A stretch of DNA of 44,233 bases, taken from the NCBI GenBank assembly GCA_029219925.1, contig JAQXUJ010000057.1:1-44233 (forward strand). Direction: 5' to 3'. The translations under genes were made by a program, and so were the position numbers. Below are positions 1 to 44,233 of this stretch, one piece after another. The stretch is from Clostridiales bacterium. GTDB taxonomy: Bacteria > Bacillota > Clostridia > UBA1381. Numbering within the stretch: position 1 is the stretch's first letter; every line of letters starts with the position of its first letter. A model generated the notes under the pieces. That model had not been told where the DNA came from and searched no databases. It saw nothing but the letters and a program-made list of their open reading frames with translations.

Positions 1-65
1 TTCCTCCACTGTACAAAGAGCAGACCTTAAGCCTGCCCTTTGAAAATTTATTCTGTAATCACCGA

Positions 66-2525
66 TTATTTAATCGGCTCTAAATGCCATATTTCTCTGT
101 TATAATCGTCAATTGTACGGTCAGATGAGAAATATCCGCTGGACGCCGTATTCATAATCGCCATATGCCACCACTTTGACTTGTTATTGTAATCCTTGGA
201 TATTCTGTCCTGTGTCAGACAGTATGCTTCGAAATCGCGCAGCACCATATAGGTATCGGGGAAACCGTAATCTCCGAACAGCAGGGTCTGGTAAAGATCC
301 CGGAAAATCTGGGTATTTTCCGGCTCAATCTCTCCTGAAATCAGCTGGTCAAGAGCTTTACGCAGCGCGCTGTTGGTGGAATAAATCGTCTTAACCTCGT
401 CGGAATTGTTATACTTAAGTCTTGCGGCGACCTCCTCCGCCTTAAGTCCGAAGATATAGATATTATCCTCGCCTACCTGCTCCAGCATTTCAACGTTTGC
501 GCCGTCCAGCGTTCCGCAGGTAACCGCTCCGTTTAACATAAACTTCATATTGCCGGTACCTGACGCCTCCTTGCCCGCCGTGGAAATCTGTTCCGAAACA
601 TCGGCGGCAACCACAAGCTTTTCCGCAATGGACACGCCGTAGTTCTCAAGAAATACCACCTTGATTTTTCCTTCTATTCTCGGGTCATTGTTAATCATGT
701 CCGCCACAGAGTTTATCAGCTTGATTATCAGCTTTGCCCGCTGATATCCCGGCGCAGCCTTTGCGCCAAAAATATATGTCTTAGGCGTATATTCATGTCC
801 CGGGTTTTCCACCAGCATATTATACTCCGCGAGAATATGCAGAACATTTAAAAGCTGGCGCTTATATTCGTGCAGCCGCTTCGCCTGAACGTCAAAGATA
901 GAGTTGGGGTCAACGTCGATGCCGTTATGCTCCTTGATGTATTCGGCAAGCTTAACCTTATTTTCATGCTTGATTGCCGCAAACCGCTCCTGAAATTCCT
1001 TGTCATCAGCAAATTCCTTAAGTCTTTCCAGCTGCTTATAATCCCTGATCCAGTCCCTGCCGATTTTTGACGAAATCAGCTCGGTAAGCGCCGGGTTACA
1101 GTTGGCAATCCATCGGCGGAAGGTAATTCCGTTGGTGATTGCATGGAAACGGGACTTATCCAGCCTGTAATAATCGGCAAAAATATCACTGGTCAAAATC
1201 TTTGTGTGCAGCTTGGAAACACCGTTTACCGCAAAGCATGTCGCCAGGCACAAATTTGCCATAAACACCTGATTATCCGAAATAACCGCCATCCATTTCT
1301 GTTTTCCGAAATCGTTGGGATAAACCATTTGCAGATTTTCCATGAGCCTGCGGTTAATTTCCTCAACTATCATGGAAATTCTCGGCAAAATCCGTTTGAA
1401 CATATCAAGAGGCCATTTTTCCAGTGCCTCGCTCATTACCGTATGGTTTGTGTAGGCGAATGTTCTTCTTGTAATATCCCATGCCTCATCCCAGCCAAGT
1501 CCCTTATCGTCAATAAGAATCCGCATAAGCTCCGGGATTGCCAGTGTCGGGTGAGTATCGTTTATATGGATAACAGCCTTTTCCGGCAGGTTGTGCCAGT
1601 CATAGCCGTACCGGCTTTCATACTCCTTCAAAATCCACTGAATTGTGGCGGAAACCAGGAAATACTGTTGCTTCAGACGCAGCTCCTTACCCTCGGTATG
1701 ATTATCCTCCGGATACAGCACCTTGGAGATAAGCTCCGCCAGCTGCTTTTCCTCGGTGGAGCGAATGTAATTACCGCTGTTGAACTCCTGCATATTCATG
1801 ACGTCGGGAGCCTTCGCCGACCACAGGCGCAGCTTGTTTACTATTTTTGAGTCATACCCCACCAGCGGCACATCATAGGGCATTGCAATGATTGTATGGG
1901 CATTTTCGTATCTGAAGGAAAAATGTCCGTCATTCCAGTCGGTATACACCTGTCCGCCGAAGCTTACCGTTACCGATTCCTCCGGACGGGCAATCTCCCA
2001 CGCATTGCCGTTTTCAAGCCATGTGTCGGGCAGCTCGGTCTGATATCCGTCAACAATTTTCTGTCTGAAAAGTCCGTATTCATACCGGATGGTACAGCCA
2101 TAGGCAGGCAAATCCATAGTCGTCAGGGAGTCCATAAAACATGCCGCCAAACGTCCCAGTCCGCCGTTTCCCAAGCCGGCGTCATTTTCCAGCTCCACAA
2201 CGTCGGACAGCTCATATCCCAATGCCTTAAGCGCTTTTCTATATGTTTCTGTCTGCATTAAATTCAGTATGTTTGACGCCAGCAGCCTACCCATCAAAAA
2301 TTCAAAGGACAGGTAATACAGCTTCTTTGAGCCTTCCTTTTTGACCTCCTTATGGGAAATCGCCCAGCGCGCCATTATCTGATCTCTTGCCGTCAGCGCA
2401 CAGGCAGTATATACCATCTTAGGCGTGGCGTCCTCAAGCGTTTTTCCGAAGTGACGGGAAATTTTTCCCTCAATTTCATTTTTCAGTTCCGTTTCTTTTG
2501 CATTAAGCTTTACCTTTTCCATCAA
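66..2525 (-). CDS. glgP: Glycogen/alpha-glucan phosphorylase
   Basis: 819-aa ORF with GT35 phosphorylase signatures (ENDAGLGNGGLGRLAACFMDSL near the N-terminus; EASGTGNMKFMLNGAVTCGTLDGANVEM PLP region). Confidence 0.97.
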   Translation of the reverse strand: MMEKVKLNAKETELKNEIEGKISRHFGKTLEDATPKMVYTACALTARDQIMARWAISHKEVKKEGSKKLYYLSFEFLMGRLLASNILNLMQTETYRKALKALGYELSDVVELENDAGLGNGGLGRLAACFMDSLTTMDLPAYGCTIRYEYGLFRQKIVDGYQTELPDTWLENGNAWEIARPEESVTVSFGGQVYTDWNDGHFSFRYENAHTIIAMPYDVPLVGYDSKIVNKLRLWSAKAPDVMNMQEFNSGNYIRSTEEKQLAELISKVLYPEDNHTEGKELRLKQQYFLVSATIQWILKEYESRYGYDWHNLPEKAVIHINDTHPTLAIPELMRILIDDKGLGWDEAWDITRRTFAYTNHTVMSEALEKWPLDMFKRILPRISMIVEEINRRLMENLQMVYPNDFGKQKWMAVISDNQVFMANLCLATCFAVNGVSKLHTKILTSDIFADYYRLDKSRFHAITNGITFRRWIANCNPALTELISSKIGRDWIRDYKQLERLKEFADDKEFQERFAAIKHENKVKLAEYIKEHNGIDVDPNSIFDVQAKRLHEYKRQLLNVLHILAEYNMLVENPGHEYTPKTYIFGAKAAPGYQRAKLIIKLINSVADMINNDPRIEGKIKVVFLENYGVSIAEKLVVAADVSEQISTAGKEASGTGNMKFMLNGAVTCGTLDGANVEMLEQVGEDNIYIFGLKAEEVAARLKYNNSDEVKTIYSTNSALRKALDQLISGEIEPENTQIFRDLYQTLLFGDYGFPDTYMVLRDFEAYCLTQDRISKDYNNKSKWWHMAIMNTASSGYFSSDRTIDDYNREIWHLEPIK

Positions 2526-2551
2526 AGACTATTTCCTTTCGCCATCTAATT

Positions 2552-4276
2552 TTATCTGCGCGGTTTATCCGCACTTTTTTTCCGTCCGCCGGACGGCTTT
2601 TTAGCCGCTTTAGCAGAGGCTTTTTTCTCCGTTTCAGGCACTGATTTTGCAATCTCCGCCTTGGTTTTTTTCAGTTTCTCCGAGCGTTCCTCCTCGGTTT
2701 GCTCCGCAAGAACCTTTTTGTCCTTGGACGCCGTTTCCGCCGCCCATGCGCTCTCTGCCGCAGCAGTATCCTTTGCAATTGCTCTCGCAAAGCTTGCAGA
2801 CTTTTTCGCCGGCTTTTCCGGCTCCTTTTTCGGGGAATTAACCGACATTCCTGTTATTTCCTCATAAAGCGCAATATATTTATCCGCCGACGCACTCCAC
2901 GAAAAGTCCTTGGACATTGCGTTTTTAACCAGCTTATTCCACGCACTGCGATTGTCGTAGTAGGTACGCATTGCGTAATTTATAACATGCATCATATCCT
3001 CTGCATTATATGCGGCAAAGGAAAAACCCGTGCCTCCTCCGGTATACTCGTTGTATGCGTCAACAGTATCGGCAAGACCTCCCGTTTCTCGCACAATCGG
3101 CAGCGTTCCGTAGCGCATGGAAATGAGCTGCGACAAGCCGCACGGCTCGAATCGCGACGGCATCAGAAATGCATCGCATGCCGCATAAATCTTATGGGAC
3201 AGCTCGTTGGAAAAATAAATATTAGCCGAAACTCTGTCGGGATATTTCCACGCATAGTGTCGGAACATATTTTCGTAGCCTTCGTCGCCGGTTCCCAGCA
3301 CTACCACCTGATATCCGCCCTCACAAAGCCGTTCCATAACGCCGGCAATCAGGTCAAACCCCTTCTGATCGGTAAGCCGTGACACTATTCCGACCATGAA
3401 CTTATTTTCGTCCACCGGCAGATTAAGCTCCTTTTGGAGCGACGTCTTGTTCTTCTTTTTCCCTTCAAGACTGTCAGCCGAGTAATTGTTGTATATAATG
3501 GCATCGGTTTCGGGACTCCAATCCTCTGAAATGCCATTTACAATTCCGCATAAATCTTCGCTGCGTGCAGACAAGAGTCCGTTTAAGCCCTCGCCGTAGT
3601 CCGGCGTTGTGATTTCCTTGGCATATGTTTCCGAAACGGTTGTAATCTTATTGGCGTATACCAGTCCGCCCTTCAAAAGGTTGGCGTCCTTGTAATATTC
3701 CAGCTTATCCGAGGTAAAATAATAATCACCTATCGCCATTGCGTCCTTGATTTTAGCCAAGTCCCACCGTCCCTGAAATTTTAGATTGTGAATTGTCATA
3801 ACCGTTTTAATCCCGCGGTAGAAGGGATTGTCGTAAAAGGTGTCTAAAAAGACCGGGATAGGCGCAGTCTGCCAGTCGTTGCAGTTGATTACGTCCGGAC
3901 GAAATTCCAAGGTCGGCAGAAGTGACAGCACTGCTTTTGAGAAAAAGATAAATTTCTCGCAGTCCAGATGAATATAATCGTAGGGCTTATCTCCGCCGAA
4001 ATAATACTCGTTATCTACAAAATAGTATTTGGTACCCTTGTACTCCATAGAAAAAACACCGCAATATTGCCGTCTCCAGCCCACATTAACATAAATATGG
4101 GTGATATACGTCATCATATCCCTGTATTTCCGGTCAATGCACCGATACAGCGGGAGCATAACCCGGCAGTCCGCTCCCTTTTCCTTAAGGGTTACAGGCA
4201 GCGACCCTGCAACATCGCCAAGTCCGCCCGTCTTAACAAAGGGTGCGGCTTCAGATGCAACATATAAAACATTCAT
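2552..4276 (-). CDS. glgA: Glycogen synthase (ADP-glucose, GT5) with a Lys/Ala-rich C-terminal extension
   Basis: 574-aa ORF; N-term MNVLYVASEAAPFVKTGGLGDVAGSLP (KTGGL motif), MPSRFEPCGLSQL motif; about 90 extra low-complexity basic residues at the C-terminus. Confidence 0.96.
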   Translation of the reverse strand: MNVLYVASEAAPFVKTGGLGDVAGSLPVTLKEKGADCRVMLPLYRCIDRKYRDMMTYITHIYVNVGWRRQYCGVFSMEYKGTKYYFVDNEYYFGGDKPYDYIHLDCEKFIFFSKAVLSLLPTLEFRPDVINCNDWQTAPIPVFLDTFYDNPFYRGIKTVMTIHNLKFQGRWDLAKIKDAMAIGDYYFTSDKLEYYKDANLLKGGLVYANKITTVSETYAKEITTPDYGEGLNGLLSARSEDLCGIVNGISEDWSPETDAIIYNNYSADSLEGKKKNKTSLQKELNLPVDENKFMVGIVSRLTDQKGFDLIAGVMERLCEGGYQVVVLGTGDEGYENMFRHYAWKYPDRVSANIYFSNELSHKIYAACDAFLMPSRFEPCGLSQLISMRYGTLPIVRETGGLADTVDAYNEYTGGGTGFSFAAYNAEDMMHVINYAMRTYYDNRSAWNKLVKNAMSKDFSWSASADKYIALYEEITGMSVNSPKKEPEKPAKKSASFARAIAKDTAAAESAWAAETASKDKKVLAEQTEEERSEKLKKTKAEIAKSVPETEKKASAKAAKKPSGGRKKSADKPRR

Positions 4277-4370
4277 ACCGATACCACCTTTCCTATCTTA
4301 TATGATACAACAAAATCGCAATTTTGTCAATTAAATTGCCCAATTTAGGATTTGTCATTTATAACAAAAA

Positions 4371-4440
4371 TAATCATAAATATTAATGATTACCCGTGAT
4401 TTTTATTGACTTTTTGCATATTAGGTGTTAAAGTATACAT
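4371..4440 (+). promoter_or_regulatory. Putative feoAB promoter with upstream operator-like palindrome
   Basis: TAATCAT-N8-ATGATTA inverted repeat (4371-4392), then TTGACT (4406-4411)-N17-TAAAGT (4429-4434) and an RBS ahead of feoA. Confidence 0.5.
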
Positions 4441-4457
4441 TGGAGGAGAATGAGTTT

Positions 4458-4685
4458 ATGAAATTATCTGAGGGAATTAAAGCAAATACATATATAATAG
4501 ATCATATTGACCTTAACATCAATGTTACGCGCCGTCTGCAAATGCTGGGAATGACTCGCGGCACTAAGGTTCTCGTGCTTAACAAAAAAAACCATGGACC
4601 TATGATTATCAAGGTGCGCGGAACCAGATTCGCACTGGGGAAGGGCTTTTGCGACGGAATTTTTGTGGAGGTGCCTAAAAGATGA
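4458..4685 (+). CDS. feoA: Ferrous iron transport protein A (FeoA, SH3-like)
   Basis: MKLSEGIKANTYIIDHIDLNINVTRRLQMLGMTRGTKVLVLNKKNHGPMIIKVRGTRFALGKGFCDGIFVEV; start placed at 4458 after GGAGGAGA (ORF track starts at 4425). Confidence 0.93.
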   Translation: MKLSEGIKANTYIIDHIDLNINVTRRLQMLGMTRGTKVLVLNKKNHGPMIIKVRGTRFALGKGFCDGIFVEVPKR

Positions 4686-6772
4686 AGGATTTGACAATTG
4701 CATTTATAGGTAATCCCAACTGTGGGAAAACAACTCTCTTTAATGCCTACACCGGAGCTAACCTGAAGGTTGCTAACTGGCCCGGCGTAACGGTGGAAAA
4801 AATCGAAGGACACATGAACTACAAGGGCCGCTCCATAAAGCTTGTGGATTTGCCGGGAATATACTCTCTTACCTCCTACACCATGGAGGAAAAGCTATCC
4901 CGTGAGTATGTGATGGGCGACGACGTAGACGTTATCATCGACGTTGCCGACGCCTCCAGTCTTGAACGCAATCTGTACCTGACTCTTCAGCTTATCGAGC
5001 TGGGAAAGCCGGTGGTTCTGGCTCTTAATATGATGGATATTGTCGAGGAGCGCGGCATGGAAATTGATATGCACCGCCTTCCCGAGATGCTGGGGATTCC
5101 GGTGGTGCCCGTGAGCGCACGAAAGCGCACCGGACTTGACATTCTCATACACGCCGCCGAGCATCATGCAGGACGTCCCCATGACCTCACCGAGCATCAC
5201 CACCACGCAATGCCCCATTACGAGATTTCGGACGACGCCGAAGCCGCGGAACGCAGCTTTAATTCAAGCATTACTCTTCATTCAAAGCATCACCGCTACG
5301 TCATGGTTTATTCCGATGAAATAGAAGAAAAGCTGGATTATATCGTGGCAATATTAAAGCGCCGCTATCCCGATATGAAAAACTACCGCTGGCATGCTCT
5401 TAAGCTGCTGGAGCGGGACAGCGATATTATGCAGAAATATCCCACGGACCTTTCCGGCATTGCCGATGAAAGCTGCGAGCCGCAGATTATCAACGAAAAA
5501 TATGACTTTATACAAGAGATTATCGACGAGGTTCTGGTAAACAAAAACGAAAAGAGCGCCTTTACCGACAAGGTTGACGCCGTGCTCACCCACAGAATAT
5601 GGGGTGTTCCGATTTTCCTCGGAATTATGGCGGTTGTCTTTTTCCTTACCTTTACGGTAGGGGACTGGCTCAAGGGATTTTTTGAAAACTGGCTGGAGAG
5701 CTTTTCGTCATGGGTTTCCGCACTTCTCGGCATGATGTCGGCAAGCGACGCCGTACATTCGCTTATAGTGGACGGAATAATCGCCGGCGTGGGCGGAATA
5801 CTGACATTTCTGCCCAACATATTTATACTTTTTCTGGCGCTTGCATTTTTGGAGGACAGCGGATACATGTCCCGCGTTGCCTATGTCATGGACGGCATAA
5901 TGGGCAAGCTCGGTCTTTCCGGCAGAGCCTTTATCCCAATGCTGCTGGGATTCGGCTGTACCGTGCCGGCAGTCATGGCTTCCCGGGCATTGGAAAACAG
6001 GCACGACAAAATCCGTACCGTGCTGATTACGCCCTTTATGTCCTGCAGCGCAAGACTTCCGATTTATGTAATGCTGTCACAGATTTTCTTCGGAAATCAT
6101 GCACTCGCCGCGGCATATTCCATGTATATTATCGGCTTTGCAATGGCTCTATTGATAGCATTCATAATGTCTAAGGCGGATAAAAAGCATAACGTCAACA
6201 ATTTGCTTATTGAGCTGCCCGAATATAAAACTCCCAACCCGCACACAATTGCCATTTATGTCTGGGATAAGGTGAAGGACTATCTTACAAAAGCCGGCAC
6301 AACCATATTCCTTGCGTCAATTGTGCTGTGGTTTATCCTTAATTTTTGTACGTCGGGCAGAGTTACCGACATGTCCCAAAGCTTCGGCGCACATATCGGC
6401 AGACTGCTTGTTCCGGTAATGTCCACGGCAGGACTGGGCTACTGGCAGATTGTTGTTGCGCTGATTTCAGGCATTGCCGCAAAGGAGGTTGTGGTATCCA
6501 GCATGGCAGTCCTGTACGGAATAGGAAATATTTCCTCGCCGGAAGGCATGGCTGCGCTGTCCGGAATACTTACCCAAAGCGGCTTTACGGCGCTCAACGC
6601 ATACTCCATGATGCTTTTCTGCCTTCTGTACATACCCTGCATTGCCAGTCTTGCAACCATAAGCCGTGAGCTTAACTCCAAAAAACTCACCCTTTTCGCA
6701 ATTGTTATGCAGTTGGGCATTGCATGGTGTGTTTCAACGCTATTCTATCAAATCGGAGGCTTGATTTTTTGA
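4682..6772 (+). CDS. feoB: Ferrous iron transport GTPase FeoB
   Basis: G1 GNPNCGKTTLFN, G3 DLPGIYSLTSY, Gate/TM region GFGCTVPAVMASRALENRHDK; His-rich insertion after the G domain. Confidence 0.98.
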   Translation: MKDLTIAFIGNPNCGKTTLFNAYTGANLKVANWPGVTVEKIEGHMNYKGRSIKLVDLPGIYSLTSYTMEEKLSREYVMGDDVDVIIDVADASSLERNLYLTLQLIELGKPVVLALNMMDIVEERGMEIDMHRLPEMLGIPVVPVSARKRTGLDILIHAAEHHAGRPHDLTEHHHHAMPHYEISDDAEAAERSFNSSITLHSKHHRYVMVYSDEIEEKLDYIVAILKRRYPDMKNYRWHALKLLERDSDIMQKYPTDLSGIADESCEPQIINEKYDFIQEIIDEVLVNKNEKSAFTDKVDAVLTHRIWGVPIFLGIMAVVFFLTFTVGDWLKGFFENWLESFSSWVSALLGMMSASDAVHSLIVDGIIAGVGGILTFLPNIFILFLALAFLEDSGYMSRVAYVMDGIMGKLGLSGRAFIPMLLGFGCTVPAVMASRALENRHDKIRTVLITPFMSCSARLPIYVMLSQIFFGNHALAAAYSMYIIGFAMALLIAFIMSKADKKHNVNNLLIELPEYKTPNPHTIAIYVWDKVKDYLTKAGTTIFLASIVLWFILNFCTSGRVTDMSQSFGAHIGRLLVPVMSTAGLGYWQIVVALISGIAAKEVVVSSMAVLYGIGNISSPEGMAALSGILTQSGFTALNAYSMMLFCLLYIPCIASLATISRELNSKKLTLFAIVMQLGIAWCVSTLFYQIGGLIF

Positions 6773-7707
6773 TAAATAAAATTCATTTGGCACCCATGGC
6801 GGGTGTAACCGACCTGACCTTCCGGCTTATCTGCAAAGACTACGGTGCGGACGGACTTACCACCGAAATGGTGAGCGCAAAAGGGCTGTACTTTGGAAAC
6901 AAACAAACAGCCGATCTCATGCGGCTTGACGAGCGGGAAAAACCTGCCGCCATTCAGATATTCGGTTCCGACCCGGATATTATTGCGGAAATCGTGCCGC
7001 AGGTTGTCGGATACGGCGCGGCATCAATTGATATTAACATGGGCTGTCCCATGCCGAAAATCGTCAATAACGGCGACGGTAGCGCCCTCATGAAAAATCC
7101 CTCTTTGGCAGGCGAAATTGTAAGGAAGGCGGCATACGCCTCGTCCATACCCATAACGGTTAAAATCCGCAAGGGCTGGGACAGGGATACCGCCGCGGAA
7201 TTTGCGAAGGTACTGGAGGCAAACGGAGCAGCTGCGATAACTGTCCACGGGCGCACACGGGAGCAGCTGTATCAGGGCAAGGCGGACTGGGACACCATTC
7301 GCGCCGTAAAAAAAGCGGTTAAAATCCCTGTAATCGGAAACGGCGACATATTCACCGCCGCCGACGCTCGGCGTATGCTGGAATATACAGGCTGTGACGG
7401 GGTTATGGTAGGACGCGGCGCACAGGGTAATCCATTTATTTTCCGGCAGATAAAGGAATACTTTGAAACCGGCACGGTCACATATTTTCCGTCCCACAGA
7501 GATAAGTTGAATCAGGCATTGGAGCATGTGAAAATACTCTGTGCCGAAAAGGGAGAAAACTGCGGAGTTAAAGAGGCACGCAAGCATATAGCCTGGTATA
7601 TCAAGGGGATACCTCACAGCTCCGAGCTTAAAAATAAAGTCTTTACCGTAACCGCGCTGTCGGATATGGTTGAACTGTTGGAATCTGCGGCACAATCACT
7701 CTGCTGA
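6769..7707 (+). CDS. dus: tRNA-dihydrouridine synthase (DusB-like)
   Basis: IHLAPMAGVTDLTFR, SIDINMGCPMPKIV, TVHGRTREQLYQGKADWD motifs. Likely TTG start at 6769 overlapping the feoB stop, with GGAGG 5'. Confidence 0.94.
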   Translation: MINKIHLAPMAGVTDLTFRLICKDYGADGLTTEMVSAKGLYFGNKQTADLMRLDEREKPAAIQIFGSDPDIIAEIVPQVVGYGAASIDINMGCPMPKIVNNGDGSALMKNPSLAGEIVRKAAYASSIPITVKIRKGWDRDTAAEFAKVLEANGAAAITVHGRTREQLYQGKADWDTIRAVKKAVKIPVIGNGDIFTAADARRMLEYTGCDGVMVGRGAQGNPFIFRQIKEYFETGTVTYFPSHRDKLNQALEHVKILCAEKGENCGVKEARKHIAWYIKGIPHSSELKNKVFTVTALSDMVELLESAAQSLC

Positions 7708-7743
7708 TGTCGCAGACTTCTTTTTTTTCTACAAAAAATCCTA

Positions 7744-7772
7744 TTGCATGTCTATATAATACGTGGTATAAT
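7744..7772 (+). promoter_or_regulatory. Sigma-A-type promoter of the L,D-transpeptidase gene
   Basis: TTGCAT (7744-7749)-N17-TATAAT (7767-7772), RBS GGAGAA before ATG 7802. Confidence 0.65.
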
Positions 7773-7801
7773 TTTACTATAATTTCCGAAGGAGAACCAA
7801 A

Positions 7802-8680
7802 ATGAAAAAAGTTATTACAGCACTTATTTTGCTATTGTCGCTTTCCTGTACGGCATTTGCCGAATCCTCGGACGATGCCGAACCCGTTTCCGCTCCAAAA
7901 CAGGCGGATTTGTACATATTCGGCAGCGGCATATCTATGGAAAGCTTCCCGATAATTGAGAACGGGACTCTGTTCCTCCCGGCTAAGGAATTTTTATCGC
8001 ATCTGGGAGCCAACGATTTCTCCATAGATGAGGAAAATCAAATCACCGTAACCTACGGTGAAAAGATGATTTCCATGCACATCGGAAACACCGACGCCGC
8101 GGCAAACGGAGAGGCGGCAGTCCTGCCGGCAGCACCTTTTCTCTCCGGCGAAACCGTATATGTGCCTATGCGTTTTGCGGCAGAAGGTCTTGGCTTTACC
8201 GTGGCTGCCCATGACGATGGGGATATTCTTACGGTATCCGTAGACCTGCCCGTCACGTCAACAGCTGCGGAGGAATATATAAATTCCGCAAATCTCAGTT
8301 CGGATACGCCATATCTTGTATGGGTCAGCAAAAAAGAATATGTCGTTTACACCTTCCTTCGTGAAAACGGACGTTGGAAGGAGGTATACTCCTGTCCCTG
8401 CTCAATCGGAGCGAGCTCGACGCCGACAATTACCGGAACCTTCAAATACTTTTCTCTCGAAAAGCGCTGGTCCTATGAAGATTTTTATGTAGGTCCTATC
8501 ATGCGGTTTTACGGCGGATACGCAATACATTCGACGCTGTTAAAATATGACGGCAGCGATTATAACGCTACAGTCGGAAAAAAGCTGTCCCACGGGTGCG
8601 TACGCGTCCTTCCCAAGGATATTAACTGGATGGTGTGCTACGTGCCGCTTAAAACTACAATTCACATAACGGAAAACTAA
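7802..8680 (+). CDS. Secreted L,D-transpeptidase (YkuD) with N-terminal copper-amine-oxidase-like domain
   Basis: Signal peptide MKKVITALILLLSLSCTAFA; Cu_amine_oxidN1-like repeats; YkuD catalytic motif HSTLL...KLSHGCVRV. Confidence 0.9.
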   Translation: MKKVITALILLLSLSCTAFAESSDDAEPVSAPKQADLYIFGSGISMESFPIIENGTLFLPAKEFLSHLGANDFSIDEENQITVTYGEKMISMHIGNTDAAANGEAAVLPAAPFLSGETVYVPMRFAAEGLGFTVAAHDDGDILTVSVDLPVTSTAAEEYINSANLSSDTPYLVWVSKKEYVVYTFLRENGRWKEVYSCPCSIGASSTPTITGTFKYFSLEKRWSYEDFYVGPIMRFYGGYAIHSTLLKYDGSDYNATVGKKLSHGCVRVLPKDINWMVCYVPLKTTIHITEN

Positions 8681-8684
8681 TACT

Positions 8685-8723
8685 AAAAATCCCGAAACCG
8701 GAAACTCCGGATTTCGGGATTTT
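8685..8723. terminator. Bidirectional rho-independent terminator
   Basis: AAAATCCCGAAAcCGGaaactCCGgATTTCGGGATTTT between convergent genes. Confidence 0.88.
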
Positions 8724-8761
8724 ATACTGCGGCGGTATTACTCCCCCACCGCAGAAATTAT

Positions 8762-9655
8762 TCACTTTTCTATCAGCGTATCATTGCGGTAAAACAGTCC
8801 GTCAAACCTCATGCCGCTGAAGCTTTCGGTCTTTTTCCCGTCCACCAGAAACTGAACGTTGCTTACATCGTCCCGCTCGGTCAGAGAATTCACGATTGAA
8901 TAGATAATAAGCCTGCCCATGCTTTCCTGGGCGGAATTTTTACCGATAAAATCCTGCTTGAAATTCACATAACACGTTCCGTCGGTAGTTTCCACCGATA
9001 AAATTCCCGTATCCGGTGACAGAAGCCTTTCACTGTTTTTATTTCTCGGCCCTTTTATAAGCTCCGACACAATATACTGCTCCACAGGCAGCTTATCGGT
9101 GATATTCACTCTCCGGTATTCATGTACCAGCTTGGTTTTTTCGCTGTCAGCGAAATACAGGTCAAGCCCCGTAGCGCAGTCATCGTCTGACGCAAGATTA
9201 ATCTCATCGCCGGAAATAAATCCGCTTCCCGTTGCGTCCTTCCCGCCGCAGGTGACGCACACCGCCGTAATGTCAGGTATCTGACACAGCGTTTTTACCA
9301 CCGCATATGCTGCCAGCAGTCCGGACTTTTTATATTCCTCCGAAAAATCCACGCTTACCCTTCCGCCATCATTTTTAAAGCCGGCAATTTTTACGCCTTT
9401 ATCCATAATCGGGATATGAGTCTTTTCAGACGGACCCTTTATAAGCTCCTCCAGAGCTTTTTTACAGAAATCATTAATATTTTCAGCATCAATTCTGCGC
9501 TTCTCCGCCGAAATAACCGAGCTGTCCTTGGAAAGGAAATACACATCTATTTCTCTTCCCCCATCATTGCCGCCCTGGTCGGCAATAAAGAAAATGGCTG
9601 TGCCGGCAATGAGAAACAGGGCGGCAAGTATAAGCACTTTTTTCATCAATCTCAT
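8762..9655 (-). CDS. Membrane-anchored protein with two GerMN domains
   Basis: N-terminal TM (MRLMKKVLILAALFLIAGTAIFF); duplicated GerMN-like halves (EELIKGPSEK / SELIKGPRNK). Start placed at ATG 9655; the ORF-track start (9766) lies in the repeat element. Confidence 0.85.
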   Translation of the reverse strand: MRLMKKVLILAALFLIAGTAIFFIADQGGNDGGREIDVYFLSKDSSVISAEKRRIDAENINDFCKKALEELIKGPSEKTHIPIMDKGVKIAGFKNDGGRVSVDFSEEYKKSGLLAAYAVVKTLCQIPDITAVCVTCGGKDATGSGFISGDEINLASDDDCATGLDLYFADSEKTKLVHEYRRVNITDKLPVEQYIVSELIKGPRNKNSERLLSPDTGILSVETTDGTCYVNFKQDFIGKNSAQESMGRLIIYSIVNSLTERDDVSNVQFLVDGKKTESFSGMRFDGLFYRNDTLIEK

Positions 9656-9656
9656 A

Positions 9657-9797
9657 TTAATCTCCATTCCGCCGCCGTGCGGCGACACAAATCCAACGTA
9701 AAAAAGAAGCAAGCAGATTACCGCTTTGCAGCGAGCGGTGCTGTACGAGTGTACCGCTCCGAACAAAAATCGGTAAGATGCGCAGCTTATTTTTCAC
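9657..9797 (-). CDS. Small ORF inside repeat copy A (46 aa), possible leader peptide or coupling ORF
   Basis: GAGGAGATCAAC-GTG start; reads MKNKLRILPIFVRSGTLVQHRSLQSGNLLASFLRWICVAARRRNGD*; TAA ends 2 nt before the GerMN ATG. Confidence 0.3.
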   Translation of the reverse strand: MKNKLRILPIFVRSGTLVQHRSLQSGNLLASFLRWICVAARRRNGD

Positions 9798-9806
9798 GTT
9801 GATCTC
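9657..9806 (-). repeat. Dispersed intra-operon element, copy A (~145 bp)
   Basis: Near-identical to 42865-43019 (about 9 visible differences over ~143 aligned nt). Lies immediately upstream of the GerMN start codon and supplies its SD. Confidence 0.9.
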
Positions 9807-9811
9807 CTCTG

Positions 9812-11251
9812 TTATGAATTCAGCCCCACATTATACGGCAGCGTTATTATAAATATGCTTCCGCCGCCTTCGGCATCCTTTACCTCAATGCTTCCGCCAT
9901 GCAGCTGTACCGACTCCTTCGCAATAGCAAGACCCAGACCGGTTCCGCCCGTATCCCGTGCCCGGGAATCGTCCAGGCGATAAAATCTTTCAAAAATATG
10001 CTCCTTTTCCCCGTCGGGAATCCCCGGTCCGTTATCCTGTACCGTAACGAAAACCTTTGCGTCCTTTTGCTCCAGTCCCAGCCTGACAAAGCCGCCCTCC
10101 GGCGTGTATTTTACGGCATTATCCACAATATTGTAAACCGCCTCCCATATCTTATCGTAATCAAGCATTATAGGCTCCAGCGCCGCAGCAGAAAAATCCG
10201 GATACAGCACAATATTTTTCACTTCGGCGTTAGGCGTAAGCTTTCGGATTATAGCGTTCAGCATTACCACAAAATCCACCGGCGTGAGCTCGGTATTGTT
10301 CCTGTTTGCGTCCATCTTTGTAAGGGTCAGCAGCCTCTCCACAAGCCTTGTCAGACGGTCTACCTCGTCGCTTAAATCGCCGAGAAAATCCTGTATCATC
10401 TCCGGCGCGGGATTATCTGTCGTGACCAGACTGTCACATATAAGCTTTATGGTTGCCAGCGGCGTTTTCAGCTCATGGGAAACGTCCGATACAAACTTTT
10501 TTCGGTTCTGTTCAAAATTATCCAGCTCCGACGACATATAATTTAGCGCCTTCGCCATTTCCTGAAGCTCGGTACACCCCTTTTCCTTTGCTTTAATATT
10601 AAAATTTCCCTTCGATATTTCCTTGGCAACCGAAATAAAATTATCAATGGGCGCCGTTGTCATCAGGGATAAGGTAAGACTCAGCATAGCAACCAAAATA
10701 CTTATTATAGCCGCAAACAGCACAAGATTTGCCCGAATATTCCCTATAGTTGCGTCAATATCGGAAACCGACTCAACAAGATAAACAACGCCGGCATTTT
10801 CTCCGTTTACCAAAAGAGGCACGGCAACCGACATCATGCCGCTCTCCTTGCTGTGAGAAAACGCCTGATCGTCCTCTGCCAGACACCTGCTTATTGCCTC
10901 TCTGATAACGATTTTACCTACCAGGTCGGACTCGTCGCTGGTATCGAAATACGCGCGGCTGTCCGGACGCACGGCAATACCCCGTATACTGCTGCCCGCC
11001 AGCGTTTGATTTATGTTAAAGCGCGTCTGCTCGTCTACCTCGTGAGCATCGGTAATCAATCCGGACACAATATTCGCCTTGGCAAACAGCTTTACCTTTT
11101 CCGAATCGTAAAGCTTCTGCGAAACCACTCCCACTACATATACGCTCAAAAGAACCATGGCAAGAAGGATTACCCCCACATACGTTGCCATCATGGAAAA
11201 TCGCATAGATGAAAAGAAATCCTTAATTTTTCCTGTAGTAATAACCAACAC
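9812..11251 (-). CDS. Two-component sensor histidine kinase (HAMP, HisKA, HATPase)
   Basis: VSHELKTPLATIKL H-box, DNAVKYTPEGG N-box, DNGPGIP, GTGLGLAIAKESVQLHGG. Start uncertain; overlaps the RR end. Confidence 0.95.
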   Translation of the reverse strand: MLVITTGKIKDFFSSMRFSMMATYVGVILLAMVLLSVYVVGVVSQKLYDSEKVKLFAKANIVSGLITDAHEVDEQTRFNINQTLAGSSIRGIAVRPDSRAYFDTSDESDLVGKIVIREAISRCLAEDDQAFSHSKESGMMSVAVPLLVNGENAGVVYLVESVSDIDATIGNIRANLVLFAAIISILVAMLSLTLSLMTTAPIDNFISVAKEISKGNFNIKAKEKGCTELQEMAKALNYMSSELDNFEQNRKKFVSDVSHELKTPLATIKLICDSLVTTDNPAPEMIQDFLGDLSDEVDRLTRLVERLLTLTKMDANRNNTELTPVDFVVMLNAIIRKLTPNAEVKNIVLYPDFSAAALEPIMLDYDKIWEAVYNIVDNAVKYTPEGGFVRLGLEQKDAKVFVTVQDNGPGIPDGEKEHIFERFYRLDDSRARDTGGTGLGLAIAKESVQLHGGSIEVKDAEGGGSIFIITLPYNVGLNS

Positions 11252-11903
11252 CCCATTTTGTCAGAATGTAAAGCGGTTCTGCGGGATTTTCCTCAATTTT
11301 TTCCCGCAGACGCCTTATATGCACATCCACCGTGCGGACATCACCCGGATAGTCCACTCCCCACGCAATATTCAAAAGGCTTTCCCTTGTATAAACCCGT
11401 CCCGGATTTTTAATAAACAGATCAAGCAGGTCAAATTCCTTGCCGGTAAGCTCCACCGCTCTGTCCTTTATGGTTACGCGGCGAAGATTATAGTCCAGCT
11501 TAATGTCGCCCGATACCACAATTTCATTATTATTCTTCGGAGCGGGATTTACTCGGCGCAAAATCGCCTTTATCCTGGAGGTGACCTCCCTAATATTAAA
11601 AGGCTTGGTGATATAATCGTCAGCGCCGTATTCAAGACCGAGAATTTTATCAATATCCTCGCTCCGCGCCGTAAGCATAATTATGGGGACATCCGAAAAG
11701 CCGCGGATTGTACGGCATACCGTGAGTCCGTCCATCTTGGGAAGCATTACGTCCAAAAGAATCAGATTAATGCTGCTGTCCCGGGCAAGCCTTACCGCTT
11801 CCTCGCCGTCATATGCCGTGACCACCTGATAGCCCTCCTGCTCAAGGTTATACTTGAGCCCCTTTACAATAATCTTTTCATCATCTACAACCAGAATTTT
11901 CAT
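11223..11903 (-). CDS. OmpR/PhoB-family response regulator
   Basis: MKILVVDDEKIIVKGL, LLDVMLPKMDGL, C-terminal winged helix (TVDVHIRRLREKIEENP). Confidence 0.96.
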   Translation of the reverse strand: MKILVVDDEKIIVKGLKYNLEQEGYQVVTAYDGEEAVRLARDSSINLILLDVMLPKMDGLTVCRTIRGFSDVPIIMLTARSEDIDKILGLEYGADDYITKPFNIREVTSRIKAILRRVNPAPKNNNEIVVSGDIKLDYNLRRVTIKDRAVELTGKEFDLLDLFIKNPGRVYTRESLLNIAWGVDYPGDVRTVDVHIRRLREKIEENPAEPLYILTKWGVGYYYRKN

Positions 11904-11920
11904 CTGCCATACCTCTCCTT

Positions 11921-12304
11921 TTATTCTACCGTTATATGCGATTTTATGACATTAAACCGTTTCTCTCCTATTCCGCTTACCTTCATAATGTCTTGAATAG
12001 TTTCAAACGGTCCGTGCTCCCTGCGATAATCCACAATCCGCTGCGCCATCTTTTCCCCGATACCGTCAAGCTTTGTGAGAACGCTTACCGGCGCAGTATT
12101 TATATTAATTATCCCATCCTTCTCATATTCATCCTCTTCGCCGCTTTCCTCCTGGTATGTATCTTCAATCACCGGCGTGGGTGCAAGAGCCGAGGAATTT
12201 TTGATTACTGCAAATTTTGACGTATGTAAATCTCTTATGATAAGCCCTGCCGCAAGCGCAAAAATAAATATTAATATCCAACAGCTTTTATACGGCTTTT
12301 TCAA
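11921..12304 (-). CDS. ComEA-like helix-hairpin-helix DNA-binding protein
   Basis: N-terminal TM; NINTAPVSVLTKLDGIGEKMAQRIVDYRREHGPFETIQDIMKVSGIGEKRFNVIKSHITVE. Confidence 0.9.
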   Translation of the reverse strand: MKKPYKSCWILIFIFALAAGLIIRDLHTSKFAVIKNSSALAPTPVIEDTYQEESGEEDEYEKDGIININTAPVSVLTKLDGIGEKMAQRIVDYRREHGPFETIQDIMKVSGIGEKRFNVIKSHITVE

Positions 12305-12394
12305 TTAAAATCACCTTACAATATATAATCTTATTATAAGTATATCACAAATAATTCAATTTTCATAGTTTTTTATGAAAAATAATTATATTTC

Positions 12395-12423
12395 TTGCAA
12401 AATTAATTATTTTTATGTATAAT
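12395..12423 (+). promoter_or_regulatory. Sigma-A-type promoter of the dacF-like gene
   Basis: TTGCAA (12395-12400)-N17-TATAAT (12418-12423); predicts a leader of about 80 nt. Confidence 0.65.
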
Positions 12424-12448
12424 TAATGTATATAAAGTGTATTTTCCG

Positions 12449-12493
12449 GTCTGCCCCGCCCTGCGGCAGACGTGGTTCCATAACAGGGGCAGA
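12449..12493 (+). promoter_or_regulatory. Leader with alternative stems upstream of the dacF-like gene
   Basis: GTCTGCC (12449-12455)/GGCAGAC (12465-12471) and TCTGCCCC (12450-12457)/GGGGCAGA (12486-12493) share the 5' arm. Confidence 0.5.
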
Positions 12494-12509
12494 AAGGTTC
12501 TGAAATTAT

Positions 12510-14063
12510 ATGAAAAAACACCTTCTTGCATCAATAATTTTTGCGGCTGTGATTGCATTTAATTCGTTGGCCGCAGCGGCTCCGTCGGCGAGTCCCTCGG
12601 CAGCGCCCAAAACAGCGGCATCGGCGTCACCGAAAACTTCCGCATCACCGAAAATTTCCCCGTCGCCGACAGCTTCGGCAAAGCCCACATCATCACCAAA
12701 GGCATCCGCATCGCCCAAATCATCAACGGCGCCCTCTGCGTCACCGGCACCGGAGGCGACCGAGAAAAAATCAGAGTTCCCCGTACCGCGTGCCGATTCT
12801 GCCATAGTTATTGACGCAAGCTCCGGTGACGTTATATCTGCACTGAATGCCGATAAAAAAATGTATCCTGCCGGTCTTTCCAACATAATGACGGCTATTA
12901 TTGCTCTGGAAAACACCAACCTTGCCGACAGCTGCACCGTCACCGACGAGGCGCTGGCAGGCATAACCTATGATCAGCCGCAGCTTGGCATGAAGGTCGG
13001 GGAAAGCTATACCGTAGAACAGCTTTTACACGCAATTATATTAAACTCCTGCAATGATGCCTCAAATACCCTTGCCATATCAGTTTCGGGCAGCATAGAC
13101 GCATTTGTGCAGAAAATGAATGATAAGGCGGCGGAGCTTGGTCTTGCCGGCACGCACTTCGCAAATCCCTCCGGCTATCAAAACGAAAATCACTATACCA
13201 CCGCCTCCGATATGGCTTATCTTTCGCTGTACGCCATGAGCAACAGCACCTTTGCGCAGATTGCGGCAACGCAGAAATACGTATTTCCGCCCACGGCAAT
13301 GCGCAATACACAGAAAACCATATTAAGCACCAATCATCTTGTGAGCCGATACAAATATCCTTATCACTTTTACGCAAACGCCACAGGCATAAAGTCCGGA
13401 AACAGCAATGACGCCGGATACTGCCTTGCCGCGTCGGCAGTAAAGGGTAAGCTTAATATCATCAGTGTGGTTATGGGCTGCAAAAACACAAATGCAAACG
13501 AGGGAGCATATTCCTTTACCGACACCGCAGCTATTTTTGATTACGTTTTTGAAAACTATCAGTCGGTACTTCTTGCGCGCAAAGGCGATGTCTTATACGA
13601 TACAAAGGTTTCTGAAGCAAAAAATTCAACCCGCTTGGCGCTCACCGTTGAGGACGATGTTTACATCACCCTCAAAAACACCGCCGACCCGGAGGTTATC
13701 ACAAATGAAGTAAACATTGTGCAGGACACAAAAGCGCCCATTGCTCAGGGTGATTATTTCGGAACAATCACCTATTTCTACAACGGGAAACAGCTGAAAA
13801 CAATTAATCTTGTCGCCGCCAATGAAGTCAAGCGCGATTTAATATTGCATATAATGAACAGCATTATTCATTTTATCTTTAATCCGATTACGCTTATAAT
13901 AATTATTCTATTGCTGGCGATTTGGATTCGATTGCGCATAATCCGCAACCGTAAACGCCGCAAACGCCACAGAAAAATGGTTTCCTATTCCGGTAAAACC
14001 GGGATAAACTCCGACAGAAACAGCGTTTCGCGCAGCCGCGACGGATACCGCCGCAGAAGATAG
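12510..14063 (+). CDS. dacF: D-alanyl-D-alanine carboxypeptidase (DacF/PBP5 family) with Ala/Ser/Pro linker and C-terminal TM helix
   Basis: Peptidase_S11 family: SNIMTAIIALE region, NSCNDAS (SxN-like), KSGNSNDAGYCLAAS (KTG-like KSG); the linker (aa ~25-88) is almost entirely A/S/P/K. Confidence 0.9.
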   Translation: MKKHLLASIIFAAVIAFNSLAAAAPSASPSAAPKTAASASPKTSASPKISPSPTASAKPTSSPKASASPKSSTAPSASPAPEATEKKSEFPVPRADSAIVIDASSGDVISALNADKKMYPAGLSNIMTAIIALENTNLADSCTVTDEALAGITYDQPQLGMKVGESYTVEQLLHAIILNSCNDASNTLAISVSGSIDAFVQKMNDKAAELGLAGTHFANPSGYQNENHYTTASDMAYLSLYAMSNSTFAQIAATQKYVFPPTAMRNTQKTILSTNHLVSRYKYPYHFYANATGIKSGNSNDAGYCLAASAVKGKLNIISVVMGCKNTNANEGAYSFTDTAAIFDYVFENYQSVLLARKGDVLYDTKVSEAKNSTRLALTVEDDVYITLKNTADPEVITNEVNIVQDTKAPIAQGDYFGTITYFYNGKQLKTINLVAANEVKRDLILHIMNSIIHFIFNPITLIIIILLLAIWIRLRIIRNRKRRKRHRKMVSYSGKTGINSDRNSVSRSRDGYRRRR

Positions 14064-14068
14064 CTTTA

Positions 14069-14110
14069 AAAAAACTGAGGTTTTCCTCCTATGGAAAACC
14101 TCAGTTTTTT
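14069..14110. terminator. Bidirectional rho-independent terminator
   Basis: AAAAAACTGAGGTTTTCC-tcctat-GGAAAACCTCAGTTTTTT between convergent dacF and hydA. Confidence 0.93.
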
Positions 14111-14117
14111 AATAACT

Positions 14118-15851
14118 TTAGAACTTGCTTCTCTTTTTAAAAGTAGTATGCAGAAGCTCATGTGCCTTATGTGAGCACGGCTCTCCGAAATATTCGCTGT
14201 AAAGCTTTTGAATATACGGATTTTCGTGTGATTTTCTGATTGCGGAAGCCTCGTCCTCAGAATAAAGGGCCTTTGCGCGAAGCGCTTTGACATCAGTCAC
14301 TGCTTTTGTTCTGGAGTCTACAATCGGCTGACCGCCGCCGTGGATACATCCGCCCGGGCATGCCATGATTTCGATAAAGTCGTAATGCTCGCCCGCTTTA
14401 ACCTTTTCCAGTATGGTTCTTGCGTTCTTTGTTCCGTGAGCAACTGCGATATGGACATCCTTGCCGGCAATTTTTAATGTTGCCTCCTTAACGCCCTCAA
14501 GACCTCTTACCTCTGTTATATTAATATTGTCAAGGGGTTTGCCCTCAAGCTTTTCATATACGGTACGGATAGCCGCTTCCATAACACCGCCTGTTGTACC
14601 GAAGATAACTCCCGCACCGGTCGCCATACCGAAGGGCTGGTCGAACTCTTCATCGGGCAGCGACGCAAAATCGATACCTGCCTGCTTAATCATTCTCGCA
14701 AGCTCTCTTGTCGTCAGGGACGCATCAATGTCCAGGCTGCCGCTGGAGGACAGCTCCGGACGGCTTGCCTCATACTTCTTCGATGTACACGGCATGATTG
14801 CAACCGAGTATATGTCCTTCTTGTCAATACCTGTCTTCTCGGCATAGTACGACTTAATCACCGCACCGAACATCTCCATGGGCGACTTTGCCGTAGAGAG
14901 ATTATCGGTAAATTCCGGATAGTAATGCTCGCAGAACTTAACCCAGCCCGGCGAACAGGAAGTAATAATCGGAAGTCTTTCCTGCTTTGTAAATCTCTCA
15001 ATAAATTCCGTACCCTCTTCCATAATGGTCAGGTCGGCAGCGGTATCGGTATCAAACACCTTGTCGAATCCCAGACGGCGAAGGGCAGCAACCATTTTTC
15101 CGGTTACCGGTGTGCCTATAGGCAGACCGAATTCTTCGCCAAGCGCCGCACGTACAGCCGGTGCTGTCTGAACAACAACATGCTTTTCGGTATTGTATAT
15201 AGCTTCCATAACCTGCGGAATTGACGTCTTTTCATACAAAGCGCCTACAGGACACGCTACTATACACTGTCCGCAGTATACGCATGCAACATCGGACATG
15301 GGCTGTTCAAATGCTGCGCGAACCTCGGTAGCAAAGCCTCTGTTTACCGCTGAAATAACCGAAATATCCTGATTATCACAGGCAGCTATACATCTTCTGC
15401 ACAGCACGCACTTATTATTATCTCTTACAAGGGATGTTGACGAATTATCAATCTCATGCTGTATATTTTCGCCCTCATATCTAAGACCGTCCACACCCAG
15501 CTCGTCCGCAAGAGTCTGAAGCTCACAATTTCTGCTTCTGATGCAGGTAAGACACTTCTTTTCATGATTGGACAGAATAAGCTCAAGGGTAGCACGACGT
15601 GCCTTTCTTACCTTTTCGGTATTTGTAAATACTTCAATCCCCTCTGCAACCGGGTATACGCATGCCGCCTGCAGCGCTTTTGCGCCCTTAACCTCAACAA
15701 GGCACATTCTGCAAGCGCCGATCTGGTTTAAATCCTTTAGGTAACATAAGGTAGGAATGTTGATACCAACCTCACGCGCTGCGTCAAGAATAGTGTAGCC
15801 CTCAGGTACGCTTATGTCCTGACCGTTTATTTTTAAGTTTACCATCTTCAT
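14118..15851 (-). CDS. hydA: NAD(P)-linked [FeFe] hydrogenase catalytic subunit (HydA/HndD type)
   Basis: N-terminal 2Fe-2S, CxxCxxxxxC His-type and 2[4Fe-4S] domains; H-cluster motifs ITSCSPGWVKF, MPCTSKKYEASRPEL, EIMACPGGCIHGGGQ; C-terminal small-subunit domain. Confidence 0.96.
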   Translation of the reverse strand: MKMVNLKINGQDISVPEGYTILDAAREVGINIPTLCYLKDLNQIGACRMCLVEVKGAKALQAACVYPVAEGIEVFTNTEKVRKARRATLELILSNHEKKCLTCIRSRNCELQTLADELGVDGLRYEGENIQHEIDNSSTSLVRDNNKCVLCRRCIAACDNQDISVISAVNRGFATEVRAAFEQPMSDVACVYCGQCIVACPVGALYEKTSIPQVMEAIYNTEKHVVVQTAPAVRAALGEEFGLPIGTPVTGKMVAALRRLGFDKVFDTDTAADLTIMEEGTEFIERFTKQERLPIITSCSPGWVKFCEHYYPEFTDNLSTAKSPMEMFGAVIKSYYAEKTGIDKKDIYSVAIMPCTSKKYEASRPELSSSGSLDIDASLTTRELARMIKQAGIDFASLPDEEFDQPFGMATGAGVIFGTTGGVMEAAIRTVYEKLEGKPLDNINITEVRGLEGVKEATLKIAGKDVHIAVAHGTKNARTILEKVKAGEHYDFIEIMACPGGCIHGGGQPIVDSRTKAVTDVKALRAKALYSEDEASAIRKSHENPYIQKLYSEYFGEPCSHKAHELLHTTFKKRSKF

Positions 15852-15868
15852 TTCATTCCTTTCCTCAA

Positions 15869-17662
15869 TTAATCTTTATCAATTGCGCCGAACTTACATG
15901 CCGCCTGACATGCGCCGCACTTAATACACTTCTCCTGGTCGATAACAAACGGCGACTTAATCTGACCGGAAATTGCGCCCGCCGGGCACTGTCTTGAACA
16001 CAGGCTGCAGCCCTTACATTTATCCGGATTAATCTTGTACTGCGCAAGCGCCTTACATACGTGAGCCGGACATTTCTTGTCCTTTACGTGTGCAATGTAC
16101 TCATCTCTGAAGTAATGCAGAGTGGAAAGAACCGGGTTAGGAGCTGTCTGTCCCAGTCCGCACAGAGCTGATGACTTGATTGCATAGCACAGCTCCTCCA
16201 TCTTGTCAATATCCTCCATTGTGCCCTTGCCGTTTGTAATCTTTGTCAGAATTTCAAGCAGTCTCTTTGTACCGATTCGGCAGGGAGCACATTTACCGCA
16301 GGATTCGTCAACGGTAAATTCAAGGAAGAATTTCGCGATATCAACCATACAGTTATCCTCGTCCATGACGATAAGTCCGCCCGAACCCATCATGGAACCG
16401 ATTGCGATAAGCGAATCATAGTCAATCGGCGTATCTATAAGTGACGCCGGAATACATCCGCCGGAAGGACCGCCGGTCTGGGCGGCCTTGAATTTCTTTC
16501 CGTTGGGAACGCCGCCGCCGATGTCTTCAACTATCTCACGCAGAGTCGTACCCATAGGGATTTCAACAAGACCCGTATTGTGGATTTTTCCGCCTAATGC
16601 AAATACCTTTGTACCCTTTGACTTCTCGGTACCCATTGACGCGAACCAGTCCGCACCCTTTAATATAATCTGCGCAATGTTTGCGTAGGTTTCAACGTTA
16701 TTAAGAAGGGTAGGCTTGCCCCACAGACCCTTTACTGCCGGGAAAGGCGGACGCGGACGGGGTTCTCCTCTTTTACCTTCAATTGATGTAAGCAGAGCCG
16801 TTTCCTCACCGCATACAAATGCTCCCGCACCAAGACGTAGGTCAAGATCAAAATTAAAGCCTGTTCCGAAGATGTCCTTTCCCAAAAGACCGTATTCTCT
16901 TGCCTGCTTAATGGCAATTTTAAGTCTTTCAACAGCAATAGGATACTCTGCTCTTATGTAAATATATCCCTGGTCGGCGCCTACGGCATAGCCGGCAATC
17001 GCCATAGCCTCAATAACCGCATGGGGGTCGCCCTCCAGCACCGAACGGTCCATGAATGCGCCGGGGTCGCCTTCGTCAGCGTTACAGCAAACATACTTTT
17101 GGTCGCCCTGAGCCTTATAGGTGAAATCCCATTTCAGACCGGTAGGGAATCCGCCGCCGCCTCTGCCGCGCAGTCCCGAATCCTTAATGGTCTGAATAAC
17201 CTCTTCCCTTGTCATTTCGGTAAGCACCTTAGCAAGAGCCTGATAGCCGTCAACAGCTATATATTCGTCAATATTTTCAGGATTTATAACGCCGCAGTTT
17301 CTGAGCGCAACACGGTGCTGCTTAGCATAGAATGCGGTTTCGTTCAGGGACTTTATATTATCCTCTTCAACAGTTTCGCTGTAAAGAAGTCTTTTTACAA
17401 TACGTCCCTTTAAAAGATGCTCTTCAACAATTTCCTTAACGTCCTCAACCTTTACGCGGCTGTAGAAGGCGCCCTCCGGATAAACTACCACAACAGGACC
17501 CAGTGCGCAAAGACCGAAACAGCCTGTCTGTACAATTTTAATTTCATTTTCAAGATTATTTGCCTTCAGCTGGTTTTTAAACTCCTCCTGCAGAACAACT
17601 GAGCCTGAGGAGGTACAACCCGTACCGCCGCAAATCAATACATGAGCTCTGTATATATTCAT
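15869..17662 (-). CDS. hydB: NuoF-like flavoprotein subunit of the electron-bifurcating hydrogenase (HydB/HndC) with C-terminal 2[4Fe-4S]
   Basis: N-terminal 2Fe-2S thioredoxin-like domain, GLRGRGGGGFPTGLKW, ESCGKCAPCRIGTKR, CKGCSLCSRQCP and CIKCGACQAAC. Confidence 0.96.
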   Translation of the reverse strand: MNIYRAHVLICGGTGCTSSGSVVLQEEFKNQLKANNLENEIKIVQTGCFGLCALGPVVVVYPEGAFYSRVKVEDVKEIVEEHLLKGRIVKRLLYSETVEEDNIKSLNETAFYAKQHRVALRNCGVINPENIDEYIAVDGYQALAKVLTEMTREEVIQTIKDSGLRGRGGGGFPTGLKWDFTYKAQGDQKYVCCNADEGDPGAFMDRSVLEGDPHAVIEAMAIAGYAVGADQGYIYIRAEYPIAVERLKIAIKQAREYGLLGKDIFGTGFNFDLDLRLGAGAFVCGEETALLTSIEGKRGEPRPRPPFPAVKGLWGKPTLLNNVETYANIAQIILKGADWFASMGTEKSKGTKVFALGGKIHNTGLVEIPMGTTLREIVEDIGGGVPNGKKFKAAQTGGPSGGCIPASLIDTPIDYDSLIAIGSMMGSGGLIVMDEDNCMVDIAKFFLEFTVDESCGKCAPCRIGTKRLLEILTKITNGKGTMEDIDKMEELCYAIKSSALCGLGQTAPNPVLSTLHYFRDEYIAHVKDKKCPAHVCKALAQYKINPDKCKGCSLCSRQCPAGAISGQIKSPFVIDQEKCIKCGACQAACKFGAIDKD

Positions 17663-17681
17663 TTTATGTTAACCCCCTATT

Positions 17682-18053
17682 TTATTTAACCTCTTCACCG
17701 ATTGTGAACTCTGCGACAGGCTTATTGTTGATAATGTGCTCCGCTACAACGCGTGCCGCCTTATCCTCTGTCATATGAACGTAAGTAACCTTGTCCTGTC
17801 CCGGAACATAAACCTCCACAATAGGCTCCAGACGGCACATGCCGATGCAGCCCGTCTGCGTTACCGTTACTCCCTGGAGATTTCTCTTTTCAATCTCCTT
17901 AACAAATGCGTTTAATACAGGGCGCGCTCCCGCCGCGATACCGCAGGTTGCCATGCCGACAACTATACGAATACCGTCCTCACGTTCTTTACGCAGGTTT
18001 ACCTGATTTAAAGCTCTGTTACGAATTTCCTGTAATTCTGCCAAAGTTTTCAT
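17682..18053 (-). CDS. 2Fe-2S thioredoxin-like ferredoxin (HndB-like)
   Basis: GMATCGIAAGARPVLNAF...TQTGCIGMCRLEPIVEVYVPGQDKVTYVHM. Confidence 0.92.
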   Translation of the reverse strand: MKTLAELQEIRNRALNQVNLRKEREDGIRIVVGMATCGIAAGARPVLNAFVKEIEKRNLQGVTVTQTGCIGMCRLEPIVEVYVPGQDKVTYVHMTEDKAARVVAEHIINNKPVAEFTIGEEVK

Positions 18054-18103
18054 AGTTAATCCTCCTTAGATTTTTTATTTATGTAAAGTTGATTTATAAA
18101 ACC

Positions 18104-18643
18104 TTAACGTATTTCGTCAATACCTTCCCTTATATAACCGTCCAGCCACATAACCACCTCCGGAGTATCCAGCGGAACACCGTCCAGCTCCCTTCGGACT
18201 TCGCGGGTATCCATTACAAATTCCTTTCCGTTTATAATATGTCGGTAAAGAAAATCTATATCCGGTGAGCCGGAAACCAGCGTCGTAACCGTCCCTGCCA
18301 TATCGCCCAGAGGTGCTCTGTCAATATGGTCATAGGTGAAGGTAACATGCATCTTGGTTCCCTCTCCCTCCTTTGAGGAAATATCAAGCTCTCCCCCGCA
18401 CTGATTTGCGGCAGCCTCAAACAGAGAGATGCCCATTCCGACCTTCCGGGTTGTTCTTGTTGTGGAGAACGGGTCCTTAACCGTTTTCAAAAACTCCTCG
18501 CTCATACCGCAGCCGTCGTCATTTATATCAATAATAAGAAGATTGTTTTCAATATCTTCGTTCACCGTGATTTCTATCAAGTTGGCTTTTGCCTTAACGG
18601 AATTTTTTGCAATATCCAAAATGTGAAGTGACAACTCCTTCAT
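18104..18643 (-). CDS. GHKL-type ATP-binding protein (stand-alone HATPase_c)
   Basis: LDIAKNSVKAKA N-box-like, DDGCGMSEEFL, KVGMGISLFEAAANQCGGEL; no HisKA or sensor domain. Confidence 0.87.
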   Translation of the reverse strand: MKELSLHILDIAKNSVKAKANLIEITVNEDIENNLLIIDINDDGCGMSEEFLKTVKDPFSTTRTTRKVGMGISLFEAAANQCGGELDISSKEGEGTKMHVTFTYDHIDRAPLGDMAGTVTTLVSGSPDIDFLYRHIINGKEFVMDTREVRRELDGVPLDTPEVVMWLDGYIREGIDEIR

Positions 18644-18706
18644 ATAGTTCCGCCGCCTTTCATTTTCCTTTGTCCGAGCAGAAAATTTTCCTTAATCCCC
18701 GGCATT

Positions 18707-19411
18707 TTATCCGCCTAATATCCGGAAAATATCCCGGATACCACCCGCCTCCAAAAAAGCGTCCCGCTGCGCAATATCGCCAAGATAATGGGCGTCGGAA
18801 TTTCGCAGAACCTTATATTTTGCAAGCTCCGGGCGGCTGTCAATATATGCCGCAAGATCTGCGGTATTTCTTGAAACCTCGATACATCGGATATCAATGT
18901 CGTCGGGAATAAATCCCAGATTGGTAAGAACGCTGTAGGAATGTCTGTCCACATGTGCCGGAATAAACAGTCCCCCCGCTTCCTTCACCATATCAAAAAG
19001 GCGGTTAATTGACAATGCCGCAGGAGAAATAAGGAGCTTTTCCTCAGTTCCGACAATATTGTCCTCCTCGTCCATAATAAGCTGTTCCCCGAAAATCTCC
19101 GGTCGGTTTTTTATATCCGGAAGCGCATTATAAACCTCTCGGGCGACTGCCTCCGCCGCATCTGCCGACGGATACAGCGTCAGGATATGAACCTCCTCTT
19201 CCGTTTCCACCTCCATTGCAGGCAGAACGGTTACTCCCGCCTTTTTTCCCGCCGCCATTGCCGCACGGACATTTCCGGCAGAATTGTGGTCGGATATCGC
19301 CACCGCATCAAGTCCCGACAGCGCCGCCATATTCACGATATTATTCGGCGTCATATCATTGTCGCCGCAGGGTGACAGGGCAGAATGAATATGAAAATCA
19401 TAATAAATCAT
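18707..19411 (-). CDS. PHP-domain phosphoesterase
   Basis: FHIHSALSPCGDNDMTP, AISDHNSAGNV, PAMEVETEEEVHIL, HVDRHSYS, RNSDAHYLGDI metal-binding motifs; start at 19411 (ATGA overlap with the upstream ORF). Confidence 0.9.
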   Translation of the reverse strand: MIYYDFHIHSALSPCGDNDMTPNNIVNMAALSGLDAVAISDHNSAGNVRAAMAAGKKAGVTVLPAMEVETEEEVHILTLYPSADAAEAVAREVYNALPDIKNRPEIFGEQLIMDEEDNIVGTEEKLLISPAALSINRLFDMVKEAGGLFIPAHVDRHSYSVLTNLGFIPDDIDIRCIEVSRNTADLAAYIDSRPELAKYKVLRNSDAHYLGDIAQRDAFLEAGGIRDIFRILGG

Positions 19412-19743
19412 TTTTGTATCTCTGCCGACAGCTCGCAAGCCAGCTGATATGCGGTTTTTTCGCTCTGTAATATGATTATTCCTTCCTCATCGGCCTTATT
19501 CACTATATTTTCCGGTGCGGAAACACCCTCACACAGCAATATACACGCACAATCGGTCAGCGCTGCAACAGCTACGATATTAATATTGTTCATTATCGTA
19601 ATCCATACATCGCCCGACTGTGCCCTGCCCATTACCCAGCTGAGCAAATCTCCGATATAGCAGCCGCTAATCCCGCGGTCGGAATATTCCGAATCCGTCA
19701 GAACGGTTAAGTCAAGCTTTTTTACCAGTTCGGATATTTTCAT
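19408..19743 (-). CDS. DRTGG-domain-like protein (hydrogenase-locus paralog 1)
   Basis: VLTDSEYSDRGISGCYIGDLLSWVMGRAQSGDVWITIMNNINIVAVAAL resembles the DRTGG family. Confidence 0.75.
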   Translation of the reverse strand: MKISELVKKLDLTVLTDSEYSDRGISGCYIGDLLSWVMGRAQSGDVWITIMNNINIVAVAALTDCACILLCEGVSAPENIVNKADEEGIIILQSEKTAYQLACELSAEIQK

Positions 19744-19746
19744 AAT

Positions 19747-21024
19747 TTATTCCTTCCCGTTTCTTTTCTTCATCTCATACAGCTCCCTTGCCAGCTCTCC
19801 GATACGCTCGCGCATGCGGAAAATGCAGTCGGTTTCGCTACCAAAGCCCCGTACAATATCCTCAGCCAGCGCCTTACAGGTAGGCGCCCCGCAGGAGCCG
19901 CAGTCAATCTTCGGAAGACGTTCGAAAATTTCGTCCATCTGCTCCATTTTGCGCATAGCCTCTTCCAGATCATCATCTAACATGGCGGTTGGCTTTCCTG
20001 TTACGGTTTTCTGCCATGCCAGACTGTCAACATTAAGATTTTCCGGCTCTTTCAGCTCGGTTTTTTTCGACTGCTGCGTTGTTCTTCTTGCGGCAAGAAA
20101 CGGATTTGTTATATTAAGTGCGCCGCCGCTGCACCCGCTGGTACAGGCGGAAAGCTCGATAAATTCTACAGTATTGACCTTTCCGTATTCAATTTCCTCT
20201 AAAACGGTAATAACGTTATGTATCCCGTCCACCGCCATGTAATCCTCAACGCCTGTTCCTTTGCACTCGCCGCCGCTGCGCGCCCAGGAAATACCCTCCC
20301 TGCCGGAAACGCCGAGAGGCTGTTCCTCTACCGTTTCCACAATGGGACGAATTCTGCCGAAGGCGTCCTTTGCGGCTATCGCTCCGCTGACGTTGGATTT
20401 TTCAAGAGTAAGCGGCACCTTTATGCTGGTTACCTTCGCAGGACACGGCGTTATGAAAAATACGCCTATCCTTTCGTCGGGAATACCCGTTTTCTCATGT
20501 GCCTGCTTTCTTGCCAGCATTGCCGCCGCCTCCATGGGCGACACAAGGGGCAGAATGTTCGGCAGAAGGTTTGGAAAACGCTCCCTAATCAGCCTCAGAA
20601 CCGCCGGACATGCCGAGCTGATAACCGGCTTTTTAAGATTTCCCTCCATAAGAAGCCGTCTTGTTGCGGCGCTTATGTATTCAGCACCTCTCGCCACCTC
20701 GAAAACATCGTCAAACCCAATTTTTATAAATGCCGTAAGGATTTTATTTACACTTAAATCATTGCGGAACTGACCGTAAAAGGACGGTGCGGGAAGTGCA
20801 ATGTTATAATCGAACTGATTCAGCATATCAAAGCTGTCGGCGGCTGCTTTTTTTGCATGTGCCTGACACACCTTGATACATTCTCCGCAGTCGATGCAGC
20901 GTTCTTTAATTATTTTTGCTTTGCCGTTTTTAACCCGAATCGCTTCTGTAGGGCAGTGCGAGATACAATTTGTACAGCCGTGACACTTATCTCTATCCAG
21001 TATAACCGAGTGAAAATAAGTCAT
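19747..21024 (-). CDS. Divergent [FeFe]-hydrogenase-like protein (sensory-type) with N-terminal 2[4Fe-4S] and C-terminal 4Fe-4S (FeS-type) domain
   Basis: CHGCTNCISHCP/CIDCGECIKVC; degenerate H-cluster motifs SSACPAVLRLI, TPCPAKVTSI, ELSACTSGCSGG; C-terminal DCGSCGAPTCKALAEDIVRG. Start at 21024 after GGAGGG. Confidence 0.85.
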   Translation of the reverse strand: MTYFHSVILDRDKCHGCTNCISHCPTEAIRVKNGKAKIIKERCIDCGECIKVCQAHAKKAAADSFDMLNQFDYNIALPAPSFYGQFRNDLSVNKILTAFIKIGFDDVFEVARGAEYISAATRRLLMEGNLKKPVISSACPAVLRLIRERFPNLLPNILPLVSPMEAAAMLARKQAHEKTGIPDERIGVFFITPCPAKVTSIKVPLTLEKSNVSGAIAAKDAFGRIRPIVETVEEQPLGVSGREGISWARSGGECKGTGVEDYMAVDGIHNVITVLEEIEYGKVNTVEFIELSACTSGCSGGALNITNPFLAARRTTQQSKKTELKEPENLNVDSLAWQKTVTGKPTAMLDDDLEEAMRKMEQMDEIFERLPKIDCGSCGAPTCKALAEDIVRGFGSETDCIFRMRERIGELARELYEMKKRNGKE

Positions 21025-21050
21025 AATACCCTCCATGCCGCGTTTGCAGC

Positions 21051-21461
21051 TTACAGATTTATTATAAGCGTTATTGTGGTGCCTTGACCGGGTGCGGTGT
21101 CAATGGTCATATCGTCCGTATATTTTTTCATATTGGGAAGACCCATTCCTGCCCCAAATCCAAGCTCGCGTATATGCTCGCCGGCGGTAGACCATCCCTC
21201 CTGCATCGCAAGATTTACGTCCGGAATACCCGGTCCGTTATCGCGGAATGTAACGCAAATGGATTTCCCCGAAATCTCCGCGTCGCACTCGCCGCCGCCG
21301 CCGTGAATAATTGTGTTTATCTCCGCCTCATACATGGCTATGGAAATACGCCGTATCACCGTCGGGTCAATTCCGAGTTTTTTCAGAACCGCCTTGAAGT
21401 CGCTGGACGCCTCGCCGGCAGCAGAAAAATCCTCTCCCGAAATTGTATAGTGCTTACGCAT
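21051..21461 (-). CDS. Anti-sigma-factor-like (RsbW/SpoIIAB-type) serine kinase ATPase
   Basis: YEAEINTIIHG N-box, FRDNGPGIPDVN, GFGAGMGLPNMKKYTDDM; start at ATG 21461, overlapping the upstream gene. Confidence 0.85.
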   Translation of the reverse strand: MRKHYTISGEDFSAAGEASSDFKAVLKKLGIDPTVIRRISIAMYEAEINTIIHGGGGECDAEISGKSICVTFRDNGPGIPDVNLAMQEGWSTAGEHIRELGFGAGMGLPNMKKYTDDMTIDTAPGQGTTITLIINL

Positions 21462-21813
21462 CGCACCTTCCCCCAAGCCCCTTCTCGTAAAGCTTTCCGC
21501 AGGCAAGGTACAGCGGATAGGACGTATGCATCAGTGTTATACCTTTTTCCCTGGCAAGCTCTATTACATCTTCGGTGGGCGTTTTTCCCCGCACGAAACA
21601 TATTGCGACAATATCCATCATTTCCGCCGTTCGGATAACCTGTGAATTTATAAGCCCTGTCAAGAGCAGCGACTGATCCTTTACAAAAGCCAGAACATCG
21701 CTCATCAGATCGCAGCCGCAGGCAGTATGTATATCCTTCTCGTTAAGAGCCGCATCATCTTCGCCGCTCAGCACATCGGCGTTTAGAATTGATTTTATTT
21801 CGGATAACAGCAT
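21454..21813 (-). CDS. DRTGG-domain-like protein (hydrogenase-locus paralog 2)
   Basis: LLSEIKSILNADVLSGEDDAALNEKDIHTACGCDLMSDVLAFVKDQSLLLTGLINSQVIRTAEMMDIVAICFVRGKTP; same fold class as 19408-19743. Confidence 0.75.
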   Translation of the reverse strand: MLLSEIKSILNADVLSGEDDAALNEKDIHTACGCDLMSDVLAFVKDQSLLLTGLINSQVIRTAEMMDIVAICFVRGKTPTEDVIELAREKGITLMHTSYPLYLACGKLYEKGLGGRCDA

Positions 21814-21831
21814 AACAAACTCCTCACTCGT

Positions 21832-22326
21832 TTAGTTTTGGTATTTGGCTAAAATACTGTCCACATCGTCGACGGTCAGACGGCCGAAAACCTCGTCGTT
21901 AACCGTAAGAACCGGCGCCAGACCGCACGCACCTATGCAGCGTGTTGCGTCAAGGGAGAATTTACCGTCAGGTGTACATTCGCCAACATCTATTCCCAGC
22001 CGTTCCTTTATCTTTTCAAGAATATCTCCCGAACCCTTAACATAGCATGCGGTTCCCAGGCAAACGCCGATTTGATATTCGCCCTTGGGATTCAGCGAGA
22101 ATTGTGTATAAAAGGTTACAATTCCGTAAATTTCCGCAAGAGGAATGTTCAGTCCTTCCGAAATCATCTCCTGGACCTCTATCGGAAGATATCCGTAAAT
22201 GTCCTGAGCTTCATGCAGCACCGGAATTGCCGCTCCATCTTCGTTTTTGTGCTTTTCAATCACTTCCATAAGCTTTGCTTCTTGTTCTTTGGTACCTTTA
22301 AAGGGTATCGTACTTGGTTTGCTCAT
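21832..22326 (-). CDS. hydC: NuoE-like 2Fe-2S subunit of the hydrogenase (HydC/HndA)
   Basis: CLGTACYVKGSGDILEKIKERLGI... ATRCIGACGLAPVLTVNDEVFGRL; start MSKPSTIP at 22326 with AGGAGG. Confidence 0.94.
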   Translation of the reverse strand: MSKPSTIPFKGTKEQEAKLMEVIEKHKNEDGAAIPVLHEAQDIYGYLPIEVQEMISEGLNIPLAEIYGIVTFYTQFSLNPKGEYQIGVCLGTACYVKGSGDILEKIKERLGIDVGECTPDGKFSLDATRCIGACGLAPVLTVNDEVFGRLTVDDVDSILAKYQN

Positions 22327-22480
22327 TTTTTTCCTCCTTCTGATTTTTCGCAAAATATGCCGTATACAATTATAACATAACCTTATGCAAAAATCTACAT
22401 AATTCCAAAAAAAATCTAATTTTTCTTTATTTTGTCATGAATTTAACAAAAATTTGTTTTATATTTAGAACAAAATGCCG

Positions 22481-22507
22481 ATAATGCAAGGAATTTCCTT
22501 GCATTAT
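22481..22507. repeat. 27-nt near-perfect palindrome (terminator-like or element end)
   Basis: ATAATGCAAGGAA-t-TTCCTTGCATTAT downstream of rmuC. Confidence 0.8.
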
Positions 22508-22590
22508 GCAGTCTGCCCCGCCCCTTTCCCTCGCCGGATATGTCCCTCTTCAAAAAATATTCCCGGCACGGGCGGGATATGTCATTTTTC
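22481..22590. repeat. Structured GC-rich intergenic element
   Basis: Palindrome, then CCCGCCC (22517-22523) pairing with GGGCGGG (22570-22576), and an internal direct repeat GGATATGTC (from 22536 and 22575). Confidence 0.5.
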
Positions 22591-22597
22591 CGCCGTT

Positions 22598-23830
22598 TTA
22601 TTCCTCTTCGTCATCCTGCGCATCGCCGTCAAGGGCTTCCACGCTTTTCAGCTTTCTCTGAATAGCGCGTGTGCGCACGCCAACAAGCTTATCCAGTTCC
22701 TTATTTGCCTGGTCAAGGCGATTTTGCGTTGCCTCCAGAACCTGTCCGAATTTGTCAAACTCGCTTTTAACAGAGGACAGCACGCTCCATACCTCTACGC
22801 TCCTTTTCTGAATGGCAAGTGTCTTAAAGCCCATCTGCAGAGCATTTAAAAGCGCCGCCATAGTGCTCGGTCCGGCAATATTGACCTTGTATGTACTTTG
22901 CAGCACCTCCACCATGCCGTTATTTACCACCTCGGCATAAAGACCCTCAAAGGGCAGAAACATAATTGCAAAATCTGTGGTATACGGCGGCTCAATATAT
23001 TTATCGTGAATGTCCTTGGCAAAGGTCTTGATTCTCGTCATCAGCACGGCCAGCGCCGCCTTTACCGCCTCCGGCTCACCGCTTTCATACGCCGTCTGCA
23101 AATCAAAAAACGCATCCCCGGGAAATTTTGAATCTATCGGCAGATACACAAATCCGTCGCCGTTGGGCATTTTGACCGCAAATTCAACAGGATTTCGGCT
23201 GTCCTTAACCGTTACCACATTTTCCTCATACTGCTCCGGAGATAAAATCTCCTTCAATATTGCGCCCAGCTGAATTTCCCCTAAAATTCCCCGGGTTTTC
23301 ACATTGGAAAGAACCTTCTTAAGGTCGCCTACACCTGTGGCGAGATTTTGCATTTCACCCAGTCCTTTATAAACCTGTTCCAACCGCTCACTGACCATTT
23401 TAAAAGAGCGGGTCATATTTTCTTCAAGGCTTTTCTGCAGCTTTTCATCCACGGTTTTTCGCATGTCCTCCAGCTTTTTCGAGTTGTCCTCCTGCATGGC
23501 AAGCAGACTCTTCATCATGACCTCCCGCATTGCCTCCAGCTTTTGCTCATTTCCCTGCTCAAAGGTTTTGAAACGGCTCTCCATCTGCGCAAGACTGTTC
23601 ACTACCGCATTGTTCATTGCGCTCTGCTTGTCGGTAATATTTTTATCTATTTCCTGAAATTTTTTCGATTGATATTCATCTGTATTTTTCTGATTTTGCG
23701 AAATCATTTCCCCCATCATTTTTATTGCCTCAAGGGTTTTGGGGTCGCCGCCCTTAACGGCCGTTCGTACCCCGATAATCACTGCTATAACTCCTACGAC
23801 GACAATGCCGCCCATAATTATTAATTCCAT
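22598..23830 (-). CDS. rmuC: DNA recombination protein RmuC
   Basis: N-terminal TM, coiled coil, RmuC core GILGEIQLGAILKEILSPEQYEEN ... FVYLPIDSKFPGDAF. Confidence 0.95.
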   Translation of the reverse strand: MELIIMGGIVVVGVIAVIIGVRTAVKGGDPKTLEAIKMMGEMISQNQKNTDEYQSKKFQEIDKNITDKQSAMNNAVVNSLAQMESRFKTFEQGNEQKLEAMREVMMKSLLAMQEDNSKKLEDMRKTVDEKLQKSLEENMTRSFKMVSERLEQVYKGLGEMQNLATGVGDLKKVLSNVKTRGILGEIQLGAILKEILSPEQYEENVVTVKDSRNPVEFAVKMPNGDGFVYLPIDSKFPGDAFFDLQTAYESGEPEAVKAALAVLMTRIKTFAKDIHDKYIEPPYTTDFAIMFLPFEGLYAEVVNNGMVEVLQSTYKVNIAGPSTMAALLNALQMGFKTLAIQKRSVEVWSVLSSVKSEFDKFGQVLEATQNRLDQANKELDKLVGVRTRAIQRKLKSVEALDGDAQDDEEE

Positions 23831-23841
23831 GACTTCCTCCG

Positions 23842-24600
23842 TTACAAATATTTAAAAACATCGGCTTCCTTTGATTTTACCACTTCCAGTCCCTTACCTT
23901 CAAGAAGCTTTCCAAAAATATCGGTTACAACCGCCTCGGTAGGATAGTGTCCTGCGTCCAGAACGCAGATTCCCGAATGTACCGCATTAAGCATTTCGTG
24001 ATACTTCATATCTGCGGTCAGCATAACGTCCGCACCCTTGGACAGCGCCCGGGGAATACTGTCCGCACACGCTCCCGAACCTACGGCTACCCTGCGTACG
24101 AGCCTCGTCAAGTCCCCTCCGGCACGGACATGAGGTGTTCTTAGCTTCCTTTTTACCTCCTCCGCAAAATCTGCAAGAGTTACCGCTTTCTTTATATTGC
24201 CGATTCTTCCCAGACCGTTTTCATCAAGATATTCCACCTCCGACAATTCAAAAAGCGCTGCCAGATATGTGTTTAATCCTCTGACACCCACATCGCAGTT
24301 TGTGTGCGCTGCATACACGCATATGCGGTTTTCAACCAGATCAAGCAGCATTTTTCCCTCTTCACTTTCATCGGTTATGCGTTTTGTACCCCCAAACAAA
24401 ATCGGGTGATGCGCCAGTATCAGCTCTGCGCCGCATGCCTTCGCCTCCTCTGCCGTTTCCGGCGTAACGTCAAGAGCAACAAGCACCTTGCTTATCTCTG
24501 CGTCATGCCGTCCCAGCAAAAGGCCCACATTATCCCATTCATATGCTGTTTCCGGAGGAAATTCTTTTTCAATTATTTTCTCTATTTCAAAAACTCTCAT
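23842..24600 (-). CDS. Nif3-like dinuclear metal centre protein (YqfO/DUF34)
   Basis: FPPETAYEWDNVGLLLGR, ILAHHPILFGG, YAAHTNCDVGVRGLNTYLA, DAGHYPTEA. Confidence 0.95.
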   Translation of the reverse strand: MRVFEIEKIIEKEFPPETAYEWDNVGLLLGRHDAEISKVLVALDVTPETAEEAKACGAELILAHHPILFGGTKRITDESEEGKMLLDLVENRICVYAAHTNCDVGVRGLNTYLAALFELSEVEYLDENGLGRIGNIKKAVTLADFAEEVKRKLRTPHVRAGGDLTRLVRRVAVGSGACADSIPRALSKGADVMLTADMKYHEMLNAVHSGICVLDAGHYPTEAVVTDIFGKLLEGKGLEVVKSKEADVFKYL

Positions 24601-25258
24601 TCTCTAAGCTCCTTTCAATGGCAATCGTATCGTCAAGCAGCAATTTTATCCGTGCCGCACCCGTTCCATCGCCGCCCGCCGAAAGACCCTTATATATTTT
24701 CTCAAACTCTCGTCTTTTTTTTTCAACAAGCATCCTAAAAAGCGAGTTACCGTACAAAAGCGGCGGCAGATGAAGGTCAATTTCCTTTTTATATTGATTT
24801 GGCTCGCCGCTTCTGACAACAAAAAGATTGTAAATTTTATGTCCCTCCGCCGCCAAATCCTCATATTCTATGCAAAATCCGTTTTCCCTCAGGAAATTTC
24901 GCAGCTCATACTGGGAATTCATAGGCTGTAGAAGCAGAAGGGCGTGGCGTGCTATTTCAAGGTCAGCGGAAATGATATTTTGAATCAGCTCTCCGCCCAT
25001 ACCGGCAATAATTATGCAGTCCGCCTCTCCCGGCAGCAGAGGCTCAAGCCCTGCACCCAATCTCAAGCTTATATTTGCACCATACTTTTCGGCATTTTTC
25101 TGCGCCGCCCCCAGGGGTCCCTCATTTATATCCGTAGCAATTACCTTCATGCCCTTTTCGGCAAGCTTTATCGGAATATATCCGTGGTCGGTTCCTATAT
25201 CTGCCGCAGCATTCCCCGTCACATGACGTAAAATCATTTCAAGTCGCGGTGTTATCAT
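24587..25258 (-). CDS. trmK: tRNA (adenine(22)-N(1))-methyltransferase
   Basis: AADIGTDHGYIPIKLAEKG, DCIIIAGMGGELIQNII, LLLQPMNSQYELRNFL; paired with nif3 as in many Firmicutes. Confidence 0.94.
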   Translation of the reverse strand: MITPRLEMILRHVTGNAAADIGTDHGYIPIKLAEKGMKVIATDINEGPLGAAQKNAEKYGANISLRLGAGLEPLLPGEADCIIIAGMGGELIQNIISADLEIARHALLLLQPMNSQYELRNFLRENGFCIEYEDLAAEGHKIYNLFVVRSGEPNQYKKEIDLHLPPLLYGNSLFRMLVEKKRREFEKIYKGLSAGGDGTGAARIKLLLDDTIAIERSLENESF

Positions 25259-25700
25259 AAAAAAATCCTTTCATGCATAAAAATTCAGTTATACAACTTT
25301 TTGTCAACAGGTGTGGATAACTTTTCACCTCAGAAAAATGGCATAAAACAGTGATTTTTTTGTTATATAAACAAATATTTTTGCGTAAATGTGAAAAAGA
25401 AACCCTAAACTGTTGAAAAATGTCCATAAATTTTTGTAAACTTGTCCCAATTTCCAACTTTTTAGGGTTCAAGCCATTTCCAAATCCCCTTGACCTGATG
25501 GATAACTCTGTGGATAAGGTGGATAACCTTGCAAAATCCACATAAACAGCTTGTTTTGCTGTTAATAACCTTTTCTGACAGTGTGGATAACTCTATACAT
25601 TAGTTTACATAATATCTTTATATATACGGTATTTATTTGCATAAATTTTCTATGGAAATCTACAGAAAAACGGGACATAACGCCCCGCTCTGTTTTATTT
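25259..25700. other. Candidate chromosomal replication origin (oriC-like DnaA-box cluster)
   Basis: AT-rich 440-nt gap; three exact TGTGGATAA boxes (25312-25320, 25509-25517, 25582-25590), one 1-mismatch (25518-25526 GGTGGATAA), two 2-mismatch (25497-25505, 25534-25542). Confidence 0.65.
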
Positions 25701-26966
25701 CTATTTAATAATCTCGGTACCCATATACTGAACCAGCGCATCCGGTACGGTTACAGTTCCGTCGGCATTCTGATAATTTTCCAGAATAGCCGCAACCGTT
25801 CTTCCCACGGCAAGCCCCGACCCGTTCAGCGTATGCACAAACTGCGCCTTATCCTTCGGGCTGTCCTTAAAGCGGATATTAGCGCGCCTTGCCTGGTAGT
25901 CCTCAAAATTCGAGCAGGATGAAATCTCAACATATCTTCCGTAGCTGGGCATCCATACCTCAATATCGTAGGTGCAAGCGGAGGAGAAGCCCAAATCACC
26001 GGTCGACAAGCAGACAACCCTGTACGGAATATTAAGTCCCTGCAAAAGCTTCTCCGCATCATTTGTGAGGGATTCCAGCTCGTTGTAAGAGTCTTCCGGT
26101 CTTGCAAATTTTACCAGCTCTACCTTGTTGAACTGATGCTGTCTTATAAGACCTCTTGTATCACGTCCTGCCGAGCCGGCCTCTGCGCGGAAGCATGCTG
26201 AATATGCGCAATATTTAATAGGAAGCTTTGTTCCGTCAAGAATTTCGTCCCTGTGAAGATTAGTAACAGGTACCTCCGCCGTAGGAATAAGGAAGTATCC
26301 GTTGTTCGCCACTTTAAATGCGTCCTCTTCGAATTTGGGCAGCTGACCGGTTCCGGTCATGGACGCCCTGTTCACCATGTAGGGTGGGAATATTTCTGTA
26401 TAACCACTGGCAGTGTGAGTATTCAGGAAATATTGAATTACGCTGCGTTCAAGACGCGCACCCAAGCCTTTATATACGGTAAAGCGTGTTCCGGAAATCT
26501 TTGCGCCGCGGTCAAAATCCAGAATGTCAAGGTCAGTGCCTATATCCCAGTGCGCCTTTGCCTCAAAATCAAACTTTCTCGGCTCGGACCATCTTCTTAC
26601 TTCAACGTTCTGGGAATCATCAACTCCGACAGGTGATTTAGCCGACGGAATATTCGGTATTCGCAGCATGAAATCCCTAAGCTCACCGTCAATAGCGGAA
26701 ACCTGTGCGTCCAGCTCCTTTATTTCTCCCGAAAGCTCCTTCATTTCGGCAAATACGGTATCTGTATTTTCTCCCGCCTTTTTCATTGCAGGAATCTGCT
26801 TTGAAATCTCATTTTGTTTCGCCTTCATCTGCTCAACTCTGCCCAAAAGGTCGCGACGCTTTGCGTCCAGCTCGATTGCCGGCGTAATATCAAGATCGTT
26901 ATTACGGTTTTTCAACGCCTCTTTTATTTTTTCAGGTTCTGTTCTTAAAATCTTGATGTCTAACAT
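25701..26966 (-). CDS. serS: Seryl-tRNA synthetase
   Basis: [22 protein letters not shown]; class II motifs ([45 protein letters not shown]). Confidence 0.98.
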
Positions 26967-26987
26967 TTTTCTATCTCCATTCCTTAT

Positions 26988-27428
26988 TTATTGTGCTTTT
27001 TTTACCAATATATCGTAAAATTCTTTTTGCGTCGGCGACAGGTCTTCGGTATAAATGTTCTGTAAAAGCTCGTTTGCCGATTTCTTGTTTCCTTCGTAGA
27101 GCTTATCGTATACCGCCATAAGCGCCTCATAACCCGCGACTTCGCTTGAAAGCGAATCCCTTTCCTCTGTCAGGGAGGAATTTTCCGATATGAGCTTCTC
27201 ATTGGCTTCACGAAGGGTTTTATTCAGTTCAACAAGCTGCATATTCTCCTCGCTGACCTGTGCCGCCTTATCCGAAAGACTGACCTTTTCGGCATCCTGT
27301 TCGCTGACCTTGCTTTGCTCCAGATGGGTCTGCGCAAAAAAGGACACGATTATCATTATTATTGCTACAAGGAATATCAGCGACGTATACAAGAACAGCG
27401 ATTTATTATCATTATTTTTAAGTCCCAC
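26988..27428 (-). CDS. Hypothetical single-TM coiled-coil protein between parB and serS
   Basis: GTG start at 27428 after GGAGGCAGTAAC; TM SLFLYTSLIFLVAIIMIIVSFFA, then Glu/Ser-rich coiled coil. Confidence 0.75.
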   Translation of the reverse strand: MGLKNNDNKSLFLYTSLIFLVAIIMIIVSFFAQTHLEQSKVSEQDAEKVSLSDKAAQVSEENMQLVELNKTLREANEKLISENSSLTEERDSLSSEVAGYEALMAVYDKLYEGNKKSANELLQNIYTEDLSPTQKEFYDILVKKAQ

Positions 27429-27429
27429 G

Positions 27430-28278
27430 TTACTGCCTCCTTCCGATAAGCTCCAAAATCCGCTCAAGATCCCGGTTTCCGTAGTACTCAATCTCAATTT
27501 TCCCTTTTTTTCCGGTCCCCGAAAGCTTTACCTTGGTACCGAGATACTGCTCAAGTCCTTTTGATATGCGTTCCAACTCAAGGCGATAGGCAGTATTCTT
27601 CTGTTTATCGGATTTTGGCGAAGGAGTTTTTGCCAAATCCTTTGCCAAAAGCTCTGCCTGGCGTACATTCAAACCCTCCTGGATTATCCTGTTTACAAAA
27701 AATTCCCGCACAACTCCCTCCGGGACAGAAAGCGCACATCTTGCGTGTCCCTCGGTAATCTCTTCCGAAATAAGCTTGTCCCGGGTAAAATCATCCAGTG
27801 CCAGAAGTCTGACGGAATTAGCAATTGCGCTGCGACTTTTTCCCAGTCTTGCGCTGATTTCCTCCTGCGTCAGGTTATACTCGTCCATAAGGGAACGGTA
27901 TCCCATCGCCTCCTCAATAGGATTGAGGTCCTCCCGCTGCAAATTTTCTATCAGCGCAACCTCCTTAACCGCCAAATCATCGTAATCCTTAACCAATGCC
28001 GGTATTTTTTTGAGTCCCGCCAGCTTTGCCGCTCTCCAGCGGCGTTCGCCCGCCACTATAACGTAGCCGTCATCGGTTTTACGTACCACAATGGGCTGAA
28101 TAAGTCCATGTTCCTTCACTGAATCCGCAAGTACCCTAAGCTTTTCCTCGTCAAAAGCCTTTCTCGGTTGATTTTTGTTGGGCATTACCTCAGTAAGCTT
28201 GAGTTCATGTACTCCCGAATCGGTATTTTCCTCAAAAAACAACGCGTCAAGTCCTTTTCCCAAGCCCTTTTTAGCCAT
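27430..28278 (-). CDS. parB: Chromosome-partitioning protein ParB/Spo0J
   Basis: MAKKGLGKGLDALF, NKNQPRKAF, VAGERRWRAAKLAG, EDLNPIEEA, RLGKSRSAIANSVRLLAL HTH. Confidence 0.97.
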   Translation of the reverse strand: MAKKGLGKGLDALFFEENTDSGVHELKLTEVMPNKNQPRKAFDEEKLRVLADSVKEHGLIQPIVVRKTDDGYVIVAGERRWRAAKLAGLKKIPALVKDYDDLAVKEVALIENLQREDLNPIEEAMGYRSLMDEYNLTQEEISARLGKSRSAIANSVRLLALDDFTRDKLISEEITEGHARCALSVPEGVVREFFVNRIIQEGLNVRQAELLAKDLAKTPSPKSDKQKNTAYRLELERISKGLEQYLGTKVKLSGTGKKGKIEIEYYGNRDLERILELIGRRQ

Positions 28279-29050
28279 TTAACCACTCCTTATTCTTCGC
28301 AATAATGTCGCGCGAAAGTGCAAAATACGCCTCCGCACCCTTTGAAGTTATATCATATTTTATTATCGGCTGACCATAGCTGGGAGCCTCGGAAATCCTC
28401 ACATTCCGCGGAATAGGCGTTTTGAAAACCTTGTCCGGAAAGTGCTTTGTAACCTCATCCAACACCTGCTGAGAAAGATTTGTTCTGCTGTCATACATGG
28501 TCGCGACAATTCCCTCAATCTCCAGCCGTGTATTAAGAGATTTTTTTATCGTTTTCACAGAGCCTACAAGCTGTGAAAGCCCTTCAAGCGCATAATATTC
28601 ACACTGAATGGGAATTAACAGGCTGTCCGCCGCAGTCATAATATTAATAGTAAGCATTCCCAGCGACGGCGGAGAATCAATAATTACAAAATCGTAGCCG
28701 TCCTTTACCGTTTTCAGGGCATTTTCGAGAAAATGCTCGCGCTTTTCCTGACCGGCAAGCTCCACCTCCGCCGCCGAAAGCTCGGCACGGGACGGAATAA
28801 TAGATAAGCCACGAATGTTTGTCCTTATAACCGCCTCGGGAGTCTTCGCGCTGTCCGCAAGGCAGTCATATATAGATAAATCGACGCTGTCCTTCCGGAC
28901 GCCCAGTCCCGATGTGGCGTTTCCCTGGGGATCGCAGTCCGCAACAAGAACATTTTTGCCCTTATATGCAAGGCATGCCGCCAGATTGACCGCCGTTGTC
29001 GTCTTTCCGACGCCGCCCTTCTGGTTAGTTACCGCAATAATTTTTCCCAT
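28271..29050 (-). CDS. parA: Chromosome-partitioning ATPase ParA/Soj
   Basis: KGGVGKTTTAVNLAACLA Walker A, DCDPQGNATSGLG, IIDSPPSLGMLTIN. Confidence 0.97.
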   Translation of the reverse strand: MGKIIAVTNQKGGVGKTTTAVNLAACLAYKGKNVLVADCDPQGNATSGLGVRKDSVDLSIYDCLADSAKTPEAVIRTNIRGLSIIPSRAELSAAEVELAGQEKREHFLENALKTVKDGYDFVIIDSPPSLGMLTINIMTAADSLLIPIQCEYYALEGLSQLVGSVKTIKKSLNTRLEIEGIVATMYDSRTNLSQQVLDEVTKHFPDKVFKTPIPRNVRISEAPSYGQPIIKYDITSKGAEAYFALSRDIIAKNKEWLNG

Positions 29051-29111
29051 AAATCTATCCTCTTTTTTATTACTTCTCTATACATTATATCACAAAAAAT
29101 TAAAAAGTAAA

Positions 29112-29127
29112 TGTTTCACATGAAACA
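29112..29127. promoter_or_regulatory. parS-like site 1
   Basis: TGTTTCACATGAAACA, one mismatch to parS TGTTTCACGTGAAACA; extended arms AAATGTTTCA-CA-TGAAACATTT. Confidence 0.85.
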
Positions 29128-29205
29128 TTTTTATATTTTTTGAATATTTTTATTAAATTTGGTAAAAATTTATTATAAAAGACTTATATGAAAGAGGTGC
29201 CGGCT

Positions 29206-30828
29206 GTGAAGCTGTTAAATTTGCTGCGAAAAGTTGTTTTATATAAACCGCCTCCGTCAGACTCGCCATTTGTCCTGCAAAATCAGGAGGACAAGCCGAA
29301 GTTCGACGTACGAACCGAGAAGGAGTCTACACCGACGCCAAAGGTTGCCGACTCCTTGGAGAAAAACCGCAGCTATATAGAACAAAGATTTGATTATCCT
29401 CACAATAATGATGTGGTAATCAGAGAAATTACCCTGAACGGCGACGTTAAGGGCTTTGTGGTTTTTTTTGATGGCATGTGTGATGGAACAGCCATAAACA
29501 ACGGCATTATTAAGCCACTTTTGGAGCTTCCTGTTTTCAACGGTATAGAAAAAGGCTACGACAAGGATATTATTCTGAAAAAACTGCTCATCCACAATCA
29601 AGTGTCCACGACCGACGATTTTGACAGCATTATCGACGACATTAACTTCGGCTGCTGCGGAATTTTTATAGACGGCATTGACCAAGGATATTCCGCCGAT
29701 GTAAAAGATTGGCCCCACCGCAGCGTGGAAAAGGCAGAAAACGAACAGTCTATATACGGTCCCCAGGAGGCATTTGCGGAAATGCTGCGGGGAAATTCTG
29801 CGCAAGTGCGAAAGATCCTGAAAACCGAAAAACTTATATGCGAAAAAATAGTTGTCGGAAATGTTTCTAAAACACGCGGAGTTATAATGTACATTTCCGA
29901 CATTGCCAACGGTGAGCTTGTTAACGAGGTCCGCAGGCGAATCAGTGGAATTTCCATGGACTACGTTATTTCCATAGAGGAAATATCCATGATGGTTGAG
30001 GAAAACCCCCTAATGATTACCGGTCACATTCTTGCTACAGAGCGCCCCGACAGAGTTGCAAGGGCGTTGTCTGAGGGACGCGTTGCGTTAATTTTAAACG
30101 GCAGTCCCAGAGCTCTTGTCTTTCCGACCAATGTGTACGAGCTGACCCACGCCGCCTCCGATGCCTATCTTCGTGTTGATTTTGCGAATATGTCGAGGCT
30201 TGTGCGACTGCTCGCCATAATGATTTCGGTGCTTCTGCCGGGTCTGTTCCTTGCAATAACCATGTTTCATGAGGAAATGCTTCCCACATATCTTTTATAC
30301 GCAATCAGCGCATCCCGGCAGAATGTGCCGTTTCCAAGCGTCATTGAGCTTCTTTTAATGGATTTCTCCTTTGAAATGATTAGGGAGGCGGGCGTAAGGA
30401 TGCCCGGCACCATAGGCTCTATTCTGGGTATTGTCGGCGGTCTGATTTTGGGTCAAGCGGCCGTCAGTGCCAAAATCGTAAGTCCGATTATGATTATAAT
30501 TATCGCAATTACAGGTATCGGCTCCTTCGCCACAGCCGACTATTCTCTGGGATGGAGCTACCGCATATTAAAAATACTGTTTGTTCTAATCGGCGGAACA
30601 TTCGGATTTTACGGAATTGCGCTGGGAATGTTTATTTATGCGGTTCTGCTGGCTTCAAGCAGCAGCTTCGGGATACCGTTCCTTTCACCCCTTCCCGGCA
30701 ACAAGCTCTATAAAAATGCTGTATTTGTTCCTCCTATCTGGAAGATGGAAAAACGTCCGAAATTCCTGCACACAAAAAAAGAGCACCGCGAGGATAAAAT
30801 CAGTAAAAAGTGGAAAATCGGGAAATAA
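29206..30828 (+). CDS. gerKA: Spore germinant receptor subunit A (GerA/SpoVAF family)
   Basis: FVVFFDGMCDGTAINNGIIKPLL, RPDRVARALSEGRVALILNGSPRALVFPT, PSVIELLLMDFSFEMIREAGVRMPG; GTG start at 29206 follows GAGGTG. Confidence 0.92.
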   Translation: MKLLNLLRKVVLYKPPPSDSPFVLQNQEDKPKFDVRTEKESTPTPKVADSLEKNRSYIEQRFDYPHNNDVVIREITLNGDVKGFVVFFDGMCDGTAINNGIIKPLLELPVFNGIEKGYDKDIILKKLLIHNQVSTTDDFDSIIDDINFGCCGIFIDGIDQGYSADVKDWPHRSVEKAENEQSIYGPQEAFAEMLRGNSAQVRKILKTEKLICEKIVVGNVSKTRGVIMYISDIANGELVNEVRRRISGISMDYVISIEEISMMVEENPLMITGHILATERPDRVARALSEGRVALILNGSPRALVFPTNVYELTHAASDAYLRVDFANMSRLVRLLAIMISVLLPGLFLAITMFHEEMLPTYLLYAISASRQNVPFPSVIELLLMDFSFEMIREAGVRMPGTIGSILGIVGGLILGQAAVSAKIVSPIMIIIIAITGIGSFATADYSLGWSYRILKILFVLIGGTFGFYGIALGMFIYAVLLASSSSFGIPFLSPLPGNKLYKNAVFVPPIWKMEKRPKFLHTKKEHREDKISKKWKIGK

Positions 30829-30844
30829 AGTTTCACGTGAAACA
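30829..30844. promoter_or_regulatory. parS-like site 2
   Basis: aGTTTCACGTGAAACa with a perfect 14-nt palindrome GTTTCACGTGAAAC, immediately 3' of the gerKA stop. Confidence 0.88.
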
Positions 30845-30991
30845 TTGTACTTTATTTTCATAAATTTGCCGATACAACCATATAAATGCCCTTTCATACA
30901 AAGACATAAAACTATTTTCTATTGGAGGGGTGTTATAAATAATGTTAAACCTCATTATTTTATATAATTTTTCTGAAAGGACTTCCGGCTT

Positions 30992-32083
30992 ATGAGCGAA
31001 AAGATAGAATTAAACAGAAAGCAGCTGACTCTTGTGCTTGCCAATCTGCTGACGGTTAAAATGATTTTTGCCTTTCCGAGGTATATATTCAGCACAAGCG
31101 GCAATGCCGCATGGATACAGGCAATTTATATGACTTTGATTGCTTTTGCTCTTTTGGAAATAACACTTTTTCTTTATCGATTCACCGGCAACAAAAATAT
31201 ACTGCAAATGGCAGAAAGCATAGGCGGCGCACCCCTTAAAATAATTGTATCACTTATCACGGCAGTGTTGCTTGCGGCAAATGTGGGGACAGAAATAAGA
31301 ATCTTCGCCGAATCGGTAAAGATAATATTGCTGCCTATGACCGAAATTGAATATATTATGCTCCTGTTTGCCGTAACAGTAGCAATAGGCAGCTACAGCG
31401 GCTTCCGCTCAGTATCAACGATAAACGCCATATTCTTTCCATTTTGCTTATTTTTTCTGGGGTTCATGTCAGTTGTGCTTGTCAAAAATTATAACATTAA
31501 CAATCTGTTCCCGATTTTCGGCAAAGGCGTCGAGAAAATATTTATTAATGGGCTGTCCGACCTGTCCTGTTTCAGCGATATAATTGCTCTTAACCTACTG
31601 CTGCCCTACTGCAGGGACCTTGATATGGTCAAAAAAAGCGGGAGAAGCGCGCTTGCTGTTTCAGGTGCCGTGATTACGCTTTTATGCCTTGTATACGGCG
31701 CTATTTACCCCTATCCGTATACGTCGGAATTCTTTCTAACAACCTATCAGCTTTCGCGGATGGTGCGGGCAGGCGAATATTTTCAGCGATTTGAGGCGCT
31801 GTTTGAGTTTGTCTGGGCAATCACCCAGCTTTTGTACTCATCAATGTACATCTGCATTATATGCAGTGTTCTCGGCTCGGCGTTTAAGCTAAAGTATAAA
31901 AACGATCTGATTCCCTGTACCATAACTATTATTACCTTTTTATCTTATGAGCCCGGGTCGGTGGCGGCGCTCCTTGATTCAGCTGAAAGAATAAACGGAT
32001 ACCTGTTTCCTGCCGCATATATTCTGCCTATCTCAATACCGCTTTTATACATTGTTTTAAGGAGGGCAAAGCATGAAGTCTAA
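30992..32083 (+). CDS. gerKB: Germinant receptor subunit B (GerAB/APC-type permease)
   Basis: About 10 TM helices; KIELNRKQLTLVLANLLTVKMIFAFPR, GerB family. Confidence 0.9.
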   Translation: MSEKIELNRKQLTLVLANLLTVKMIFAFPRYIFSTSGNAAWIQAIYMTLIAFALLEITLFLYRFTGNKNILQMAESIGGAPLKIIVSLITAVLLAANVGTEIRIFAESVKIILLPMTEIEYIMLLFAVTVAIGSYSGFRSVSTINAIFFPFCLFFLGFMSVVLVKNYNINNLFPIFGKGVEKIFINGLSDLSCFSDIIALNLLLPYCRDLDMVKKSGRSALAVSGAVITLLCLVYGAIYPYPYTSEFFLTTYQLSRMVRAGEYFQRFEALFEFVWAITQLLYSSMYICIICSVLGSAFKLKYKNDLIPCTITIITFLSYEPGSVAALLDSAERINGYLFPAAYILPISIPLLYIVLRRAKHEV

Positions 32084-33308
32084 ATCGGTAAAAATCCTTC
32101 TGACATGCGTAATTTTACTTATTTCAACCGGCTGTACCGACGCAACAGAGCCGGATACGCTCGGCTATGTTGTAGCGCTTGGAATCGACAAGTCCGAGTA
32201 TAACCCAAAGAGCTACGATATTACAATCCAGTTTGCCAATCCTTCAAAAATAAGCGGCGGCTCCGGCGAGGAGGGTGGCAAGGGAGGCGGCGAAAGCATT
32301 GAAAACATCACGGTAACCGCTCCGGGAATATACTCCGCCGTGAACATTGCCAATCATATAATAAGCAAGACCTTTGTGCTTTCCCACACAAAGCTTATAG
32401 TATTCTCAAAGGACGTGGCGGAGGAGGGGATAGGAGGACTTTTGGAAACCATCGGCCGCAGCAGCGACATACGTCCAAACACATATTTTGCGGTAAGCAA
32501 AGGCCAGGCACGGGAATTTCTGGAGGCTGTAAACCCCGAAACAGAGGTAAATCCCGTGCGGTATTACACCATGATTTTTGAGAACGATTATTCCGGTTAT
32601 ATACCGCAGAACATGAGCGCCGATTTTTATTTTTACTGCGGGAGCGAGGAGAAATGCTGCGTAATGCCCGTCTGCTCTGTTGCCGGTGCCTCGGGAAGTA
32701 ACAGCTACAGCAATACCGGCTACCAATATGGAATGGAGAACTATATCGCAGGGCAGATTCCGTCGGGAAGCGAGCAGACTCAGGTCATGGGAATGGGCGT
32801 TTTTAACGGGGATAAGCTTGCCGGTGAAATGGGAGATATTGAAACGGAAATTTACAATATACTTACCGGTCAGTATAAAAGCAGTTATGTGGTATACCGG
32901 TACAGCAAATCCCCGGACGACCCTATAACAGTGGTACAAAAACAGAAACACCTCCCCAAAATCAAGGTCAGAACAGATGGCGACGTGCCCAAGATAGACG
33001 CAGAAATCTTTGTGGAGGCGGACTTTTCCTCCTCTACTCCACAAATATCCGTCGAGGACAACATGGAGGAGTTTACATCGGAGGCAACAGCGGCACTGAA
33101 GGCACAGATAGAAGATTTTCTTGCGCAGACAACTAATATGGGTACGGATATAGTCGGATTTGGCAGCTATGCCAAACGAAATTTTACCGATTTACAGTCT
33201 TTTTCCGATTACAACTGGCTTGAAAAATATAAAAATGCTGAGTTTAACGTTACGGTTAATTTTGAAATCCGCCGTACAGGGCTGGTGGTAAGGAGCGATG
33301 AAGAATGA
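32073..33308 (+). CDS. gerKC: Germinant receptor lipoprotein subunit C (Ger(x)C)
   Basis: Lipobox LISTGCTD; TLGYVVALGIDKS, HTKLIVFSKDVAEEGI, GFGSYAKRNF; Gly-rich insertion GGSGEEGGKGGGES. Confidence 0.92.
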   Translation: MKSKSVKILLTCVILLISTGCTDATEPDTLGYVVALGIDKSEYNPKSYDITIQFANPSKISGGSGEEGGKGGGESIENITVTAPGIYSAVNIANHIISKTFVLSHTKLIVFSKDVAEEGIGGLLETIGRSSDIRPNTYFAVSKGQAREFLEAVNPETEVNPVRYYTMIFENDYSGYIPQNMSADFYFYCGSEEKCCVMPVCSVAGASGSNSYSNTGYQYGMENYIAGQIPSGSEQTQVMGMGVFNGDKLAGEMGDIETEIYNILTGQYKSSYVVYRYSKSPDDPITVVQKQKHLPKIKVRTDGDVPKIDAEIFVEADFSSSTPQISVEDNMEEFTSEATAALKAQIEDFLAQTTNMGTDIVGFGSYAKRNFTDLQSFSDYNWLEKYKNAEFNVTVNFEIRRTGLVVRSDEE

Positions 33309-33475
33309 GATATTACCTGGTTTTTTTAGTAGTATTGATAGTATCGCTGCGCACGTTTATGTACGGAATATGGACCATTCGAAGTCGCAACGCGGTGGGA
33401 GGAATTTTCATAATCCTCATGGCGTGCGGAGCACTGGGAATGGCGGCACGGTATGTTTTTACGGAGCTTACTTGA
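33305..33475 (+). CDS. 56-aa two-helix membrane protein, candidate germinant-receptor D subunit
   Basis: ATGA overlap with gerKC stop; MRYYLVFLVVLIVSLRTFMYGIWTIRSRNAVGGIFIILMACGALGMAARYVFTELT*; below the 60-aa cutoff of the ORF track. Confidence 0.72.
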   Translation: MRYYLVFLVVLIVSLRTFMYGIWTIRSRNAVGGIFIILMACGALGMAARYVFTELT

Positions 33476-33500
33476 CAAAACGACAAAATTACAATATAAT
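33472..33500 (+). promoter_or_regulatory. Consensus sigma-A promoter of rnpB
   Basis: TTGACA (33472-33477)-N17-TATAAT (33495-33500), 7 nt before the RNA 5' end. Confidence 0.9.
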
Positions 33501-33507
33501 ATTGTTC

Positions 33508-33840
33508 ATGAGTAAGTCAGACGGTTGCGGGCATGAAAATGCGTGAGGAAAGTCCGGGCTCCATAGAGCATGGGTGCCGGCTAACGACCGGTGGAGGCGA
33601 CTCCAAGGATAGTGCAACAGAAAATAAACGCCGCGTCATGCGGTAAGTGTGGAAATGTGAGGTAAGAGCTCACAGGGAAGATGGTAACTGAATTCCCGTG
33701 TAAACCCCACCCGGAGCAACACCGACTTTGCAGTTAAGCCTGCTCGGCATTGCAAGACCGGTGGCATGAACAAAGGGGTAACCCTTTGTCACAGATAGAT
33801 AACCGTCCGATACAGAACCCGGCTTACAGACTTGCTCATT
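33508..33840 (+). ncRNA. rnpB: RNase P RNA (bacterial class A-like)
   Basis: GTGAGGAAAGTCCGGGCTCC core, GGTAAGTGTGGAAATGTGAGGTAAGAGCTCAC, terminal ACAGAACCCGGCTTACAGACTTGCTC; P1 pairing GAGTAAGTC/GACTTGCTC. Confidence 0.95.
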
Positions 33841-33846
33841 CCTATA

Positions 33847-33895
33847 AAAAACAGAGCTGAATCCCGCTTTTGCGGACATCAGCTCTTTTATTTTA
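33847..33895. terminator. Bidirectional terminator of rnpB and the metallophosphoesterase
   Basis: AAAAAACAGAGCTGAtcCCGCttttGCGGacaTCAGCTCTTTTATTTT. Confidence 0.9.
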
Positions 33896-34709
33896 GTACA
33901 TTTAGAGTTATAATGCCAATTTCAGGACGATTGCCCAATCGTGGAACGGGCAGCGTATTGCTTATCCCGCGGTTAATAATCATGGTTTTACCGCCCAAGT
34001 CCACTCTTCCGGCTGTATATTTCGGAAAAAACATTCTTTTTCCCGACAAAAGCGCCGAGGAAGGCGCCAAAACACCGCCCAGACGGGGAATACGTATTTG
34101 ACCGCCATGCATATGTCCCGATAAAATCAGGTCAAAATCATACTCCTTTATTTCATCGAAGAGGTTAGCCCGGTGAAACATCAGAATTTTGTATCCGTTA
34201 AATTCCGGAAGCTGAGAAAATGCTGTTTTTATATTCCGCGAAACCAGCTTCGGCAGCTTCGAGAAGGGGTCACTCACACCGTACAGCGAAATTTTTTCGC
34301 CGCCTCTCTCAATTTCTGCACGGCTGTTATCAAGAAAAACCGCACCCATATCACAAAAATCACCAAAAATCCGTTTTAAATCCGTCCGCCATACGTCATG
34401 ATTTCCCGTTATAAAATACACCGGAGCAATTTTTATAAGTTCGCCTATCAGCTCATATGCAGGCGTGACCGGTATTTTTCCGTCATGGACAATATCCCCG
34501 GTTATTGCAATAATATCCGGTTTTTCCGAATCTATTATTTCCGCCGTTCCGTGTGCCGGGCGGGAATGTATGTCGGAAATATGAGCAATTTTAAATCGGT
34601 CGAATACCGACGGTATTTTGGTTGACATAATATCGTATCTGCTTATATCGATTTTAGTATTCATAATCCACCTCAATATCATTATATCATTTTTTGCGAC
34701 AAAAGGCAA
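33888..34709 (-). CDS. Metallophosphoesterase (calcineurin-like, YkuE/LpxH-like)
   Basis: ISDIHSRP, ITGDIVHDG, ITGNHDVWR, LSGHMHGGQIRIP motifs. Start may be internal to the ORF. Confidence 0.92.
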   Translation of the reverse strand: MPFVAKNDIMILRWIMNTKIDISRYDIMSTKIPSVFDRFKIAHISDIHSRPAHGTAEIIDSEKPDIIAITGDIVHDGKIPVTPAYELIGELIKIAPVYFITGNHDVWRTDLKRIFGDFCDMGAVFLDNSRAEIERGGEKISLYGVSDPFSKLPKLVSRNIKTAFSQLPEFNGYKILMFHRANLFDEIKEYDFDLILSGHMHGGQIRIPRLGGVLAPSSALLSGKRMFFPKYTAGRVDLGGKTMIINRGISNTLPVPRLGNRPEIGIITLNVLK

Positions 34710-34773
34710 TTAGATATTGTATTTTTTGCAAAAATGTGATAAAATGAAATTATACTGATATAATGGAGGAAAT

Positions 34774-36189
34774 ATGGCTGAATATATAAAAAAAGAGGAA
34801 ACGGAAAGGCAGAAAGAGTATTTGTATAAGCTTCAGGAAATAAACAACGCCTTTTACGCCCGGCATGGCAGAAAGCCCCTGGCAAACACCGAAACCTACG
34901 GCTGCCAGCAGAACGAGAACGATACCGAGCGTATACGCGGCATGCTGAGTGCGGCAGGCTTCGGCTTCTGTGACAGAGCCGAGGACGCCGATTTGGTGAT
35001 TTACAACACCTGTGCCGTCCGGGAAAACGCCGAGGACAGAGTCTACGGCCGTCTGGGCATACTAAAACATATTAAAGAACAGCGTCCCGATTTGATAATC
35101 GGTCTTTGCGGCTGCATGGTTCAACAGGAGCATATAGTCGAAAAAATAAAGCAGGTTTATAATCACGTAGACCTGATTTTCGGCACACACGCACTTTATA
35201 AGCTGCCGGAGCTTCTGTACGAGGTCTATAAAGAGGGGAAAACCGTAATTGATACCGAAAGCAGCGACGGCGCTATCTGCGAAGATATTCCGATTCTGCG
35301 TGATTCGGACAGCAAGGCATGGGTCAGCATAATGTATGGCTGCAATAACTTCTGCACCTACTGCATAGTGCCGTATGTGCGGGGAAGAGAGCGGAGCAGA
35401 CAGCCTCAGCGTATTCTTGATGAGATAAAGGCGCTTGCCGAAAAAGGCGTTTCAGAAATTTGCCTTCTCGGTCAGAATGTCAACTCCTACGGCAAGGATT
35501 TGGAGGAAAATATTGATTTTGCAGACCTTCTGCGCATGGTAAACGATGTGGAGGGGGTACGGCGGATACGATTCATGACCTCTCACCCCAAGGATTTCGG
35601 CGACCGACTAATCAACGCCATGGCGGAATGCACAAAGGTCTGTCATCAGCTGCACCTTCCCTTCCAGGCAGGCAGCGACAGGGTTCTTTCGGAAATGAAC
35701 AGAAAATACACAAAGGCGGAATATCTTGAAAAGATACGCCGGGTCAAGGAAAAAATTCCGGACATTGCCCTTTCCACCGATGTTATGGTGGGATTTCCCA
35801 CCGAAACCAACGAGGATTTTGAGGACACACTGGACGTTTTAAAGCAGGTTGAATTTGATACTATTTTTTCCTTTATCTATTCCCGCCGCAAAGGCACCCC
35901 GGCGGCAAAGCTGGACTTTGTGCTGACCGATGAGGAGATACACAAAAATTTTGACCGGATGCTAAACGTGCAGAATGAAATTTCAAAAAGAAAAAATGAC
36001 ACCTGTGTGGGAAAGGTCTATACCGTCCTGGTAGACGGCGCAAGTAAAAATAACCCGGAAATGCTGTCGGGCAGAACCGATTCATCAAAGATTGTGAATT
36101 TCAAAGGTGATGCGTCCCTTGCCGGGCAGTATGTTGACGTGAAAATAACCGAAGCTCATACCTGGAGCTTAAACGGAGAACTTGTATAA
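34774..36189 (+). CDS. miaB: tRNA-2-methylthio-N6-dimethylallyladenosine synthase
   Basis: TYGCQQNENDTERI, GLCGCMVQQEH, radical-SAM YGCNNFCTYCIVPYVRGRERSR, C-terminal TRAM. Confidence 0.97.
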   Translation: MAEYIKKEETERQKEYLYKLQEINNAFYARHGRKPLANTETYGCQQNENDTERIRGMLSAAGFGFCDRAEDADLVIYNTCAVRENAEDRVYGRLGILKHIKEQRPDLIIGLCGCMVQQEHIVEKIKQVYNHVDLIFGTHALYKLPELLYEVYKEGKTVIDTESSDGAICEDIPILRDSDSKAWVSIMYGCNNFCTYCIVPYVRGRERSRQPQRILDEIKALAEKGVSEICLLGQNVNSYGKDLEENIDFADLLRMVNDVEGVRRIRFMTSHPKDFGDRLINAMAECTKVCHQLHLPFQAGSDRVLSEMNRKYTKAEYLEKIRRVKEKIPDIALSTDVMVGFPTETNEDFEDTLDVLKQVEFDTIFSFIYSRRKGTPAAKLDFVLTDEEIHKNFDRMLNVQNEISKRKNDTCVGKVYTVLVDGASKNNPEMLSGRTDSSKIVNFKGDASLAGQYVDVKITEAHTWSLNGELV

Positions 36190-36208
36190 AAAGAAAGAAG
36201 GATAAAAA

Positions 36209-36586
36209 ATGACTATTTTGGAAAAAGCAAACGAACTTGGACAGATGATTAAGGACAGCGCCGAAATGAAGGCACTCAACGAAGCGGAGGAGGCGCAGTC
36301 CCATGATGACGAGGCGCAGCAGCTTATTGCGGATTTTAATATTAAACGCATGAATCTTGCAAAAAAGCTCCGGGAGGAAACCCTTACTCAGGAGGAGGCC
36401 GTAAAACAAAATAACGAGGCCTTTAACGAGATGGTGGAAAAATCCGAGACAATAAAAAACTATGTTGAGGCGAAAAAAGCCTTTGACAAGCTGGTAAACG
36501 GCGTAAACAGCACAATCAATCTTTATATAATGGGCGAACAGGGAGGCTGCACCCACGATTGCCATACCTGCGGCGGATGCCACTGA
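36209..36586 (+). CDS. YlbF/YmcA family protein with Cys-rich C-terminus
   Basis: Helical YlbF/YmcA fold sequence; ends EQGGCTHDCHTCGGCH; adjacent to miaB as ymcA is to ymcB in Bacillus. Confidence 0.85.
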   Translation: MTILEKANELGQMIKDSAEMKALNEAEEAQSHDDEAQQLIADFNIKRMNLAKKLREETLTQEEAVKQNNEAFNEMVEKSETIKNYVEAKKAFDKLVNGVNSTINLYIMGEQGGCTHDCHTCGGCH

Positions 36587-36633
36587 AAATCGGATAAAAT
36601 GCCCTTTTTAGATTAAGAACAGGAGCTGTTAAA

Positions 36634-39213
36634 ATGGCAAAAGAAAAGCTGTCGCCCATGATGAGCAAATATTTGCAGACCAAGGAGGAATATCCGGACT
36701 GCATTTTATTCTACCGTCTCGGCGACTTCTACGAGATGTTTTTTGATGACGCGATTACCGCGTCCCGTGAGCTGGAGCTTACCCTTACGGGAAAAAGCTG
36801 CGGTCTTGAAGAACGCGCCCCTATGTGCGGCGTGCCGTTCCACAGTGCGTCAATGTATATTCAGCGGCTTGTCGCCAAAGGCTATAAGGTCGCCGTATGC
36901 GAGCAGCTGGAAGACCCGAAGGAGGCCGCCGGGCTGGTGGACCGCGGCGTAATCAAGGTCATTACGGCAGGAACCCTCACCGATGAGAGCATGCTTGACG
37001 ACCGTAAAAATAACTATCTTTGTATAATATATAAAAGTCGGGAGGGATATACTTCCCTTGCCTTCTGTGACATTTCCACCGGCGAGGTTTTTGTAACCCG
37101 CACCGGCGACAACGGCGAGGTGCTTAATGAGACGGCGCGCTATGTGCCCAGCGAAATAATAATGAACACGTCCGCAGAGGAAACCTTCCGCAGCGCTATT
37201 ACGGCGCGGATATCCGCGGATATTTCGGCATATGACGATGATTATTTTGACATATCGGAGGACGCAATAGCAGCGCAGTTTAAAAAGAGCTCGGATAACC
37301 TTGGGCTGTCCGCCGAAATGAAATCGGCGCTGTCGGCGATGATTCGGTATCTTGAACATACCCAAAAGGGACATGTTACATTTGTTGATTCCCTCAATGT
37401 TTACAGCATGTCGGAGTATATGGAGCTGGATATTGCAACCCGCAGAAATCTTGAGGTTACGGAAACAATGCGTGACAGAGCAAAAAAGGGGTCTCTTCTG
37501 TGGGTGCTGGACCGCACAAAAACCTCTATGGGCGCACGAAAGCTGAAACAATGGCTGGAAAAACCACTTATTAATCCGATTGAGATAAACAAACGCCTTC
37601 TTTCGGTGGAAGAGCTGGTCAAGAATATTATGCTGTGCGACGATTTTTCAGCGCTTCTGTCGGGGATTTATGATATTTCCCGGATAGTCAGCAGAATTTC
37701 GTTAAATTCCGCTGTTCCTAAGGACATGGTTTCCCTAAAAATGTCGCTTCTGAAGCTTCCGGAGCTTAATTATCTGCTTTCCAAAACCAAATCGCCCATC
37801 TTTGCCGAAATGAACAAAAATTTTGATTTAATGTCCGATATTGCAGAGCTTTTGGATAAGGGGCTTAACGACGAGGTTCCGGTAAGCATAAAGGACGGCG
37901 GTGTTATACGCTCCGGCTACAATGCCGAGCTGGACGAGCTGCGCCGGATTGACAAGAACGGCAGACAGTGGATTTTATCTTCAGAGGCGGCTGAGCGTGA
38001 AAAAACCGGCATTAAAAATCTAAAGATAGGCTACAACAAGGTTTTCGGTTATTATATTGAGGTTACAAAGCTCAACTCCGGTCTGGTGCCGGACAGCTAT
38101 ATACGCAAGCAAACCCTTGTTAATGCGGAGCGATATATAACGCCCGAGCTAAAAGAAATGGAGGACAAGATTTTAGGTGCGTCGGAGCGTCTGGCAGCGC
38201 TTGAAGCGCAGCTTTTCGAGGAACTCCGGGCGGCGGTTGCCGAAAATGTTGACCGCTTAAAGTGCGTCTGCGAAATAATTGCCGTAACCGACGTACTTTG
38301 CTCCCTTGCGCAGGTAGCTTTTAAATCGGGATATACCATGCCGGAGGTCACGGGCGGAAACGAGCTTATAATAAAGGACGGACGCCATCCGGTTGTTGAA
38401 AAAATGCTGCAAAACGGAATGTTCGTGCCGAATGACACTACCCTTGACACGGCAGAAAACCGGGAAATTATAATTACCGGGCCCAATATGGCGGGTAAAT
38501 CCACCTATATGCGTCAGGTTGCGCTTATAACGCTGATGGTGCAGGTGGGCAGCTTTGTTCCCGCAAGCTACGCAAAAATCGGCGTTGTGGATAAGATTTT
38601 TACACGTGTGGGCGCCTCGGACGATATTGCGCAGGGACAAAGCACCTTCATGCTGGAGATGGTGGAGGTAGCGCACATTCTGCGTAACGCCACCGAAAAA
38701 TCGCTGGTAATTCTGGACGAAATCGGACGGGGAACTTCTACCTTTGACGGGCTTTCCATAGCCTGGGCGGTGGCAGAGCATATGCAGTCGAGAATAAAGG
38801 CAAAAACTCTGTTTGCAACGCATTATCACGAGCTTACTCAGCTTGAGGACTGCCTTGACGGTATTAAGAATTATTCGGTTGCCGTAAAAAAACACGGTGA
38901 CGATATTACCTTTTTACGGAAGATTGTGCGCGGCGGTACCGACGACAGCTACGGAATCGAGGTTGCGGCACTGGCAGGCGTACCGCGGACAGTAATAAAG
39001 CGTGCGAGAGAAATTTTAAAAAAGGTGGAAAACGGCGATTCGGAAGGTATCTGCAAGGCAAAAAAGACTCCGGAATCCTCACCGCAGCTTGATCTTACCG
39101 ACAATACTGCGGCGGAAATTTATCAGGAGCTGTGCGATATGGACGTTACTACATATACGCCAATTGAGGCTCTAAATAAGCTGTACGAATTATCAAAAAA
39201 AGCTAAGGATTAA
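36634..39213 (+). CDS. mutS: DNA mismatch repair protein MutS
   Basis: YRLGDFYEMFFDDA, ITGPNMAGKSTYMRQVALI Walker A, LDEIGRGTSTFDGLSIAWA, FATHYHELTQLE. Confidence 0.98.
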   Translation: MAKEKLSPMMSKYLQTKEEYPDCILFYRLGDFYEMFFDDAITASRELELTLTGKSCGLEERAPMCGVPFHSASMYIQRLVAKGYKVAVCEQLEDPKEAAGLVDRGVIKVITAGTLTDESMLDDRKNNYLCIIYKSREGYTSLAFCDISTGEVFVTRTGDNGEVLNETARYVPSEIIMNTSAEETFRSAITARISADISAYDDDYFDISEDAIAAQFKKSSDNLGLSAEMKSALSAMIRYLEHTQKGHVTFVDSLNVYSMSEYMELDIATRRNLEVTETMRDRAKKGSLLWVLDRTKTSMGARKLKQWLEKPLINPIEINKRLLSVEELVKNIMLCDDFSALLSGIYDISRIVSRISLNSAVPKDMVSLKMSLLKLPELNYLLSKTKSPIFAEMNKNFDLMSDIAELLDKGLNDEVPVSIKDGGVIRSGYNAELDELRRIDKNGRQWILSSEAAEREKTGIKNLKIGYNKVFGYYIEVTKLNSGLVPDSYIRKQTLVNAERYITPELKEMEDKILGASERLAALEAQLFEELRAAVAENVDRLKCVCEIIAVTDVLCSLAQVAFKSGYTMPEVTGGNELIIKDGRHPVVEKMLQNGMFVPNDTTLDTAENREIIITGPNMAGKSTYMRQVALITLMVQVGSFVPASYAKIGVVDKIFTRVGASDDIAQGQSTFMLEMVEVAHILRNATEKSLVILDEIGRGTSTFDGLSIAWAVAEHMQSRIKAKTLFATHYHELTQLEDCLDGIKNYSVAVKKHGDDITFLRKIVRGGTDDSYGIEVAALAGVPRTVIKRAREILKKVENGDSEGICKAKKTPESSPQLDLTDNTAAEIYQELCDMDVTTYTPIEALNKLYELSKKAKD

Positions 39214-39215
39214 CA

Positions 39216-39334
39216 GCAGAAAACAGGCTATCCATATCCTCACCGGAACTCTTTTTTCTCCGGTTAGGGCAGGAACGCCCGAAACCTTCTGCACATCGGA
39301 TTTGTGCCGCCTCATGGCGGCGGAATGGAGATTA
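39216..39334 (+). promoter_or_regulatory. Structured mutS-mutL intergenic leader
   Basis: GCAGAA (39216-39221)/TTCTGC (39287-39292) encloses ACCGGA (39242-39247)/TCCGGT (39259-39264) and GGGC (39267-39270)/GCCC (39277-39280), then hairpin GCCGCCtcatGGCGGC. Confidence 0.4.
39298..39334 (+). repeat. Dispersed intra-operon element, partial copy C (3' hairpin + RBS module only)
   Basis: GGATTTGTGCCGCCtcatGGCGGCGGAATGGAGATTA matches the 3' end of copies A and B with a changed loop and conserved stem. Confidence 0.75.
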
Positions 39335-39336
39335 GA

Positions 39337-41340
39337 ATGGGAATTATTAATGTTCTTCCAAATGAAATATCCAATAAAATAGCCGCAGGCGAAGTGGTGG
39401 AGCGCCCCGCGTCGGTAGTTAAGGAGCTGGTGGAAAACTCCATTGACGCAGGCAGCACCGTTATCGGCGTTGAAATCAAAAAAGGCGGCGTTACATATAT
39501 CCGCGTCAGCGATAACGGCAAAGGCATGTCACGGGAGGACGCTGAAATCGCATTTCTGCGCCACGCAACAAGTAAAATTCACACCGCCGATGATTTGGAC
39601 GCAATCTACACTCTGGGATTCCGCGGCGAAGCCCTTTCAAGCATAGGCGCTGTTTCCCAGTCGGAAATGTTCACCAAACGCCGCGAGGACGAGGCGGGTT
39701 CACACATTTCCTGCATAGGCGGCGAAATCACCAGCAGCAGAGAGGACGGCATGCCGGACGGTACCACCTTTGAAGTTCGCAACCTGTTTTTCAATACGCC
39801 GGCAAGAATGAATTTCTTAAAGCGTGATGCAACCGAAGCGGCGGCAATAACCGACATAATGGAACGGTTTATTCTGTCCCATCCCGAAATATCATTCCGA
39901 TATGTTGTGGACGGAAAGGAAAAATACTTTACTGCGGGAGATAACAACCTTGCCGGCAGTATTTATGCCGTCTACGGAAAGAGCTACGTAAATTCGGTTA
40001 TTCCCGTTGACTACCGCACCGAGCTTGTAACCATTTCCGGCATGATAGGCAAGGGCGACGCCGCAAGACCAAACAGAAATTATCAGAGCTTTTTCGTAAA
40101 CCGCCGCTATGTAAAAAGCATGAGGCTTTCCAACACGGCGGAAGCGGCGTACAAAAATCAAATTATGATTAATAAGCACCCCATGCTGGTGCTGAATATT
40201 GAAATTGACCCCAAGCTTACCAACGTCAACGTTCACCCAACCAAGCTGGAGGTGAAGTTTTCCCATGACGAAGAGGTCTTTCGCGCGCTGTTTCATGCTG
40301 TTGAAAACGCCCTGTATGCAATCCCCAATGTCCCAAAAATTGAGCGCAGGGAGGCACCGTCGGAATTTATCCGAGATAAATCCGATACGGCGGAGCAGAT
40401 AGCCTTTCCCTCCGCCGAGACCCAAAGAGCAGAGCCGTCAAAGGCGCCGGAGACTAAGACCGTGACGGAGCCTTCTCCCAATAACATACCGGCAGCCGCA
40501 AAGCCGCAAAGCACAAGACCGACAGCTGATGATATTAAGGTCAAGCCCTTCACAAGCTATGCTCTTGACATGGATAAGGATTACTTCCGGCGTAAACGCG
40601 CCGAGATGGTTGGAGGAGAATCATCACAAGGGAAGGACGATACCCTGTCCGAGGTGGGGGAAAATATCAAAGTAAAAATTCTCACCTCTAAAGAATCGGG
40701 AACCATGTTTAAACCCACTCCCGAAGAGAAACCGAAAGAAAATAAAGGCTGGGACTTTGACCGTGCAGCGCTGCGGATTGTGGGACAGCTGTTCGACACA
40801 TATATTATCGCACAGTCCAATGATACGATAATTCTTGCTGACCAGCATGCCGCCCACGAACGGTTAAAATATGAGGAATTAAAAAAGGAGCTTGCCGAGC
40901 ACAAGGTAACCTCACAGATGCTTTTGGTGCCGGTTGCGGTGGATGTCAGCTCCGGCGAACATGCTGTCTTTACCGAAAATGCCGCAAGATTTGCCGAGCT
41001 GGGTTTTGAGATTGAGGAATTCGGCGATAATTCGCTTATAATTAGAGCAACGCCGGAACCCCTTGATGAAGAAGATTTAAAACAGCTTGTACTTGAAATT
41101 ATTGATAAAATGGCAAAAGGAAGCCGCGATCTGATTTCGGATAAGATGGAGCGGGCACTTTATACCATTGCATGTAAAGCGGCGATAAAGGCAAATCATA
41201 AATACGACAACAAGCAGCTGGAATCGCTTTTAAACGCAGTGCTGGATTTGGGGAATATAAATACCTGTCCCCACGGACGTCCCATAATAATTACCATGAC
41301 AAAAAAGGAGCTTGAACGGGAATTTAAACGGATAATATAA
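39337..41340 (+). CDS. mutL: DNA mismatch repair protein MutL
   Basis: MGIINVLPNEISNKIAAGEVVERPASVVKELVENSIDAG, GFRGEALSSI; C-terminal endonuclease motifs DQHAAHERLKYEE, ACKAAIKANHK, CPHGRPI. Start placed at 39337. Confidence 0.98.
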   Translation: MGIINVLPNEISNKIAAGEVVERPASVVKELVENSIDAGSTVIGVEIKKGGVTYIRVSDNGKGMSREDAEIAFLRHATSKIHTADDLDAIYTLGFRGEALSSIGAVSQSEMFTKRREDEAGSHISCIGGEITSSREDGMPDGTTFEVRNLFFNTPARMNFLKRDATEAAAITDIMERFILSHPEISFRYVVDGKEKYFTAGDNNLAGSIYAVYGKSYVNSVIPVDYRTELVTISGMIGKGDAARPNRNYQSFFVNRRYVKSMRLSNTAEAAYKNQIMINKHPMLVLNIEIDPKLTNVNVHPTKLEVKFSHDEEVFRALFHAVENALYAIPNVPKIERREAPSEFIRDKSDTAEQIAFPSAETQRAEPSKAPETKTVTEPSPNNIPAAAKPQSTRPTADDIKVKPFTSYALDMDKDYFRRKRAEMVGGESSQGKDDTLSEVGENIKVKILTSKESGTMFKPTPEEKPKENKGWDFDRAALRIVGQLFDTYIIAQSNDTIILADQHAAHERLKYEELKKELAEHKVTSQMLLVPVAVDVSSGEHAVFTENAARFAELGFEIEEFGDNSLIIRATPEPLDEEDLKQLVLEIIDKMAKGSRDLISDKMERALYTIACKAAIKANHKYDNKQLESLLNAVLDLGNINTCPHGRPIIITMTKKELEREFKRII

Positions 41341-41341
41341 C

Positions 41342-41417
41342 CCTGCCTGTTTCACCGGCATTTATACAGGTACGGCATACCGTGAGCATACCGGTTTATC
41401 TTTCAATGAAAGGCAGG
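41342..41417 (+). promoter_or_regulatory. SD-sequestering stem-loop leader of miaA
   Basis: CCTGCC-tg-TTTCA (41342-41354) pairs with TGAAA-GGCAGG (41407-41417); inner ACCGG/CCGGT and ACGGcataCCGT; the 3' arm is the presumptive SD of miaA. Confidence 0.5.
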
Positions 41418-41422
41418 ATAAT

Positions 41423-42346
41423 ATGAAGATACCTCTTATAGTTATAGCCGGTCCGACAGCGTCGGGAAAGACGGCTTTATCTGTTGAGCTTGCACTGCGG
41501 CTGGACGGAGAAATTGTGTCGGCGGACAGCATGCAGATTTATAAATACATGAATATCGGCACCGCAAAGCCCACTCCCGAGGAGCGGTGCGGCATACCCC
41601 ATCATATGATGGATTTCCTTGACCCAAGCGAGAACTTTTCCGCAGCGGATTACTGCGGACGCGCCCATGGGATTATTGCTGATATATCAGCACGGGGAAA
41701 GCAGGCGATTGTTGTGGGCGGCACGGGACTTTATATTGATTCTCTTATTAATAACGTGAATTTCGGTGAAGAAAATGTAAACCCCATACTCCGCCGCCGG
41801 CTTTTTGACCTTGCGGAAAGCGAGGGATATGAGGCTGTTCATAAAAAGCTTGCCGAGGTTGACCCCGAATCGGCGGCAAAATATCATCCGAATAATATAA
41901 GGCGCATTATCCGCGCCCTTGAATTTTACATGACAACGGGAGAAACCATTTCGTCTCATGCTCATAAGGAAAAGACCTCACCATATGACAGCGTGTATTT
42001 CTGCATAAATTGGAGCAGGGAGGCGCTGTATGAAAGAATAAATGCCCGCGTTGATATTATGCTGCGCGATGGTCTTGAACAGGAAGCCCGCGGATTTTAT
42101 GAAAAGTATAAAGACATGGATTTAACCTCCATGCAAAGCATCGGCTATAAGGAATTTTTCGCCTATTTTGAAGGAAAAGCGACTCTTGACGAAACGACGG
42201 AGCTTATAAAAACCCGTTCACGGCAATATGCCAAGCGCCAGATGACATGGTTCCGACGCAATAAGGAAATTTACCGGCTTACTCCCGGCGATCATATGTG
42301 TGAGGAGGCTCTGGACGTTATATCCCGCCATTTTGATAAAAATTAA
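41423..42346 (+). CDS. miaA: tRNA dimethylallyltransferase
   Basis: VIAGPTASGKTALSVELA, SADSMQIYKYMNIGTAKPT, VGGTGLYIDSL, RQYAKRQMTWFR. Confidence 0.97.
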   Translation: MKIPLIVIAGPTASGKTALSVELALRLDGEIVSADSMQIYKYMNIGTAKPTPEERCGIPHHMMDFLDPSENFSAADYCGRAHGIIADISARGKQAIVVGGTGLYIDSLINNVNFGEENVNPILRRRLFDLAESEGYEAVHKKLAEVDPESAAKYHPNNIRRIIRALEFYMTTGETISSHAHKEKTSPYDSVYFCINWSREALYERINARVDIMLRDGLEQEARGFYEKYKDMDLTSMQSIGYKEFFAYFEGKATLDETTELIKTRSRQYAKRQMTWFRRNKEIYRLTPGDHMCEEALDVISRHFDKN

Positions 42347-42390
42347 ATGTGCCCCATGATGCAAATTAACATCATGAGGGCACATTATTT
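42347..42390. terminator. Bidirectional terminator
   Basis: ATGTGCCCcATGATGcaaattaaCATCATgaGGGCACAT followed by a T-rich tract. Confidence 0.88.
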
Positions 42391-42391
42391 T

Positions 42392-42862
42392 TTATTTTAT
42401 ACTATATTCGATTACTGCGGTTTCACCGGCGCGGACATTGCCGGGTATGGGCTTAAAGCTTTTAATATCGCTGATGTTAGTGATTACAATAGGCGTGTAA
42501 ATCTCGTATCCCTTTTCCCTCAGAAAGTTTATATCGGTTTCGCACAGTACGTCGCCTGCCTTAACCTTATCTCCGCTTTTTACCTTTGGCGAAAATCCTT
42601 CGCCCTTAAGCTCAACCGTATTCAGTCCGATATGCACCAAAATATCCAGTCCGTCAGATGACTGTATCGAATATGCGTGCAGGGTGTCGAAAACCTGTAC
42701 AACCACGCCATCCACAGGAGATTTTACGACATTGTCGGTGGGTATTACCGCCACACCGTCCCCAAGCATTTTTTCGGCAAAAACCGGGTCCGGCACCTGA
42801 TCCAGCATAATACAGTCGCCGTCCTGGGTTGAAAGTATGGTTTTTGTTTTTCTTCCAAACAT
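42392..42862 (-). CDS. crr: PTS glucose-type EIIA component (Crr-like)
   Basis: DVVKSPVDGVVVQVFDTLHAYSIQSSDGLDILVHIGLNTVELKGEGF; start MFGRKTK at 42862. Confidence 0.94.
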   Translation of the reverse strand: MFGRKTKTILSTQDGDCIMLDQVPDPVFAEKMLGDGVAVIPTDNVVKSPVDGVVVQVFDTLHAYSIQSSDGLDILVHIGLNTVELKGEGFSPKVKSGDKVKAGDVLCETDINFLREKGYEIYTPIVITNISDIKSFKPIPGNVRAGETAVIEYSIK

Positions 42863-42864
42863 AT

Positions 42865-43019
42865 TAATCCTCCATTCCGCCGCCGTGCGGCGGCACAAAT
42901 CCAACGTAAAAAAGAAGCAAGCAGATTGCCACTTTGCAACGAGCGGTGCTGTACGAGTGTACCGCCCCGAGCAAAAAGCGGTAAGATGAGCAGCTTATTT
43001 TTCACGTTAATCCTCCATT
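42865..43019 (-). repeat. Dispersed intra-operon element, copy B (~145 bp)
   Basis: Near-identical to copy A; flanked by AATGGAGGATTAA on both sides; immediately precedes the crr start codon. Confidence 0.9.
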
Positions 43020-43135
43020 TCTGCACTTTACATAATAAAAATTATTTTAAAAGAAACAGACGGCTTGCTGTGGAATTTCCCTAAGTGCGCAATAGAAGGC
43101 GTCCGATTTCTCCGCATTAATTTTCCCTGATTTTC

Positions 43136-44233
43136 CTAATCATATGCGCAGCATTCCCTTATGGTTTTGCGCACCTCCAGGACCCGTCCGGGAGAAACGG
43201 AAAGCTCGTCAACACCCATTTTCACAAATTCCGGAATCAGCTCCAAATCTGCGCCAAGCTCGCCGCATATTCCCGTCCAAATTCCCTTTTCATGGGAATT
43301 TTTTACTACAAGTTCAATCATTCTCAAAACTGCTTCATGATGAATGTCCATAAATTCCGCAATACTGCCGTTTTGTCTGTCCATTGCAAGGGTGTACTGC
43401 GTAAGGTCGTTGGTGCCGATGGAAAAGAAATCGGCATGCTCGGCAAGCTTATCGGAAATCATAACCGCTGCCGGTGTCTCTATCATTATGCCCACAGGAA
43501 TATTTTTCGCAAAGGGTATGCCCTCTGCCGAAAGCTCTGCTTTTGCCTCTTCAAATACCTTTTTTGCCTCGGTAATCTCCTTGACCGATACAATCATCGG
43601 CAGCATAATCATTATATTCCCAAACGCAGACGCATGTAAAATTGCCCGGAGCTGCGTTTTGAAAATGTCCCGTCTTGTAAGACATATTCGTATTGCACGC
43701 ATACCAAGCGCCGGATTTTCCTCGTCCTCCAGCCCGAAATAGTCGATTTTCTTGTCCGCGCCTATGTCCAGCGTCCTTATAATGACAGGCTTTTCGCCCA
43801 TGCCGCGGCATACCTTTTTGTATGCCTCAAACTGTACCTCTTCGCTCGGAAAATCATTGCTTTCAAGATACAAAAACTCACTTCGGAGCAGCCCTATTCC
43901 TTCCGCATCATTGACAATAACGCTTCCTAAATCGGCAGGCGTACCGATATTGGCATACAGCTTTACCGTTTTTCCGTCAACGGTGACCGTGGGTTTGTCC
44001 TTCAGTTCCTTCAAAAGCTCCCGCTGTTCGTCTTTTCCGCGCTTTTTCTCCCTCAACATTTTAAGAGTCTTCTCATCCGGGTCAATGTATACCAATCCGG
44101 TATATCCGTCAACGGCGGCATCCCTGCCGTCCAGCTCCGGCGACAGATGTACTCCGATTATCGCCGGTATATTCATGGACCGGGCAAGTATTGCCGTGTG
44201 TGACGCAGGACTGCCTTTTTCGGTAACAAAAGC
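43136..44233 (-). CDS. ptsI: Phosphoenolpyruvate-protein phosphotransferase (enzyme I), 5' part outside the window
   Basis: Frame is open to the window edge: AFVTEKGSPASHTAILARSMNIPAIIG (active-site His region), GIGLLRSEFLYL, GIMIETPAA, SIGTNDLTQYTLAMDR, CGELGAD. Confidence 0.97.
   Translation of the reverse strand, partial: AFVTEKGSPASHTAILARSMNIPAIIGVHLSPELDGRDAAVDGYTGLVYIDPDEKTLKMLREKKRGKDEQRELLKELKDKPTVTVDGKTVKLYANIGTPADLGSVIVNDAEGIGLLRSEFLYLESNDFPSEEVQFEAYKKVCRGMGEKPVIIRTLDIGADKKIDYFGLEDEENPALGMRAIRICLTRRDIFKTQLRAILHASAFGNIMIMLPMIVSVKEITEAKKVFEEAKAELSAEGIPFAKNIPVGIMIETPAAVMISDKLAEHADFFSIGTNDLTQYTLAMDRQNGSIAEFMDIHHEAVLRMIELVVKNSHEKGIWTGICGELGADLELIPEFVKMGVDELSVSPGRVLEVRKTIRECCAYD

Follow-up and report, generated by a model that had tools for sequence, protein, structure and literature searches.

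A conserved DnaA-box cluster between trmK and serS in a Clostridiales bacterium: a probable accessory element near the replication origin

Introduction

DnaA-box clusters that lie outside oriC, or that form one part of it, are known from several bacteria. In the account of Okumura et al. (2012) given in PMC5295017, Bacillus subtilis carries six DnaA-box clusters (DBCs) outside oriC, and the removal of all six leads to early initiation. At the datA locus of Escherichia coli, IHF is required as a further protein bound to the DNA (PMC5295017). Bipartite origins are found in the Firmicutes, namely incA/incB with incC in B. subtilis and oriC1 with oriC2 in Clostridioides difficile (PMC7561715, PMC6669920), and the published unwinding module runs from DnaA boxes through DnaA-trios to AT-rich DNA (PMC6669920, PMC7561715).

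The locus described here, the gap between trmK and serS of a Clostridiales bacterium, resembles the B. subtilis DBCs, as far as these are set out in the source cited, in being a group of intergenic DnaA boxes outside oriC, in a Firmicute, of which there is more than one per genome. It differs from them in its phased array, its inverted TATGTAAAC motif and its positions at trmK-serS and glyS. Compared by arrangement, it is also like datA and DARS1/DARS2 of E. coli, which are non-coding DnaA-box clusters away from oriC, and a putative partner motif here would parallel the part of IHF at datA, although the present cluster lies near the origin. With the bipartite oriC it shares a box-rich subregion without trios, as in oriC1, and an unwinding module kept at dnaA-dnaN, as in oriC2 (PMC7561715, PMC6669920); however, the box-rich subregion is here kilobases from dnaA, at trmK.

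Results

DnaA boxes of the trmK-serS gap

The original prediction, made on the window (the whole stretch of 44,233 nucleotides analysed, contig C57), named trmK, serS, parA and parB as neighbours of a candidate origin with three exact DnaA boxes, one single-mismatch box and two weaker ones, five of the six in one orientation. All of these were found at the predicted places, five boxes being on the minus strand and TTGTCAACA alone on the plus strand:

24587..25258, minus strand: trmK, tRNA (adenine-N1) methyltransferase (PF04816)
25259..25700, no strand: trmK-serS intergenic gap with the DnaA-box cluster, 442 bp, 69% AT
25301..25309, plus strand: weak opposed box TTGTCAACA beside box 4; a better box is often there in relatives
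25312..25320, minus strand: DnaA box 4, exact, trmK-proximal
25497..25505, minus strand: weak box TTATCCATC, third in the tandem; TTATCC core invariant in the genus alignment
25509..25517, minus strand: DnaA box 3, exact, abutting box 2
25518..25526, minus strand: DnaA box 2, TTATCCACC, one mismatch, first in a tandem of three boxes
25582..25590, minus strand: DnaA box 1, exact TTATCCACA, 21 bp to the left TATGTAAAC motif
25701..26966, minus strand: serS, serine--tRNA ligase, with the 3' end next to the gap
27430..28278, minus strand: parB
28271..29050, minus strand: parA
29112..29127, no strand: parS-like site TGTTTCACATGAAACA, in the parA-gerA gap
30829..30844, no strand: parS-like site AGTTTCACGTGAAACA, after gerA

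The gap thus holds a cluster of DnaA boxes, one of the marks of a bacterial oriC, and an AT-rich, easily melted stretch lies beside box 1. The 9-bp inverted repeat AACCCTAAA/TTTAGGGTT that had also been predicted is present at 25401-25409/25461-25469, but the genus alignment shows no conservation of it even within the genus; it is therefore probably incidental and was dropped as part of the element. A search of 22-32 kb against Rfam found no RNA element. It should also be noted that the two parS-like sites flank gerA, each with one mismatch from the consensus, and that a third is located at G000:C178:3988.

In first-order Markov simulations the mean number of exact boxes per gap was 0.008, and three occurred in none of 3000. 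When one mismatch is allowed, the box count of the full 44 kb window is only mildly raised (17 against 10 expected); the signal lies in the clustering. The assembly (1.88 Mb, 280 contigs) contains 31 exact copies of TTATCCACA, and no second 400-bp stretch with three exact boxes was found elsewhere in it; the trmK-serS gap is the best box cluster of the genome. In G008, a relative listed as 97% complete, a triple of this kind occurs solely at the orthologous place, where the spacings are 197 and 74 bp.

Conservation across relatives

The 3' region of serS and the 5' region of trmK were compared across relatives; among members of the order that are at least 95% complete, the least fragmented is in about 30 contigs. 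This comparison, proposed with the original prediction, found the cluster strongly conserved across the family, in which clusters with at least three boxes amount to 35 distinct sequences with fixed spacings. Lachnospiraceae bacterium MD329 (L058) is among the genomes in which it is present. Within the genus, the alignment retains spacings of about 73 and 197 bp from box to box, the distance from box 4 to box 3 being 197 bp in the window, G001, G007 and G008 and 196-198 bp in the other aligned members. Besides the box tandem, the same alignment has two conserved blocks, one of them TTATGTAAAC, which is invariant and lies close to box 1, and the other surrounding box 4. In genomes that have serS and trmK apart (G008, G016, G022, G063 and G065), the cluster remains upstream of trmK. 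No cluster was detected at trmK, serS or dnaA in two genomes of genus g11 (G018 and G031; L195, L197, L222-L224), so the element is not universal. In g11, trmK lies closely behind another gene. The trmK-serS cluster is a real, evolutionarily conserved DnaA-box element and a predicted DnaA docking site.

The TATGTAAAC motif and the architecture of the array

Two inverted copies of a further motif were located in the gap of the window:

25435..25441, minus strand: right motif GTTTACA, an inverted copy of the left motif, 170 bp away
25603..25612, minus strand: left motif TTATGTAAAC, in an AT-rich stretch among the weakest duplexes of the window

Either TATGTAAAC or the inverted GTTTACA(TA), or both, occurred in all 38 rows of box-bearing gaps, some of these being duplicate records. 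With one mismatch allowed, 31 of the 35 distinct clusters carried both motifs in opposite orientation, at a distance of 169-173 or 176-183 bp (in the second class mostly 181-183), the two classes differing by about one helical turn. The box offsets repeat at close to 11 bp (mean vector 0.59-0.61), a value that is descriptive because the sequences are related. A further protein bound inside the box array is a trait of datA and DARS, and the conserved inverted motif is a candidate site for such a partner.

The element aligns in reverse in genus g9, with 73-76 bits against 28-29 forward in G035 and G029 and more weakly in G016 (55 against 42 bits). The positions of serS and trmK are unchanged in G035 and G029 although the element, its internal order retained, is flipped, so that it is not merely a promoter of fixed orientation. 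Eleven copies of TTATGTAAAC are present in the whole assembly, one in the trmK-serS gap and two in a cluster between birA and glyS. No bacterial replication site matching TATGTAAAC was found among the papers listed by a literature search. New here are this motif with its usual inverted copy, the flipped unit in one genus and the related cluster upstream of glyS.

The latter is a second conserved DnaA-box cluster, at L227:3865-4295 (G000:C24, about 13864-14294), and carries two TTATGTAAAC/GTTTACATAA motifs. Of 19 family genomes, 13 have three or more boxes (each with no more than one mismatch) upstream of glyS, and GTTTACATA is present in 12 of these 13 clusters. The glyS cluster is on a different contig from dnaA. 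The presence of a second cluster sharing the motif fits a class of control elements and not a single origin.

The dnaA-dnaN locus

That dnaA lies outside the window, as originally predicted, was borne out: dnaA-dnaN was located beside eno and hemZ on another contig of the same assembly (C149, 35,868 bp), at least 31 kb from the trmK-serS gap if the contigs are sound. In relatives with both sites on one contig these are about 3-32 kb apart, with dnaA on either side and in either orientation. The upstream half of a bipartite oriC adjoins dnaA on the side away from dnaN, which the cluster does not.

The dnaA-dnaN gap of this genome has a DnaA-trio tract followed by AT-rich DNA and reads ...TTACTACTATATACTACTAAAAATATATTATATATA, with a like layout in most relatives, e.g., TTACTACTATTATTACTACTA in G007. 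No DnaA-trio tract was found in any box-bearing trmK-serS gap examined, where the AT-rich side is 5' of the box, opposite to the box-trio-AT order at dnaA-dnaN; the trio beside a box and followed by an AT-rich stretch that marks an oriC is thus absent from these gaps. Strong boxes are few in the dnaA-dnaN gap, those of this genome being mostly degenerate, and something else may therefore have to supply DnaA.

Almost no boxes are present in the 600 bp upstream of dnaA in family f1, the family of this genome, in which the strong cluster is at trmK, while outgroup families of the same order keep a box cluster there (G039 of f4 and G038 of f3). In family f2 (L046, L047 and L051) dnaA is separated from dnaN, and boxes, trio and AT-rich region lie upstream of dnaN behind other genes, giving an oriC-dnaN arrangement without dnaA. 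Taken with the outgroups and f1, this suggests that the order has rearranged its origin parts repeatedly. Two different dnaA genes, one with boxes upstream, were observed in G034 (L189 and L210), probably owing to a contaminating contig. The rpmH gene, which shares a contig with dnaA in G000, G004 and G007, was considered as the home of another oriC1 and rejected, as 2-kb profiles of G004 and G007 showed no box cluster there.

GC skew

Both sites are present on 12 contigs of relatives, and in 11 of these (the exception being G007) the skew of the intervening stretch agrees with an origin at dnaA-dnaN. A step at dnaA-dnaN also explains more of the variance than one at the cluster in 11 of the 12 (the exception being G005), R2 being, for example, 0.54 for dnaA-dnaN and 0.05 for the cluster in G015, and 0.47 and 0.16, respectively, in G030. 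As the contigs are related, several end near one site and gene orientation adds to the skew, this evidence is good but not final. Within the window, the switch in both skew and gene polarity comes at about 29.1 kb, a distance of 3.5 kb from the cluster, and this contig alone cannot separate the two sites; the switch expected at an oriC does not fall on the trmK-serS gap. Fourfold-site skew per gene was too noisy to tell whether serS-parAB are on the lagging strand. Of the two observations on which the original prediction was to be judged, the skew points away to dnaA-dnaN; conservation of the cluster, on the other hand, is strong, and it has more strong boxes than the dnaA locus.

Discussion

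It is considered probable that the trmK-serS gap holds an origin-proximal accessory DnaA-box cluster of the DBC or datA kind, a self-contained element of about 300 bp, and that the chromosome is unwound elsewhere. Several boxes in an intergenic region outside oriC, as in the DBCs, are present here if oriC lies at dnaA-dnaN, as seems likely. The original prediction had offered either an accessory DnaA-binding cluster or a dnaA-displaced origin, and it is the former that is supported by the conservation, the skew and the trios at dnaA-dnaN but not in the gap. DnaA binding, a partner protein and titration or timing control are predictions from these patterns. DnaA on the helically phased box array, with a probable partner at the inverted TATGTAAAC/GTTTACA(TA) sites, would form one nucleoprotein complex. 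This complex may bind DnaA near the origin, titrating or modifying it, and so tune the timing of initiation, and could perhaps also affect the adjacent trmK promoter. Unwinding itself would take place between dnaA and dnaN, at the DnaA-trio/AT-rich module. Points against this reading are the small number of strong boxes at dnaA-dnaN, the switch of skew and polarity 3.5 kb from the cluster in the window, and the easily melted stretch beside box 1.

The other half of the original prediction, a true displaced oriC at which DnaA unwinds the gap and bidirectional replication begins, is judged very unlikely. In its favour, no other box cluster of the genome is as good, the element is conserved, self-contained and not tied to one orientation, a weak AT-rich duplex lies beside box 1, and parA, parB and parS-like sites are nearby. 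However, the lack of DnaA-trios in every box-bearing gap, an AT-rich side 5' of the box in reverse of the dnaA-dnaN order, the skew step at dnaA-dnaN (favoured in 11 of 12 contigs) and the absence of the cluster from g11 all speak against it, and serS, parB and parA would all be head-on to replication. There is similarly little probability that the gap is a transcriptional control region, in which DnaA would regulate the transcription of trmK-nif3 (and, at the second locus, of glyS) and any replication control would be incidental. The cluster remains 5' of trmK where serS is elsewhere, about 60 bp separate box 4 from the trmK start downstream in the genus, and the second cluster is 5' of glyS. 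Against this, the element of g9 faces the other way with respect to trmK without a change in its internal order, a search for a sigma-70-type promoter for trmK on the minus strand gave no match, and a long phased multi-box array exceeds the needs of a simple repressor site.

Somewhat less remote, though still doubtful, is a split bipartite origin, in which the cluster is the former upstream half (oriC1 or incA-incB) of the Firmicute origin that has moved away from dnaA but continues to supply the unwinding half, between dnaA and dnaN, with DnaA from kilobases away. The near absence of boxes upstream of dnaA in f1, a place at which the outgroup genomes G039 and G038 keep a cluster, is in its favour, as is a strongest cluster about 3-32 kb from dnaA in every relative with both on one contig; unwinding in C. 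difficile needs both halves (PMC7561715). However, distance and orientation vary widely (3-32 kb on either side, and at least 31 kb here), which would make looping in cis hard. The boxes lost upstream of dnaA and those gained at trmK may moreover represent one event, which weakens the correlation. The variable distance, together with the similar element at glyS on a contig other than that of dnaA and the absence of any cluster at trmK, serS or dnaA in G018 and G031, leads us to lean to an independent control cluster over a detached half. A bipartite origin with a loose DnaA-loading half is likewise considered unlikely. In it the box array of this family, as a phased complex with a novel partner protein, would still be needed to load DnaA on the trios, although its distance from the unwinding site ranges from 3 to more than 30 kb and its side and orientation vary.

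For the independent control cluster that is preferred here, the wider setting is that, to our knowledge, the control of DnaA in Firmicutes without the datA/DARS/Hda tools of E. coli is still unsettled. Searches for box clusters in genomes as fragmented as these would name the trmK-serS gap as oriC, against the indication of dnaA-dnaN by skew and trios, and this should be taken as a warning. With its compact form, family-wide occurrence, regular phasing, candidate partner site and second locus, the element is a testable candidate for a DnaA control centre.
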